Below are positions 1 to 64,000 of a stretch of DNA of 64,000 nt, piece after piece. The notes beneath the pieces were generated by a model. The model did not search any database and was not told the DNA's origin. It saw only the letters and a list, made by a program, of their open reading frames with translations. The position numbers and the translations under genes were made by a program. This DNA comes from Leptolyngbya sp. SIO1E4 (GTDB lineage Bacteria; Cyanobacteriota; Cyanobacteriia; Phormidesmidales; Phormidesmidaceae): NCBI GenBank assembly GCA_010672825.2, contig JAAHFU020000001.1, forward strand, positions 1,178,001 to 1,242,000, in the 5' to 3' direction. Each line of letters starts with the position of its first letter. The first letter of the stretch is position 1.

Positions 1-2
1 AG

Positions 3-758
3 ACACCTGTAGTAATTGACTTTTTTGCCCAGTGGTGTGGCCCTTGTCAGCTGCTCAAACCGGTGTTGGAACAGCTGGCTCAAGAGTATGATTTTGTGCT
101 GGCAAAAGTGGACATTGACCAAAACCCAGAACTTGCTCGCATCTATCAGGTGGAAGGGGTGCCTGATGTGAAAGTGGCCATACAGGGGCAGGTGCACAAC
201 GGGTTTGTGGGCATGTTGGCGGAGCCGCAGCTGCGGGAGTTTTTAGCTCAGCTGAACCTCACCTCTGCCTTTGACAAGCAGATGGCTGCGATCGCCTCAG
301 CACAGGCTGCAGGTCACCTAGAACAGGTCAAGCAGGGCTATGAGGCGCTGTTAAGCCAATATCCTGACCGACCGCAGGTGACTTTAGCAGCCGCTCAATT
401 TAGCCTCAGTCAGGGGAACCTGGCAGCCACAGCAGCACTCTTAGACAAAATTGACCCGTATCAGCGCCCCTACGGAGATCAGGCGCAGGCTCTGCGATCG
501 CTGATGGCCTTTCATCAGGTTGCCGCAGAGATGATGCCCACAACCAACGCCGATCAGCAGTATCTGGCTGGAGCCAAGGCCGCAATTGTAGAAGACTATG
601 AAACGGCTCTAGAGAGCTTTTTGAACCTGGTGAAGTGCGATCGCCGCTACCGAGATGATGCCGGTCGTAAAGCGCTGCTCACCCTGTTTGCAGTTCTGGG
701 AGACGACCACCCCCTCACCCAGACCTACCGTAAGCGGTTGATGCAAACCCTTTTCTAA
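3..758 (+). CDS. Thioredoxin-domain/TPR protein, 5'-truncated by window edge
   Basis: The reading frame is open from the first bases of the window, so the true start lies upstream. The first visible residues form the end of a thioredoxin beta strand followed by the active-site motif WCGPC, then the rest of a thioredoxin fold with the cis-proline region GVPDVK. From about residue 100 the protein becomes alpha-helical with TPR-like helices (EQVKQGYEALLSQYPDRPQV). This arrangement is that of the CnoX/YbbN group, thioredoxin-like co-chaperones that protect or hand over oxidised clients. The intact CxxC suggests redox activity, which E. coli CnoX lacks, so a disulfide reductase role is also possible. 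The gene is not obviously in an operon with the next gene, which is on the other strand. Confidence 0.8.
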   Translation, partial: TPVVIDFFAQWCGPCQLLKPVLEQLAQEYDFVLAKVDIDQNPELARIYQVEGVPDVKVAIQGQVHNGFVGMLAEPQLREFLAQLNLTSAFDKQMAAIASAQAAGHLEQVKQGYEALLSQYPDRPQVTLAAAQFSLSQGNLAATAALLDKIDPYQRPYGDQAQALRSLMAFHQVAAEMMPTTNADQQYLAGAKAAIVEDYETALESFLNLVKCDRRYRDDAGRKALLTLFAVLGDDHPLTQTYRKRLMQTLF

Positions 759-840
759 AGAGCCTGCATCCATTTCTCCAGGCATCAGGTACTTCAGGAA
801 TCAGAATCTATCGGAGACGCTTACTCTGACGGCACGGGGC

Positions 841-1041
841 CTATCACACCTGAAATGCTAGTGATAGCCTTGTTCAGTTGAGTCCAGTACATCTGGATCA
901 AGACAGGGTCTAGGGTTTGGGGTCTAGAGTGTGCTTGATTAGCCTGCATACCGCTATAGGACAATCAAATTTCCTGGGATCCTCATGCAGCAAGGTTTTG
1001 ATTGCTACCTTCTGCCTTCTTCTTCTTTCTGCCTTTTGCTA
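841..1041 (+). repeat. Dispersed repeat family R2, copy a, split by a MITE-like insertion
   Basis: The left part (841-862) and right part (959 to about 1041) match two uninterrupted copies at 3338-3427 and 44297-44396. They share CACCTGAAATGCTAG, GGACAATC, CTTATGCAGCAA (here CTCATGCAGCAA) and GGTTTTGATT, and end in CTTCTGCC-type heptamer runs. The middle (863-958) is a separate repeat family inserted here. The right edge reaches the stop codon of the histidine kinase gene. Confidence 0.75.
863..958 (+). mobile_element. MITE-like dispersed repeat (family R1), copy 1
   Basis: This is a block of about 96 bp, also present at 29057-29151, 46634-46729 and 51395-51490. It has short imperfect inverted ends (GATAGC here, TATAGC in others; CCGCTATA at the right), no coding capacity and a G-rich core. 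In this copy the last GGG run is changed to GAG, so the quadruplex-like motif is incomplete. It lies inside an R2 repeat. Size and TA-like flanks suggest a non-autonomous Tc1/mariner or IS630-type element, but no matching transposase is in the window. Confidence 0.7.
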
Positions 1042-2592
1042 TATCCCCTCTAAATCATCCTCGGAGATCCAAGGGATATCCACCGTAAAGGTGGTGCCAA
1101 CGCTAACCTGGCTCTCAACCTCGATAGAGCCGCCATGGAGATCTAAGCACTTTTTGACCACGGCTAAGCCTAAACCCGTTCCTGAGATCGTTTTCACATT
1201 TTGCCCCCGGCGAAAAGACTCAAACAAATGTTGCTGATCACCCGGTGAAATGCCAATTCCCTGATCGCTCACCTGAAAACGGGTACGGCCATTCTCTCCC
1301 CAAATTGTGAATTTAATTTCGCTCTCCTGGGGCGAATATTTAATTGCGTTGGTCAATAAGCTCATTAACAGCGCCCGTAGCAGTTTTTCATCTAAACACG
1401 CATAGCTACATTCACCCTGCTGCTGCACTGAGATGCGATGTTGGGCCTGAGTATTAAACTTGACTTCTTCGACCAAACGCTGGCAAAAATCTTGTAGCTC
1501 AATCGTTTGAGGATTAAATTCCAATTTACCGGCCTCGGCACGGGTCAGCAGCAAAATATCCGCTAAGAGTTGAGCCATCGTTTTCGCTGCCGATTGAATG
1601 CGTCTGAGGTTACGAGAGCGCTTGTCTTCCGACCAGTTAGCATTCGGATTATCCAGCAATTGAGCCGACACTAAAATAGAACTGAGGGGGGTTCTCAATT
1701 CATGGGATGCTAAGGAAAAGAAATTCAGTTTTAGATCCGTCAGCTCTTTAGCTTGTTCGATCTCTTGACAAGTAGTTTCGAGTTCTTGACGGTGAATTAA
1801 TTCAGTTCTTAAGGCAGTTTTAGCCTGCTGTAAATCCAACATTTTAGTGTCTAGCGTTTGGGAAAGTTGTTGGTTGCGATCGCGCAGGTCAGTGGTCATA
1901 TTTTCCCGACGTCTCAGGGTCTGCATGACCCCTCCATATAAAATGCCGATAGCAATACAGCCTAGCCCAACGGTGATACTTGTAAACCAGAGGTCCCGAT
2001 TGAGGTCAAGACTGGCATCTGTAACTTCCCACTGGTGTTCCCAACTGCTTTCTTCCAGCAACATCTGTAGAGCTAGTTGAACGTCTAATCGAGCTTCGCT
2101 AATGAGCTGAGCCAGCTCTAATTGTGTCGACATATCGAGAGGTTCAGCGTCGTATTGCTCAATGCCATCTTCTAATTGAAAAATAAATTCTTCAATTGCA
2201 ATCTCTAGGTTCATTAAAGCTTCTATATAGGCAAAGTCTCCTTCCAGATAGACGGATTCTTCTTCAAGATAAGCAGGGATTTCTTCAATTTCTCCGTACG
2301 TTTCAAAGAGTCCTTCAAGATAGATGTCAATCATTTCTAATTGCTCGTAGTACCAAGAGAGTGCAGCTTCTTCACCACTTTCCAGATAGAGTTGCTGGCT
2401 CACTTCAGCATCGGTAATGGCAACAAATAATCCATTCAGATAAAAATATTCACTAACCTCTTCCTCCTCCCATACTGAGGGGGCTATCCGGTAAATGATG
2501 GCTTGATAGGCCAAGATACCCGTGCCTAATAAGGCCATGAGCACAGCACCACAACCCACCGTTAGCCATTGTTGAGATCGAGAAAAATTCAT
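1039..2592 (-). CDS. Membrane sensor histidine kinase with acidic helical sensor
   Basis: A 517-residue two-component kinase. One membrane segment lies near residues 10-30 and a second at about 201-224, enclosing an extracytoplasmic domain (about 31-200) that is very rich in Glu and Asp and predicted helical. A coiled-coil linker (about 230-285) leads to the H-box SHELRTP with the phosphorylatable His297, the N-box around Asn415, and G-boxes DQGIGIS and GTGLGLAV, so all kinase motifs are intact. The gene is divergent from the response regulator that starts 51 bp away, which indicates a cognate pair. The stop codon lies at the edge of a dispersed repeat. The stimulus is unknown; an acidic sensor could bind cations or a basic partner. 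Confidence 0.9.
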   Translation of the reverse strand: MNFSRSQQWLTVGCGAVLMALLGTGILAYQAIIYRIAPSVWEEEEVSEYFYLNGLFVAITDAEVSQQLYLESGEEAALSWYYEQLEMIDIYLEGLFETYGEIEEIPAYLEEESVYLEGDFAYIEALMNLEIAIEEFIFQLEDGIEQYDAEPLDMSTQLELAQLISEARLDVQLALQMLLEESSWEHQWEVTDASLDLNRDLWFTSITVGLGCIAIGILYGGVMQTLRRRENMTTDLRDRNQQLSQTLDTKMLDLQQAKTALRTELIHRQELETTCQEIEQAKELTDLKLNFFSLASHELRTPLSSILVSAQLLDNPNANWSEDKRSRNLRRIQSAAKTMAQLLADILLLTRAEAGKLEFNPQTIELQDFCQRLVEEVKFNTQAQHRISVQQQGECSYACLDEKLLRALLMSLLTNAIKYSPQESEIKFTIWGENGRTRFQVSDQGIGISPGDQQHLFESFRRGQNVKTISGTGLGLAVVKKCLDLHGGSIEVESQVSVGTTFTVDIPWISEDDLEGI

Positions 2593-2643
2593 CGGAGAAA
2601 AGAAAGGTGTTAGGTTGAAATCGGAGACTCGAACAGCTGATCC

Positions 2644-3321
2644 ATGCGTATCCTCTTAGTCGAAGATGACCCTCAGCTCGGCGAAGGCTTAACCGAAGCC
2701 CTGACGGATGAAGGCTACATCGTAGATTGGGTCACAGACGGTGAGATGGGCTGGATTCAAGCAACTGATTTAGAGTATGACTTGATGGTGCTGGATGTCA
2801 TGTTGCCCAAGATGAATGGCATTCACCTCTGTCGGCGGTTGCGAGATACGGGCAAACGGGTTCCGATTTTAATGCTCACAGCTCGCGATACCAATACCGA
2901 TAAAGTCGCCGGACTCGATGCCGGGGCCGATGATTATGTGGTTAAACCCTTTGACTTATTAGAGCTGCTAGCGCGATTACGGGCACTGCTGCGGCGCAGC
3001 ACCCTGGGAGAAACCAGCACGATATTGACTTGGGAGCGTCTTCAACTCGATCCGGCAACCCATGAGGTTTTTTATCATCACACTCCCTTGAGGTTAACGC
3101 CTAAGGAGTTTAGCCTTTTGGAACTGTTCCTGCGCAGTCGGCGGCGCGTTTTAAGTCGATCTGTGTTGATGGATCAGTGTTGGTCTATGGATGCTTTGCC
3201 CGATGAAGAGACGGTCAAGTCTCATCTCAAAAGCCTGCGGCAAAAGTTACGGAAGGCGGGTGCCCCTGCAGATCTGATTGAAACGGTGCATGGGGTCGGC
3301 TATCGGCTCAAACACCCTTAG
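2644..3321 (+). CDS. OmpR/PhoB-family response regulator
   Basis: A 225-residue protein with an N-terminal receiver domain (about 1-115) and a C-terminal winged-helix DNA-binding domain (about 128-223). The receiver keeps the acidic pocket (EDD at 7-9), phospho-acceptor Asp51 in VLDVMLP, and the conserved Lys101 in VVKPFD. The effector domain shows the family signature LTPKEFSLLELFLRS and ends in VHGVGYRL. It is divergently transcribed from the histidine kinase and is very likely its partner, binding near promoters as a phosphorylated dimer. It resembles the RppA/NrsR-type cyanobacterial regulators only at family level, so no symbol is assigned. Confidence 0.92.
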   Translation: MRILLVEDDPQLGEGLTEALTDEGYIVDWVTDGEMGWIQATDLEYDLMVLDVMLPKMNGIHLCRRLRDTGKRVPILMLTARDTNTDKVAGLDAGADDYVVKPFDLLELLARLRALLRRSTLGETSTILTWERLQLDPATHEVFYHHTPLRLTPKEFSLLELFLRSRRRVLSRSVLMDQCWSMDALPDEETVKSHLKSLRQKLRKAGAPADLIETVHGVGYRLKHP

Positions 3322-3337
3322 AACCGACCTTGCGAAG

Positions 3338-3427
3338 CTATTACACCTGAGATGCTAGCTAGGACAATCAGATTCCCTGAAATCCTTATGCAGCAAAGTT
3401 TTGATTTCTGCTCTCTGCCTTTTGCTA
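3338..3427 (+). repeat. Dispersed repeat family R2, copy b (uninterrupted)
   Basis: Matches 44297-44396 and the two halves of 841-1041: CACCTGAGATGCTAG, then directly AGGACAATCAGATT, then CTTATGCAGCAA, ending in a CTCTCTGCC-type run. This copy shows the empty site into which the R1 element is inserted at 863-958. It lies in the 364-bp gap between the response regulator and the LTxxQ protein. Confidence 0.7.
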
Positions 3428-3442
3428 CGGCAGCGGTAGTTT

Positions 3443-3561
3443 TATACCAGTTCTCGTTTCTAAAGCGACAGATCAGACCCCGCCCAGCCTCCCCTTTCCA
3501 AGGGGAGATGCCGCAGGCGGTGGGGTGGCGATGTGTAGCACTGATTTGGAGAATTGGTTTT
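3443..3561 (+). repeat. Dispersed repeat family R3, copy a
   Basis: About 119 bp, nearly identical to the reverse complement of 23928-24048. It contains a CAGATCAGACCCC block, a palindromic CCTCCCCTTTCCAAGGGGAG core, GCCGCAGGCGGTGGGGTGGC and a GGAGAATTGGT end. Imperfect inverted ends (CCAGTTCTC and its counterpart CCAATTCTCC) suggest a small mobile or REP-like element typical of cyanobacterial intergenic DNA. With R2 copy b it fills most of the gap 3322-3685, in which no gene is seen. Confidence 0.7.
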
Positions 3562-3685
3562 ACAGCTATGTGGCGGCGTGGACAATCACGATTTTCATCA
3601 GCTAACCGATTTCTGACCGAATTACTCCCCGAATCTCTCCAAGGCGCTGCTTAGGGTAAGAGGGTAGACACGGAGAATCAAGCAC

Positions 3686-4339
3686 ATGAAATTCAAAACC
3701 ATATCTGTTGTCCTGAGCGCGATCGCCCTAGTTTCAGTGCCTCTCATGCTGCGAGGTCAGGCCGAAGAAACCTATGACTGCCTCGATCCGTTAGAGGCCA
3801 TTGAGCTGAGCGATGACCAAAACGCCCAATTGTGGCAGTTGGAAGAAGACCTATACGAAAAAATGGACGAGATCCTGCCCATCTCTTCTGACAGCGAGGC
3901 CAAAATAGTACAGCTAGAAGAAAATTTTGAAGCCCAAATTGAAGCACTGCTGTCTCCTCAACAACAACAACAGATCGAGCAGCTCGATATCTGGGCTGAG
4001 GAACAAATCGTTGCGATCTCCCCTGAATTATTCGAAGAAACAGAAGATGACCTCGTACTCACACCCGTGCAGGAAACGGCGCTAGATGCCATTGACGCTG
4101 AGTATGAACAAAGATTTGAGGATATCTTAACGGCTGAGCAGCAGCAGCAAATTGAAGTGTTGGAAACGCAGCTAGATGAGGCCATTGACGCTGAACTTCC
4201 TGAACCAACGGCTGAACAAGAAGCCCGTCTTGACGCTGCAGAAGCAGAATTTGAAGCGGGGATGATGCAGCTACTCACCCCTGAACAGCGTCAGCAGCTG
4301 CAAAACGACAATCGGATTTGTGATGACGCTGACCTCTGA
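3686..4339 (+). CDS. Secreted acidic LTxxQ-motif protein (Spy/CpxP-like)
   Basis: A 217-residue protein with an N-terminal signal peptide (KFKTISVVLSAIALVSVPLM) and a mature part that is strongly acidic and Gln-rich. Several LTxxQ-like motifs recur: LSDDQ, LSPQQ, LTPVQ, LTAEQ, PTAEQ and LTPEQ, each starting a helix of the form ALDAIDAEYEQRFEDIL. This gives roughly three helical-hairpin repeats. LTxxQ motifs mark the Spy/CpxP family of periplasmic chaperones and stress-sensor antagonists, which are usually basic, so the acidic charge is unusual. It lies immediately downstream of a two-component pair on the regulator's strand and may be its target or modulator; that link is inference. Confidence 0.65.
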   Translation: MKFKTISVVLSAIALVSVPLMLRGQAEETYDCLDPLEAIELSDDQNAQLWQLEEDLYEKMDEILPISSDSEAKIVQLEENFEAQIEALLSPQQQQQIEQLDIWAEEQIVAISPELFEETEDDLVLTPVQETALDAIDAEYEQRFEDILTAEQQQQIEVLETQLDEAIDAELPEPTAEQEARLDAAEAEFEAGMMQLLTPEQRQQLQNDNRICDDADL

Positions 4340-4383
4340 GTCACCACTCAGGAGCCTATAGGCATCTGCCCATCCATTGGGAA

Positions 4384-5775
4384 TTAGCTGGCTGACATTA
4401 CTTCAGATGTTGGGGCTGTCACGGTACCTGAGGGCTCCAACGTTTCTATAATTTGCAAGAGTTCTCGCTCAAAAATCACTTGAGCACGATTCGTGCGGCC
4501 CCCCAGGAAAAAGCGATCGCCTGCTTCCAGAGCCCAAATCTGAGAGTGAGAGATATAGCTCATCAACACCCCAATCATGAGCAACCCGAAGCCTAAATAC
4601 ACCACTGGAATACCAGGATCTGCTTTGATTTGCAATCCAGTGCTGCCAATGATGTCCGTAACGGACAAGGTGATGCCATTCACCTCAGTCGCCATCCCCT
4701 TACGTACCGTTGAGATGAGTTGTCCTTCATTGTTGTAAACCAATAGGGTGCCTTGCAGGTCAGTGGCCAATAAAGAGACACCATCACTCATGTCTGGCTT
4801 GGTGGGCAACCAGGTTCCCCAAATTCTGGATTTTCCTTCCGTGTCAAGTTGCCCCATAGGCACCGAGAGGACTGGGCTATTGTTCAGCCGCACTTTTACC
4901 CCAGCAATGCCCCAGTCTGCTTGATATAGCGTCACCCCTTTGTAGCGCAGTGGCTCATTGACGTGAATGGTTTTATGCTTGACTTCCTCACCATTTAAGT
5001 CCACCACCGATAGATCCGAGTAAAACTGGTCAATCACCCCTTCGGGGGTGTAATCAATCCAAAATCGGTTTACCCGGACAGCCCAATCCTTAGGAATCTG
5101 TGCCGCAGCCCATGGCCCGGCGTCAAAAATGTTGCGGATTTGAAACACCTCGCCACTGGGGATGATTTCTTGGGCAAAGAAACCCGTCATGGCTCCCAAA
5201 ATAGCCCCTGCCAGAATGATCAGCATACTGGCATGCACGACAATCGGGCCAATTCTACCGGCAATGCCCTTTTGGGCATAAAGCGCCCTGTCGCGCGTAA
5301 AGGTTTTGTAGCCCCGCGCCTCCAGTAGGGGGGTGATCGCCTCCAAGCTCCCTTGGGAAAGCTCACTACTCAACGCCAGCTTGTTAAATTGGCGGGGTTT
5401 GGTATAAAAATTCCACGTTCTAGAAAACCAGCGCAGGGCAGTAATTTGTCGCGTAAAGGTACAGGCAGTCAGACTGGCTCCAAACAAAATCAAAATGGAG
5501 AGAAACCACCAGGTGCGATAGACGTGATCTAACCCCAGGGTTAAAAGGAGTTTCCAGTCTAGAAAACCAAATAGAGCCGGATCATCTGGGTAATTGGCCT
5601 GGTAAAACGCTAAAGTTTCCCCTTGCTCAATGACGGTGCCCGTAATGCTGGTGACTGCAATAACCAGCAACAGGGCGATCGCCAGACGCAAGTCCGCCAG
5701 TACAGGCAGCAGCTCCCGCTTCCAATATCGTCGTATCCATTGCCCAACTGCCATGATGTTTGAAGAGGAAGCCAT
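4384..5775 (-). CDS. ccs1: Cytochrome c biogenesis protein Ccs1/CcsB (ResB family)
   Basis: A 463-residue membrane protein of the ResB/Ccs1 family, the part of the system II machinery that with CcsA delivers haem to apocytochromes c on the lumenal side. Typical features are [23 protein letters not shown] in the first membrane helix, the [14 protein letters not shown] helix at about 90-105, a long lumenal domain (about 200-390) and a final helix near residue 400. The gene ends 24 bp downstream of ccdA and shares its strand, so the two form an operon for lumenal thiol reduction and haem attachment. The ATG at 5775 is consistent with family length; a second ATG eight codons in is possible. Confidence 0.92.
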
Positions 5776-5799
5776 GGTAATACTCCAACCGTCTCTCAG

Positions 5800-6543
5800 T
5801 TAAACCAACTGGCCTGGCATGAACCGTATCAGTAATGAAAAAACCCCAAACCCAACCAGTAAAATCCCGCTAGCGGGGGTAATCCATCCAGACCAACGCC
5901 GCAGCGCCAAAAGTTGCTTAATGGTGGCGGTAAAACTACCCGCCAACACTAGCGGAAACACATACCCCACCGTATAGGCCAGCAGCAGCGCTGCCCCAAG
6001 CAAAGGATCCCCCGTGGTCGAAATCCAGGCCAACAACGTGGCTAACACAGGCGTACTGCAGGGAGAAGCCACCAGACCAAAAGTTAGCCCCAACAAGTAG
6101 CTTTTGAGGACAAGGGGTAATCCCTGGTTCAGAAAAGCCCACTGGCCTGTATTGGGCAAGGGCAGCGGCAGCGCCTCTAACAAATTGAGCCCCATCAGAA
6201 TGGCCAGCACGCTCACAATGATCGGCAAGCCCACGCCAATTTGCCCATAAACCCGACCCAAGGCCCCGGCCAATAAGCCCAAGACTGCCAACATCGTCGC
6301 TAGCCCTAAGGCAAACCCAGTCGCCTGAGAAACTGCTTGCAGCCGACCTTTGGCTTCATAACCGCCCATATATCCCACCATGATGGGTAGCATCGAGAGC
6401 AAGCAGGGGGTCAAACTCGTCAACAGCCCAGCTAAGCAAACGATCCCTAGGCTCAGGGGAGAGATACTCGTTAGATGATGAGAGACCAAATCATTGGCAT
6501 ACTGGCTGACCTCATATAAGCGGGTCTGGAGCGTTTCTAACAT
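5800..6543 (-). CDS. ccdA: Thiol-disulfide transport protein CcdA
   Basis: A 247-residue polytopic membrane protein of the DsbD transmembrane/CcdA family. It passes reducing equivalents from stromal thioredoxin across the thylakoid or cell membrane to keep apocytochrome cysteines reduced. Visible hallmarks are LTSLTPCLLSMLPIMVGYMGGY in the first helix and LVASPCSTPVLATLLA in the fourth, which carry the two reactive cysteines, each next to proline. About six membrane segments are present. It is the first gene of a two-gene operon with ccs1, the usual cyanobacterial pairing for cytochromes f and c6. Confidence 0.93.
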   Translation of the reverse strand: MLETLQTRLYEVSQYANDLVSHHLTSISPLSLGIVCLAGLLTSLTPCLLSMLPIMVGYMGGYEAKGRLQAVSQATGFALGLATMLAVLGLLAGALGRVYGQIGVGLPIIVSVLAILMGLNLLEALPLPLPNTGQWAFLNQGLPLVLKSYLLGLTFGLVASPCSTPVLATLLAWISTTGDPLLGAALLLAYTVGYVFPLVLAGSFTATIKQLLALRRWSGWITPASGILLVGFGVFSLLIRFMPGQLV

Positions 6544-6823
6544 GCTGACAATACGTCTAAAGTTGGGCGATCGCCCGTTGGCTTCACCTCAATATTCTAC
6601 CGAGATCCCAGCCCTATACCGAAGCCGACCTAATCGACTTCTTTTCCAAAAATGCAATGACAGCCCCATGAGACACGGCCATATGCATTGGCGTGAGAAC
6701 AATTCAGATCACTAAACGCCCTCTCTGCCAGCTTTTCTTTCTGCCTTCCCCCCCGCCGTCTCTATGGGCGTTGCAGAGCCCTCAAACAAAACGTCAGTCA
6801 TCATAGGCCCTAAATCATAGGTC

Positions 6824-8020
6824 TTAGACGGAAGACCGAGTACCTGCACCTACAGGCAGAGACACCAGATTGTCTTCTCTAATTTCACGGGCAACTCGGG
6901 TTAACAATGCCGCTGTAATCAAACTCGAAATCATAGAACTCCCCCCATAGCTAAAGAAGGGCAGCGGCAACCCAGTCGTCGGCAAAGCACCCACCGCCAC
7001 CGCAATATTGAGAAGAGATTGCCCAACTAGCAACACCGTTGCCCCCACCGCCGTCAATCGTTGCAGGGAGTTATTTGCCCGTAGCGCAATCACAGTCGCT
7101 AGCGTGGCATACCCCAACAGCATGAGTAAAAAAACAGCGCTGCCAACAAAGCCGAATTCTTCCGCATAAACGGCGAAAATGAAGTCTGTATACTGAATCG
7201 GCAAGTAGACAAGTTTCTGCTGTGAAAAGCCAAATCCAGTGCCAAACACCCCACCTGAACCAATCGCCAAGAGGCTTTGAATCAGTTGATAGCCACTCCC
7301 AGTTGGGTCAGCCCAAGGATTTAGAAAAGCCGTGATCCGCTCCCTTTGATAGGAATTGGCACTCAAGCTGATAGTAGCAATGAGCAGCCCCCCCATAGCC
7401 GTGCTCCCCAACAAGCGATAGGGGAGCCCTGCCGCCAGGGCAATCAACCACAGACAGAGGCCGCAGATCGCAGCTGTACTCAAGTTTGGCTGCAGCAGAA
7501 TAATCCCAACTGCAGTGGCAAACAAAAATACCCATAGCCCTCGGCTTGACCAGGGCAAGCTTGACCAGCGACCAAACAAGCGAGCCGCCTGCAGAATCAG
7601 CAATGGCTTCAATAACTCTGAAGGCTGGATTAAAAACGGCCCCAGGGACAACCACCGCGTGGCACCATTAATGGTAATGCCCCAAGCTGGCATCAACGTG
7701 AGCAACAGCAGCCCCAACAGGACAAAAAAGGCCATGCCCGAAAACCGAACCAACCTGGCCAGGGGCTGCCGCACCACCCAATTAAAGGCAGAGAGCCCAA
7801 TAAAAACCCACAGAAACTGAATCGCGAGATATCGCCACCCCGCCCCCGTTTCTGCCAGTGCAACCGGATAAGAGGCAGAGAATAAAGTAACCAGTCCGAT
7901 CGCGAGCCAGACAAACGTTAGCCAACGAATTAGCCGCGCTTCTTGCGACCAGTGGGTTGTCGTGGGATCAAGAAAAGGCAAGAGGCGCCATAGAGATGGA
8001 TTGCCGGGCGTTGCTGTCAT
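6824..8020 (-). CDS. ftsW: SEDS-family peptidoglycan glycosyltransferase FtsW
   Basis: A 398-residue protein with about ten membrane segments, of the FtsW/RodA/SpoVE family that polymerises lipid II together with a class B penicillin-binding protein. The family signature GLPLPFFSYGGSSMI lies near residue 360, and GSGYQLIQSLLAIGSGG with FIFAVYAEEFGF lies in the central region. FtsW is preferred over RodA from overall similarity; mreBCD lies elsewhere in this window. The start at 8020 gives a cytoplasmic tail of about 30 residues. It is on the same strand as the upstream apc genes but separated from apcC by a hairpin terminator, so it is likely transcribed independently. Confidence 0.85.
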   Translation of the reverse strand: MTATPGNPSLWRLLPFLDPTTTHWSQEARLIRWLTFVWLAIGLVTLFSASYPVALAETGAGWRYLAIQFLWVFIGLSAFNWVVRQPLARLVRFSGMAFFVLLGLLLLTLMPAWGITINGATRWLSLGPFLIQPSELLKPLLILQAARLFGRWSSLPWSSRGLWVFLFATAVGIILLQPNLSTAAICGLCLWLIALAAGLPYRLLGSTAMGGLLIATISLSANSYQRERITAFLNPWADPTGSGYQLIQSLLAIGSGGVFGTGFGFSQQKLVYLPIQYTDFIFAVYAEEFGFVGSAVFLLMLLGYATLATVIALRANNSLQRLTAVGATVLLVGQSLLNIAVAVGALPTTGLPLPFFSYGGSSMISSLITAALLTRVAREIREDNLVSLPVGAGTRSSV

Positions 8021-8102
8021 CCGTTTATCAAAGCAGTGAATCCTGCAAACCAGGAGTGACCCTGTTAGTATCCGGCAAGTATATCGAAATCCCCATAAAA
8101 GT

Positions 8103-8128
8103 GTAGGTCACAGTTGCCTATGACCTAC
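8103..8128 (-). terminator. Probable terminator of the apc genes
   Basis: A perfect 8-bp inverted repeat, GTAGGTCA and TGACCTAC, with a 10-nt loop lies 40 bp downstream of the apcC stop codon. On the minus strand it is followed by ACTTTTATGG. Its position between apcC and ftsW fits a factor-independent terminator, although the T run is short. Confidence 0.5.
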
Positions 8129-8167
8129 CCAAATTATTCGCATTACCTAACCCCAGGTTACCGAAGC

Positions 8168-8371
8168 TTACTTAATGCCAGTATTTACCCCTGGACGCCC
8201 CGTTGCAAGTTCCACTTTGACAATGGTTCCACCCATCTTTTGGATGCGTTGTTGCTCACTGAACCAGTTGTCGTAAGGCACCAACTTCGTGAAATAAGTG
8301 TTCTGCAGTTCCCGCTGGGTGCGAATGCGAGTTTGGCTAGGAACGCAGGCCGTAATTTTAAACATCCGCAT
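8168..8371 (-). CDS. apcC: Phycobilisome core linker ApcC (7.8 kDa)
   Basis: A 67-residue protein almost identical in pattern to known ApcC: it begins MRMFKITACVPSQTRIRTQR and continues through NTYFTKLVPYDNW to a GRPGVN tail. It caps the allophycocyanin trimers at the ends of core cylinders. It is the last gene of apcA-apcB-apcC on the minus strand, 253 bp after apcB. That gap contains a short ACGGGA/TCCCGT inverted repeat near 8534-8547, which may help set the lower apcC level by partial termination or RNA processing. Confidence 0.97.
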   Translation of the reverse strand: MRMFKITACVPSQTRIRTQRELQNTYFTKLVPYDNWFSEQQRIQKMGGTIVKVELATGRPGVNTGIK

Positions 8372-8624
8372 AGCTATTTATTCTCCTGACCCAAATCAAT
8401 CAACAGCATTTATTTCAAAAACCCTGATTCCAAACAACACTATTCCAGATGAGATGGAATCAAATTTAAAGCAACCCTACCGTCTCCTAAGACATCTCCC
8501 GCAGGAAACCTGTGTCCCAAGCCAATGCTAAAGACGGGAACTCCCGTACCTCAACACTCGCCCCAGACATAGACGCTGCGGGAGAGCATCTTAACAATGA
8601 TGGATGAAATACCGAAATCTAGAT

Positions 8625-9110
8625 CTAGCTCAGACCAGAGCAGATGTAGTCAAAGTAAACACCCATTTCTTTACCCGCGTCAGCACCCACTAGGCTCGCG
8701 GTTACTTCCTTCATCGCTTGGATAGCGTTAACAGTTGCACCGATGGGCACACCCAGAGAGTTATAAGTCTCTTTGAGGCCATTCAGCACACGCTCATCCA
8801 AAATGGAAGGATCGCCTGCCAGCATTGCGTACGTGGAATACCGAAGGTAGTAATCCAAGTCGCGGATGCAAGCAGCATAACGACGAGTGGTGTACATGTT
8901 GCCGCCGGGGCGCGTGATATCGGAATAAAGCAGAGATTTAGCAACTGCTTCCTTCACGATTTCAGCTGCGTTCGCACTGATGGTAGTCGCAGCCCGGACA
9001 CGCAAAGCACCCGTTTGAAAATAAGCCTTCAGCTTATCCATGGAAGACCCATCAAGGTACTTCCCTTGAACGTCGGAGGCGTTAATGACAGCAGTAATTG
9101 CGTCTTGCAT
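8625..9110 (-). CDS. apcB: Allophycocyanin beta subunit
   Basis: A 161-residue phycobiliprotein, the exact usual length. The sequence [20 protein letters not shown] opens the globin-like fold, and the chromophore cysteine lies in [20 protein letters not shown] (about residue 81). The conserved beta-subunit Asn that is methylated in this family would lie just before it but was not aligned here. Together with ApcA it forms the core trimers that pass energy to ApcE and photosystem II. It follows apcA by 57 bp on the same strand and is surely cotranscribed. Confidence 0.98.
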
Positions 9111-9167
9111 GATTTGTTTCCTTAAATGTCCTTACCTGAGTTGAAAACGTGCGTTGAGAATGCAGCG

Positions 9168-9653
9168 TTACTGCATTGCACCAACGACATAGTCAAAGTA
9201 AGCGGCAGCTTCAGAAGCGTCTTCACTAGAAAGCAGCCCAGAAGCAATCCCCTTCATGCAGCGAACAGCTTCGGCTACAGCAGGGATAGGCGTGCCCAAG
9301 GAGTTGTACATCTCCTTAACACCTACCAGACCAATCTCTTCGATAGGCGTCACATCGCCTGCAACCACACCGTAGGTGATTAGGCGCAGGTAGTAATCCA
9401 TATCGCGTAGGCAGGTGGCCGTCATTTCTTCACCGTAAGCGTTGCCGCCAGGAGAAACAACGTCAGGGCGCTTCTGGAAAAGCTGGTCACCAGCTTGCTT
9501 CACGATGCGCTCACGGGACTCGGTTAGAACCTGAGCGATGCGTAGACGACGCTCACCAGAGGTTACAAATCCCTTAATACGGTCTAACTCACCGGGGCTA
9601 AGGTAACGAGCCTCAGCATCGGCGTTCACGATAGATTTCGTGACAATACTCAT
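9168..9653 (-). CDS. apcA: Allophycocyanin alpha subunit
   Basis: A 161-residue phycobiliprotein beginning [21 protein letters not shown] longer open frame extends 21 codons upstream, but the ATG at 9653 is preceded by a strong GGAGGA ribosome site and gives the family's exact length. The chromophore cysteine is in [19 protein letters not shown] (about residue 80). It is the first gene of apcABC. A leader of more than 500 bp separates it from apcE and carries two strong hairpins. Confidence 0.97.
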
Positions 9654-9914
9654 TTGATGGATTCCTCCGAAAATGTAACCGGTTATTCGGTGATAACCAG
9701 TATTCACTAGATCCAAACAGCCAGCATTTTACCCCTTAAGGGCATCGGTCAAAATCCGAAACTACTGACTGTACTAAGACCACGTGCAAACAGGCCTTAA
9801 GAGATTTATAGAGGCAAGAGATGCCCTCTCAAGTGGGCTCTCACAACCCACATCGTCTCATTCTAAAACCTTTAAGCACAGGCACCTTCCGGAATTATTG
9901 TCCGGTATCAGCCT

Positions 9915-9933
9915 CGCCTTCTTAGAGAAGGCG
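9915..9933. terminator. Hairpin in the apcE-apcA intergenic region
   Basis: CGCCTTCT and AGAAGGCG form a perfect 8-bp stem with a 3-nt loop. The hairpin lies 262 bp upstream of the apcA start, inside the 520-bp apcE-apcA gap (9654-10173), which has no credible gene. It could be part of a long apcA leader RNA or a terminator; no T run follows on the minus strand. Confidence 0.35.
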
Positions 9934-10086
9934 AAATATTTTGTAATACTTTCCCTCAGGTTTCTCAATGGAGCACCAGAAAGACTTTTGAGGCCATTAC
10001 ACCTCAAACAATATCTCTCAAAAGTAGATCGCGATCGCAACTCTGAGGGAAACGCTGATTACAGACGATTCCCGGCAAAAATCAAC

Positions 10087-10130
10087 CCCATACAGAGCCA
10101 CAATCGACATTAACGGCAGCTCTGTATGGG
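10087..10130 (-). terminator. Long hairpin downstream of apcE, probable terminator
   Basis: CCCATACAGAGC (10087-10098) and GCTCTGTATGGG (10119-10130) are perfect 12-bp inverted arms around a 20-nt loop, starting 44 bp past the apcE stop codon. On the minus strand the hairpin is followed shortly by GATTTTTG. This would separate apcE from apcABC transcripts, or set the ratio between them by partial readthrough. Confidence 0.55.
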
Positions 10131-10173
10131 TAAACCGTGACCCCACTTAAGAGTTAGCAGGGTTTTTATCAGC

Positions 10174-13460
<3,287 letters not shown>

Positions 13461-13886
13461 GTGGAAACTCCCTCAAATATAAAGTCATCAACTCTGACAG
13501 AAGGCTCAGAACGGCCTGCCGCTCAGCCTGAGGGTGCTATGGACGACTACTATCGTCTGCAAAAGCACCTACTTATGACGACAGTGGCTTTCTCCCTAGT
13601 CATCTTTGTCAGTGTCTGGTTGGCTTACTCCTTACACATCGCCCTAAACTATTTGATTGGCGCGTGCACAGGTGTGGTTTACTTGAGGATGTTGTCGAGG
13701 AATGTTGCGCAGCTTGGGCGTGGTCCTAGCGGCGCTGCGGGCGGTCGGCTGGCTTTGGTTGTGGTGCTAGTTTTAGTGGCCAGCCAATGGAACCAGCTAG
13801 AGATTATGCCTGTGTTCTTAGGCTTTTTGACCTACAAAGCTGCCCTCATCGGCTACACACTTTGGACTGCGATTCCGAGGAATTAG
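13461..13886 (+). CDS. atpI: ATP synthase accessory protein I (Atp1)
   Basis: A 141-residue protein with a disordered, polar N-terminus (about 1-33) followed by four hydrophobic segments (YRLQKHLLMTTVAFSLVIFV, ALNYLIGACTGVVYL, ALVVVLVLVASQW, MPVFLGFLTYKAALIGY). This is the small I subunit that starts cyanobacterial atp clusters; it assists assembly of the c ring or Mg2+ supply rather than being part of the finished enzyme. The start is GTG at 13461. It precedes the subunit a gene by 86 bp on the same strand. In some cyanobacterial naming schemes atpI denotes subunit a, and this gene is called atp1. Confidence 0.88.
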   Translation: METPSNIKSSTLTEGSERPAAQPEGAMDDYYRLQKHLLMTTVAFSLVIFVSVWLAYSLHIALNYLIGACTGVVYLRMLSRNVAQLGRGPSGAAGGRLALVVVLVLVASQWNQLEIMPVFLGFLTYKAALIGYTLWTAIPRN

Positions 13887-13972
13887 ACCAATTCCTTCCA
13901 GATTCCCGGTTTATGAGAGTTTAGCACTGTTTTTCTGGCAGGTTTTTGTGTAAACCTTAAGATTAGCTAGAG

Positions 13973-14716
13973 ATGACTAATGTTATGCAGATTCCACTTT
14001 TGTTGGCTGAGCTAGAAGTTGGCCAGCATTTTTATTGGGAAGTAGCCGGTTTCAGGTTGCATGGCCAGGTATTTTTGACTTCCTGGTTTGTAATAGCGCT
14101 GCTAATAGTGTTTTCTCTGCTGGCTACTCGTAAGGTTGAGCGCGTTCCATCAGGGCTTCAGAATTTAATGGAATATGCCCTGGAGTTTATTCGAGATTTA
14201 GCGAAAGGGCAAATTGGAGAGAAGGAGTATCGTCCTTGGGTTCCTTTCGTGGGAACACTCTTTCTCTTTATTTTTGTCTCCAACTGGTCTGGTGCTCTGA
14301 TTCCCTGGAAGCTGATTCACCTTCCGGCTGGAGAGTTGGCAGCGCCGACGAATGACATCAACACGACTGTCGCGCTGGCCTTGTTAACCTCGCTGGCTTA
14401 CTTTTACGCGGGCTTAAGCCGTCGAGGGCTCGGATATTTCACCCGATATATCGAGCCTACGCCGATTCTGTTGCCCATCAATATCTTGGAAGATTTCACC
14501 AAGCCCTTATCCCTGAGCTTCCGTCTTTTCGGAAACATTCTGGCAGACGAGCTGGTGGTGGCTGTATTGGTATTGCTGGTTCCTTTGTTTGTCCCCTTAC
14601 CGGTCATGATCTTGGGACTGTTCACCAGCGCCATTCAGGCTTTAATTTTTGCCACCTTGGCCGCTGTCTACATTGGAGAAGCGATCGAGGGCCACGGTGA
14701 GGAAGAGCATGGGTAG
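13973..14716 (+). CDS. atpB: ATP synthase F0 subunit a
   Basis: A 247-residue membrane subunit that forms the proton half-channels next to the c ring. The essential arginine lies in the conserved stretch [21 protein letters not shown] (about residues 180-200), and a C-terminal helix pair contains [22 protein letters not shown]-terminal [20 protein letters not shown] matches cyanobacterial and plastid subunit a. It is the second gene of the atp cluster. The alternative name in cyanobacteria is atpI. Confidence 0.97.
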
Positions 14717-14858
14717 CGCTAAAGCTACCCAGATTCCCCTACGTTGATGTGCAGATTCTTTAACTGCCGTTAACGCTTCGGTCCTATGGACCACTTTAGA
14801 GAGCGAGCCCCCTGGCGAGTTCATTTCTGTAGCTGTTAGTAGATTGTCAACTCATTGA

Positions 14859-15113
<255 letters not shown>

Positions 15114-15224
15114 TTGCACGGAATTCTCGGTTGGGATATCGTCCTTTCTCCCAGCCGAGTTTCCGAATTTAGATTCCGACTGATGTAGGGACCCATATTT
15201 ATTCACGCTCAGGGCTTGGATGTG

Positions 15225-15701
15225 ATGACTTCGACATTGCTGTTAGCTGTGGAGGCAGCGACCGAGGAAGCCGGTGGCTTATTTGATTTAAACGCCACGC
15301 TACCTCTGATGGCCATTCAGTTTTTGATCTTGGCAGCCGTCTTGAATGCCATTTTCTATAAGCCGCTTGGCAAAGCGATTGACGAGCGAGACGACTATGT
15401 TCGCACAAGTTTAGTCGGCGCTAAAGAGCGTTTAGCTGAAGCCGAGAAGGTGGCTGAGCAGTACGAGCAGGAGCTTGCAGAATCTCGGCGACAGGCGCAG
15501 GCGATCGTGGCTGACGCTCAAGCTGAGGCGCAGCAGGTTGCCAGCCAGCAGTTGGCTGAGGCACAGCAAGAAGCTCAAGCGCTTAGAGAAGAAGCTCAGA
15601 AGGAGTTAGAAGCGCAGAAAGAATCTGCGTTCCAGACGTTAGAAGGTCAGGTTGACGAACTCAGCCGTCAGATGCTGGACAAACTTCTGAGCGCTGCATA
15701 A
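15225..15701 (+). CDS. ATP synthase F0 subunit b'
   Basis: A peripheral-stalk subunit of about 158 residues with one N-terminal membrane helix ([23 protein letters not shown]) and a long charged coiled coil. Photosynthetic bacteria and plastids have b and b' as a heterodimer, and the true b gene follows 60 bp later. The frame is open three codons further upstream to TTG 15216, with a GTG at 15222; the ATG at 15225 is chosen because it lies a normal distance from the AGGG at 15211 and fits family length. Called atpG or atpF2 in different cyanobacterial genomes. Confidence 0.93.
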
Positions 15702-15761
15702 CCCGCATCCTGATATCTGGGCGTCTGCCTTAATTGCATTGACCGTAGGAAAAAGACTGCC

Positions 15762-16280
15762 ATGACAAGTGTTTGGCTGCTAGCGAGTGAGGAAGGTGGT
15801 TTCGGGATTAATTTCGATATCCTGGAAACCAACTTGATTAATCTAGCCATCATTATTGGTGTGCTTATTTATTTCGGCAGCAAGTTTTTGGGAAATACCC
15901 TGGCTAGTCGCCGTGCCAGTATTGAAGAAGCCATCCAAGATGCTGAGCGCCGCAAACGTGAAGCGGCTGCAGCGTTGGCTGAGCAACAGCAGAATTTGGC
16001 TCAAGCTCAATTTAAGGCTAAAGAAATTGTAGAAACGGCCCAGAAGAATGCGGCTACTGTGCGGGAAGAAGTGCTTGCCCAGGCTAAGGCTGACATCGAG
16101 CGCCTGCGTTCTGCTGCAGCTCAGGATATGTCTTCTCAGCAAGAGCGCGTCATCCGAGAGTTGAGGCAGCGGATTGCCGAGCTATCGATTGCCCGGGTTG
16201 AACGTGAGTTGCCTGCCCGATTGACGGCAGATATTCAGAGCCAACTGATTGACAAGAGCATTGCACTGCTGGGGGATTAA
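15762..16280 (+). CDS. atpF: ATP synthase F0 subunit b
   Basis: A 172-residue peripheral-stalk subunit. After a short N-terminal extension (MTSVWLLASEEGGFGINFD), typical of cyanobacteria, comes one membrane helix (NLINLAIIIGVLIYFGSKFL), then a long alanine- and charge-rich coiled coil that pairs with b' and binds delta. The GTAGGAAAAAG sequence just before ATG 15762 is a good ribosome site. The stop codon is only 3 bp from the delta start, so translation is coupled. Confidence 0.96.
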   Translation: MTSVWLLASEEGGFGINFDILETNLINLAIIIGVLIYFGSKFLGNTLASRRASIEEAIQDAERRKREAAAALAEQQQNLAQAQFKAKEIVETAQKNAATVREEVLAQAKADIERLRSAAAQDMSSQQERVIRELRQRIAELSIARVERELPARLTADIQSQLIDKSIALLGD

Positions 16281-16283
16281 TTC

Positions 16284-18433
<2,150 letters not shown>

Positions 18434-18514
18434 CAATCAGGTTGGAGGCAACCGGCACTCACCGAATCAAAATTCCAGGAGGGCCGGTTGCGCTATCGCT
18501 TAGCAAGGGAAAAA

Positions 18515-19462
18515 ATGGCTAACCTCAAAACAATTCGCGATCGCATTAAGTCGGTGAAGAACACCCGCAAAATCACCGAAGCCATGCGCCTCGTCGCTAC
18601 GGCAAGAGTGCGTCGGGCCCAGGAGCAGGTGATTGCAACCCGGCCTTTTGCCGATCGCCTCGCACAGATCTTGCACAGCTTGCAATCTCGTCTGAAGTTC
18701 GAGGATATTGATTTACCGTTGCTCCGGCAGCGCCAAGTCGAAAAGGTTGCTCTGCTGGTGATTTCCGGCGATCGGGGGTTGTGTGGCGGCTACAACACCA
18801 ACGTTATTCGTCGGGCTGAAGTTCGGACTAAAGAGCTTCAGGCTTCTAACATCGACTATACCTATGTTTTAGTGGGGCGTAAGGCGACGCAATACTTTAG
18901 CCGTCGTGAAAAGCCGATTGACACTAAATTTACCGATCTAGAGCAAATTCCGACCGCTGAAGAAGCCTCTCGCATTGCAGATCAGCTGCTGTCACTCTTT
19001 CTATCCGGCACGGTAGACCGCGTTGAGCTGGTTTACACCAAGTTTGTTTCTTTGGTCAGCTCTCGTCCGGTGGTTCAGACACTACTGCCCCTAGATCCGC
19101 AGGGGTTAGAAGCGCAGGATGATGAAATCTTCCGGCTGATCACTCGGGCTGGGCAAATTGATGTCACCCGTGAGAAAGTGGCGGTGGAAGATCGACCGTT
19201 GCCTAAGGACATGCTGTTTGAGCAAGATCCGGTACAAATTCTGGATGCGCTTTTGCCGCTGTACTTCAGCAACCAGATTTTGCGGGCGCTGCAAGAGGCC
19301 GCGGCCAGTGAATTGGCTGCCCGGATGACGGCGATGAATAACGCCAGCGATAACGCCAGCCAGTTGGTGAAGAGTTTAACGCTGGACTATAACAAAGCTC
19401 GTCAGGCCGCGATTACGCAGGAAATTCTGGAAATTGTATCCGGCGCAAATGCGTTAGGGTAG
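18515..19462 (+). CDS. atpG: ATP synthase F1 subunit gamma
   Basis: A 315-residue central-stalk subunit. The frame is open nine codons further upstream, but the ATG at 18515 starts the canonical [20 protein letters not shown] and follows an AAGGGA site. Residues about 195-235 form the extra segment found in photosynthetic gamma subunits ([20 protein letters not shown] and onward). It lacks the two cysteines that give plant chloroplast gamma its thiol switch, as in other cyanobacteria. The C-terminus [20 protein letters not shown] is the family signature. Also called atpC. It is the last gene of the cluster, followed by a strong terminator. Confidence 0.97.
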
Positions 19463-19496
19463 CGCTGCTAATCGCAGAATCTTGTCAAAACATCTG

Positions 19497-19538
19497 AAAA
19501 GAGGGTGTCTGAGCGATCGCTCAGACACCCTCTTTTTG
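19497..19538 (+). terminator. Strong intrinsic terminator of the atp cluster
   Basis: A long perfect palindrome starts 34 bp after the atpG stop. AAAAGAGGGTGTCTGA and its complement flank a central GCGATCGC (HIP1) octamer, and the right arm runs into TTTTT. It is the clearest terminator in the window. Confidence 0.92.
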
Positions 19539-19648
19539 TACACAACGCAGTCATACCCATTCTCCAAAGCAGCACTGTAGCAAAAAGCAAAAAGCAGAAG
19601 GCAGAAGAAAGTGTTGCGAAATCGTTTTATTTCCTAGGAATGCCTGTT

Positions 19649-19828
19649 TCATCGAATAACATTTTGAACATGGTCTTGCTTATGGTGGGGCCGACGAACC
19701 TTGAAAACTCCATAACCGCTTTTCTTGGTTCCATCTTTTCTTTTCTTGACGAGGTGGATGCGCGGATCGGTGGGTGTTTCAATCACTTTAGGCAATGTCA
19801 GGGGCCAAAGGCCTGTAGGCGTTGGGTT
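19649..19828 (-). pseudogene. Possible relic coding segment between atpG and the CRISPR array
   Basis: A stop-free stretch of 59 codons on the minus strand reads as a basic, protein-like segment (for example KVIETPTDPRIHLVKKRKDG and SGYGVFKVRRPHHK) but has no ATG start and begins just after a stop codon. I do not recognise the family. The opposite strand is also open here, which weakens the case. It may be the remnant of a gene displaced by the CRISPR locus, or chance. Confidence 0.2.
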
Positions 19829-19839
19829 TCAGCATTTGC

Positions 19840-20006
19840 CCGGGTGAACTGATCCGCGCAAACGCGGTAACCTTTACACAGCAATGCTTTTAAGAGATTG
19901 TGTTCGCTGTTTTTAAGATTCAAATGCAGTTTAGGGGCTGTAAATTCTGGGGTTCGCGCATCGCTATCCTGAAGCTGGCTCTATTAAACTGTTCCAAGCC
20001 ACTGCC
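19840..20006 (+). promoter_or_regulatory. Probable CRISPR leader
   Basis: The A/T-rich sequence directly upstream of the first repeat contains T runs (GCTTTTAAGAGATTG, CTGTTTTTAAGATTC) and no gene. The degenerate repeat is at the other end of the array, which places the leader here and transcription rightward. The exact leader limits are not visible. The whole gap 19463-20006 otherwise holds only the atp terminator and a possible relic. Confidence 0.55.
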
Positions 20007-21131
20007 GTCGCAATCAACCAATTCCCCGCAAGGGGATTGAAACTGCCGTCAGCCCTTCGATTAGTTCCTTGAGCTTTGTCGCAATCAACCAATTCCCCGC
20101 AAGGGGATTGAAACGTTCCGCACGCCCTCAGTCGCGTAATCGATAGTCTTGCGTCGCAATCAACCAATTCCCCGCAAGGGGATTGAAACCTGTTTGGGCT
20201 GCTTCAAGAGAATTGGTGTAGCGAGGTCGCAATCAACCAATTCCCCGCAAGGGGATTGAAACCTCTCGATCCTTGCCTCTAATTGAGACACATCAGGTCG
20301 CAATCAACCAATTCCCCGCAAGGGGATTGAAACGTGTTTACGCCGACAGGGACTTGGGAGCCACCGATGTCGCAATCAACCAATTCCCCGCAAGGGGATT
20401 GAAACAGATAATTACCCAGTAGCGATCGCCGATGATGACGTCGCAATCAACCAATTCCCCGCAAGGGGATTGAAACTAGCCCTGCATCGGCAGCCGCCTG
20501 CTCAAGACTATAAGGTCGCAATCAACCAATTCCCCGCAAGGGGATTGAAACAGCCCTGGGGGGAAGGAGTCCAAGGCGGTGCTAAGGGTCGCAATCAACC
20601 AATTCCCCGCAAGGGGATTGAAACGTATACCACTGATTCCATAAATTACCCGTGTCAATGGGGTCGCAATCAACCAATTCCCCGCAAGGGGATTGAAACA
20701 GGAACTATTAGGGCGTATGCCCTTTAGCATCGTCGTCGCAATCAACCAATTCCCCGCAAGGGGATTGAAACTGCGTTCAGTGAGTGAATACTTCTTTAAA
20801 ACACCGTCGCAATCAACCAATTCCCCGCAAGGGGATTGAAACACTGAGCCGTTTACAAGCCCGCCAATGGTCTTGTTGTCGCAATCAACCAATTCCCCGC
20901 AAGGGGATTGAAACTCTGGAGAAAGGTTGATGCGCTGAAAGACTGGCTCGTCGCAATCAACCAATTCCCCGCAAGGGGATTGAAACAGGTCGGCACTGTC
21001 AACCACGTAAAGTGGCATACCGTCGCAATCAACCAATTCCCCGCAAGGGGATTGAAACACCATTGAATCAGTACGTGCTGATTCAATTCTTGCCGCTGTA
21101 ACCAACCAATTCCCCGCAAGGGCAGTGAAAC
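20007..21131 (+). CRISPR. CRISPR array, 16 repeats and 15 spacers, no cas genes nearby
   Basis: Fifteen identical 37-bp repeats start at 20007, 20078, 20153, 20226, 20297, 20369, 20440, 20515, 20588, 20663, 20735, 20806, 20878, 20950 and 21022. A degenerate sixteenth is at 21095-21131. Repeats begin GTCGCAATCAACC and end GGGGATTGAAAC, with a TCCCC-GCAA-GGGGA hairpin whose loop is a GNRA tetraloop. Spacers are 34-38 bp and all different. The ATTGAAAC 3' end gives a standard 8-nt crRNA handle, as in type I and III systems. No cas gene lies within the window on either side, so the effector must be encoded elsewhere. The last repeat differs at both ends, marking the old, trailer end. Confidence 0.98.
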
Positions 21132-21144
21132 CAGTCAGATCACA

Positions 21145-23706
21145 TTAACCCCACAAATGCAGCACCCCATACAGCCCCCAAATCGCCAGCGGACGCAGGT
21201 AATGACAGGCACGGAAAGTGCCGAGGGCCGTAATCGCCTCAGGCGTCCGAAACTGCAAACCATAGGTATAGATTTGGTGCACCACAGCTTCCGTGATTTC
21301 CAACGCCTCATCCACCCGACCCATTTGGGCAAAAAACGTAGCCAGGCCAAAGTTAATGCCCGTCCACACCTCTAGCTGGTGAGTACCATCAGGGTCTTCA
21401 GGAGCGCCATTGGGCAAAACGCCATTGGCAACCCCCATGCGAACGCCAGACTGTACGGGTCGAAACGTTCCGGTTTGGGAGCCGATAAACTTTTGCACTT
21501 GGGGTTTGGCGTGCTGGGCAGCATAGTCATTGAACTTAACGAAGCAGGCGTCATAGATGACATCTAGAGCCGATCGCACATATTTCTCCTCAACTAAGTC
21601 AGGCAACCCCATGAGTCGGGTGCAAAACTGACCACACAGCTGATCCGCCATCACCACCTGAGAGTCGCTGCCGGTCTCCAGGCGATAGTAACGACCGTTC
21701 CACAAACGCTTGTGATACACATTGCGGCTTTGCTCCAGCCAGCGCTGATATTGAGTCACCAGAATAGGCGTATTGCCCGGGGCGCGATCAGCCACCGTGA
21801 GTACCTCCGCGATCGCGATCGCACTTTCTAAGGCTGCCATCCACAACCCCCCGCAGTAAGCACTAATCCCCTGTAGCTGCCAATCATCAAAGGTTTGATC
21901 TGGGGCACCGCCATTTTCAGGAATGCCATCACCGTCAGTATCAAAGCGCTTGAGGTATTTTAGGGTTTCCGTCACCGCAGGCCAGCAGACCGCCAGAAAG
22001 TCGATATCCGTTGCCCCCGTGAGCTGATAGGCCCGGTAAACCTGGATGACGAAATCACTGGGCAGGTCTTTCCATTGGTTGCAGTCTTGGTAGCTGGTGT
22101 AGTTGGTTTTCACAAAGGGATGCTCATTGGGCGCTCCCAGGTCGTGGGGGGTCGCCCCTTTGAGCTTGCGCGGGGCGTAGTGGTTTTCCTCGCCGACGGT
22201 GTAGTAGTAGCCAATGATGCGGGCGTGATCGTCCGCTGTGGGGATGGCGCGAGCAAAGGCCCGGATAACGGCTTTTTCCAGTTCTGGCCACAGAATTAGC
22301 GTGGCAAAGCCCCCATAGAGGCGCACATCTAAACTCTCGTACCAGCAGTAGTCAAGGCATTCCAGCACTGCAAACTGACCGACCGGATCCAGCTCAGTTG
22401 CAGCGGTCCATAGGGTGCCGCCGCTGGTGAGGTCGTAGAGTTCATTGAACAGGGCCATTTTGAACCAGTCAGGCAGGTCAGGCTGATCCAGAATGGGTTG
22501 CTGCCACTGAATGATTTGCTGGCGCCAGGTTTCATAGTTTTTCAGAGCCGTTTGGGCAATCGCCCAGGCATGGCGTCCCTCACGGCCAAAAAAGTCGGTA
22601 TAGCGGCGATACGCTGTCACCCCAGCGGCGTATTCGGTCACCGGCAAATCCCACGCCAGGGTCATCGGAATCTGACGGGTTTCGCCCGGCTGCAGCGTCA
22701 AGCGAACCGAGATCGCACACCCCACCGGCTCCCCATCCTTTGCAGGTCGATCCGTCGCGACATTGGCCAGGGAACCATCCCCGGCAAAAGTGTCCCACAG
22801 GTCGCTGCCGTCACCGGCTGGATTCCAAGCCGTGTGGTAGAAAATTTCCGTATTGGGTTGAGTCAACGTCGCGATCGCCCAGGTTCCCTCCCCTTCTTGG
22901 GGAGCCTGACCGGTCTGTGACCAGAGGCCATCCATCACACAGCCCATGATGTCGCCCGTTTGCACCAGGTGATTGCTATTACCCGCAGATTGGCCAATAG
23001 CAGGCACGTAGTCGTAGTAGGGGCTGCCATCATCCCGCTGCAAAACCTCAGGAGATTTCTCCGTATTGGTAAACCAGCCCACCATATTCTGCCAGCTCAG
23101 CAAAATACTCAGGGTAATGGGGTGCGCCGTCGGATTGTGCGCCGTCCACAGAAACACCGCGACTGGATAACTCGCTTCTTGATAGTTGTGAGCCCAGATC
23201 GGAGAAAACTGCTCGCAGATCAGCTCAGCGTTGAATACATTTTTGTAGACATCCCAACTACGGGGGTAGAGGGCGTGGTAGGTGCCAGTGTTAGGGGCAG
23301 CAGGGGCGGCAGAATTTTGAATTGCGGATTTTGGATTTTGAATTGCTTCTGCCTTCTGCCTTCCGCCTTCTTTCGGATACCACTGCCAGCGCTCCAATGT
23401 TCCGTCAGTTGGGGCTTCGGTGGAGAGAGCATAGGTTTGGCTCTGGTCGGCAGCTTGCTCAAAAAGGCTGAATTGACAGGCGGGAAAGGGTTGAAAAACA
23501 TGCTCGCCGCCGTCGAGGTGCCAGAGGTTAAAGTCGCCCCGGGGCGATCGCCCAATACAGCCTGCGCCAAAACCTCCGAGGGGTGCCCCATGGTGGGGGC
23601 CGTCGTCCAAATTGCTGGCGTAGCGAACAATGTAGGCATGCTCCCACCCTTGACCGATGGGATGTTGCCAGGTGTAGGGGGGAATTGGGGAAGGAGGTGC
23701 TGCCAT
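21145..23706 (-). CDS. GH116 glucosylceramidase/beta-glucosidase-like protein
   Basis: An 853-residue protein of the GBA2 (non-lysosomal glucosylceramidase) family. The N-terminal beta-sandwich domain begins with GAPLGGFGAGCIGRSPRGDF, and the C-terminal (alpha/alpha)6 barrel carries the expected nucleophile Glu422 in FNELYDLTSGGTLW and the acid/base Asp607 in PDQTFDDWQLQG. Substrate in cyanobacteria is uncertain; glucosides of lipids or sterols are possible. There is no signal peptide, so it is likely cytosolic. Residues about 112-138 are a repeat-derived insertion absent from the conserved fold. The stop codon is only 13 bp from the CRISPR array, and the gene runs toward it. Confidence 0.9.
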   Translation of the reverse strand: MAAPPSPIPPYTWQHPIGQGWEHAYIVRYASNLDDGPHHGAPLGGFGAGCIGRSPRGDFNLWHLDGGEHVFQPFPACQFSLFEQAADQSQTYALSTEAPTDGTLERWQWYPKEGGRQKAEAIQNPKSAIQNSAAPAAPNTGTYHALYPRSWDVYKNVFNAELICEQFSPIWAHNYQEASYPVAVFLWTAHNPTAHPITLSILLSWQNMVGWFTNTEKSPEVLQRDDGSPYYDYVPAIGQSAGNSNHLVQTGDIMGCVMDGLWSQTGQAPQEGEGTWAIATLTQPNTEIFYHTAWNPAGDGSDLWDTFAGDGSLANVATDRPAKDGEPVGCAISVRLTLQPGETRQIPMTLAWDLPVTEYAAGVTAYRRYTDFFGREGRHAWAIAQTALKNYETWRQQIIQWQQPILDQPDLPDWFKMALFNELYDLTSGGTLWTAATELDPVGQFAVLECLDYCWYESLDVRLYGGFATLILWPELEKAVIRAFARAIPTADDHARIIGYYYTVGEENHYAPRKLKGATPHDLGAPNEHPFVKTNYTSYQDCNQWKDLPSDFVIQVYRAYQLTGATDIDFLAVCWPAVTETLKYLKRFDTDGDGIPENGGAPDQTFDDWQLQGISAYCGGLWMAALESAIAIAEVLTVADRAPGNTPILVTQYQRWLEQSRNVYHKRLWNGRYYRLETGSDSQVVMADQLCGQFCTRLMGLPDLVEEKYVRSALDVIYDACFVKFNDYAAQHAKPQVQKFIGSQTGTFRPVQSGVRMGVANGVLPNGAPEDPDGTHQLEVWTGINFGLATFFAQMGRVDEALEITEAVVHQIYTYGLQFRTPEAITALGTFRACHYLRPLAIWGLYGVLHLWG
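23293..23373 (-). repeat. Repeat-derived in-frame insertion inside the GH116 gene
   Basis: The plus strand reads TTGAATTGCGGATTTTGG followed by TTGAATTGCTTCTGCC and further CTTCTGCC/CTTCCGCC heptamers, the same type of sequence that ends the intergenic R2 repeats. On the coding strand it gives EGGRQKAEAIQNPKSAIQNS, a low-complexity linker between WQWYPK and the conserved GTYHALYPRSW. It keeps the frame open. Confidence 0.65.
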
Positions 23707-23864
23707 GGTGCCTGACTCTAAACGCCCGCGAATGCACCCTCAATAGTAGGGGGTGGCGGGTTCAGTGCGGAACAGATTATGGCTTTGTATTTTCCATCCG
23801 AACAGTAGGTGAGTGTCTTGACCATGCTGTACGCGGCTGCAATCTTGTTTGCTTTAGCAACAAT

Positions 23865-23917
23865 AAAAAGGTGCGTTACGGCAACTGCCTCGCAGCACAC
23901 CTTTTACGCACCTTTTT
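23865..23917. repeat. REP-like inverted repeat (GGTGCGT family)
   Basis: AAAAAGGTGCGT (23865-23876) and ACGCACCTTTTT (23906-23917) are perfect 12-bp inverted arms around a 29-nt loop rich in GC. GGTGCGTTACG...ACGCACC elements are common dispersed hairpins in cyanobacteria. Placed between the starts and ends of neighbouring genes (gap 23707-24063), it could also terminate the CBS transcript coming from the right, since T or A runs flank it on both strands. Confidence 0.55.
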
Positions 23918-23927
23918 AGAGATATCT

Positions 23928-24048
23928 AATACCAATTCTCCAAATCAGCGCTACACATCACCACCCCACCGCCTGCGGCACCTCCCCTTGGCAAGGGGAG
24001 GCTAGGAGGGGTCTGATCTGTAGCTTTAGCAACGAGAACTGGGATAAA
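23928..24048 (-). repeat. Dispersed repeat family R3, copy b (inverted relative to copy a)
   Basis: The reverse complement matches 3443-3561 nearly throughout, including the CAGATCAGACCCC block, a 21-bp palindrome made of CCTCCCCTTG and CAAGGGGAGG, and the TAATACCAATTCTCC end. It lies just past the end of the CBS gene. No gene is seen in the gap 23707-24063. Confidence 0.7.
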
Positions 24049-24063
24049 CCGTATCGGAATAGC

Positions 24064-24519
24064 CTAATCGTCGTAAATACGCGCTTCTGGCGCATTGGGG
24101 TTTTCTTCGCAATACAGCTCAAAGCTGGTCTTGGGTTTTTCAACAAAGTCGCTTTTTTTCAGAATGTCGCTGATAGAAATCACGCCCAGCAGTCCCCCTT
24201 TGATGACTGGCGCCCGACGAATGCGCGTCTGAGCAAATAAGCGCGCCACATACTCAACCCCTAGTTCCGGGTTCACCACAATGCAGGGTTTAGTCATGAT
24301 TTCATAAACCCGCATTTGCTTAGGGTCATGGCCAAACGCAGCGACCTTATAGATAATGTCCGTTTCGGTTACCATCCCGTAGGGATCAGCCCCATAACGG
24401 GGTTCCACGATCAAGGCTCGCAAGCCTTTTTCTTTCATTAATTTGACCGCTTCCGCAATGGTGGCCGAGCCGCGAATCGTGACCACATCTTGGGTCATAA
24501 TATCTTCTGCTTTCATCAT
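24064..24519 (-). CDS. CBS-pair protein with remnant CP12 tail
   Basis: A 151-residue protein with two CBS motifs (about 1-62 and 70-128), nearly identical to the first 130 residues of the neighbouring CBS-CP12 protein. CBS pairs bind adenine nucleotides or SAM. After FVEKPK the sequence jumps straight to a short tail, FELYCEENPNAPEARIYDD, which is recognisably the CP12 C-terminus but has lost about 50 residues including the N-terminal cysteine pair and the AWDAVEEL motif, and has Ala where the last CP12 cysteine normally sits. It is therefore a decayed tandem duplicate, or a nucleotide sensor that no longer forms CP12 disulfides. It may form mixed oligomers with its neighbour. It lies 94 bp downstream of that gene. 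Confidence 0.85.
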   Translation of the reverse strand: MMKAEDIMTQDVVTIRGSATIAEAVKLMKEKGLRALIVEPRYGADPYGMVTETDIIYKVAAFGHDPKQMRVYEIMTKPCIVVNPELGVEYVARLFAQTRIRRAPVIKGGLLGVISISDILKKSDFVEKPKTSFELYCEENPNAPEARIYDD

Positions 24520-24557
24520 GGGATTTTGCCCTCCTCATAAAGTCTCAAACAAGCGAT

Positions 24558-24613
24558 TTAATCTTCATAAATTCGGCATTCTTCAGCGTCAGGATGCTCT
24601 TCGCAGTAGGTTT
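24558..24613 (-). other. Out-of-frame C-terminal end of the CP12 domain
   Basis: In the -1 frame relative to the upstream CBS-CP12 gene the sequence continues DKASLETYCEEHPDAEECR and ends IYED followed by TAA at 24560-24558. This is the canonical CP12 C-terminus with its second cysteine pair (Cys190/Cys199 in the combined protein) and the acidic tail that enters the GAPDH active site. Conservation of this unread segment argues that it is still made. Confidence 0.8.
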
Positions 24614-25171
24614 CTAGAGAGGCTTTATCCTTTTTTTTTTACGCTGATCTGCCGCCACCATTTGCAGTTCTTCAACCGCATCCCAAGCGGCTGCACAAGC
24701 CGGTGAGGTATCCCCTTGCTCCTTACAAATAGCGCGGGCTTCTTCACGGGCCACTTCAATGCGATCTTCGATGAAAAGCTGTTTGGGCTTTTCAACAAAG
24801 TCACTCTTGCGCAGAATATCGCTGATGGAGATCACGCCGAGGAGGCTGCCTTTAATCACAGGCGCACGCCGAATTCGAGTCTGAGCAAATAACCGAGCGA
24901 CGTATTCAACCCCTAATTCTGGATTGACCACCACACAGGGTTTGGTCATAATTTCATAGACCCGCATGGCCTTAGGATCATGGCCAAAGGCTGCAACCTT
25001 ATAGATAATGTCGGTCTCACTAACAATTCCATAGGGGTCTGCTTCATAGCGGGGCTCGACAATGAGTGCCCGCAGCCCCTTTTCCTTCATCAATTTCACG
25101 GCCTCTGCAACCGTGGCAGAACCGCGAATGGTGACCACATCTTGGGTCATAATGTCTGCTGCTTTCATCAT
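24614..25171 (-). CDS. CBS-CP12 fusion protein, zero-frame product truncated at a poly(A) run
   Basis: The zero frame encodes 185 residues: two CBS motifs (about 1-128) followed by a CP12 domain (about 133 onward) with the cysteine pair Cys149/Cys159 and the CP12 signature AWDAVEELQ. CP12 is the redox-controlled linker that holds GAPDH and phosphoribulokinase in an inactive complex; CBS-CP12 fusions are known from cyanobacteria. The coding strand then has a run of ten A (24631-24640) after GCGT, and the zero frame ends RIKPL-stop. Reading in the -1 frame from this run gives the missing CP12 end (see 24558-24613), total 204 residues. Whether this is slippage, programmed frameshifting, a mutation or a sequencing error cannot be told from one sequence. 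Confidence 0.88.
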   Translation of the reverse strand: MMKAADIMTQDVVTIRGSATVAEAVKLMKEKGLRALIVEPRYEADPYGIVSETDIIYKVAAFGHDPKAMRVYEIMTKPCVVVNPELGVEYVARLFAQTRIRRAPVIKGSLLGVISISDILRKSDFVEKPKQLFIEDRIEVAREEARAICKEQGDTSPACAAAWDAVEELQMVAADQRKKKRIKPL

Positions 25172-25297
25172 GGGAAGTTAGGTGTGTTGGAAATGTGAGT
25201 GGATTATGGATTTAGACAACGGAATTAAACAGATATCGGCCCTACTCAGGCAGAAACGTCTAGCTTTAATCATCTGCTAGACGTTCAGACTCAAATG

Positions 25298-25374
25298 CCT
25301 GATTCAGCTGAGTCTAGGGCATTTGGATCAAGGCAGGGGCTCGGGGGCGCTTTCTCCAAATGCAAACCGCTATA
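25298..25374 (+). repeat. Diverged R1-like repeat upstream of CBS-CP12
   Basis: It shares the layout GCCTGATTCAGCTGAGTC, GGATCAAGGCAGGGG and a CAAACCGCTATA end with the R1 element but is shorter and lacks the GGGTCTA core. It contains its own perfect inverted repeat, GCATTTGGA (25319-25327) and TCCAAATGC (25355-25363). It lies between the zinc-ribbon gene and CBS-CP12 and could act as a terminator or leader structure. Confidence 0.5.
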
Positions 25375-25382
25375 GGCATGGG

Positions 25383-25649
25383 TTAAACCATGCTTTTTGA
25401 TATCTGAATCTTATGTTCTGCCAGAGGCAGAATTTTTGAGCGCTCGGCGAGGCAATGGCCACTCAATTGACCGGGGGCATAGGCTTCGATCACTCTACCG
25501 GTTGGCAAACTCATCACCATCAAGTAGTCACAGACAGAACAGGCCGTTTGGATCACGTGTTCACCCTTCGAACCCTGATGATCGTTTAAGCGCTGACGCT
25601 CTGCGAAGCTGCCACAATTGGGACATCGCACTCGTTGAATAGTTGGCAT
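25383..25649 (-). CDS. Small zinc-ribbon protein, function unknown
   Basis: An 88-residue protein starting MPTIQRVRCPNCGS. The frame is open 14 codons further upstream, but the ATG at 25649 has an AGAGG site at the right distance. Two cysteine pairs, Cys9/Cys12 and Cys37/Cys40 (CSVCDY), form a typical zinc ribbon; the C-terminal half is polar and unassigned. It lies downstream of a thioredoxin gene on the same strand (72 bp gap), in a cluster of redox and nucleotide-sensing genes. Family assignment beyond zinc ribbon is not possible here. Confidence 0.75.
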   Translation of the reverse strand: MPTIQRVRCPNCGSFAERQRLNDHQGSKGEHVIQTACSVCDYLMVMSLPTGRVIEAYAPGQLSGHCLAERSKILPLAEHKIQISKSMV

Positions 25650-25721
25650 AGCAGAACCTCTGCAAGTCAGGGACGCATGTGTTGAAGCCAATGCATTGAA
25701 ATGCGGGATGCAAGTTGTTAT

Positions 25722-26045
25722 TTACAGCAGCCGGTCTACTTCACCGCTGAAAGATTCATAGGGCTTCACCCCAATCAGGGTTTCCATTAACTCACCGGCT
25801 TTAAAGAACATGACCGCTGGGATGCTGGTAATGCCAAAGCGTTTAGCAATGGTTTTATTCGAATCGAGATCTAACTTAAAAACCTTGGCGCGATCGCCAT
25901 ATTCATCCGCTAATTGATCCATCAAAGGTGCAACCATTTTGCAGGGGCCGCACCAAGTTGCCGTACAGTCCACCACTAATACGGCTTCATTAGCAAGCAG
26001 CGAATCAAACTCAGTTTCATCTTGAATATAGGTCGCCGTACCCAT
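25722..26045 (-). CDS. Thioredoxin
   Basis: A 107-residue single-domain thioredoxin with the active site WCGPC at residues 31-35 and the cis-proline in TSIPAVMFF. An additional cysteine, Cys27 in DCTATWCGPC, lies just before the active site and could allow a regulatory disulfide. It lies 30 bp downstream of a ferredoxin gene and upstream of the zinc-ribbon and CBS-CP12 genes, all on the minus strand. Thioredoxins reduce CP12 disulfides, so its position next to a CP12 fusion gene is suggestive. It may be m- or x/y-type; the exact class was not determined. Confidence 0.93.
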   Translation of the reverse strand: MGTATYIQDETEFDSLLANEAVLVVDCTATWCGPCKMVAPLMDQLADEYGDRAKVFKLDLDSNKTIAKRFGITSIPAVMFFKAGELMETLIGVKPYESFSGEVDRLL

Positions 26046-26075
26046 CTCTAAACTCTCCTCATTGACGATGTGCGT

Positions 26076-26372
26076 TTAGTACAAATTTTCTTCTTGATGC
26101 GTCTGAATCGTGCAGTCAGAGAGCGGGTAGGCGACACAGGTCAGCACAAACCCAGCATCTAGCTGATCACCATCTAAAAACGCTTGCTCCGACTGATCCA
26201 CTTTGCCAGAAATCAGCTTACCTGCACAGGTCGAACAGGAGCCTGAACGACAGGAAATCGGTAAATCAATATCCTGCTCTTCTGCCGCCTCAAAAATGTA
26301 CTGATCTTCTGGAACCTCTAGCGTGACATCTAGTCCATCATCATTAATCAGCTTTACGGTGTAAGTTGCCAT
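26076..26372 (-). CDS. [2Fe-2S] plant-type ferredoxin
   Basis: A 98-residue ferredoxin beginning [20 protein letters not shown]. The cluster ligands Cys41, Cys46, Cys49 and Cys79 are in CRSGSCSTC and [11 protein letters not shown]. Ser replaces the more usual Ala in CRAGACSTC, found in some alternative ferredoxins, so it may not be the main photosynthetic PetF. The frame extends seven codons upstream, but ATG 26372 matches the family start. It is followed after 30 bp by thioredoxin, so the two are probably cotranscribed. Confidence 0.93.
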
Positions 26373-26565
26373 AAATCTATCTCTCAAACTCAATGACTGA
26401 AGGTGATTTCTAAGGAAGAAAATACCGATTGCCTTAGGGCAGATTTGGCTAGAAGCGAGTGCCCATCATCGAGCAAAGCGTTCAAACCCTGCTAGCACCG
26501 GTAATTTGTTGCCTGCCCTAAACGATTGGCCCATTTCTGCCGACTGCAGCGTCAGCGCCTGACAC

Positions 26566-27138
26566 CTAAGCCAGTACGCTGTGCTGGTTTTGCAGGAGTG
26601 ATTCTTGCAGGGTATTGGCGACCTCATCCAACGCGTAATTGCCATTAATCGCTGTGAGGCAATTCCGTCGCTGGTAAAAGTCAATCAAGGGCGCGGTATC
26701 TTCTCGATAAACTTCCAAGCGTCGGCGAATGGTTTCTTCGGTATCATCTAGCCGCCCTCTGGCCAGCATCCGCTCAACTAAATGTTCAGGGGTGACCTCA
26801 AAATAAACCACCGTCGGGTGGGGGTGTCGAACGATCTCTAATAACTCGTCTAAGGCCTGGGCCTGGGAAAGGGTGCGCGGAAACCCGTCTAAAATCCAGC
26901 CTGACTTCATATCTGGCGCGCTAAAGCGCTCACGCATCAGAGCCATGACTAAAATATCGGGCACTAACTCCCCAGCTTCTACATGGGTGCGCGCCTGGAT
27001 CCCAAGGGAGGTTTTGCCTGCGATCTCCTGCCGTAAAATATCCCCCGTAGAAATGTGAGGAATATGCCAGCGCTCTGCGAGAATGCTGGCCTGAGTCCCT
27101 TTACCAGCACCAGGGGGGCCTAAGAAAATAAACTGCAT
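26566..27138 (-). CDS. adk: Adenylate kinase
   Basis: A 190-residue enzyme catalysing 2 ADP to ATP plus AMP. The P-loop GPPGAGKGT is at residues 7-15, the AMP-binding segment ISTGDILR follows, and DGFPRTLSQAQALD is the family signature. The LID is the short form, without zinc cysteines, as is usual for cyanobacteria. It is the most upstream minus-strand gene of a run that includes ferredoxin, thioredoxin and the two CBS proteins; the CBS domains of the latter are likely to sense the adenylates this enzyme balances. The 193-bp gap to ferredoxin suggests a separate promoter there. Confidence 0.95.
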   Translation of the reverse strand: MQFIFLGPPGAGKGTQASILAERWHIPHISTGDILRQEIAGKTSLGIQARTHVEAGELVPDILVMALMRERFSAPDMKSGWILDGFPRTLSQAQALDELLEIVRHPHPTVVYFEVTPEHLVERMLARGRLDDTEETIRRRLEVYREDTAPLIDFYQRRNCLTAINGNYALDEVANTLQESLLQNQHSVLA

Positions 27139-27181
27139 CGCTTAAATTAAGAGATTGATAAACTAAGGGGAGGATCGCAAA

Positions 27182-27595
27182 TTGTTAACAGGGATGAGTG
27201 CCGAACACGCTAAACATCACGAAATTCGGGAGAGGCTTGAGCGGGGGAGACGCGCCAAAGCAAGCAACGGAGGCTATGCTGGCTACGGCTCACCGGCCTT
27301 TGGACAACAGTCAGTCAACGGCCAGCTCGTGGACAATCCAGTAGAATGCCAAATTATCGAGCTGATTCGCCGCCACCATAAGTCCGGCAAGTCTCTACAG
27401 AAAATCGCGGATTGGCTCAACCAGAAAGGCTACACGACCAAGCGAGGGCAGGCTTGGCAGCGTATTTCCGTCAAGCGAGTCTTGGATCGACTCTATGGAA
27501 AATCGCCCAGAGTTCGCGGTGTAAACCCCCAAACTCAACCCAGTTTGAAAACAACATCCCTACCCTCGACCCATGAAACTGCTGACAACCGTTAG
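27182..27595 (+). CDS. Orphan recombinase-type C-terminal domain protein
   Basis: A 137-residue protein resembling the Recombinase (PF07508-type) region of large serine recombinases: RLERGRRAKASNGGYAGYGS, IIELIRRHHKSGKSLQKIAD and WLNQKGYTTKRGQAWQRISV, a helix-turn-helix-like DNA-binding segment. The N-terminal resolvase catalytic domain is absent, and upstream sequence runs straight into adk, which is divergent, so this is not a simple cut gene. A strong AAGGGGAGG at 27165-27173 lies 8 bp from the TTG at 27182 but 20 bp from the first ATG (27194), so TTG is the likely start. It could be a domesticated DNA-binding protein; no att site was seen. Confidence 0.65.
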   Translation: MLTGMSAEHAKHHEIRERLERGRRAKASNGGYAGYGSPAFGQQSVNGQLVDNPVECQIIELIRRHHKSGKSLQKIADWLNQKGYTTKRGQAWQRISVKRVLDRLYGKSPRVRGVNPQTQPSLKTTSLPSTHETADNR

Positions 27596-27864
27596 AGCCT
27601 TAAAGCTTGACTTGCCAGCAGTTTTGCGACCTTATCTGTAACACCCCTTTATTATATACCTCAATCTGATAAAAGTATTTACACAATTAGGGTTTCCTAT
27701 GGTAAGGCGTTACATCCCTCTTAAGCGATGGGTAAGCCAATGCTTTAGGATGACTCAGACTTGTTCGATGATGCGATCGCCATCATGCTGAAAAGGTTAT
27801 CGATATTCTTGAGAGAGAATCGTCATTCTTTTCAGCTCTGCCCCGCAGCGTGCTGAGTAGCGCC

Positions 27865-29061
27865 ATGCCATATGAGAAGCCTCTTGCTTGGGTTCCAAAC
27901 TTAGAAGATGCCATTCAGCGTCATCCGTTAACGGTGCAGCCAGAGACATCGCTTCTGGAGGCGATCGCGCTCATCAGTCAGGCTCATCATCACACCTGCT
28001 TACTCACTGAGGGGCCAGCCTCACTCAACGGTTTTGGCAAGGCGGTGCGGGCAAGCTGTGTGCTCGTCACCCAAGAGAATGCCATTTTGGGCATTTTGAC
28101 GGAGCGTGACGTGGTGCGATTAACGGCACAAGCCTTAGAACTACAAGCAGTCAAGGTGTCAGACGTCATGGTGCATCCGGTTGTGACGTTGCCTGAGAGA
28201 TCGGTGCAAGACATTTTTGCCGTACTGTTTTTGTTTCGCCGCTACCGCATCCGCCATGTGCCAATTGTGAACGAGCAGGATCACCTGGTCGGAGTCATTT
28301 CCCATGAAAGTGTGCGCCAGGTGTTGCGCCCAGCCAATCTATTACGGTTCCGTCGCGTTTCAGATGTGATGACTGTAGACGTGATCCAAGCACCGTTAAC
28401 AGCGACCGTGCTGCATCTGGCTCAACTCATGGCGACCCACCGCGTCAGTTGCGTGGTGATTACGCAGCTTGACGGGGAAGAGAATGAGCAACCCGTTGGC
28501 ATTGCCACCGAACGAGACATCGTGCAGTTTCAGGCGCTACAACTCGATTTGGGGAAAACGGCAGCCCAGCAGGTCATGAGCAGCCCGCTCTTTTTGCTCA
28601 ACCCCCAAGACTCTTTATGGACAGCCCATCAAGAAATGCAAAAACGACGGGTGGGGCGGTTAGTGGTTTCTTGGAACTGGGGCAAAGGTCTAGGACTGGT
28701 CACCCAAACCAGCCTGTTGCGAGTATTTGACCCGATGGAAATGTATGGGGTCATTGAAAATTTGCAGCAAACCCTCCAACAACTGGAGGTCAAACCGCCT
28801 GAGCCACTCCCCCCCACGGGGGCTTTGCCCCTGGCCTTCCAAAGCACTCTGGCTCCCCAAAGCACAACGTCTGACAGCGCCTCCGCAACCTCGAATACAG
28901 ACGCGCGCTCACAGCCCACGGGATCTGATCGCGAGGAAAACACACCTTCAATCGCCGACATTTACACGATGGTCAAAACCATCGTCCATGATCGGGAGCT
29001 GTCTTTAGAGCAGGTGCGATCGCAGCTGCAGTCAGTGCTGAACACCCTGGCACAGCTATAG
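27865..29061 (+). CDS. Protein with four CBS motifs
   Basis: A protein of about 398 residues made of two CBS pairs (about 10-150 and 160-305), with CBS signatures such as ILGILTERDVVRL, LVGVISHESVRQVL and PVGIATERDIVQF, then a Pro/Ser/Thr-rich linker and a final helical segment (SLEQVRSQLQSVLNTLAQL). It is a likely adenine-nucleotide sensor with unknown output. In other cyanobacteria such CBS arrays often precede PAS or kinase domains; here nothing follows. The TAG stop is formed by the TATAGC end of an R1 repeat. A GTG at 27850 is an alternative start; neither start has a convincing ribosome site. Confidence 0.82.
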   Translation: MPYEKPLAWVPNLEDAIQRHPLTVQPETSLLEAIALISQAHHHTCLLTEGPASLNGFGKAVRASCVLVTQENAILGILTERDVVRLTAQALELQAVKVSDVMVHPVVTLPERSVQDIFAVLFLFRRYRIRHVPIVNEQDHLVGVISHESVRQVLRPANLLRFRRVSDVMTVDVIQAPLTATVLHLAQLMATHRVSCVVITQLDGEENEQPVGIATERDIVQFQALQLDLGKTAAQQVMSSPLFLLNPQDSLWTAHQEMQKRRVGRLVVSWNWGKGLGLVTQTSLLRVFDPMEMYGVIENLQQTLQQLEVKPPEPLPPTGALPLAFQSTLAPQSTTSDSASATSNTDARSQPTGSDREENTPSIADIYTMVKTIVHDRELSLEQVRSQLQSVLNTLAQL

Positions 29062-29151
29062 CCTTGTTCGTTGAGTCCAGTACATCTGGGTCAAGACAGG
29101 GTCTAGGGTTTGGGGTCTAGGGTGTGCTTGATTAGCCTGCATACCGCTATA
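29057..29151 (+). mobile_element. MITE-like R1 repeat, copy 2, supplying a stop codon
   Basis: A full 95-bp copy from TATAGC (29057) to GCTATA (29151). The G-rich core at 29099-29122 has the pattern GGG-N4-GGG-N3-GGGG-N4-GGG. Its left end contributes the TAG stop of the four-CBS gene. Confidence 0.75.
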
Positions 29152-29632
29152 CATCGTGCAATCACCTCTAGCGATGACAATCAAGGCTCTTAACACAGAG
29201 CTTTCAACACGTTTTGGTGAAGGCAGGGTCTAGGGTTTGGGGTCTAGGGTGTACTGTATCCACAGGCAAACCGCTATAGTCCCCAAGGGAGGCTCCCATA
29301 CACCTAGGCAGGGTAGTCACCAAAACACCCAACAGCACCTGTGACAACCCAATGCCACTCAACAGCCAAACCCCTAACCGCCCTTTCCCGCAGGCAATCT
29401 ATCGGTGTCGAGTTCAAAAACAGGAAGGCCCAGTCTACGACCACCGAAGCCATCTGGAGTAGCCCAGACAGGATCCCAAGGCCAAGGCAACAATCTTCTA
29501 GCGGTTCAACACTGACCGGGTTGAGCAACCCCTGATAGCCAATCGTGCAGTCAGACAGCCATGATAGCCAACACCAGGGCTCCTAACAGAACCAAGAAGC
29601 CGACCCTCATTTTTCCCATGACTGGCAAACGC
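29152..29632. other. Gene-poor region with repeat debris and a possible degraded membrane ORF
   Basis: A partial R1 copy at 29222-29278 keeps the complete G-rich core (29226-29249) and a CAAACCGCTATA end. On the minus strand, 14 bp past the beta-barrel gene, a short frame from ATG 29619 begins MGKMRVGFLVLLGALVLAIM and stops after 22 codons. A second frame (29528-29304) continues with hydrophobic sequence. Together they look like a broken small membrane protein gene, but no family was recognised. Confidence 0.35.
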
Positions 29633-30166
29633 CTAGAACTGATAGCCGACGCCGCCCTGCAGAGACACCGCCGTGTTGCCACCATCACGATACCCATTGA
29701 ATGCAATGACAGCATTGCCAAAGAGGGTCAAGCGGCTGTTGGGGAAAATATAATCAACCCCCGGCTGCAAAACAAAAGCAGTTCTATCACCCACAGGAGA
29801 CGGATCATCTCCAGACGAAAACGATAGCCCCGCCCCTAGGTAAATATCAGTATTCCAGTTCAAGGGGTAGTCGTAAGACACAGTCGGTACCAGGGCAAAC
29901 CCATCCCCGAAGATAAAGGCTTGCGCTCGAATGGAAACCGGTATTCGCAAGAAGCGATAGCGTCCTGAAATCACACCGGCAAAATTAGCCCCATCCCCCG
30001 TATCCGCATCTGAGGACAGGCCAATGGCCGCTCCAACCCCTACATAACTGCCGTAGGCGGCTTGGGCATTGGCTGGCTCAGCAGTCATCAGCACAGCGCC
30101 CCCTGCGATCGCCCCCCCTAGCGCAGAAGCAAAGGCAAGCTGCATTAGTTGCTTCTTCCCTTTCAT
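29633..30166 (-). CDS. Outer-membrane beta-barrel protein, small
   Basis: A 177-residue protein with a clear signal peptide (QLAFASALGGAIAGGAVLM, cleavage after PANAQA) and a mature part of alternating polar and hydrophobic residues forming about eight beta strands, such as YGSYVGVGAAIGLS, IPVSIRAQAFIF and LTLFGNAVIAFNG. It ends GGVGYQF, with the terminal aromatic residue that targets barrels to the BAM complex. It resembles OmpA-like or OmpW-like small barrels in form only. Ligand and role are unknown. It is the last minus-strand gene before a repeat-rich gap and has no close operon partner. Confidence 0.75.
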   Translation of the reverse strand: MKGKKQLMQLAFASALGGAIAGGAVLMTAEPANAQAAYGSYVGVGAAIGLSSDADTGDGANFAGVISGRYRFLRIPVSIRAQAFIFGDGFALVPTVSYDYPLNWNTDIYLGAGLSFSSGDDPSPVGDRTAFVLQPGVDYIFPNSRLTLFGNAVIAFNGYRDGGNTAVSLQGGVGYQF

Positions 30167-30399
30167 GTCAATTACTCCTCAGGCAGTCAATCAGGTACAC
30201 AAGGGATAGCGTCCTTATAGCGACTCCCTTCTTTGCAGCACTGCCCATCAACCACTGTGCTCAGTTCATCCTGAACAAGCAGCAGAACCCTCACAAGTCG
30301 AGGATTTGAGCAGCATTGGCGTCTATATCACGGATTAATTCAAGCAAATAACTTCTGGGTCGCAAGCAAAAGTTTACAGAAGTTAACAGGAATCATCCA

Positions 30400-33300
30400 T
30401 CAGCCTGTATTACGCATGCCGGCAGCGATCCCATTGATCGTTAACAAGGCACCTCGGAGCAGTTCCTCACGACTATATCGAGATTTGATGACGCCAGATG
30501 TAGCGTTGCGATATTGTCGCAGCCGCTTCAACAACGCGACTTGAATAAAGCCCAATGGCACGATTGTGCCGTTGCGCAGGTGTACTGATCGCTGCAGGTC
30601 AGGATCGCCGTCTAGCAGGCGCTCATGCCGAGTAATAGTCAGGACCAGCTCAGAGGTCATGTAAAACTCTTGAGCAATCTTTTCAAACAGCGCTTGGAAT
30701 CGGGCTTGGTTTTCCGGTTGTGTCAGTTCGTGAACGTAGTGCTCAGCGATTTGCAAATCGACCTTGGCCAGGGTCATTTCAACTTTAGAAATGACCATTT
30801 TGAAAAACGGCCACTTCTGGTAAAAGTAGCGCAGCAGTTTGAGGCGCTCTTCTGGATCCTCTTCGAGAAATTCCTTCAAAGCGGTGCCGACCCCATACCA
30901 AGACGGCAACAGAAAGCGTGCCTGAGTCCAGCTGAAGACCCAGGGAATCGCCCGCAAGCTAGACAACGTTTTCTTACCCCCCCGCCGGGCTGGGCGAGAG
31001 CTAATTTGGAGCTGACTAATTTCTTCAATGGGGGTCACCTGATGGAAGAAATCCACCAGATCAGGCTGTTCGTAGATCAGCTCTCGGTAATGGCAGCGCG
31101 ATCGCGCTGCTAACGCTTCCATAATTTCGTTCCAGGGCTCAATCTCATCAACGCTGCTGTGGAGCAAGCTGCCCTGAATCACTGCCGTTGCCACCGTCTC
31201 CAGATTGTACAGAGCCAAATCTGGGAGGTTGTATTTAGAGGCTAAAACCTCCCCTTGCTCCGTGATTTTGATGCGACCGTTGAGACTGGCCCCGGGTTGG
31301 GCCAGGATGGCCTCATAGGCCGGGCCGCCGCCCCGGCCGACCGATCCCCCCCGGCCATGAAAAATACGGAGCGCGATGTCGAAATCATCCGCCGTCGCCT
31401 GCAGAGCCTGCTGGGCTTTGTGAATTTCCCAGTTACTGCTTAAAAAGCCAGAGTCCTTATTACTGTCGGAATAGCCCAGCATCACCTCTTGGATAGGCTT
31501 AGGCGCCGCCGCTTTAGCCGCGTCCCCGACGTGCGATCGCCCCCCTTCTAACACCGCGCGATAAAGGGGAAGCTCAAAGAGATGGCGCATCACCGCTGGT
31601 GCCCGCTTCAAGTCCTCCACCGTTTCAAACAGGGGCACCGGCTGAATACTAGATTCCCAAGTGGCAGGATCATACAGGCCCGCCTCCTTCGCCAATAACA
31701 AAACCTCCAGTAAGTCACTGACATGGTGACTCATACTGATGATGTAGCTGCGGCAAATCTCCGGCCCAAACTCACGGTGCAGACGCCGCACCATTCGAAA
31801 TGTCTCGATCGTCTCACAGGTCTTTTCAGAGAACGGCAGCTCAGTCGGGACAAGGGGTCGCCGCGTCTGGAGTTCCTGAGTCAGCCAGGCAGTTTTCTCT
31901 GCCTCAGACATTTCGTTGTAAGGCTTGGGCAACACCTGCAGATAGGCCGTGATTTCATCCAGGGTGTCAGAGTGCCGTGAACTTTCCTGGCGCAAATCGA
32001 GCGGGGCCAACATAAACCCATAAATTTCGACCTGGCAGATCAGGAGATCCAGGTCGGCACAAACCATATCGGTGGCTTTTAAGTCCCGCTGAATCAGCCG
32101 TAAGTCTTCTAAAAATTCACGCCCGGATGTGTAAAGCGGCAGGGGTGAACCGTCGCTCTCCTCGCGAATCACATCCCCTTGATAGAGCTGCTGGCTCCGG
32201 TGGAGGGTATTCTCCAACCGCTGCTGCATGTAGGCCATCTTGAGGCGATAGGGCTCCTGACGATACCGGATGGCCCAGCGTTCATACACATTGGGCATAT
32301 ATCGCTGATCTTGATCGAGGGAATCGAGCAGTTCGGGCTGCACTTCGCTCCAGTGGAGAGACAGGCTTAAGAGCTTCAGCAAGTGTTCGAGCGAGGCCAG
32401 ATATTTGCCAATGACAAGATTGCGCTGATAGCAGGCTGTTTTCCAAGTCACATCAGGGGTGACGGAGGGGTTACCATCTCGGTCGGCCCCCACCCATGAA
32501 CCAAACCGACAGAAGTTAGTTCGGGGAGGTCTGAGGGTCGGAAATGTGCTTTTCAGCGCCCGCTCAAAGCGCTGATAGAGCTGCGGTAACGCATCGAACA
32601 GCACCACCTCAAAGTAGTGCAGGGTGTAGTCCACTTCGTCTAGCACTGAGGGCTTGAACTGGTGCAGTTCATCAGTTCGCCACCATAGCCGAATTTCCTC
32701 CGTGAGCTGCTTCTTCAGGGAGTCAATTTCCCAAGAGGAGGCAATGCTGACCGACTGAACGCCCTCTTCTTCTCGGTCAAGCCGCTGCAAAATAGCGGCA
32801 ATGCGCCGCTGCTTATCGCGGATGGTGTGGCGCACAATCTCGGTGGGATGTGCCGTAAACACTAGGCGAACATCGAGGTTATCAATGAGCCGTTGAATGA
32901 GCTGAGGCGGTACATTCAGCTGCTTTAAAGCAGGCAGTAACCAGTGGAAAGTGCCAGCATCTCGATAACTGCCAGAGAGATAGTTGAAATCGTAGGTCGA
33001 ATTTGCGGGCGGTTTTTTCTCCCCGTTGGTCGCGGCGGCAGGTTCCTGGCTGTGCTGAGGTCTCAGGGCAGAGACGCCAGCGATCGCGGCGGCTGGTTCA
33101 ACCTCGTCGTAGTTCACTCGATACTGACGCTGCTGACCCTGCTGCTCATAATGCTGCTCAACGCTGTTGATGAGCTGAAAATACAGGGCAAAGGCTCGAG
33201 CCGCCCGCACCGCGTCTTCAAGTTTGAGGTTCTCTACCACCTGCACCACTTTCTGCACGCTGGCAGCCCGGGCAGCAGGGGCCTGACCTTCCTCAGAACA

Positions 33301-33513
33301 GAGGCGACGCAGCTGATGTAGCAGGGCCAAGAGGTTTTGGCCACACTCATTCCACAGCACAGCCTCCCAAATATCCTCAACCATCTTGATGCGATGCTGC
33401 ACCCGCAGGTCATAGGCTGATCCCGGTGGGGTGATCGACACACCGGCCACCAATTCAGCAGCGGCTTGGCTAGTCGGGGGCATATTATCGGAAGTCGGGA
33501 GAGTAGATTTCAT
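30400..33513 (-). CDS. ppc: Phosphoenolpyruvate carboxylase
   Basis: A 1037-residue enzyme adding bicarbonate to PEP to make oxaloacetate, feeding the TCA pathway and amino-acid synthesis. Signature elements are [18 protein letters not shown] (catalytic His), [31 protein letters not shown] and the C-terminal MRNTG that closes the active site. Cyanobacterial forms carry an N-terminal extension and an internal acidic loop; here residues about 150-180 ([20 protein letters not shown]) are a low-complexity insert. It is 68 bp downstream of a small conserved-looking gene on the same strand. Confidence 0.97.
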
Positions 33514-33581
33514 AGGCGTGAATGTAGTCGCAAAGAAGGGAACCAGGGGGCAGAGATCGCCATAGCAAACAGTGGCAGCAA

Positions 33582-33833
33582 TCAGACATCAGGAGAGCCG
33601 TTCTGGGAAGACGCTTCAGGAACCGTCGGAAGAATCGGGAGGCGCTCTCCCCGAAAGAATTCTTCACTTGCAAGGCCGAGTTGGGTCAAGCTTTCTGCGA
33701 TCGCCTGGGCGCCGATCAGCCCTACCAGAAACGGCCCTGTCACCATGCTTACTACCATATTGGGCCGCCAGTGTCTGTTCGTAGATCCTAAAGCTGATCT
33801 AGGCGGCTGAGAATTTTTAGAAGAAGATGTCAT
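33582..33833 (-). CDS. Small protein with one hydrophobic segment, unknown function
   Basis: An 83-residue protein with a polar N-terminus ending RHWRPNM, a hydrophobic segment ([20 protein letters not shown]) and a polar tail ([20 protein letters not shown]). The frame looks coding and lies 68 bp upstream of ppc on the same strand, so it is probably cotranscribed with it. It may be a single-pass membrane protein. I do not recognise the family. Confidence 0.6.
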
Positions 33834-34083
33834 AGCTCAGAGTACTGCCGTTCTGCAAAAGAGTCATAGACCATTCAAGAATAGGGCGACCATGCTGAGG
33901 AGAACCCCCATAAAAGTTGCTGAGCACTCAGGCAATTAGCCTGGATTCTGTAGCGTCTCAAAGTCACCCGCAAGATCCTGAGCAGCTAGCCGGACGTAAT
34001 TCATCGATGGCCCACAAACTACCTCTCAATTATGGTGTCCATAAAAGATTTTCAGGCAAAGCAACCTAAGGATATTCTGCCTA

Positions 34084-34153
34084 AGCGCTAACTTATATGT
34101 AAGGGATTTAAGAACCTTTAAAGTTAGCGCTGTAACTAACATTGACAGTTACA
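34084..34153. promoter_or_regulatory. Inverted repeats upstream of the SGNH/MBOAT operon
   Basis: AGCGCTAACTT (34084-34094) and AAGTTAGCGCT (34121-34131) are perfect 11-bp arms around a 26-nt A/T-rich loop. A second inverted repeat, TGTAACT and AGTTACA (34131-34153), follows at once. They lie in the 488-bp divergent gap 33834-34321, which has no gene. They are candidates for an operator or a leader hairpin of the operon starting at 34322. Confidence 0.4.
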
Positions 34154-34321
34154 AAAGCGGGTCTGAGGCGCAAGAGACTTTCTCGTCCGTAGATTTATAG
34201 CAGATGAGATTGAATCTTTCGATTATTCACTGGTGGTATTTAGCAGACTACGATATGCTTCACAGCTATATTTAGGGTCGCTATCCAATGCTACCGCTAG
34301 ACCTAGCCATCGCTCAATTCC

Positions 34322-37300
34322 ATGACTGCTAAGCCGTCTACCTCATCTAAAAAAAAGTCGTCTTCATCGGCACCACCGCTGAACGATTGGATAGCTCAGC
34401 ACCTTGCCCCGAACGCTCAAGTACAGGTGCGGTTGCGGGGGAATATTTTGCATGCCCTGTGCGAAACACCCAACACGCTGCATCAGGCAGGGGCAATGGC
34501 CCGCTTAGTCGATGCCTTGTTAGATCAAACCGCAGGCGTCAGCGTCATCACGGATGTCTATCCCCAGGTGTATCAGGTCTACCTCTACAGTCGGCGCACC
34601 GGGCAAACGAAACCTGACTGGACAGCCCCGCTGTACCTCAACCGCTTAGAGCGTCATCGAGCGCAGCTCCAGCAATACTCCACCGAATCTTTGCGAATTG
34701 TCGAGACGCAGTCTCCCCTTAAATCACCCGGCAGCCCCGCTGAAGAGGCGACTGCCTGGCCTCAGGATGACGCTTCGACAACCTTGGTCTTATCAAACTT
34801 GAGCTTAGCGCGGCAGGGGGATCCCGATGCGATCGCCTGGTATCTCAGCGAAGTTCTGAGCACCTTAGATGTGGGCGTTTGGGTCAGCATTCGAGCCGTC
34901 CCAGGAACAGCCACAGTCCATCCAGAGGTCACCTCGGCTGAAGCCGGTCACGCTTCAACCACCCCGTCTAGCGACCATAAAGTACCTCGCCTTTGGGTGC
35001 TCTGTGAGGCAACCTACAGTCCTGATCCCCTGCTGATTGCTGAACCGGTCACTGAGCGCCTCCGGCAGCTTGCATTGACCCAGTTCAAAGATGCGGTCAT
35101 TGTCATTCAAGTCCACGGGGAAGACAGCCCGGATTGGAGTCTCCGCATTGATTTGACCCCTCCCGATGAGATGCTGCGGGAATGGGGCCGCTGGGGTGAT
35201 GAGGCGGCGATCTCCCGCCTGGTTAATCAAGCGTTAGCCCCTCTGCAGACCCAAGTGACCACAGAGCGTAAGGATGCGAGCCTGCACTTGATGGCACAAG
35301 GAACTGCAGAGAGTCAGGCAACCGCCCCTGCAGAAACCTCGGTCATCCAGGCGATCACGCCCCTGCTGACACAAATCGCACCTCAAGGCATCCATCGAGC
35401 CATGGTGTATGGGCAGGTAGCCCAGGCCGAAACGCCGGAGTGGGTGCGCTGTGTCAACCTACCCGCCCTAGAACATGAGGCCCTGGCGGCTGATCCCAAA
35501 GCGTTAGCCCAGCAAGGGGATCTACCCGCCCTGGCCTATCTGCTCACGCGGTTGTTGAACCCTGACCTAGAGGCTCAGCTAGCAACCGGCGGCATCCGCG
35601 TGCAAACCCTGCGGCGCGAGAATTTGCTGCACGTCATGGCCGATGCGCCCGTTTGCCCCACCCGTCGCCAGGTGGCACCGTCGGTTTTAGATTTTTTAAA
35701 GACGCTGGATCTCGAAGGCATCGGCATTAAGGGGGTGCGCCTCTATGGACGGCGCGCCGGGCAACAGCGCCCCGCCTGGAGCTACGGCAGCGATTTTCAG
35801 GAACGGGAACGGCTGGTGCCTAAAGCAGAGCCCACCTTTGCCGCCTCGGATGCCTATGTGGGTGATTTGCTCACCGCCCCTGAGGAGGATGCGCTGCGAG
35901 CTGATCTGACCCCTGAGGTTATTGGCACAACCCTGGAGCGAGCTTGGCAGTGGAGTTTAGATCGGGTGAGAGGGGGGCTTGTTCGAACCCAGCTTTTCGT
36001 GCCCCAGAGTGATTTACCCCGCACGCCTCCACCCCTGCCCGCCAGGGATCGCCATGACGCCCTAAAAATCAGCCTGGTATGGGGCCTAGTGGGAGCTTTA
36101 TTAGCGCTCCAGGCAGACTGGCTGCTGGGGCAGGTGTTGAATCCAGCACAGTCAACGACTCCCACGGCTGATGCTGCCCCCGCCCCTGCTGCGGCTGCTG
36201 AGGAAGCGGCTCCTCAGCAGCCGCAGGCAGACGATGATTTGTTACCTCAATTCGGGTGGGAGCGTGAGGCTGAAGCTGAGGGCGATACCGTATTTGCAGG
36301 GGATGAGTTTACCCAGGATCCGACCGCAACAGATACTGCCAACACCCCTTTTACGGACGAACTACAAACCAGCCCTGATCAATCGCTCGCCCCGACCCCT
36401 GATCTCCTACAAAACTCTCCCTACCCTCCTTTTAGAAGCCAACAGCTCAATGAAAAGCTGGCACTTTATCATCAGCGCCTGCAAGAATCTGGCCCCCCCG
36501 ATGTTTTGATTATGGGCAGCTCACGGGCCTTGCGAGGGGTGGATCCGGCCGCCTTGCGCAAAGAGTTGTCGGCTTTAGGCTTTGGGGAACCCAGCATTTT
36601 CAACTTCGGGATCAATGGTGCCACCGCACAGGTGGTGGAATTAACCCTAAGACGCATTTTAGAGGCTGACCAATTGCCCCGCCTGGTGCTTTGGGCAGAC
36701 GGGGCCAGAGCCTTTAATAGTGGGCGAACGGATGTCACCTATAACGGGATCGCCACCTCCGAGGGGTACCGTGAATTCGGACAGCGTGATCTAACTTCGA
36801 CCGCTGAGACAGAGATAGCCAACGACCCAGCCACCGATGACCCGGCTGAGCCGCAGTCCGTTGGCGACTCTTTTCGGGAAAGCTATCAGGCTTTAGATCA
36901 GAAGTTGAGCGAACAGCTAGGACAGTGGTCTGCCATCTATGGAGAGCGTGAGCAGCTCAAGGCCGTCGTCCGCGACTACATTTTGACGCCGTTGGTAGCT
37001 CCGATCGCGGCTTCGGTCGAGCAGCACACAGCGACCCAAAACACGTCTGACATGCCGATTCCTGAAGGCAGCCGCATTGATTTTGACGGCTTCTTAGCCC
37101 TAGACGTGCGGTTCAATCCAGCCACCTACTATCAGCTCTATGCTCGGGTACCGGGGGTTTACGACAGCGACTACGAAAACTTTGAACTTCAGGGCGTTCA
37201 GTTCACGGCCTTTCAGCAGCTGCTGAACTATACCCAAAGCAAAAATATTCCCATGGTCTTCGTCAATACCCCCCTCACCGATGAGTACCTGGATAACTAC

Positions 37301-37540
37301 CGAATGGCGGCAGAAGAAGACTTTCAGCGCATGATGTTGCAACATTCAGCCACTGAAGCGCTGTTTATCTTTCGAGATTTGGGGCAGCTCTGGGATACTC
37401 GCTATGACTATTTCTCAGACCCCAGTCACCTCAATCGTTATGGAGCCTACCAAGTCTCTGAGCGATTAGCTCAGGATCCCATGATCCCCTGGCCTCGAGC
37501 CCTAGAAAGCCCTGTTCCCGACTCGGAAGCGACGCCATGA
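34322..37540 (+). CDS. DUF1574-like SGNH-fold membrane protein with four N-terminal repeats
   Basis: A 1072-residue protein. Residues about 20-500 hold four related units, each with a strand-rich core ending in a V-Y/V-H-G-R-type line followed by PxW (SRRTGQTKPDW, GEDSPDW, GQVAQAETPEW, GRRAGQQRPAW). One membrane helix lies at about 582-600, then a long acidic/Pro-rich linker, then an SGNH-hydrolase-like domain (about 715-1060) with the block I sequence IMGSSRALRG and the catalytic-type pair Asp1033/His1036 in DPSHLN. The stop overlaps the next gene, an MBOAT acyltransferase, by 4 bp. In alginate and cellulose acetylation an SGNH partner works with an MBOAT, so a role in O-acetylating a surface polysaccharide is likely by analogy. 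Confidence 0.75.
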   Translation: MTAKPSTSSKKKSSSSAPPLNDWIAQHLAPNAQVQVRLRGNILHALCETPNTLHQAGAMARLVDALLDQTAGVSVITDVYPQVYQVYLYSRRTGQTKPDWTAPLYLNRLERHRAQLQQYSTESLRIVETQSPLKSPGSPAEEATAWPQDDASTTLVLSNLSLARQGDPDAIAWYLSEVLSTLDVGVWVSIRAVPGTATVHPEVTSAEAGHASTTPSSDHKVPRLWVLCEATYSPDPLLIAEPVTERLRQLALTQFKDAVIVIQVHGEDSPDWSLRIDLTPPDEMLREWGRWGDEAAISRLVNQALAPLQTQVTTERKDASLHLMAQGTAESQATAPAETSVIQAITPLLTQIAPQGIHRAMVYGQVAQAETPEWVRCVNLPALEHEALAADPKALAQQGDLPALAYLLTRLLNPDLEAQLATGGIRVQTLRRENLLHVMADAPVCPTRRQVAPSVLDFLKTLDLEGIGIKGVRLYGRRAGQQRPAWSYGSDFQERERLVPKAEPTFAASDAYVGDLLTAPEEDALRADLTPEVIGTTLERAWQWSLDRVRGGLVRTQLFVPQSDLPRTPPPLPARDRHDALKISLVWGLVGALLALQADWLLGQVLNPAQSTTPTADAAPAPAAAAEEAAPQQPQADDDLLPQFGWEREAEAEGDTVFAGDEFTQDPTATDTANTPFTDELQTSPDQSLAPTPDLLQNSPYPPFRSQQLNEKLALYHQRLQESGPPDVLIMGSSRALRGVDPAALRKELSALGFGEPSIFNFGINGATAQVVELTLRRILEADQLPRLVLWADGARAFNSGRTDVTYNGIATSEGYREFGQRDLTSTAETEIANDPATDDPAEPQSVGDSFRESYQALDQKLSEQLGQWSAIYGEREQLKAVVRDYILTPLVAPIAASVEQHTATQNTSDMPIPEGSRIDFDGFLALDVRFNPATYYQLYARVPGVYDSDYENFELQGVQFTAFQQLLNYTQSKNIPMVFVNTPLTDEYLDNYRMAAEEDFQRMMLQHSATEALFIFRDLGQLWDTRYDYFSDPSHLNRYGAYQVSERLAQDPMIPWPRALESPVPDSEATP

Positions 37541-39024
37541 CCATTCCATCCATTGTCTATGGGCTGTTTTTGCTCAGTGTGGTTGGCTTGTACTGGGCCT
37601 TAGAGCAGCGATCGCGGCGTATCTGGCTGCTCCTGATCGCCAGCTTAGTGTTCTATGTCTCCCTACAGGCTCATTATGTCCCGCTGATGATCGTGCTGGT
37701 GGGCCTCAATTTCTGGCTCGGTCGGGTGCTCATGATGCCCGCCGATTGGCGCGTACCCAATGAGCAATGGCAGATGGCGGAGCAAGCCTGGCATCACCGT
37801 CGCCGCCGCTGGTTAGCCCTGGGAATTGGGCTTAATGTGCTGCTGCTGCTGGGTTTCAAATACATCGATGCTTGGCTGCGTTGGCTCCTGCCCAGCGCCT
37901 TTGAGACGGCCACCGCACAGGAAGGATGGCTCGCGATCGCCTTCCCCCTAGGCTTAAGTTTTTTCACGTTCGAATGTATCGCCTATTTAGTAGACGTTTA
38001 CCGGGGCGCCCCAGCCACCCGCAGCCTGCCAGAATTTGCCGCCTATAAGCTCTTTTTTCCTAAGCTGATCTCAGGCCCTATCACTCGTTTTCATAGCTTT
38101 GCCAGCCAGCTGACCAGCAAGCCTAACCTTGACTGGAACTGGGTGGTAGAAGGGTTATGGCTCATCAGCATCGGTGCCATTAAAAAATTGCTGATCGCCG
38201 ACCACATCGCCATCTTGGTCAATACCAGCCTCGACAACCTCGAACGGGCGGGCAGCGGCGATCTCTGGCTAGCGACCTTTGCCTATGGGCTACAGCTCTA
38301 TTTGGACTTTAGCGGCTACGTCGATATTGCCCGGGGCAGTGCACTGCTGATTGGCATCAATTTGCCACAAAACTTTAACTTCCCTTACCTCACCACCAGC
38401 ATCGCGGATTTTTGGCGGCGCTGGCACATGACCCTAGGAGAGTGGCTGCGGAACTACCTGTATTTTCCCCTGGGGGGCTCCCGTCGGGGCCTCCCTCGCA
38501 CGGCCATCAACCTGATGATTGTGATGCTGATTGCGGGCATCTGGCATGGGAATACCTGGGGGTTTCTGATTTGGGGTGGCATTCACGGCTTGGCCCTCGT
38601 CATCCATCGCAGCAATGACGTGATCGCCCAGGGCTGGCAACCACTCCGGGCATTATGGAAAAACCCCTTAGGCACCCTGTTGGCCTGGATGCTAACGCAG
38701 CTGCTGGTATTCTTTAGCTGGATCTTTTTCCGTCTGCCGGAGCCTCAGCAGTTTATGCTAGCTCTGCATAAGCTGTGGGGAGCCAATAGCGACGCCCAGT
38801 TTGCCCAAAAGGTCTATGTCGAATCCCTCGGGTTAACGGCTCCCCAACTTTGGAGTTTGCTCTGGGTCTTGATCGGCATCATGGCCATGGTTGCCTTCAT
38901 TCAGCGAGGGCTGAAACTGCAGCTTAACTGGCCCCTCAAACTCTTGCTGGTTCCCCTGTGTCTGTTTGCCGCCTGGCAACTGGCCCCAACTGAAACCCTG
39001 GCTTACATTTATTTCGACTTCTAA
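37537..39024 (+). CDS. MBOAT family O-acyltransferase (AlgI/DltB-like)
   Basis: A 495-residue polytopic protein with about ten membrane segments. It shows the MBOAT signature YLDFSGYVDIARGSALLIGI, then NFPYLTTSIADFWRRWHMTLGEWL in pieces, and the catalytic histidine region IAGIWHGNTWGFLIWGGIHG. Such proteins carry acyl groups across the membrane to polysaccharide or teichoic-type acceptors. The ATGA overlap with the preceding SGNH-domain gene means coupled translation, and both proteins probably form one acetylation complex. The acceptor polymer is unknown; no polysaccharide biosynthesis genes are adjacent. Confidence 0.92.
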   Translation: MTIPSIVYGLFLLSVVGLYWALEQRSRRIWLLLIASLVFYVSLQAHYVPLMIVLVGLNFWLGRVLMMPADWRVPNEQWQMAEQAWHHRRRRWLALGIGLNVLLLLGFKYIDAWLRWLLPSAFETATAQEGWLAIAFPLGLSFFTFECIAYLVDVYRGAPATRSLPEFAAYKLFFPKLISGPITRFHSFASQLTSKPNLDWNWVVEGLWLISIGAIKKLLIADHIAILVNTSLDNLERAGSGDLWLATFAYGLQLYLDFSGYVDIARGSALLIGINLPQNFNFPYLTTSIADFWRRWHMTLGEWLRNYLYFPLGGSRRGLPRTAINLMIVMLIAGIWHGNTWGFLIWGGIHGLALVIHRSNDVIAQGWQPLRALWKNPLGTLLAWMLTQLLVFFSWIFFRLPEPQQFMLALHKLWGANSDAQFAQKVYVESLGLTAPQLWSLLWVLIGIMAMVAFIQRGLKLQLNWPLKLLLVPLCLFAAWQLAPTETLAYIYFDF

Positions 39025-39126
39025 ACCATCTCTAGAAGCTAACCCAGGCGCCGTGGGACACTAAGCGACATGGTAAATCGCTGAACCGGTTTAACCGACC
39101 CAGAATGCCCCGTCACCTGTGCTCCC

Positions 39127-40188
39127 ATGACTGTTGACTCCCTCTCTTCTGTTCCTGAAACGCAAAGCCGCAAAGCCGACCATATTCGAGTTTGTTTAGA
39201 ACAAGATGTTCAATGCCAAGGGGTAACAACTGGACTTGAGAATTACCGCTTTACCCACTGCTGCCTCCCAGAACTCGACTGGGCTGATCTAGACCTCACC
39301 ACCTCATTTCTCGGCAAATCGTTGGGTGCCCCCCTATTGATTTCCTCAATGACTGGTGGAACCCAGCAGGCCCAACTCATTAACACTCGGTTAGCTGTAG
39401 TAGCCCAGCAGTATGGCTTTGCCATGGGCGTGGGTTCGCAGCGCGTCGCCGTGGAAACCCCCACCGTGAGGGAAACCTTTGCCATTCGCCGCTATGCCCC
39501 TGACTGCCTGCTGTTTGCCAATTTAGGGGCAGTGCAGCTGAACTATGGTTATGGGGTCGCAGAATGTCAGCAAGCCATTGATGCCCTGGAAGCAGATGCG
39601 TTGATTCTGCACCTGAATGTGCTGCAAGAAAGCGTCCAGACTCGGGGCGATCGCAATTTCAAAGGGCTGCTCAAAAAAATTGAAACGCTCTGCCAGCGCT
39701 TATCCGTGCCTGTCATTGCCAAAGAAGTCGGCAACGGCATTTCTGCCCCCGTGGCACAGCAATTGCTGTCCAGTGGCATCACGGCCATTGATGTTGCGGG
39801 AGCCGGAGGCACCTCATGGGCCAAGGTCGAAGGCGGACGTGCCCGCGATTTACGACAGCGGCGCCTGGGCCAAACCTTTGCTGATTGGGGGCTGCCCACC
39901 GCTGACTGCATTACCCAGGTACGCGCCATCGCCCCCACGGCTCCCCTGATTGCCTCCGGCGGCATCCGGAATGGGCTGGAGGCAGCTAAAGCGATCGCCC
40001 TAGGGGCCGATCTTGTAGGGCTAGCACATCCCTTCCTTCTCGCCGCTAACGAATCAGAAGACAGCCTAGCAGCCCTAGCAGAGTGGCTGACTGAAGAACT
40101 CAAAACAGCATTGCTGTGTACAGGCACCGCGACGATCGCAGCCCTCAAAACGGGAGATCGTCTACAGCGGTTAAATGGCAGGCCTTGA
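39127..40188 (+). CDS. fni: Isopentenyl-diphosphate delta-isomerase, type 2
   Basis: A 353-residue FMN- and NADPH-dependent enzyme interconverting IPP and DMAPP, feeding carotenoids, phytol and quinones. Recognised by [20 protein letters not shown] at the N-terminus, [20 protein letters not shown], the phosphate-binding [16 protein letters not shown] and [20 protein letters not shown]. Length is normal for the type 2 family, which cyanobacteria use. It follows the MBOAT gene by 102 bp on the same strand but is functionally unrelated. Confidence 0.96.
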
Positions 40189-40210
40189 ACAGCCCCTCAG
40201 AATTCACTCC

Positions 40211-40576
40211 CTAGAACTCATCATCTGCGTAGTTATTCGCCATAGGCGCTTCATTATCGCGGCGCGATCCCAGAAGTTCTAGGCGATCAACCCGAATCAC
40301 GGGCGAGGTGCGGGGAGCCCCTGTCGAGCGATCGGTCCACTGATCAAACTTCAGCGCCCCGCTCACCCCAATCAAACTGCCCTTCCGCACATAATTAGCG
40401 GCGACCTCAGCTGTGCGGCCCCACATTTCTAAATTGAACCAATCAGGCTGATCGCTATTGCGGCTGCGGCGATCCACCGCCAGAGAGAACTTGCAAACAA
40501 CGCTGCCCGACTCAAAGTACCGAACATCGGGATCCCGACCTGCACGGCCTACCAGCGTGACAGTATTAATACTCAT
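40211..40576 (-). CDS. ssb: Single-stranded DNA-binding protein
   Basis: A 121-residue OB-fold protein beginning MSINTVTLVGRAGRDPDVRY, with LEMWGRTAEVAANYVRKGSL and a short acidic C-terminal tip ADDEF. The frame is open 65 codons upstream, but the ATG at 40576 follows an AGGAGA site and matches the family. The linker between OB fold and tip is very short compared with E. coli SSB, as in other small cyanobacterial SSBs. It is convergent with fni. Confidence 0.92.
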   Translation of the reverse strand: MSINTVTLVGRAGRDPDVRYFESGSVVCKFSLAVDRRSRNSDQPDWFNLEMWGRTAEVAANYVRKGSLIGVSGALKFDQWTDRSTGAPRTSPVIRVDRLELLGSRRDNEAPMANNYADDEF

Positions 40577-41026
40577 GACGCAACTTTCTCCTGATCCTGC
40601 CGAAATACATGTGGATAACTGAAGGCAACTCCATCTACCATGACGGTAATCTACCAGAGGCATACACTTTCTGGCAGAGAGGCGTCCTTCTCGTAAACAG
40701 TCTGCCCAAATTTCATCAGGCGGGTAGGCGCCTTCCCTAGAGGCACCCCACAACATCCAGAGACACCGCATCGGTTCCAGCAGCTCCCTCAGAATTCTCC
40801 ATTTCAGGAGTTTTTTTTCCGTTAAAGCAAAGCCGATGCGCTAGACGCTTGATACGAAACGTAATAGAATCCACCTCGTCTGTGTTGTTATAAACAGAAG
40901 CGGTTCCCTAAATTAATGTCTTGGCACCCTGTTGAGTTCAAATCAATATGGCATCTATGGCCTAGCATTAATTTTCGGTAGATCTGCACTTGACCGACCA
41001 TTTCGTTTGTTGGGGGGCGTAGTCTC
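40577..41026. other. Divergent ssb/mreB intergenic region (450 bp)
   Basis: No credible gene is present; the open frame that continues upstream of ssb has no ribosome site and no protein-like character. An eight-T run lies at about 40811. The region must hold the promoters of ssb and mreB, but no convincing -35/-10 pair was recognised. mreB has a G-rich ribosome site (TTGGGGGGCG) just before its GTG. Confidence 0.35.
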
Positions 41027-42067
41027 GTGGGTGTTTTAGATCGGTTTTCCTTATCCCGAGACATGGGTATCGACTTAGGAACTGCCAACACCTTGGTTTA
41101 TGTTTCGGGTAAAGGCGTTGTCTTGCAAGAGCCATCGGTGGTGGCAATTGATCAGGTTGAGAAAAAGCCCCTAGCTGTTGGAGAGGAGGCTAAGCGAATG
41201 CTGGGCCGAACTCCCGGTAATGTCGCCGCACTGCGACCGTTGCGAGACGGGGTCATCGCAGACTTTGACACGGCTGAACTCATGCTGAAGCATTTTATTC
41301 GCCAGGTGCATGAGGGCCGGACTCTGGTGTCGCCCCGCATTGTGATTGGGATCCCAAGCGGGGTCACGGGGGTAGAGCGACGGGCAGTGATGGATGCAGC
41401 TCAGCAAGCCGGAGCCCGCATTGTTTATTTAATTGATGAACCCGTAGCAGCAGCTATTGGGGCTGGCCTGCCTGTCGCCGAACCGACGGGTAACATGGTC
41501 ATTGACATCGGCGGGGGAACAACCGAAGTCGCGGTTTTAAGCCTTCAGGGAACGGTCTTGAGCGAGTCTGTCCGGGTCGCGGGAGATGAACTGAGTGAGT
41601 CCATTTCCCAGTATTTGAAAAAAGTGCATAATCTGGTCATTGGTGAGCGCACCGCTGAGGAAATCAAAATCAACATTGGTTCAGCGTATCCAGGCGCAGA
41701 TGACGGCGAGCTGATCATGGACGTTCGGGGACTACACTTACTCTCTGGCTTACCCCGTACGGTCACGGTGAAGGCTGGCGAAATCCGCGAGAGCATGGCA
41801 GAGCCCCTCTCCGTAATCGTTGAGGCGGTTAAGCGCACTTTAGAGAGAACCCCCCCGGAACTGGCCGCCGACATTATTGACCGAGGCATTATGCTAGCGG
41901 GTGGAGGCGCTTTGCTAAAGGGGCTAGATACGCTTCTGAGCCACGAAACGGGCATTGTCGTTCATGTAGCAGCAGACCCTCTGAGCTGCGTTGTGCTAGG
42001 AACTGGGCGTGTACTAGAGAACTTTAGTCAGATGGGACGGGTGTTTAGCGGCAGTTCTGGCATTTAA
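41027..42067 (+). CDS. mreB: Rod-shape determining actin homologue MreB
   Basis: A 346-residue bacterial actin. Phosphate-loop [44 protein letters not shown] and [17 protein letters not shown] are all canonical. The start is GTG at 41027, giving [16 protein letters not shown]. It forms membrane-bound filaments that guide lateral wall synthesis and heads the mreB-mreC-mreD operon (20 bp to mreC), so the cell is probably rod-shaped or elongated within a filament. Confidence 0.98.
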
Positions 42068-42087
42068 GGTATTAGTGTATTTAGGCT

Positions 42088-42906
42088 ATGTTTGCCCTTC
42101 GTCGATGGTGGAATCAATACGCGCTTAAAGCAGGCATTGCAGCCTTAGCTTTGGTAGCGGCCTTGGGGCTACGCGAAGCAGGCGGTATCCCCATTTATGA
42201 AATGTATCGTTGGCTCACCCGTCCCCTTCACCCTGGCCCTTCCCGCGAAGACATTCTGAAGTCTAGCTACACCCAAGAGCTGCAGCAACGCATCGTGGAG
42301 CTTGAGAGTCAGAATCGCTCGTTACGTCAGAGCTTAGACGACGAAAATACTCAGACCCCAGAGGGCATTCCGGCGGCGGTCATCGGTCGCAGTGCGGGCA
42401 ACTGGTGGCAACAAATCATTATCAGCCGAGGCAGCAGCGACGGCGTTGATGAAAATGATATTGTCGTCGGCCCTGGGGGGCTCGTAGGGCGGGTGATTTC
42501 GATCTCCCCAACCAGTAGCCGAGTGCTTTTAGTGAGCGATGTGACCAGTCGAATCGGAGCACGGATTAGTCGAAGTCGGGCGACCGGGTATGTCCGAGGC
42601 TCTATGAGCCAGCAGGTTGTGATGGAATTTTTCGACAAAATACCCGATGTGAAAGTGGGCGATGTGGTGGTGACGTCTGCGTACAGTCAACGATTTCCCC
42701 AAGATATTCCGATTGGGCGGGTGGTTGATCTGGATCTGTCGAAGAGCCCGGCCCCAGAAGTCACCATCGAGCTAACCGCTCCTTTAGATATTTTGGAATG
42801 GGTTGAAGTCGATCCGTTTGAACCGAGTGGGGTTGACATGCCCACAGAAACGCCGCCAACACTCCTTCAAGATCCTGCCTATGACGCACAACCCTCTGGA
42901 GGATAA
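42088..42906 (+). CDS. mreC: Rod-shape determining protein MreC
   Basis: A 272-residue protein with one N-terminal membrane helix (AGIAALALVAALGLREAG), a coiled coil (about 60-90, QELQQRIVELESQNRSLRQS) and the beta-rich MreC domain with GSSDGVDENDIVVGPGGLVGRV. It is extracytoplasmic and links MreB to the PBP2/RodA machinery. The tail is short, acidic and Pro-rich. It lies between mreB and mreD with 20- and 9-bp gaps. Confidence 0.96.
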   Translation: MFALRRWWNQYALKAGIAALALVAALGLREAGGIPIYEMYRWLTRPLHPGPSREDILKSSYTQELQQRIVELESQNRSLRQSLDDENTQTPEGIPAAVIGRSAGNWWQQIIISRGSSDGVDENDIVVGPGGLVGRVISISPTSSRVLLVSDVTSRIGARISRSRATGYVRGSMSQQVVMEFFDKIPDVKVGDVVVTSAYSQRFPQDIPIGRVVDLDLSKSPAPEVTIELTAPLDILEWVEVDPFEPSGVDMPTETPPTLLQDPAYDAQPSGG

Positions 42907-42915
42907 TCCTCTCCG

Positions 42916-43503
42916 ATGACCCCAGCAACTCCAAGCGGGCTGTCCAAGAGACGACGCTACCGCTGGTTGAACATTATCGTTGTGCTGGGCTCAGCGCTGC
43001 TTTGTTGCATTATGCTACCGATGCGACCGCCTGGGATGGAGCTTTTGGGCGTGAGCCCAAGCTGGCTGCTAATTTGGGTGGTTGCTTGGAGTGTAAAGCG
43101 AACGAGCTTTGAGGGGGTGATCGCTGGGCTCGTGTTAGGGCTGGTACATGACGGGTTAACCGGCTATTTCCCCACCCATACCATCGGCCTCGTATTAGTC
43201 GGATTTCTCACGGCCCGCATTCAAAAGCAGCGGTTCATCCAAGAAGATTTTGCCTCAGTCGCCATTATTGTGTTTGGGATGACGGTCATTGCGCAAACGA
43301 TGATGGCCATACAGATCAGCGCACACCAACTGCTGTGGCAAAATTCGCCGTATCCTGGACTGCCAGAGATTTGGCTACAGCATCAACGCATCGCCTTGAG
43401 TTCAGCCATTTTGAGCAGTCTCTGGGCACCCGTTATTTACTATCCGCTGAATCGTTGGTGGGAGCATTACGAACACGTGATGGCACCTCCCGGCGGTAAG
43501 TGA
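42916..43503 (+). CDS. mreD: Rod-shape determining protein MreD
   Basis: A 195-residue membrane protein with about five hydrophobic segments, including WLNIIVVLGSALLCCIMLP and GVIAGLVLGLVHDGLTGYFP, which is the MreD pattern GLxxDxxxxxxxG. It completes the mreBCD operon and starts 9 bp after mreC. It ends convergent with the hydrolase gene on the other strand, 53 bp away. Confidence 0.94.
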   Translation: MTPATPSGLSKRRRYRWLNIIVVLGSALLCCIMLPMRPPGMELLGVSPSWLLIWVVAWSVKRTSFEGVIAGLVLGLVHDGLTGYFPTHTIGLVLVGFLTARIQKQRFIQEDFASVAIIVFGMTVIAQTMMAIQISAHQLLWQNSPYPGLPEIWLQHQRIALSSAILSSLWAPVIYYPLNRWWEHYEHVMAPPGGK

Positions 43504-43556
43504 GGGGGTTCTGTCTTGTTTCCTGACACGCCTCCTTGGCCTTCGCTGGCCCCGTC

Positions 43557-44255
43557 TTACAACAGGTATCCAACCCATTGGTCAACAATTTCTGAGGATC
43601 CATACCAGGCGATCGCGGGTTTGGGCGAGTGATAGACGCCCTCCAGCACCAGGTTATTTGCGTCAGATAGATGGGCAGCCGTGATCGGGGTAATGCCATC
43701 GCCCCAGCAGGCACCCTCGCCGCCTGTAAGCTGATAGCTGTTGTAAGTGAACCAAGTCCGCCAGCGTTGGCCAAACACGGCCTTCCCGGCCACACAGATG
43801 TAATTCACATGGTCATAGTAGGCACCTGGATAGGTCTGATTGACAAAATCAAGGTTCCGACGAGTCCAGCGTTCTTGGCTGCGATGGGGCGTTCCGAGGG
43901 TCAATAGGGTGCCTACCTGTTTGTGGGCCGTCCAACAATTCGTCCGATGGCGATCTGCTGGGTGAGCATCATAGGGGCGATCGCCCAGATAAATGCGCGC
44001 AATCCACCCCCCTGCAGAATGGCCCACCAAATTAACGCGATCGCTGCCGGTGGCGGTTTGAACAGCGGTCACAGTCGTGGTGATCGCCTGCAAAATAGGC
44101 TGTACAGAACGACCCGCCAGCGTTGGCACCCAACTTTGACGCGTCAGGGGCACCGTAGTTGCCCAGACTCCTCGCTGCTGCAAGTCAGCTTCCATCGCAC
44201 GATAAGGCTCTGCACCCGCGAGATAACCCGGTATGATCACCGTTGGTAAAGGCAT
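43557..44255 (-). CDS. Alpha/beta hydrolase, lipase-like
   Basis: A 232-residue protein starting MPLPTVIIPGYLAGAEPYRA. The nucleophile elbow GHSAGG sits in DRVNLVGHSAGGWIARIYLG (serine near residue 89), an Asp is likely in GDGITPITAAHL, and a His in VLEGVYHSPKP, giving a full triad. It resembles plant and cyanobacterial PGAP1/lipase-like esterases. The frame stays open 48 codons upstream, but that extension merely translates a dispersed R2 repeat; the ATG at 44255 has a GGAGAG site and is the real start. The substrate is unknown. Confidence 0.85.
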   Translation of the reverse strand: MPLPTVIIPGYLAGAEPYRAMEADLQQRGVWATTVPLTRQSWVPTLAGRSVQPILQAITTTVTAVQTATGSDRVNLVGHSAGGWIARIYLGDRPYDAHPADRHRTNCWTAHKQVGTLLTLGTPHRSQERWTRRNLDFVNQTYPGAYYDHVNYICVAGKAVFGQRWRTWFTYNSYQLTGGEGACWGDGITPITAAHLSDANNLVLEGVYHSPKPAIAWYGSSEIVDQWVGYLL

Positions 44256-44296
44256 AGGGGGCTCTCCAAAAACAGTCCTTATTCCATTATCAGAGA

Positions 44297-44396
44297 CTAT
44301 TGCACCTGAAGTGTCAGTTAGGACAATCGGATTTCCTGGAATCCTTATGCAGCAAGGTTTTGATTTCTGCCTTCTGTCTTCTGCCCTCTGCAATAT
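44297..44396 (+). repeat. Dispersed repeat family R2, copy c (uninterrupted)
   Basis: It matches copies at 3338-3427 and 841-1041: CACCTGAAGTGTCAGTTAGG, ACAATCGGATTTCCTGGAAT, CCTTATGCAGCAAGGTTTTG and a TTCTGCCTTCTGTCTTCTG end. It fills much of the 280-bp gap between the hydrolase and cobI. Its junction CAGTTAGGACAATC shows the sequence expected before the R1 insertion in copy a. Confidence 0.72.
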
Positions 44397-44538
44397 CACC
44401 CCCTATAGGCCGGATTCTCGGATCCAGTACCGGCTAGGGGCGATTGCCCGATTAAAGCCACATAATCGTTGAGGCCCATGTCCTCAACAGTCAATACAGA
44501 AACAGCCAATACAGCCAACACTCAGCAATTTCTATGTG

Positions 44539-45267
44539 ATGGAACCAAGTAAGCTCGGGCAGCTATGGGGCGTCGGCGTCGGGCCGGGAGATCCAGAATT
44601 GATTACCCTGAAAGCTGCTCGTCTCTTAAAAACTCGGCCAGTGGTTGCCTTTCCAGCCGGACGCAACAACCAACCCGGCATGGCGCAAAACATTGTGGCT
44701 GCCTGGCTGCAGCCTGATCAAGTCCAACTGCCCCTATATTTTCCCTATGTGCAGGATGCAACCCTGCTAGAGGCAGCTTGGAAAACGGCTGCCGATCAAG
44801 TTTGGCCCTACCTCGCTAGGGGTGAGGATGTGGTCTTTGCCACTGAAGGAGACGCGAGTTTTTACAGCACCTTTACGTATCTGGCCCAAACTTTGCAGCA
44901 CCACCATCCTGAAGTGGTCGTGCATACGGTGCCAGGGGTCTGCTCGCCGCTCGCCGCCGCTGCCATATTAGGGGAGCCTCTGGCCCTCCAAGCTCAGCGT
45001 CTGACAGTTCTCCCGGCACTATATACCCTGACTGATTTAGACGTCGCCCTCGACCATGCAGATGTGGTGGTGTTGATGAAGGTCGCCACTGTCTACCCAA
45101 CCGTGTGGAAAATCCTGCAGCGGCGGCAGCTACTCCATCGCAGCCGCGTGATTGTCCGGGCCAGCCAGTTCAATCAAGAGATTTACCGAACCCTAGAAAA
45201 CTATCCCACGCTCCAATTGCCCTATTTTTCTCTGTTGATTACCCATTGTGGGCAATCTATCCGCTAG
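44539..45267 (+). CDS. cobI: Precorrin-2 C20-methyltransferase
   Basis: A 242-residue SAM-dependent methyltransferase of the corrinoid pathway (CobI/CbiL). The N-terminal GVGVGPGDPELITLKAARLL is the tetrapyrrole methylase signature, EDVVFATEGDASFYSTFTYL lies in the middle, and TVPGVCSPLAAAAILGEPLA follows. It adds the C-20 methyl group to precorrin-2 on the route to (pseudo)cobalamin. A GTG at 44536 directly precedes the ATG. No other cobalamin gene and no cobalamin riboswitch are visible nearby. Confidence 0.93.
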   Translation: MEPSKLGQLWGVGVGPGDPELITLKAARLLKTRPVVAFPAGRNNQPGMAQNIVAAWLQPDQVQLPLYFPYVQDATLLEAAWKTAADQVWPYLARGEDVVFATEGDASFYSTFTYLAQTLQHHHPEVVVHTVPGVCSPLAAAAILGEPLALQAQRLTVLPALYTLTDLDVALDHADVVVLMKVATVYPTVWKILQRRQLLHRSRVIVRASQFNQEIYRTLENYPTLQLPYFSLLITHCGQSIR

Positions 45268-45349
45268 GCTATAGCCAATAGGCGGGCACCGTCATGGTTT
45301 GAGTGCGTCTATTGGTCTATCTCGTTCTGGTATCAAGCGCGATCGCCCT

Positions 45350-46570
45350 ATGGCTCCTTCCCAGGCTACTCAGTCTAAAAAACGCTGGCCGCGCCGCTTA
45401 CTCAGCCCTTCATGGTTGGCAGGCATCATTTCTATTGGGTTTCACGGTGGCATCTTTGCGGCAGGCCCCACCTTCTCGGGCTTAAATTTCAACACGATGG
45501 TGGAGCCAGATCCAGCCGCAGAAACGCGCAATGTCCCGCTCATTGAACTCACCCCTGAGGAACAGCAAAACCTACCGGATTTTTCTCAGTCCTTCTATAA
45601 CTTCGATTCTTTTGGCGAGTTAGAACCCTTAGATCCGTTCATTGGAGAGGATTCAGAAGCGGCGATCGACGACAAGATAGAGACCTCTCAAAGCAGCGAT
45701 CTCTCTACGTTTACCCCCTCTCCTCCCTTACGTTTTAGCATTGCTCCCTTTGAATCACGGCCGCAGACAGTCACGCCGCCCCCCCCTCCGCAAACTGAGA
45801 GCAATACTGAGAACAATGACGCTGAGGTGGCAGCCCCGGCAGACGATAACGCCGAAACTTCCGAAGCTGCCCCAGAGGACGAGGCCGCTCCGCAGAATCC
45901 AGAGACACCCAATGATGCGCTTGATAATGCAGAGAGTGTTCCCCCAGAAACGAGTGCTGCAGACTTAGAGCTGCGCCCCAGAGACCCAGCTGCAGACGCT
46001 GATGATGCCCCAGAAAATTCCGATCAAGTAGCTGCCGCTGATTCAGATGACAGAAGCCCCTTAGAAGAACGGTTTCAGGCGTATGCCTATGACGCCACAG
46101 ATACCACCGACGAAGATCTGGAGGAGCGCTTAGCCACTTGGCTAGAGGAAAGCACCCCCTTAGTCAACAATTCACCCATTGCAACGGCGACCCCCGTCAA
46201 ATTACCCGTAGAGTACGGCCAGCGGCTTTGCCTGCCAACGCCCCCTCATGAGGGGTTAATGGCAGCGCTGATCAGCGCTGAGGGTGAAATATTAGAAGAA
46301 CCCAAAATCCTGAGAAGCACAGGGTATCGCTTCATTAATGAACAGGCAACACAGTTCATTGAAACCCTGGATTTCTCCTCGGTAGAGCGCCCCACCGCTT
46401 ATCAATTTGAAGTCGTGGTTGCTTACGATCCAGACATTTGTATCGATTTGGGCCAAGGCAACCAACCCCCGCAAGATTCGCAGCCTAATCCAAACGCAGA
46501 GACACCTCCAGAGACAGAGGAAGTCCAAGAGGCGGAAACCTCCTCAGATCCAGCTGTGACCCCTGAATAA
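45350..46570 (+). CDS. TonB-like periplasm-spanning protein
   Basis: A protein of about 406 residues: a basic cytoplasmic start (SKKRWPRRLLS), one membrane helix (PSWLAGIISIGFHGGIFAAG), a long Pro/Glu/Asp-rich disordered stretch (about 90-270), and a C-terminal domain with ALISAEGEILEEPKILRSTG followed by YRFINEQATQFIETLDFSSV, which resembles the TonB C-terminal fold. Thus it is probably an energy transducer or outer-membrane contact protein. No ExbB/ExbD or receptor gene is adjacent. The frame is open to TTG 45299; neither start has a strong ribosome site. The extreme acidity of the linker is unusual, since TonB linkers are normally Pro/Lys-Glu mixed. Confidence 0.6.
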   Translation: MAPSQATQSKKRWPRRLLSPSWLAGIISIGFHGGIFAAGPTFSGLNFNTMVEPDPAAETRNVPLIELTPEEQQNLPDFSQSFYNFDSFGELEPLDPFIGEDSEAAIDDKIETSQSSDLSTFTPSPPLRFSIAPFESRPQTVTPPPPPQTESNTENNDAEVAAPADDNAETSEAAPEDEAAPQNPETPNDALDNAESVPPETSAADLELRPRDPAADADDAPENSDQVAAADSDDRSPLEERFQAYAYDATDTTDEDLEERLATWLEESTPLVNNSPIATATPVKLPVEYGQRLCLPTPPHEGLMAALISAEGEILEEPKILRSTGYRFINEQATQFIETLDFSSVERPTAYQFEVVVAYDPDICIDLGQGNQPPQDSQPNPNAETPPETEEVQEAETSSDPAVTPE

Positions 46571-46633
46571 ATCAGCAGGAAGATCGCCCTCAGCGTTCAA
46601 GGCCACCTGAATTTTGTAATGCCTCACCGAACT

Positions 46634-46729
46634 TATAGCCTTGTTCAGGTGAGTCCAGTACATCCGGGTCAAGACAGGGTCTAGGGTTTGGGGTCTAGGG
46701 TGTGCTTGATTAGCCTGCATACCGCTATA
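46634..46729 (+). mobile_element. MITE-like R1 repeat, copy 3
   Basis: A full 96-bp copy from TATAGC to GCTATA, flanked by TTA on the left and TAAG on the right. The complete G-rich core is at 46677-46700. It lies in the 281-bp gap between the TonB-like gene and the DUF2085 gene, where no gene is seen. Confidence 0.75.
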
Positions 46730-46851
46730 AGCTCAGCTAGGGACCTGCAGGGTCTATTCGAGGGCCGTAAATTTAGGCGTAACAATACCGTAGGATCGAC
46801 CTGGGTTGTTTACAATCGGTTACAGAAAAGTGCCCGGTCTTTCATATCATC

Positions 46852-47355
46852 ATGCACAGTCCTGCTATCTCTCCATCGTCCCGCCGCCCCTGGCATAGTT
46901 GGTTTGCTGATTTAGTATTGGCGGCCTTAGTGAGTGGGCCAATTGCTGCGCCATTTTTAGCCGCCTCAGGGCTGCCTGGGCTGACGCAAATTAGCCAGAT
47001 TATCTACTGGATGGGGATGCACGTCTGCCCTCAGCCAGAACTAGGATTGCCACTCACGCTGACTCATCTAATGGCAGTTTGTATGCGTTGTTATGGTACG
47101 GTACTGGGGCTTGTACTAATGCGGATTGTGTTCAGACGCGATCGCGGCCAGGCTTTTTTCTGGTTGGAACGCTATGGCCTCGTTGGTTTTGGGATTACCT
47201 TTGCCCTCTGCATGGCATACCCAGTGGAGTTAGCGCTTCAGGGGTTTGACTGGTGGCCGATTAGCCACGTCCGCATGGCCTTCTTTGGCTGCTTGGCAGG
47301 ATTAGGATTGGGCGCATACATTATGCCCTTGTTTCATAGTCCTGCGAGAGAGTAA
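46852..47355 (+). CDS. DUF2085 membrane protein
   Basis: A 167-residue protein with three to four hydrophobic segments. The conserved features are HVCPQPE and AVCMRCYGTVLGLVLMRIVF, whose cysteines could bind metal or form a disulfide. This matches the DUF2085 family of small membrane proteins, common in cyanobacteria and of unknown function. It lies 74 bp upstream of comB on the same strand and may share its transcript. Confidence 0.8.
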   Translation: MHSPAISPSSRRPWHSWFADLVLAALVSGPIAAPFLAASGLPGLTQISQIIYWMGMHVCPQPELGLPLTLTHLMAVCMRCYGTVLGLVLMRIVFRRDRGQAFFWLERYGLVGFGITFALCMAYPVELALQGFDWWPISHVRMAFFGCLAGLGLGAYIMPLFHSPARE

Positions 47356-47429
47356 GTGAGTTTTGGGAAACTTCCCTAATAGAATGAAAAATCGGCAGAG
47401 ATAACCACGTTCGGGAGTGTCTCCAGTTT

Positions 47430-48167
47430 GTGAAGCTATCCGTATATCATACCCCTGAAGAAGTGCCCAACGGGGCCATGCCAGAGTGCGCGATCGCGAT
47501 CGACGTTCTTAGAGCAACCTCTACGATGGCGGCTGCTCTCAATGCAGGTGCAGCTGCGATTCACGTATTCAGCGATTTAGATTTGCTCCGCCAGGCCAGT
47601 GAGCAATACCCGACGGGTCAGCGGTTGCTGGCAGGTGAACGCGGAGGCGCGCCGGTAGACGGCTTTGACTTAGGCAACTCTCCCTTAGATCACACGGTTG
47701 AACGTTCCCATGGACGTCACCTATTCATGAGCACCACCAACGGCACGCGATGTCTGCAGCGCATTCAATCGGCTCCAATGGTGATTACAGCGGCGCTCAC
47801 AACGCGTCAAGCCGTCGTTGACTTTTTACTCAAGCATGAACCTGAGCAGGTTTGGCTGGTAGGCTCCGGGTGGGAGGGTACCTATTCTTTGGAAGATACC
47901 GTCTGCGCTGGGGCGATCGCCCATCAGCTGGCCCATCAGCAATCTCGGGATCTGAAAGAACTCGCAGGCAATGATGCCACCTTTGCTGCGGTCAGCCTGT
48001 ATCAACAATGGCAAGATTCTCTCTTAGAGCTAATGTGCTGCGCCAGCCATGGTCAGCGTTTGCTGCGTCTGAGCCAGGAGGAAGACCTCAAATACTGTGC
48101 CCAATTAGATGTACTGAATCTGATCCCCATCCAGTCAGAGCCCGGAATTTTAGTACTAAAACCTTAA
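47430..48167 (+). CDS. comB: 2-phosphosulfolactate phosphatase
   Basis: A 245-residue Mg2+-dependent phosphatase of the ComB family. IDVLRATSTMAAALNAGAAA, LAGERGGAPVDGFDLGNSPL and FMSTTNGTRCLQRI are hallmark stretches. ComB belongs to coenzyme M synthesis in methanogens, but many cyanobacteria carry it without that pathway; sulfolactate or another phosphoester may be the substrate. The start is GTG at 47430. Confidence 0.93.
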   Translation: MKLSVYHTPEEVPNGAMPECAIAIDVLRATSTMAAALNAGAAAIHVFSDLDLLRQASEQYPTGQRLLAGERGGAPVDGFDLGNSPLDHTVERSHGRHLFMSTTNGTRCLQRIQSAPMVITAALTTRQAVVDFLLKHEPEQVWLVGSGWEGTYSLEDTVCAGAIAHQLAHQQSRDLKELAGNDATFAAVSLYQQWQDSLLELMCCASHGQRLLRLSQEEDLKYCAQLDVLNLIPIQSEPGILVLKP

Positions 48168-48307
48168 GGCGATCGCGGACAAACTGAGCCCTGTGTAATT
48201 CCTTCTTCTTAACTTCCTGGCATTCTCTCAGGTGAGGCTCAGCTAGTTCTCTTACTTTTGTTGATAAGTACGGCAAGAAGTAACCTGACGAGCACGAGGG
48301 TAAAACA

Positions 48308-49741
48308 GTGGCTGTTGATTATGATTTGGTCGTGATTGGGGGCGGTTCCGCAGGGTTGGTCGCGGCCAGTGCTAGCGCCCAGCTCAAGGCCAAAGTCGCT
48401 TTAATCGAGAAGGAACCTCGGTTGGGCGGCGACTGCCTGCATTACGGATGTGTACCCAGTAAATCACTGATTCACGCTGGGCGCATTGCCCACGACGTTA
48501 AAAACTCAGCGATTTATGGCATTGAGGCTTCAATTCAAGACATCCGCATCCGGGAAGCGTTAGGGCACGTCCATCGCGTTATCGACACCATCCAAGAGCA
48601 TGATTCAACAGAACGATTTGAATCCCTTGGGGTAGAGGTGATTTACGGTGAGGGGCAGTTTACCGATCCCCATACGTTTGTCGTCAATGGACGCGAGCTT
48701 CGAGCCCGAACTTTTCTCGTGGCCACAGGCGGCCGTCCGGGGCTGCCGCCCATTAATGGGTTGAAGGAAGCAGGCTATCTAACCAACGTCAATGTTTTTT
48801 CCATTGATTCTCGTCCTGAGGCACTGGCAATCATTGGTGCCGGGCCGATTGGGTGTGAGCTGGGGCAGGCTTTTTCGCGGCTTGGCAGCCGGGTCACCAT
48901 TTTGGCTAGCCGCCAGCATATTCTCCCTAAAGAAGACCCTGAAGCCGCCCAAGTCGTACAAGACCACATGGTTGCAGAAGGCATTCAGATTTTGACGGAA
49001 ACCCGAGCCCAGGAAGTCTCGATTCAGGATGGCAAGAAAGTTATCTTAACCAATCAGGGCGATCGCATCGTTGTGGACGAAATCCTGGCTGCCGCTGGGC
49101 GCGTTCCTAATGTAGAAACCCTCAACTTGCAAGCAGCTGGAGTCGAAGTGGGCAAGCAGGGGGTAATCGTGAATGAAAAATTGCAAACCACGAACCCCAA
49201 GATTTATGCCGCTGGTGATGTAATCGGTGGGTACCAATTTACCCACGTCGCAGGCTATGAAGGGGCTGTTGTTATCCAAAACGCGCTGTTTTTCCCAACC
49301 AAAAAGGCAGATTATCGCGTCATTCCCTGGGCCACCTTTACCGAACCTGAACTCGGACGAGTTGGGCTAACAGAAGAGCAAGCTCGAAAGCGCTATGGGG
49401 ATGACGTCATGGTGCTTCGACACAACTTCGACCATGTGGATCGAGCCTTGGCTGAAGGCGCTGGGATTGGGTTTGCCAAGTTCATCACGCGCAAAAACGG
49501 TGAAATCTTAGGTGCCCACATCGTTGGCCCCACAGCCGGGGAGTTAATTCACGAAGTCGTGTTGGCGATGACCTACAACCTCAAAGTAGGGGCGCTGACA
49601 TTTATGCACGTGTACCCAACGCTGTCAGAAATTACGAGTAAAACCGCCCTGCAGCATACGAAGCAAAAATATGCTCAAAACACCCGCCTGCAGGGGGTTC
49701 TCAGGGGTTTCTTCAATTTCCGTCGTTCGATTGGGCGGTAG
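48308..49741 (+). CDS. FAD-dependent pyridine nucleotide-disulfide oxidoreductase (MerA-like)
   Basis: A 477-residue flavoprotein with an N-terminal FAD motif DLVVIGGGSAGLVAASASAQ, the redox disulfide GGDCLHYGCVPSK, an NAD(P)H-binding GAGPIGCELGQAFSRLG and the C-terminal dimer domain (THVAGYEGAVV, FTEPELGRVGLTE). It lacks the heavy-metal-binding N-terminal domain and the C-terminal vicinal cysteines of true mercuric reductase. It is therefore a MerA-like reductase, as found in Synechocystis, with a possible role in metal or thiol reduction. GTG start. Its 3' end overlaps the convergent nnr gene by 29 bp. Confidence 0.9.
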   Translation: MAVDYDLVVIGGGSAGLVAASASAQLKAKVALIEKEPRLGGDCLHYGCVPSKSLIHAGRIAHDVKNSAIYGIEASIQDIRIREALGHVHRVIDTIQEHDSTERFESLGVEVIYGEGQFTDPHTFVVNGRELRARTFLVATGGRPGLPPINGLKEAGYLTNVNVFSIDSRPEALAIIGAGPIGCELGQAFSRLGSRVTILASRQHILPKEDPEAAQVVQDHMVAEGIQILTETRAQEVSIQDGKKVILTNQGDRIVVDEILAAAGRVPNVETLNLQAAGVEVGKQGVIVNEKLQTTNPKIYAAGDVIGGYQFTHVAGYEGAVVIQNALFFPTKKADYRVIPWATFTEPELGRVGLTEEQARKRYGDDVMVLRHNFDHVDRALAEGAGIGFAKFITRKNGEILGAHIVGPTAGELIHEVVLAMTYNLKVGALTFMHVYPTLSEITSKTALQHTKQKYAQNTRLQGVLRGFFNFRRSIGR

Positions 49742-51317
49742 CGGAGGCCAAAATCTGAGCCAGGGTGGATGGCAAGTGCTCAGCTAACTCGCTCGGGGAA
49801 CAGCCTAAAACCGTTCGCTCTGATGCCAAAATCCGCCCCGTCTGGGCATGCCACCAAACCGCTGCTATTGCTGCCGCTAGCAGACTCTGTTCGGGAAACT
49901 GAGCGTTCTGGAGGTGTTGCGCTACTAGCCCAGCAACCAAGCCCGTCAGCACATCGCCGCTGCCCCCCCGGGCCAGGGCAGGGGTACTCTCTCGGTTAAA
50001 CCACAGCTGCCCATTCTGATGGGCGATCGCACTCACCGCACCCTTTAACACAATCGTGCAGCATGCCGCTTGGGCAGCTTGTTGAGCAGCTGCGCTGGCC
50101 GTGGGTGCGTGCTCAAGTAAGGTCGGGAATAAGCGGCGAAACTCGCCCAGGTGCGGCGTTAATAACGTTGGGGCAGATCGCTGCTGCAGACGCTCTAGGG
50201 CAGCGTGCTGGGCCAGCCAGTTGAGGCCATCGGCATCTAAGATGACAGGGCGATCGCACTCCCATACCTGGGCTAGCAGATCACTGGCCTGTAACGTTAA
50301 TCCCGGCCCACAGGCAACCACATCATACTTTCCCCAATCGAGGGCAGGTGACAACGCCGCAATCGCTCCTGAGGGGGTCTCAGGGGCACCTACGACCAAA
50401 GCTTCTGGTACCTGGCTGACAACGGTCAGCTTTAAGCTGGCAGGCACAACCAGGGTAACCATGCCCACACCACTCGCGATCGCCCCTTTCCCGGCCAACA
50501 ACGCTGCGCCTGCATATTGCCGAGACCCGGCAATCATTAACACATGGCCCACCTGATATTTGTGGGCACTGGCAGACCGCCTAAGCGGCAGATGAGAACG
50601 CATCGCTTCTGTCGAAACACACCTCAATGTCAAGGTCTCGCCGACAACCGCTTGAATACTTTTGAGAGGAACATCAAAGGGAATCAGGTGGGCATCTCCG
50701 ATCCAAGACAGGGCCGTATCTTGGAACAGCCCCAGCTTCCATAGGCCAAGACACAGGGTATGACGAGCCCGAATAGCAGTTCCCAAAACGGCACCCGTAT
50801 CCGTTTCTAACCCTGACGGAATATCAATACTGACGACCGGAATCTCCCAACCGTTAATCTCGTCAATGCCTGTGGCGATTTCCCCGGTTAAGGCACGGGT
50901 GAGGCCAATGCCAAACCCTCCGTCCACAATTAGATCACAGACCTGTAGGTCGCGGCTGCTCTCAACCCCAGGAACGCCAAGATAATCTAAATAAGCTTTA
51001 TGACTGGCCGTCAGTTCTTTAACCCGGTTAAACGGGCACCAGAGGAGAACACGATAGCCTTGGTGATACAGTTCACGCGCCACGACTAAGGCGTCGCCGC
51101 CATTGTGTCCTGGTCCGACGATAAAGCCCACGGTTGCGGTGCGATCGCGGGGGTAATGAGTCGCGATCCAGCGAGCGACACGGCCAGCCACTTTCTCCAT
51201 CAGAGCGGGCACAGACATCCCAGCGGCAAACAACGATGCCTCGATCTGCTGCATCTGCTCAGCAGTGACGATGACTGACTCAGTCAAAAGATGGTTTCCA
51301 GCATTAATGCCATTCAC
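49713..51317 (-). CDS. nnr: Bifunctional NAD(P)H-hydrate repair enzyme
   Basis: A 534-residue fusion of an N-terminal NAD(P)HX epimerase (TAEQMQQIEASLFAAG, GFIVGPGHNGGDALVVAREL) and a C-terminal ADP/ATP-dependent dehydratase (LTPHLGEFRRLF, LARGGSGDVLTGLVAGLVAQ). It repairs hydrated nicotinamide cofactors. The frame is open to a TTG at 51377, but an AAGGAGG site (51335-51329) precedes GTG 51317, which is the likely start. Its end overlaps the MerA-like gene by 29 bp tail to tail. Confidence 0.93.
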   Translation of the reverse strand: MNGINAGNHLLTESVIVTAEQMQQIEASLFAAGMSVPALMEKVAGRVARWIATHYPRDRTATVGFIVGPGHNGGDALVVARELYHQGYRVLLWCPFNRVKELTASHKAYLDYLGVPGVESSRDLQVCDLIVDGGFGIGLTRALTGEIATGIDEINGWEIPVVSIDIPSGLETDTGAVLGTAIRARHTLCLGLWKLGLFQDTALSWIGDAHLIPFDVPLKSIQAVVGETLTLRCVSTEAMRSHLPLRRSASAHKYQVGHVLMIAGSRQYAGAALLAGKGAIASGVGMVTLVVPASLKLTVVSQVPEALVVGAPETPSGAIAALSPALDWGKYDVVACGPGLTLQASDLLAQVWECDRPVILDADGLNWLAQHAALERLQQRSAPTLLTPHLGEFRRLFPTLLEHAPTASAAAQQAAQAACCTIVLKGAVSAIAHQNGQLWFNRESTPALARGGSGDVLTGLVAGLVAQHLQNAQFPEQSLLAAAIAAVWWHAQTGRILASERTVLGCSPSELAEHLPSTLAQILASATAQSNDGN

Positions 51318-51394
51318 AACCCACCGATCCTCCTTAGCTGGCGCTGGCCATGGGAGAGGATGAAAAGTTAGACGCAACTCCTCGCGCCGTTACT

Positions 51395-51490
51395 TATGGC
51401 TTTGTTCAGTTGAGTCCAGTACATCTTGGCCAAGACCGGGTCTAGGGTTTGGGGTCTAGGGTGTACTTGATTAGTCTGCATACCGCTATA
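51395..51490 (+). mobile_element. MITE-like R1 repeat, copy 4
   Basis: A full 96-bp copy with a slightly changed left end (TATGGC) and an intact CCGCTATA right end. The G-rich core at 51438-51461 is complete. It lies between the start of nnr and the end of the SPOR-like gene, 78 bp upstream of the nnr start. Confidence 0.75.
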
Positions 51491-51510
51491 AGCAGTTACC
51501 CAATCAGCAG

Positions 51511-52422
51511 TTACTCAAAGTGAACACGCGCATCGAGACCAGAATCCCGCAAATAGCTGCTCCATTCTTGGGCAATGCCTTGATCAGCATACGGCCCGAC
51601 TGCCACATGCGGCCCCCGAGGAGCCGTTCGCGTTTGCACCAAACTCGGAGCCGCCCCTAAGGTCACAACCTGATTAGCTAAGCTTGGCAAGTCAGCAGAA
51701 CGCCCCGGTACCACAACGTAATACCCAGAGGCTCTAGCGGGTGGCTGAGCTGTCGAGGGCGCACTTGTCGGCGGTGACGCAGCATTGGCTGGATAAGCAG
51801 AAGGTGGGGCTGTATTAACAGATTGAAAAGGCGGGGCCTGGCCAAATTCCACCGATGACGAGGTCGCCGCAACGGGCAACGGCGGCAGACTCCCGGTTGT
51901 ACTTGCCGGGACGGATGCGGTTGGACTAGCCGGTACAGACGGGGTTGGGCTGGCCGGGACAGATGCGCTAGCGGGTGGTACCGACGACGGGTACGCCGAG
52001 GGAGTATTGCCAAGGGGAGCACTGACTGAGGCCGTGGGTTGAACCTGAGCCCCAATCCCCATCACGGCTAACTCATCGGCCCGTAGCTGAGCATTTTGCA
52101 AAGAGTTAAAGCGCCCAGCTTGAATAACAGATCCGCCGTCGACAAAGTTAACGAAGGCCCCTGGCTCTATCTGACGCACCTGGTCTAGCAGCAAATCGCT
52201 ATTGCCATTGACCAAAACAACATATTGCTCACTCGGCAGAGCTGCACCATTGCTCGCGTAAGGAATCGGCGGCAGCGGCGTCGGCAATGTCTGAGCCACT
52301 TGAACAGACGGGCCGTCTGGGGCAGCCATGCCGGGCTTCATGTGCCCCGCTGCGATCGCAGTCGTCGCCAATAAGCAGCCCGCCAACACATAATGACGCG
52401 ACTTTCGGAGAGTCATAAACAT
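51511..52422 (-). CDS. Secreted protein with two SPOR-like regions and Pro/Ser/Ala linker
   Basis: A 303-residue protein with a signal peptide (RHYVLAGCLLATTAIAAG). Two regions resemble SPOR or septal-ring repeats: about 65-135 (YVVLVNGNSDLLLDQVRQIE, GRFNSLQNAQLRADELAVMG) and about 230-303 (YYVVVPGRSADLPSLANQVV, VGPYADQGIAQEWSSYLRDS). Between them is a low-complexity linker with repeats of the type VPASPTPS. SPOR domains bind denuded peptidoglycan at division sites, so a wall-binding role is plausible but unproven. ATG 52422 is chosen because AGGAGG lies 10 bp upstream; the open frame 20 codons further has no such site. Confidence 0.65.
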   Translation of the reverse strand: MFMTLRKSRHYVLAGCLLATTAIAAGHMKPGMAAPDGPSVQVAQTLPTPLPPIPYASNGAALPSEQYVVLVNGNSDLLLDQVRQIEPGAFVNFVDGGSVIQAGRFNSLQNAQLRADELAVMGIGAQVQPTASVSAPLGNTPSAYPSSVPPASASVPASPTPSVPASPTASVPASTTGSLPPLPVAATSSSVEFGQAPPFQSVNTAPPSAYPANAASPPTSAPSTAQPPARASGYYVVVPGRSADLPSLANQVVTLGAAPSLVQTRTAPRGPHVAVGPYADQGIAQEWSSYLRDSGLDARVHFE

Positions 52423-52626
52423 ACAACTTTTGCCTCCTGAGAAGGGGGCCAACCCTGGTACAAATGTGGAACTCAATTTCATAGAACTGTCCAGCTTTGA
52501 AGCTGATTTCGAGAGGGCAATTACAGTTAATCTATGAGCCTGTCTCGACTTTTCTACGAATAGCCGAGGTGAATGCTAGCCTAGGATAGATACTTTCTTT
52601 AAAAAATTCCAGACTTTGTTATTGGG

Positions 52627-53760
52627 ATGAGCAAAATTGTTGTGGGCCTCTCAGGCGGCGTCGATAGTTCAGTAGCAGCCGCAACGTTGCATCATCAGGG
52701 TCATGAAGTGATTGGCTTGACCCTATGGTTAATGAAGGGCAAGGGTCAATGTTGCTCAGAGGGCATGGTCGATGCAGTGCGGCTCTGTGAAGAGTTGGGC
52801 ATTCCCCATCATTTAGTGGATAGCCGAGAGACCTTTCAAAACAACATTGTTGATTATTTAGTGGCAGGGTACAGCGCAGGGGTCACCCCCTTGCCGTGTT
52901 CGCAGTGCAATCGCACCGTCAAATTTGGGCCCATGCTGCAATATGCACGGGAAGAATTAGGGGCCGAGGCGATCGCCACAGGACACTATGCCCGCATTCG
53001 CCACAACGAATCGACCCAACGCTACGAGCTTTATCGAGCCATTGATCGCAGCAAAGATCAGTCCTATTTTCTCTATGACCTGACTCAAGAAATGTTGGCC
53101 GCGACTCAGTTTCCTTTAGGGGAGCACACTAAAGCTGAAACGCGCCGCATCGCCACTGAACTCGGGTTACACACCGCGGCCAAACCCGAGAGCCAAGACC
53201 TTTGCTTAGTTGAGCATCATGGGTCTATGGGGTCTTTTTTGGATAAATATTTAGCACCCCAGCCCGGCGATATTGTGGATACCCACGGGCGTATTTTGGG
53301 TCGGCATGAAGGGATTCACCACTACACCATTGGTCAACGCAAAGGACTCGGAATTGCAGCAGCGCATCCGCTGTATGTTGTGGCGATCGATGTAGGCCGC
53401 AATCAGGTGATTGTGGGCGATCGCGCAAGCGTCCATTATCCCGAGTGCACGGTTCACCGAGTCAATTGGGTTTCCGTGGCTCCCCCTCCAGAACCGCTCA
53501 AAGTGACCGTACAAATTCGTTATCGCTCTCCTGCGGTGCCCGCCACCCTCCTGCCGATGACAGCCGAAGAGACACCCAACCTATCTGGACAAGTCAAACT
53601 CGTTTTTGATGATCCTCAATTTGGGGTAACACCTGGACAAGCCGCCGTTTGGTACGACGGCGATAAAGTCCTGGGAGGCGGTATTATTGAGCCGCTGTCT
53701 GTAGAACAACGAGTCGAAGCTGCCTTGGCACAAACAGGAACTCGTGGGAACAGATGCTGA
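52627..53760 (+). CDS. mnmA: tRNA-uridine 2-sulfurtransferase MnmA
   Basis: A 377-residue enzyme that thiolates U34 in tRNAs for Lys, Glu and Gln. It shows the PP-loop [15 protein letters not shown], the catalytic cysteine in [14 protein letters not shown], a second cysteine in [10 protein letters not shown], and [13 protein letters not shown]. Length is as usual. It is a single gene with a promoter gap of 204 bp from the divergent SPOR-like gene. Confidence 0.97.
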
Positions 53761-53880
53761 GATCAGGAGTTCCTTAATACAAACCCTTCGATCAGTCACT
53801 CCCTAAGTACAAACGCTGAACTCAGCAGTTGCTTTGGGAATACTGGGTGCGACCAGTTCACAATTTAAGAGGACGGTATC

Positions 53881-55059
53881 TTGACTCAAGTGCATGGAAT
53901 TAACACGCCTCACGGCGGCACACTTATCAACCGCATTGCCACCCCTGAAGAGCGCGAGAATTTCTTAGCAAAAGCCGATACGCTGCCGCGCGTCACCCTT
54001 GACGAGCGGGCTTTTTCAGACCTGGCAATGATCGCGATCGGTGGCTTTAGCCCCCTGAGCGGCTTCATGGAGCAAGCTGACTATGACACGGTTGTCACCT
54101 CAATGCGCCTTGCCGATGGGCAACCTTGGGCGATCCCAGTCACCCTCTCCGTTGCTGAGGCCGTTGCTGAACCGCTTCAAGAAGGGACTCTGGTGCGTCT
54201 GGATGATGCCACAGGCCGTTTCGTAGGCGTCCTTGAACTCACCCAAAAATATAAGTACGACAAAGCTAAGGAAGCTATTAATGTTTATCGCACTGAAGAA
54301 GAGAAACATCCAGGGGTAAAAGTTGTCTACGAGCAAGGTCCCATTAACCTGGCAGGCCCTGTTTGGCTGTTAGAGCGCGATCCACACCCGCTCTTTCCCA
54401 ACTACCAGATTGACCCCGCCACATCTCGCATCATGTTCAAGGAGAAGGGATGGAAAACCGTAGTGGGTTTTCAAACTCGCAATCCGATTCACCGAGCCCA
54501 TGAATACATTCAGAAGTGTGCTCTCGAGATTGTCGATGGGCTCTTTCTGCATCCCTTAGTGGGCGCAACCAAGAAGGATGACATTCCTGCGGATGTCCGG
54601 ATGCGATGCTACGAAATTATGATGGAGCATTATTTTCCGCAAAATCGAGTAATTTTAGCGATTAATCCATCTGCAATGCGATACGCTGGCCCTAGAGAGG
54701 CCATTTTTCATGCCTTGATTCGTAAAAACTATGGCTGCACCCATTTTATCGTGGGACGTGATCACGCTGGAGTAGGCGACTACTATGGCACCTATGACGC
54801 GCAGTACATCTTTGATGAATTTGAGCCTGGGGAACTGGGCATTACCCCACTAAAGTTTGAGCATGCTTTCTACTGCACTCGAACCTCTACAATGGCAACC
54901 ACCAAGACGAGCCCTAGTGCTCCCGAAGAACGAATTCATCTGTCGGGGACTAAGGTTCGTGAAATGCTCCGCCGAGGTGAGCTCCCCCCCCCCGAGTTCT
55001 CACGACCAGAGGTGGCGGCAGAGTTGGCCCGGGCAATGCGAGTTGCTCAAGAAGTTTAG
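53881..55059 (+). CDS. sat: ATP sulfurylase (sulfate adenylyltransferase)
   Basis: A 392-residue enzyme making APS from sulfate and ATP, the first step of sulfate assimilation. The active-site segments [15 protein letters not shown] and [15 protein letters not shown] are intact. The start is TTG at 53881 preceded by AGAGGAC; the N-terminus [18 protein letters not shown] matches the family. A caspase-fold protein gene follows after 18 bp and is likely in the same operon. Confidence 0.96.
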
Positions 55060-55077
55060 GAATGGGATAACCCTGCT

Positions 55078-57369
55078 GTGACGCTGGGACGACGAGAGTT
55101 TTTGCAGCGGTTGGGCGTGGCACTCACTGCGCTCGGCATTGGTGATGCGGCCTTCACAGGGCTATGCGAGACCTACCAGCAAGCCCTTGCACGCTCGTCT
55201 CGCCGATTGGCGTTATTGGTAGGCATTAACCAGTATCCTGACTCGATCTGGCAAGCGGGCTCCCCATCAGACAAAGGAGCCCCCTTACGGGGTGCAGTGA
55301 TGGATGTGGAACTGCAACGGGAGTTGCTCATTCATCGGTTTGGGGTAGCGCCGACAGACATTGTGACGCTAGTTGATCATCAAGCAACCCAGCAAAGCAT
55401 TTTAGAGGCCATTCAAGGGCATCTGGTCGATCAAGCTCAACCAGGGGATAGGGTTGTTTTTCACTTTAGCGGGCTAGGCAGTCAGGTACCGGTATCAGGA
55501 CGCCTTGAAGCAGACTATTTGCCAACACTCGTCACGGCAGATGGCGAACTTCCTGATACAGCCAATCCTGTGATTCACGATCTTTTCGAAGAGACCCTGG
55601 CACAGGCTCTGGGCAACCTTCAAGGCGTCCAGGTCATGACGGTTTTAGATGCAAGCAGCACCGCTGCCTGGGAGTCGCCGATTCAAGGCAATTTCCGGGT
55701 GCGATCGCGCCCTACGGTACCGGCTGGGGAGTGGAGAGCCGAGACCGACATTTTGTTTAAGGCACCGCGCAAAACCACGGAAAAACTGTCTGCCACCTGG
55801 CCGGGCCTTCTATGGCGAGCAAGTCGTCCAGGCATGCCTGCCCTTGAGGGTAACTGGGATGGGTTCAGTGCTGGAGTCTTTACCTATGCCCTCACGCAAC
55901 AAATTTGGAGTAGTTTTCCAGCACAGCGCCAGCAATGGATTTTCCACCATGCAGAACGCACGATGGAAACTTGGACAGGGGCCAAGGTATCGCCTCAGTT
56001 GCGGGGGCAAGCATCAATCAAGGGTAAGGATGATTTATTAGCGGTAGGAGACGTGCCACAGCCCGCAGCTAATGGCATTGTTAAGACCATTGATACAGCC
56101 AGCAAGACTGCCACTCTTTGGTTAGGCGGACTGCCAGCTTCTCTACTACCCTATTGCAACTTGGGCCTACGCTTAAAACCTCTACCAGCCTTACCTGGAC
56201 TAGCAGCGGTGCCCTCTGGAACCGTATCTGTAAAAACCGTTGAGGGGCTTAGGGCTAAAGCAACCTTACTGGCTACAAACTCGTTACCTGCAGGCACCCC
56301 CCTGATTGAGATTGAGCGCCGTCTACCCCGAGAGGTCTCGCTCACGGTGGCCCTAGATCCCGACCTTGAGCGTATCGAGCGAGTAGATGCCACCAGCGCT
56401 TTAGCAGCCCTGCCTTACATCACCACAACAGCACCAGGCGAACAGCAAGCAGATTGCCTATTTGGGCGATTGAAGACTACCGACCCAATAGGCCAGGTAG
56501 CCGGTGCAAGTGTTCGGCCGCAAAACGAAGTGGAGATTGCGGAAGCAGAAAGCCCCCCTACCCAAAGCGGGTACGGTCTATTTTCTCCAAATCACACCTT
56601 GATCCCGGGGACACTCACCGAGGAAGACGAAGCGGTTAAAACAGCCGTTGGGCGCTTAAATACGCCTTTGAAGAATCTGTTGGCGGTTAAAGTTCTACGC
56701 TTAACGGCTAATCCGGCATCGTCTCAATTGCCTCTGAGACTGATACTAGAGACAAGAGAAGCCTCCAGTAAATTGCTAGCAGTGGAAGAAACCCTGCGGT
56801 CTCGCCAAATTTCGGGAGCTAATTCAGCCCCGCGAGAAAAGCTTGGCTTAAACGCTTATATACGCGGGCGCAATCAAAAGTTTCGGCTTCAGCTCACAAA
56901 TCTCGGGCAGCAGCCTTTGTATTATCTCATTGTCAGCGTGGTAGACAAGAATCTTCTTTCTGTCTACTGTCCGCCTTTGGAGACAACTAGCAGCGCAGAA
57001 CAACCGCCCCAAATACCGGCGGCAGACGTGAGTCAGCTCCTACCTGGTGAAACCCTTCGATTCCCCAGGCTCGAAGATAATTCGTTGTCATTTCAACAAC
57101 TTCAATCTGCTGAAATCTTCGCCATTGCCTGCACACAACCTTTCTATGAAACCTGGAAGGCAATTCAAACTCCAGAGTTTCGTCAGCTGAGCGATCGCTT
57201 AGCCAGTATTCCAGATCCGTTGCCCCTCACCACCGCTATTTTGAGCGACCTCGACCGCGCCAGCCAGCAGACAACAACATCCTCCTCTCCTTCCCAAGAG
57301 TCGGTGGTGTCGTTATCCTCAAATGTTTGGGCAACCCTATCTTTGCAATCTCCCATTGAACCCACTTGA
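55078..57369 (+). CDS. Pseudo-orthocaspase (caspase-fold protein lacking the His-Cys dyad), Tat signal
   Basis: A 763-residue protein. The N-terminus GRREFLQRLGVALTALG is a twin-arginine signal. Residues about 42-290 have the caspase p20 fold (LALLVGINQYPD, GAVMDVELQRELLIHRFGV, GDRVVFHFSGLGSQVP), but the catalytic His of the usual SGHGS is Leu133 and the catalytic Cys of the usual DxCHSG is Ser193 in VLDASSTAAW. Catalysis is therefore not expected. The C-terminal part (about 520-763) resembles the DUF4384-type domain of cyanobacterial metacaspases (LPLRLILETREAS, YYLIVSVVDKNLLSVYCPP). It starts with GTG 18 bp after sat. Loss of both residues defines a pseudo-protease that may bind rather than cut. 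Confidence 0.85.
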   Translation: MTLGRREFLQRLGVALTALGIGDAAFTGLCETYQQALARSSRRLALLVGINQYPDSIWQAGSPSDKGAPLRGAVMDVELQRELLIHRFGVAPTDIVTLVDHQATQQSILEAIQGHLVDQAQPGDRVVFHFSGLGSQVPVSGRLEADYLPTLVTADGELPDTANPVIHDLFEETLAQALGNLQGVQVMTVLDASSTAAWESPIQGNFRVRSRPTVPAGEWRAETDILFKAPRKTTEKLSATWPGLLWRASRPGMPALEGNWDGFSAGVFTYALTQQIWSSFPAQRQQWIFHHAERTMETWTGAKVSPQLRGQASIKGKDDLLAVGDVPQPAANGIVKTIDTASKTATLWLGGLPASLLPYCNLGLRLKPLPALPGLAAVPSGTVSVKTVEGLRAKATLLATNSLPAGTPLIEIERRLPREVSLTVALDPDLERIERVDATSALAALPYITTTAPGEQQADCLFGRLKTTDPIGQVAGASVRPQNEVEIAEAESPPTQSGYGLFSPNHTLIPGTLTEEDEAVKTAVGRLNTPLKNLLAVKVLRLTANPASSQLPLRLILETREASSKLLAVEETLRSRQISGANSAPREKLGLNAYIRGRNQKFRLQLTNLGQQPLYYLIVSVVDKNLLSVYCPPLETTSSAEQPPQIPAADVSQLLPGETLRFPRLEDNSLSFQQLQSAEIFAIACTQPFYETWKAIQTPEFRQLSDRLASIPDPLPLTTAILSDLDRASQQTTTSSSPSQESVVSLSSNVWATLSLQSPIEPT

Positions 57370-57493
57370 TAGTGGGGTTCCGGTACGTAGCCATAGGGCT
57401 TGATTGCTCTACACAGCTACGCTATACAGCCCTACCCTAAATCGTTTCTCCGTATTGACTCACGTGAGAGCGACCCCCGAATGGGTGCGATCG

Positions 57494-57706
57494 CTAGCTT
57501 TCGTCTGACTTAGCCTCTGAACTCTCTTCACCTTTACCGACTTCAGGGACGAAGTCAGGTCTTTCTTTTCCTTCCCAACCAGCAGGGCGCTTAGAGTTAT
57601 ACCAGGCCAACGATCCAATGCTGACGGCTGCAATAAACCCAACCACGTAAACCAGCGTAAAAGATAGCGGTAGACCAGAACTTTCAGCTGCAGCAAATAC
57701 AGTCAT
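57494..57706 (-). CDS. psb35: Small thylakoid-type membrane protein, probable Psb35
   Basis: A 70-residue protein with one membrane helix (LSFTLVYVVGFIAAVSIGSL) followed by AWYNSKRPAGWEGKERPDFV and an acidic tail. This pattern fits the Psb35 photosystem II assembly/CP47-associated protein of cyanobacteria, assigned from memory of the family and not verified. An AAGGA site precedes the ATG. It lies 41 bp downstream of the penicillin-binding protein gene's start region end, on the same strand. Confidence 0.6.
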   Translation of the reverse strand: MTVFAAAESSGLPLSFTLVYVVGFIAAVSIGSLAWYNSKRPAGWEGKERPDFVPEVGKGEESSEAKSDES

Positions 57707-57746
57707 AACAATCCTTCTCAGAACATGTATTGGTGATTATAAAAAA

Positions 57747-60128
57747 CTACTGCACATCTGCGGAGGATTCATCAACAGGGGCAGGTGCTGGGGCCGGAGC
57801 CGGAGCCGGAGCCGGGACTGGCTCAGGGTCTGAAACTGGCTCCGGTTCTGGAATCGGAGCCGGTTCTGGAGCCGGAGCTGGGTCAGACTCTTCAGGAATC
57901 GGAGCTGGCGCTGGGGCACTATCTACAACGGGTACTGGCTCTCGCGGAGAAGCAGCGGGTTCTGAAGCACCAGACGGGCTAGAAGCAGGCGCCTCAGGAG
58001 ACTCCTCAGCAGCCGTCTCGGAGGCATCACTCGGAGGCGCTTCGACTTCCTCTTCTCGGTCAGATTCATCCGTCGCTTGAGCAGCCCTCACTCTACCGGG
58101 TTTAACCGGTTCGGCTTCAATGCTGCCTTTTCTGCCGGCCAACGTTGGCAGGGGTGGAAACTCCTCAACCGGAATTTCATCCAATAGCTGAGAAACAAAC
58201 TGACGCCAAGTTGCCGCAGCAGAACCACTGACGCCCCAGGTGCGGCTACTATCATCATTGCCTAACCAAACCCCCACCACCAGCTGAGGCATGTAGCCGA
58301 CGAACCAAAGATCTCGATCTTTTTCTGATGTCCCAGTTTTACCGGCCACTGGACGCCCAATATTGGCGCGACTGCCGGTGCCACCCTCAACCACCCCTTG
58401 CAACATCCAGGTTACAATCGCCGCACTGGTTTCATCGACCGCTTGAGTAGAGGCCGTATCGGCTTCATAAACCACCGCGCCAGAACTATCGAGAACGCGG
58501 CGGATTCCGTGGGCACCGACGTGTTTGCCTTGGGTAGCCAGGGTTCCATAGGCGCTAGTGAGTTCTAGAAGCGTCACTTCTGAAGCTCCCAAAGCCAATG
58601 AGTAAGTGGGTTTGAGCTCTGATTCAATGCCCATTCGCTGGGCCATCGCAATCACGGGCTCAAACCCCACATCAATCAGCACTTTAACCGCCACGATATT
58701 AATCGAGGAGATCAGCGCTTGGCGCATGGAAACATTGCCCCGATATCTGTCGCCGTAGTTTTTAGGCTCGTAACCGTCAACAACAAACTTCGCATCCGCA
58801 TAGGATTTATGGGGAGTAAACCCAGCGGCGATCGCAGTCGCATAAACAAACGTCTTAAAGGTAGAGCCTGGCTGACGATGGGCCTGAGTCGCCCGATTAA
58901 ACTGACTTTCGTTAAAATCTGTACCGCCAACAATCGCCTTAATCTCTCCACTACGGGGATCAATTGCGACCAAAGATGCCTGGCTAAATCGCTGTCGACT
59001 ACCCGTGGTTTCAACGGTTTCTCGAACAGTGGCCTGAGCTTTACGTTGCCAATCAACATTCAGCGTTGTTTCAACGATCAAGCCGCCGGCCTCAACCGTT
59101 TCAGGAGGCAAGAGTTCACCCAACTGCTTCTGAATGTAGATTGTGAAGTAAGGAAACTCGCTGTATAGGAATTTCGGTTGCTTAGGGGTGGTGGCAATCT
59201 CCTCTGCCATCGCAGCATCTGCAGCAGATTGCGTAATCGCGCCATTTTCTAACATGCGGCGGAGCACCGTATCGCGCTGTTTACGGGCAGCCTCAGGATC
59301 GACCAGGGGAGAATAAAGGCTCGGGGCTGGGGCCATTCCAGCAATCAGGGCGGATTCAGACAGCGTGAGTTCACTCACCGACTTGCCAAAATAAATCCAA
59401 GCGGCATCGGCAATTCCGTAAGCCCCTGCCCCTAAATACACCAGGTTCAGATAGCGCTCTAAGACAACGGATTTATCATAGGTTTCGCTGATCTTGAGGG
59501 CCAACAATGCTTCTCTAGCCTTACGCTGGAAGCTTCTTTCTTGATCTAAGAATGCGATACGAGCCAGCTGCTGGGTAATGGTGCTGGCCCCCTCCACCAC
59601 ATCTCGCTGGCGCAGGTTCGCTAAGCTGGCTCGGATAATAGCTTGAAAATCTACCCCATTATGCTCATAGAAGCGGCGATCCTCAGCAGCAATAAAGGCC
59701 TCAACGAGAGACTTGGGGATATTGTCGTAAGCAAGCTTCTCGCGAGTTGCAGGGCCAATCTTCTGAAGGATACTGCCATCATCGGCCTGAATCGTGATGG
59801 TGCCGCCCCGAGCATAGGTCAATAGGCTAGAAACAGGGGGAAGCTGCGCCTCAGTCGTGCGCCAAATGCGGTATCCTCGACTCACACCGCCGGTTGCCAG
59901 AGCACTCAGAACCAAGATTCCCCAAAACAAAGGACGATAGTAGAGGGGACGACGATATGGGGGCTTGGGTAAGGTTCGACGAGTATGAAGCGGTCTCGAA
60001 CGCCGGGGAGACCTCGATGACGCTGCAGACGAACTCGCCATAGACAATGGCGGCTGAGGGGGCTGGGATCCTGTGGTGTTAGGGTCAGAGAACCAGCCTT
60101 TAAGTAGTTTTGAGAAGGCGTTAGTCAC
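57747..60128 (-). CDS. Class A penicillin-binding protein (bifunctional)
   Basis: A 793-residue peptidoglycan synthase. A cytoplasmic Pro/Ser/Arg-rich start and a membrane helix (about 67-85) are followed by a glycosyltransferase domain with catalytic Glu149 in FIAAEDRRFYEHNGVD and ASTITQQLARIAFL. The transpeptidase domain has SxxK at Ser422-Lys425 (PGSTFKTF), SxN at Ser475-Asn477 and KTG at 597-599. The last 110 residues are a low-complexity tail of Pro, Ala and Glu (EPAPIPEPEPVSDPEPV) that reads as a Gly/Ala-rich frame on the other strand. It is PBP1a-like. The start is GTG at 60128. Confidence 0.94.
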   Translation of the reverse strand: MTNAFSKLLKGWFSDPNTTGSQPPQPPLSMASSSAASSRSPRRSRPLHTRRTLPKPPYRRPLYYRPLFWGILVLSALATGGVSRGYRIWRTTEAQLPPVSSLLTYARGGTITIQADDGSILQKIGPATREKLAYDNIPKSLVEAFIAAEDRRFYEHNGVDFQAIIRASLANLRQRDVVEGASTITQQLARIAFLDQERSFQRKAREALLALKISETYDKSVVLERYLNLVYLGAGAYGIADAAWIYFGKSVSELTLSESALIAGMAPAPSLYSPLVDPEAARKQRDTVLRRMLENGAITQSAADAAMAEEIATTPKQPKFLYSEFPYFTIYIQKQLGELLPPETVEAGGLIVETTLNVDWQRKAQATVRETVETTGSRQRFSQASLVAIDPRSGEIKAIVGGTDFNESQFNRATQAHRQPGSTFKTFVYATAIAAGFTPHKSYADAKFVVDGYEPKNYGDRYRGNVSMRQALISSINIVAVKVLIDVGFEPVIAMAQRMGIESELKPTYSLALGASEVTLLELTSAYGTLATQGKHVGAHGIRRVLDSSGAVVYEADTASTQAVDETSAAIVTWMLQGVVEGGTGSRANIGRPVAGKTGTSEKDRDLWFVGYMPQLVVGVWLGNDDSSRTWGVSGSAAATWRQFVSQLLDEIPVEEFPPLPTLAGRKGSIEAEPVKPGRVRAAQATDESDREEEVEAPPSDASETAAEESPEAPASSPSGASEPAASPREPVPVVDSAPAPAPIPEESDPAPAPEPAPIPEPEPVSDPEPVPAPAPAPAPAPAPVDESSADVQ

Positions 60129-60259
60129 AGCTAATTCTATATCCTCACCTGGTTCAACCTATGATGCCAATAATCAGCGACCGCTCACGTTTGCAGTGAA
60201 CCATACCAATTGGCTAGCACCCAAGTCACGGATCCTCAAAATAGATCCGCTCATCGTTA

Positions 60260-61258
60260 CTAAACTAATGCAGAGTGCCCTAGTGCGAGGGCAGTTACCA
60301 ACATCCCTAGCACCAAAAAAGGCTGAGCACTGGCTTGATACTTAACGTCGTTTTCCAGGGGAGAGCGAAGAAAATACATATCCTGGAAAGTAATCTGAGG
60401 GATGATGAGCAAGATCAACAGCACCGCATAAAGATTCTGATGAATGGCCATCAAATACAGGGCAACGCCCCCCTGAAACAAGTCGATCATGAGCACACAA
60501 ATCCAAGCGGCAGCGGTCACCCCAAACATAACCGGCAAAGATTGCAGTCCAAGCTGGCGATCGCCCTCAACACTCTTAAAATCGTTGACAATGGCAATTC
60601 CTAAACCAGCAAAGCTATAGAAGAGCGTCAGCAGCGCCACAGTCCAGGTCAGCGTACCAAACAGCGCATGGCCTGCCCACCAAGGCAAGGCGATGTAACT
60701 TGCCCCTAAAGCATAGTTACCAAGCCAGCCATTTTGCTTCAGCTTCAGGGGAGGGGCCGAGTAAATGTACGACAAAAAAGAACCCCCCAGGGCAATCGCG
60801 GTAATCATCGGGAACGAGTGCCCAGCCCATTGATCTAAACCGTAGGCTACGGCAATTCCAGCCAAGAAGAGCACCAGAATTTGGGCAACGACCTGGGGAA
60901 TCGAAATCGCACCCGACGGAATTGGGCGATAGGGCTCATTGATGGCGTCGATCTCGCGATCGTAAAAGTCATTGAGGGTTTGGGTATACCCAGTCAGCAA
61001 AGGGCCAGACAGCAACATACAGGCAGCTGAAATCAGCACATTTTCAAATGTCCAAGTAAATTGTCCGGAGGAAGCCGCTCCACACACTACACCCCAAATC
61101 AGCGGAATCCAGGTAATAGGCTTCATCAACTGCAGACGAATTTTCAAAATTGACGTTTCGCCTGCCTCGGCACCTTTCATCCCCAATAGCTGGCGAGTTT
61201 TACTGCCCCGCTTTTCTTGAGAAGTCTCTGCTGAAGCTTGTGATAGTTGATCAGCCAT
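60260..61258 (-). CDS. chlG: Chlorophyll synthase
   Basis: A 332-residue UbiA-family prenyltransferase that attaches the phytyl or geranylgeranyl chain to chlorophyllide. Prenyl-diphosphate binding motifs are NDFYDREIDAINEPYRPIPS and NDFKSVEGDRQLGLQSLPVM, with eight to nine membrane helices. The frame is open ten codons upstream, but ATG 61258 has an AAGGA site. It is followed upstream by an ArsA-like gene on the same strand, 108 bp away. ChlG confirms chlorophyll a synthesis and thus an oxygenic phototroph. Confidence 0.97.
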   Translation of the reverse strand: MADQLSQASAETSQEKRGSKTRQLLGMKGAEAGETSILKIRLQLMKPITWIPLIWGVVCGAASSGQFTWTFENVLISAACMLLSGPLLTGYTQTLNDFYDREIDAINEPYRPIPSGAISIPQVVAQILVLFLAGIAVAYGLDQWAGHSFPMITAIALGGSFLSYIYSAPPLKLKQNGWLGNYALGASYIALPWWAGHALFGTLTWTVALLTLFYSFAGLGIAIVNDFKSVEGDRQLGLQSLPVMFGVTAAAWICVLMIDLFQGGVALYLMAIHQNLYAVLLILLIIPQITFQDMYFLRSPLENDVKYQASAQPFLVLGMLVTALALGHSALV

Positions 61259-61366
61259 AACGTCCTTGTTGTTTGCCTGCCGCTCCATTTACTAAAGCCC
61301 TTTCATTGTGGGAGGGATGCACGCCTTCAGACTGTCAGCCCAACGACGATCAAACACCTCACAGGT

Positions 61367-62464
61367 CTAGAATGACAAAATCAGGTAGTCTTCTTGAAAC
61401 TTCGCTCCCTGCACCGATCGATGTTTCAACGTGTCCGGTAAAAGCAGATTACGCCGTTGATCACCTGCCGTCACAGTCACCTCTGGCCCATACTGTGTTA
61501 GACCAATCTCCTCTTTCGTAAACCCTGGCAAGAAAAGCCGCACTTGCTTTTTGACTTCATTAATCATCACTGGGGCGGGCGCATCCTGAATCGACGATTC
61601 AATAGAGGGCGCCGCCGCCACCAATGGGTGCCAATTTTCCCCCTGTAAGTCTGGGATGGAATGAACAGATAACGGTGCAAAAGAGGCCTCAGGGAGAGCT
61701 TTAGCCCCCTGCAGAAAGGCCATAACGCCGCCAACCGTCAGGCCAATTTGCTGGGAGCTACCCCAGAGGTAGCGCGCCATCTCAATATCCGGAGACCCAT
61801 CTGTGGTGACAAGAAAGCCCAAAACTTGATGGGGAGATTGCACCGCCGATCGCCCCGCATCCAGCACAGCTCGCGCCTGCTGCAGCGGTTGATCAAGAGA
61901 CGCCTGATTACCACTGATATTCAAGATGGCGCTGGCAACTGGCTGGATGAAGGGCGACAGCGTCTGAGCTAGCTCAGACGCCTGCAACACCTTTTGAAAC
62001 CGCCGGATATACCAATCTAAATTTTCTGGCAGCCCCCACATACGCAGCGCTGATTGACTCGATGGACTATCCACAACTAAATAGTCATAAGCGGCAGAAT
62101 CATACAGCTCACGAATGGCATTTAAAGCCAATGCGTCGTCCATCCCGGGTAAAACCACCAGTTCCTGACCAAAAACTTGTTTCAAGAGGGGGCTCCTGAG
62201 GTATTGACCCTCAAGGGTTTTAATAACCTCCCAACTTTTCTCAAGCATCACTGTGGCCTGCAGTTGCAGTGTCCAAAGATTGGATCCTACAGACTGGACT
62301 TCAGGTGCAAGCGACGATCCCCAAAGCAAGGCAGGTAATGGACCACTATCCTGAGTCATCCATAAAACCTTGGCTCCCTGCTGAGCCAGACTACGCGCAA
62401 TCCCAATAGAGGCGATCGCACATTGGCGACGGGGTTGCCCAAGAAAGGTCAAAATTTGAGGCAC
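61367..62464 (-). CDS. ArsA/Get3-like protein without a Walker A motif
   Basis: A 365-residue protein with the ArsA/Get3 layout: strand-loop start ILTFLGQPRRQCAIASIGIA, a Walker-B-like YDYLVVDSPSS, and a C-terminal alpha-crystallin-type domain (about 300-365, KKQVRLFLPGFTKEEIGLT) found in cyanobacterial ArsA-like proteins. The P-loop that should read GKGGxGKS/T is replaced by GQPRRQCA, so ATP binding in the normal way is not expected. Related cyanobacterial proteins often retain a GKGGTGR-type loop. Role unknown; a tail-anchored-protein or small heat-shock type chaperone function is possible. It lies between chlG and DUF2862, both on the same strand. Confidence 0.82.
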   Translation of the reverse strand: MPQILTFLGQPRRQCAIASIGIARSLAQQGAKVLWMTQDSGPLPALLWGSSLAPEVQSVGSNLWTLQLQATVMLEKSWEVIKTLEGQYLRSPLLKQVFGQELVVLPGMDDALALNAIRELYDSAAYDYLVVDSPSSQSALRMWGLPENLDWYIRRFQKVLQASELAQTLSPFIQPVASAILNISGNQASLDQPLQQARAVLDAGRSAVQSPHQVLGFLVTTDGSPDIEMARYLWGSSQQIGLTVGGVMAFLQGAKALPEASFAPLSVHSIPDLQGENWHPLVAAAPSIESSIQDAPAPVMINEVKKQVRLFLPGFTKEEIGLTQYGPEVTVTAGDQRRNLLLPDTLKHRSVQGAKFQEDYLILSF

Positions 62465-62481
62465 AATTCTTACCCAAACTA

Positions 62482-62679
62482 CTACTCTTGGGTGAGTTCG
62501 TCTTCAAAGAACCAGGTGGAAAAGCGATCATCGAACTCCACCACGACGCCTACACCGCTGCCATCTACCATCTTAAATTGGCGCACAACGCCTGACTTGC
62601 CCAGACGAGCAACAACCTCTTGGGGCACGCGATCTCGTAAGCGCCTTACCTTAACCTTCTGTCCAATTTCTAAGGCCAT
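62482..62679 (-). CDS. DUF2862 SH3-like small protein
   Basis: A 65-residue basic-acidic protein: MALEIGQKVKVRRLRDRVPQ, then GVVRQFKMVDGSGVGVVVEF and DDRFSTWFFEDEL. It matches the DUF2862 family of cyanobacteria and plastids, which has an SH3-like barrel as in PsaE. The frame is open 30 codons upstream, but ATG 62679 has an AGGAGA site and matches the family length. It lies 17 bp upstream of the ArsA-like gene. Function unknown. Confidence 0.82.
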   Translation of the reverse strand: MALEIGQKVKVRRLRDRVPQEVVARLGKSGVVRQFKMVDGSGVGVVVEFDDRFSTWFFEDELTQE

Positions 62680-62809
62680 TCTTCTCCTACCCAACCTGAG
62701 ATCTCTGAATTTTTCTGTTGCGATATTTAAACGCAAACCAATCCACAGTTTATCAGCGTCTTGCGCCATCCTGATCTATGGTGGATAGCGAAAATCAACG
62801 CTCCCTTTC

Positions 62810-62826
62810 ACTTTTTTGAAAAAAGT
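62810..62826 (+). promoter_or_regulatory. A/T palindrome just upstream of hisF
   Basis: ACTTTTTT and AAAAAAGT flank a single G, ending 9 bp before the hisF ATG. In RNA this would form a weak stem next to the ribosome site (GAGAAG). It may influence hisF translation, or may be a chance A/T run. Confidence 0.25.
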
Positions 62827-62835
62827 TGAGAAGCC

Positions 62836-63615
62836 ATGCTGGCGAAGCGAATTCTCCCTTGCCTTGATGTTAAAGCCGGTCGTGTTGTCAAAGGTGTCAA
62901 CTTTGTAGACTTGCAAGATGCAGGCGACCCCGTAGCGTTAGCCCAGGCCTATAACCAGGCTGGAGCCGATGAGTTAGTGTTTCTAGACATTACGGCTACC
63001 CACGAAGATCGTGACATTTTGATTGATGTGGTTTATCGCACTGCCGATCAGGTTTTTATCCCACTCACCGTTGGCGGCGGCATCCAATCCTTAGAAAAGA
63101 TCAAACAATTGTTAAGAGCTGGAGCCGATAAGGTCAGCATTAATTCTGCAGCGGTTAGAGACCCCAACTTGATTGACCGAGCCAGCGATCGTTTCGGACG
63201 ACAATGCATTGTGGTTGCCATTGATGCCCGCAGACGATTAGATACAGACAACCCAGGATGGGAGGTCTACGTCCGAGGTGGACGAGAAAATACGGGGATT
63301 GACGCTTTGCAATGGGCTGAAGAGGTTGTGCGACGGGGAGCTGGAGAACTGCTCATTACCAGTATGGATGCTGACGGAACCCAAGCGGGATATGATCTAA
63401 CGCTGACTCAAGCGATCGCCAGTCAGGTGCCCGTACCTGTCATTGCCTCTGGAGGCGCAGGGACGTGCCATCATATTTATGAGGCATTAACCCAAGGCCA
63501 GGCTGAAGCAGCTCTTTTGGCCTCTCTACTCCACTACGGGCAACTCACTGTTGCCGAAATTAAGACATATCTTTCTACTCATCAAGTGCCTGTTCGACAA
63601 CAAACTCGAATCTAA
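62836..63615 (+). CDS. hisF: Imidazole glycerol phosphate synthase cyclase subunit
   Basis: A 259-residue (beta/alpha)8 barrel that uses ammonia from HisH to close the imidazole ring of histidine. Catalytic Asp11 is in [36 protein letters not shown] and [20 protein letters not shown] bind phosphates, and Asp near residue 130 is in VVAIDARR. Length is normal. No other histidine gene is nearby. Confidence 0.97.
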
Positions 63616-63687
63616 CGACTTCATTAAAAATCTGTTACAATGCGTAACAAGGGGGTTTAATAAAGTCATACGGTACTCGCAGATCCT

Positions 63688-63948
63688 ATGTTGCTTCTTA
63701 TTTTGCTGGTTGTCATCGCACTGGTTGCTTGGGCGCTGCGCCTCATGGAGCAAGCAATTCAGAGTCAAGAGTTCTCGTTTATGTTAGCCGGTTTTTTAGT
63801 GGCGACCTCTGCAGCAGCAATGATGGCGGTCTACTTCTTAACCAATCACTATGTGATTTATATGGATCAGGCTATCAGCGATGGCTCCTCAGATGTGGTC
63901 ATCTCGTATGAGTTAGCTGATGCCTATTTCTCCAAGGCAAATAATTAA
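63688..63948 (+). CDS. Small two-helix membrane protein, unknown
   Basis: An 86-residue protein with two hydrophobic segments (MLLLILLVVIALVAWALRLM and FSFMLAGFLVATSAAAMMAV) and a polar C-terminus (VVISYELADAYFSKANN). The frame is closed before the window end. A TGTTAC/GTAACA inverted repeat lies about 40-55 bp upstream, possibly part of its promoter. I do not recognise the family. Confidence 0.6.
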   Translation: MLLLILLVVIALVAWALRLMEQAIQSQEFSFMLAGFLVATSAAAMMAVYFLTNHYVIYMDQAISDGSSDVVISYELADAYFSKANN

Positions 63949-64000
63949 CTCGATGTTCTGACCTAGATCTTGTCTCTAGCACGTCTCTTACGCTGAGAAA

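What the first reader, a model, noticed from the sequence alone, without database searches (positions are those of the whole stretch)
24558..25171. CBS-CP12 fusion gene with an A10 run exactly where the CP12 domain changes frame
Seen: the zero frame reads into CP12 (Cys149, Cys159, AWDAVEELQ) and stops shortly after ten consecutive A on the coding strand. The -1 frame beyond the run encodes an intact canonical CP12 tail with two further cysteines and RIYED. Known: long A runs cause transcriptional slippage and -1 ribosomal frameshifting, and are prone to length mutation. CP12 tails bind GAPDH. Inference: the locus may produce two proteins, with and without the GAPDH-binding tail, or switch by run length. 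The conserved unread tail argues against long-standing decay.
Basis: partly seen in the sequence, partly recalled or inferred. Interest (0 to 1): 0.82.

Follow-up and report, generated by a model that had tools for sequence, protein, structure and literature searches.

The report
Recent frame break in CBS-CP12 gene
A cyanobacterial carbon-metabolism regulator gene has its last 23 codons pushed out of frame at a run of ten A's; comparison with about 90 relatives suggests a recent, leaky loss of a dispensable tail (or an uncounted eleventh A), not an evolved two-protein switch.

Summary
On the minus strand, 25171-24614 encodes a 185-aa CBS-CP12 protein. Its frame leaves CP12 at a ten-A run (24640-24631), and the -1 frame beyond encodes an intact CP12 tail, DKASLETYCEEHPDAEECRIYED* (24629-24558). 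Eleven A would give 204 aa, the commonest length in relatives.

The switch interpretation is only partly supported. The nearest relatives all have the tail in one continuous frame and no long run. A-runs in this Lys-rich linker occur no more often than codon usage predicts (5 against 4.2). No downstream RNA stem is seen. CBS-CP12 proteins are reported not to form the GAPDH/PRK complex, so the tail need not bind GAPDH.

A 'no-tail' CBS-CP12 is a known natural form. On a tree of 89 genes, presence or absence of the tail changes at least 7-9 times, all in one clade. That clade typically carries an adjacent gene with only the CP12 C-half (24519-24064 here) and often an upstream thioredoxin gene.

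Most likely this is a recent one-base loss in a tolerant context. A minor full-length product by transcriptional slippage on A10 is plausible. An undercounted A11 in the assembly cannot be excluded (about 25%).

The parts
24614..25171 (-). Zero-frame CBS-CP12 ORF, 185 aa (N-type product: CBS pair plus CP12 N-half, no tail)
   Evidence: 78-88% identical to the matched part of the closest relatives
24806..25171 (-). CBS-domain pair (residues 1-122)
   Evidence: Pfam PF00571, 94 bits; solved relative 5nmu/5npl/5nvd CBS-CP12, E 1e-91
24641..24772 (-). CP12 N-half with Cys149, Cys159 and AWDAVEELQ (residues 134-177)
   Evidence: Pfam PF02672; residue numbers
24631..24640 (-). Run of ten A; frame-junction site (zero frame AAA AAA AAA AGG)
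24558..24629 (-). CP12 tail in the -1 frame: DKASLETYCEEHPDAEECRIYED*, intact and under recent purifying selection
24064..24519 (-). Tandem paralogue, 151 aa: CBS pair plus only the C-terminal part of CP12 (SFELYCEENPNAPEARIYDD)
   Evidence: (CP12 profile positions 47-70 only)
25722..26045 (-). Thioredoxin gene (WCGPC) upstream on the same strand; this linkage is conserved in the clade
   Evidence: linkage in 35/48 clade-B and 0/37 clade-A loci

Best explanation
This is an N/C-type CBS-CP12 gene that recently lost one A from a Lys-codon run (11 to 10), so its main product is now a 185-aa CBS-CP12 without the CP12 tail. That is the same architecture as the natural 'CP12-N-CBS' form that has arisen repeatedly in this clade. 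The loss is tolerated because the CBS-CP12 tail is not essential: its cysteines are lost in near relatives, CBS-CP12 is not reported to act through GAPDH, and a tandem paralogue still carries a CP12 C-half. Because A10 is a slippery template, a minority of full-length 204-aa protein probably still leaks out, by RNA polymerase adding one A and less likely by a ribosomal -1 slip on A-AAA-AAA. This leak would be unselected. Shown: frame break, intact tail, recent purifying selection, recurrent tail loss, tandem C-half partner, no conserved run. Inferred: that A10 is the true genomic length, the direction of the indel, and the leaky product.
For: The five nearest kin on the tree are full-length, and the window gene is the only broken member of that starred 6-row clade. 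The tail has pN/pS 0.09 against L009 and at most 3 window-branch replacements, which bounds relaxed time to roughly <15% of the branch. Eleven A give exactly 204 aa, the commonest length of relatives. On the 89-gene tree the tail state changes 9 times (at least 7 on starred branches): 27 of 51 clade-B genes are tail-less against 0 of 38 in clade A. In near kin L010 and L011/L022 the tail survives but both its cysteines are gone. L023 keeps a frame-shifted remnant IYDD*. Linker A-runs occur at chance. Assembly frames at long runs are otherwise good: 20/20 single-gene A8 sites and 4 of 5 A9 sites intact, the one A8 'frame change' being a gene overlap. Precedent for leak: PMC4256274; E. coli RNAP slips on runs of at least 8 A by insertion (PMC6260861).
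Against: No second genome of the same genus is held and no reads are available, so true run length and its fixation are untested. A second candidate -1 junction at an A9 in the same genome (L152, TIR | NB-ARC) fits either real slippage sites or base undercalling at runs of 9 or more. The tail shows no decay at all, which fits an assembly error or a still-translated tail at least as well as a fixed loss.
Confidence: 0.55

Rival explanations
1. Assembly or sequencing artefact: the real genome has 11 A and an ordinary continuous 204-aa CBS-CP12 gene; the consensus dropped one A.
For: 11 A gives the commonest length of relatives (204 aa) and a tail with no sign of decay. The assembly is long contigs (12 for 8.2 Mb), typical of long reads, whose errors concentrate in long homopolymers. 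The one other doubtful junction at a long A run (L152, A9) would also be repaired by one extra A.
Against: No excess of frame changes at homopolymers of 5-9 (5 of 1208 against 33 of 6599 at random positions); 20/20 single-gene A8 and 4/5 A9 sites intact. Run counts fall off smoothly (about 126 A8, 13 A9, 2 A10), and A10 is about as rare in related genomes, so there is no sign of systematic truncation. Only one run of this length is coding, so power at A10-A11 is nil.
Confidence: 0.25
2. Programmed dual output: the A10 run is kept by selection so that a fixed fraction of transcripts (plus one A) yields full-length CBS-CP12 beside the tail-less form, as in Citrobacter rodentium tssM1.
For: The precedent is mechanistically the same (A11, two length variants, 20-25%, both needed; PMC4256274). 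Both lengths exist as natural proteins in relatives. A10 is one of the two longest A/T runs of the genome. In several full-length relatives with linker A-runs (L013, L015, L017, L028) one extra A would give the short form at once.
Against: The run is absent in the nearest relatives. Linker runs are no commoner than codon usage predicts (5 against 4.2). Two Mastigocoleus sister genes differ in having the run or not (L017, L018). Immediate stops in the plus-one-A frame are also frequent in genes without runs (23/52 within 6 codons). No stimulatory stem (z +1.2).
Confidence: 0.12
3. Phase variation: replication slippage changes the run between 10 and 11 A, switching the tail off and on among cells.
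For: A10 tracts are expected to be mutable, and both states encode plausible proteins.
Against: No population data; no conserved run in relatives. The gene is an intracellular metabolic regulator, not a surface or modification gene in which phase variation is usual (general knowledge).
Confidence: 0.05

Closest known systems
CBS-CP12 proteins of N/C and N classes (CP12-N/C-CBS and CP12-N-CBS, Stanley et al. 2013 as reported in PMC3906501; CBS-CP12 structures 5NMU/5NPL/5NVD)
   Same: CBS pair fused to CP12 with N Cys pair and AWD_VEEL; sequence match to 5nmu E 1e-91; the 185-aa product matches the N class and the 204-aa reading the N/C class.
   Different: Here a single gene sits between the two classes: the N/C tail is intact but out of frame behind A10.
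Citrobacter rodentium tssM1 / Yersinia pseudotuberculosis tssM3 poly-A transcriptional slippage (PMC4256274)
   Same: Long A run in a coding region, stop shortly after, intact C-terminal part reached by adding one A.
   Different: There slippage and both products were shown by experiment; here none is shown. The run is 10, not 11, and the lost part is about 23 residues.
Non-programmed transcriptional frameshifting on A/T homopolymers (PMC6260861, PMC1088944)
   Same: An A run of at least 9 in a disrupted gene where slippage would restore the frame.
   Different: Measured in E. coli or predicted in other bacteria; slippage by cyanobacterial RNA polymerase was not measured in any paper read here.

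Membership tests
CBS-CP12 (CP12-N-CBS class) | N-terminal CBS-domain pair | tested here: met
   Pfam CBS 94.4 bits, two stretches
CBS-CP12 (CP12-N-CBS class) | CP12 N-terminal Cys pair and AWD_VEEL core | tested here: met
   Cys149, Cys159, AWDAVEEL at 162
CBS-CP12 (CP12-N-CBS class) | No C-terminal Cys pair in the zero-frame product | tested here: met
   Zero frame ends KKKRIKPL*
CBS-CP12 (CP12-N/C-CBS class) | C-terminal Cys pair and tail in the same reading frame | tested here: not met
   Tail with two Cys present only in the -1 frame
Programmed transcriptional slippage gene (tssM1-like) | A run of at least 9 at the exact frame junction, frame restored by one extra A | tested here: met
   A10 at 24640-24631; 11 A gives 204 aa
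Programmed transcriptional slippage gene (tssM1-like) | Run conserved or enriched in relatives beyond codon usage | tested here: not met
   Absent in nearest kin; 5 observed against 4.2 expected
Programmed transcriptional slippage gene (tssM1-like) | Heterogeneous mRNA and two proteins | not testable with these tools
   No reads, cDNA or proteomics held
Programmed -1 ribosomal frameshifting (dnaX-like) | Slippery heptamer in the zero frame | tested here: met
   A AAA AAA in the zero frame at 24640-24631
Programmed -1 ribosomal frameshifting (dnaX-like) | Downstream stimulatory stem or pseudoknot | tested here: not met
   Downstream 91 nt fold weaker than shuffles, z +1.21; pseudoknots not modelled
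GAPDH-binding CP12 | Binds GAPDH through the tail and forms the GAPDH/CP12/PRK complex | not testable with these tools
   [quoted passage not shown])

The most novel reading that the evidence does not exclude
The A10 run is a working transcriptional-slippage switch that makes tail-less and full-length CBS-CP12 from one gene, next to a paralogue that carries only the CP12 C-half, so that the cell tunes a split CP12 system by slippage.
Probability: 0.1. Interest if true: 0.6.

Novelty: new member of a known kind. Interest (0 to 1): 0.34.

Why it matters
If the A10 is real, this gene catches in the act the step by which a full CBS-CP12 becomes the tail-less form, a change that has occurred repeatedly in one clade. 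The wider pattern may matter more than the run: tandem CBS-CP12 genes, one keeping or losing the tail and the other having only the tail, usually beside a thioredoxin gene. It suggests a division of the CP12 halves between two CBS subunits that could be tested directly. If the run were a true switch, it would be a case of transcriptional slippage acting on a Calvin-cycle regulator.

Tried and rejected
Ribosomal frameshift signal: no downstream structure. Selection for A-runs in the linker: expected 4.2, observed 5, rejected. Immediate stop in the plus-one-A frame as a shared design: median distance to stop is short in run genes, but it is also within 6 codons in 23/52 control genes, and the run genes are mostly one clade, so not pursued. 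Correlation of tail loss with an adjacent C-half gene by independent pairs: no signal; several tail-less genomes (Dolichospermum, Rivularia) have no C-half gene in the held assembly, so the C-half gene is not a strict requirement. General homopolymer errors in the assembly: no excess at runs of 8 or fewer; the L244 'frame change' is a nadD/NUDIX gene overlap. Same species in viral contigs: none. Primary papers Stanley 2013 and Hackenberg 2018 are not held, so reviews were used.

Full report
What is there. On the minus strand, 25171-24614 encodes 185 aa: two CBS domains (Pfam 94 bits) followed by the N-terminal half of CP12 with Cys149, Cys159 and AWDAVEELQ. The frame reaches ten A (24640-24631), reads KKKRIKPL and stops. 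In the -1 frame the DNA continues without interruption as DKASLETYCEEHPDAEECRIYED* to 24558, a canonical CP12 tail with two cysteines. One thing it missed lies 38 bases downstream: 24519-24064 encodes a second CBS protein of 151 aa, about 92-93% identical in the CBS part, that carries only the end of CP12 (SFELYCEENPNAPEARIYDD; CP12 profile positions 47-70).

Is the run unusual? The window has one A10 against 0.28 expected by shuffling. In the 8.22-Mb genome only two A/T runs reach 10 and none is longer. Most related genomes also hold very few, so such runs are generally avoided. However, the linker between the CP12 halves is rich in Lys. Redrawing codons from each locus's own usage predicts 4.2 of 86 genes with a linker run of at least 8 A; 5 are seen (L013, L015, L017, L028 and the window). 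The site therefore makes long A runs by composition, without selection for them.

Is the tail alive? Compared with the nearest relative L009, the -1 tail has 13 synonymous differences (saturated) and 5 non-synonymous (pN/pS 0.09), against 0.10 for the upstream part. By inspection at most about three replacements fall on the window's own branch. With synonymous distance near 1.8, a neutral tail would have collected about 51 over the whole branch, so the tail can have been unconstrained for no more than about 15% of that branch (rough, Jukes-Cantor). Long-standing decay is excluded. A recent break, a still-translated tail, or an error in the assembly remain.

Relatives. The closest relatives (L009, L010, L011/L022, L092; 80-88% identical) have one continuous frame of 202-204 aa and no long run; L009 has 7 A in frame. 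With 11 A the window gene would be exactly 204 aa, the commonest length; with 8 A, 203. No other genome of the genus is held. A tree of 89 genes, built without the tail, has two large clades. Clade A (38 genes) always has the tail. Clade B (51 genes) has 27 tail-less genes, and tail state changes 9 times on the best tree, at least 7 of them forced by well-supported branches; the window gene is one of these, inside a supported set of six whose other five are full-length. The tail-less form is thus a recurrent natural state, corresponding to the published CP12-N-CBS class (PMC3906501). Even where the tail persists it is relaxed: in L010 and L011/L022 both tail cysteines are gone, and L023 keeps only IYDD in another frame. 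Clade B also typically has the tandem C-half gene. Across 29 pairs the CBS halves of the two genes often group by organism rather than by gene type, which suggests gene conversion or repeated duplication.

Assembly error. Reads are not available. In 581 kb of the same genome, homopolymers of 5-9 show no excess of frame changes (5 of 1208 against 33 of 6599 random positions). Over a larger set of sites, 20 of 20 single-gene A/T8 runs and 4 of 5 A/T9 runs in coding DNA keep the frame; one apparent break is a normal nadD/NUDIX overlap. The exception, L152, is an A9 between a TIR-domain ORF and an NB-ARC/TPR ORF in the -1 frame, a pair that lies in one frame in at least one relative genome (G054). 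Run-length counts decline smoothly (about 126, 13, 2). So the assembly is generally sound, but nothing here tests a true A11 read as A10, and I keep 25% for that.

Mechanism. Experiments elsewhere show that A10-A11 can act as a slippery template: in Citrobacter rodentium tssM1 an A11 gives 20-25% of product in the restoring frame by added A, and both proteins are needed (PMC4256274). E. coli RNA polymerase inserts on runs of at least 8 A (PMC6260861). By the same chemistry one extra A here would give the 204-aa protein. No downstream stem was found (z +1.2), so transcriptional rather than ribosomal slippage is the likelier leak. Calling it programmed needs conservation, which fails: no run in the nearest kin, and no enrichment.

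Function of the tail. The GAPDH inference does not transfer directly. [quoted passage not shown]). The window's genome also has a separate canonical four-cysteine CP12 (L163 2741-2965). Losing the tail of this protein should therefore not remove GAPDH control.

Context. A thioredoxin gene (25722-26045), a ferredoxin (26076-26393) and adenylate kinase (26566-27138) lie just upstream on the same strand (names by inspection of their motifs). The thioredoxin link is a clade-B feature: 35 of 48 loci with enough upstream sequence, against 0 of 37 in clade A. This was not followed to function.

Verdict. A real and accurately described frame break at an A run in a CBS-CP12 gene; most likely a recent, probably leaky, loss of a dispensable tail, with an undercounted A as the main rival. 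As a switch it is unproven and unlikely.

Noticed in passing
window 24064-24519; L009-L061 (29 pairs): Tandem CBS-CP12 pair: one gene full-length or tail-less, the neighbour carrying only the CP12 C-half with a single or no cysteine. It does not fit the three CBS classes named in PMC3906501 (N/C-CBS, N-CBS, 0-CBS).
   Followed up: partly
window 25722-26045 and loci of clade B: A thioredoxin gene lies within 2 kb upstream, same strand, of clade-B CBS-CP12 genes in 35/48 loci, and in 0/37 clade-A loci; adenylate kinase is also nearby in several.
   Followed up: partly
window 24064-25171; pairs: CBS halves of the tandem paralogues group by organism rather than by gene type (14 label changes), suggesting gene conversion or repeated duplication while the tails stay distinct.
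   Followed up: partly
L152 3205-3213 (G000:C2:1704204-1704212): Another -1 frame junction at an A9 run: a CHAT-like/TIR ORF of 379 aa stops just after the run and an NB-ARC/TPR ORF of 1233 aa continues in the -1 frame; a version in one frame exists in genome G054.
   Followed up: partly
L023 (around 3000-3080): Tail-less CBS-CP12 gene with a frame-shifted remnant (IYDD*) of the CP12 tail, an independent, older loss.
   Followed up: no
G000 whole genome: A/T runs of 10 are almost absent (2 in 8.22 Mb, none of 11); most runs of 9 lie outside genes.
   Followed up: partly
window about 19960-21105: CRISPR-like direct repeats: the peptides FQSPCGELVDCD / FNPLAGNWLIAT recur in several frames.
   Followed up: no
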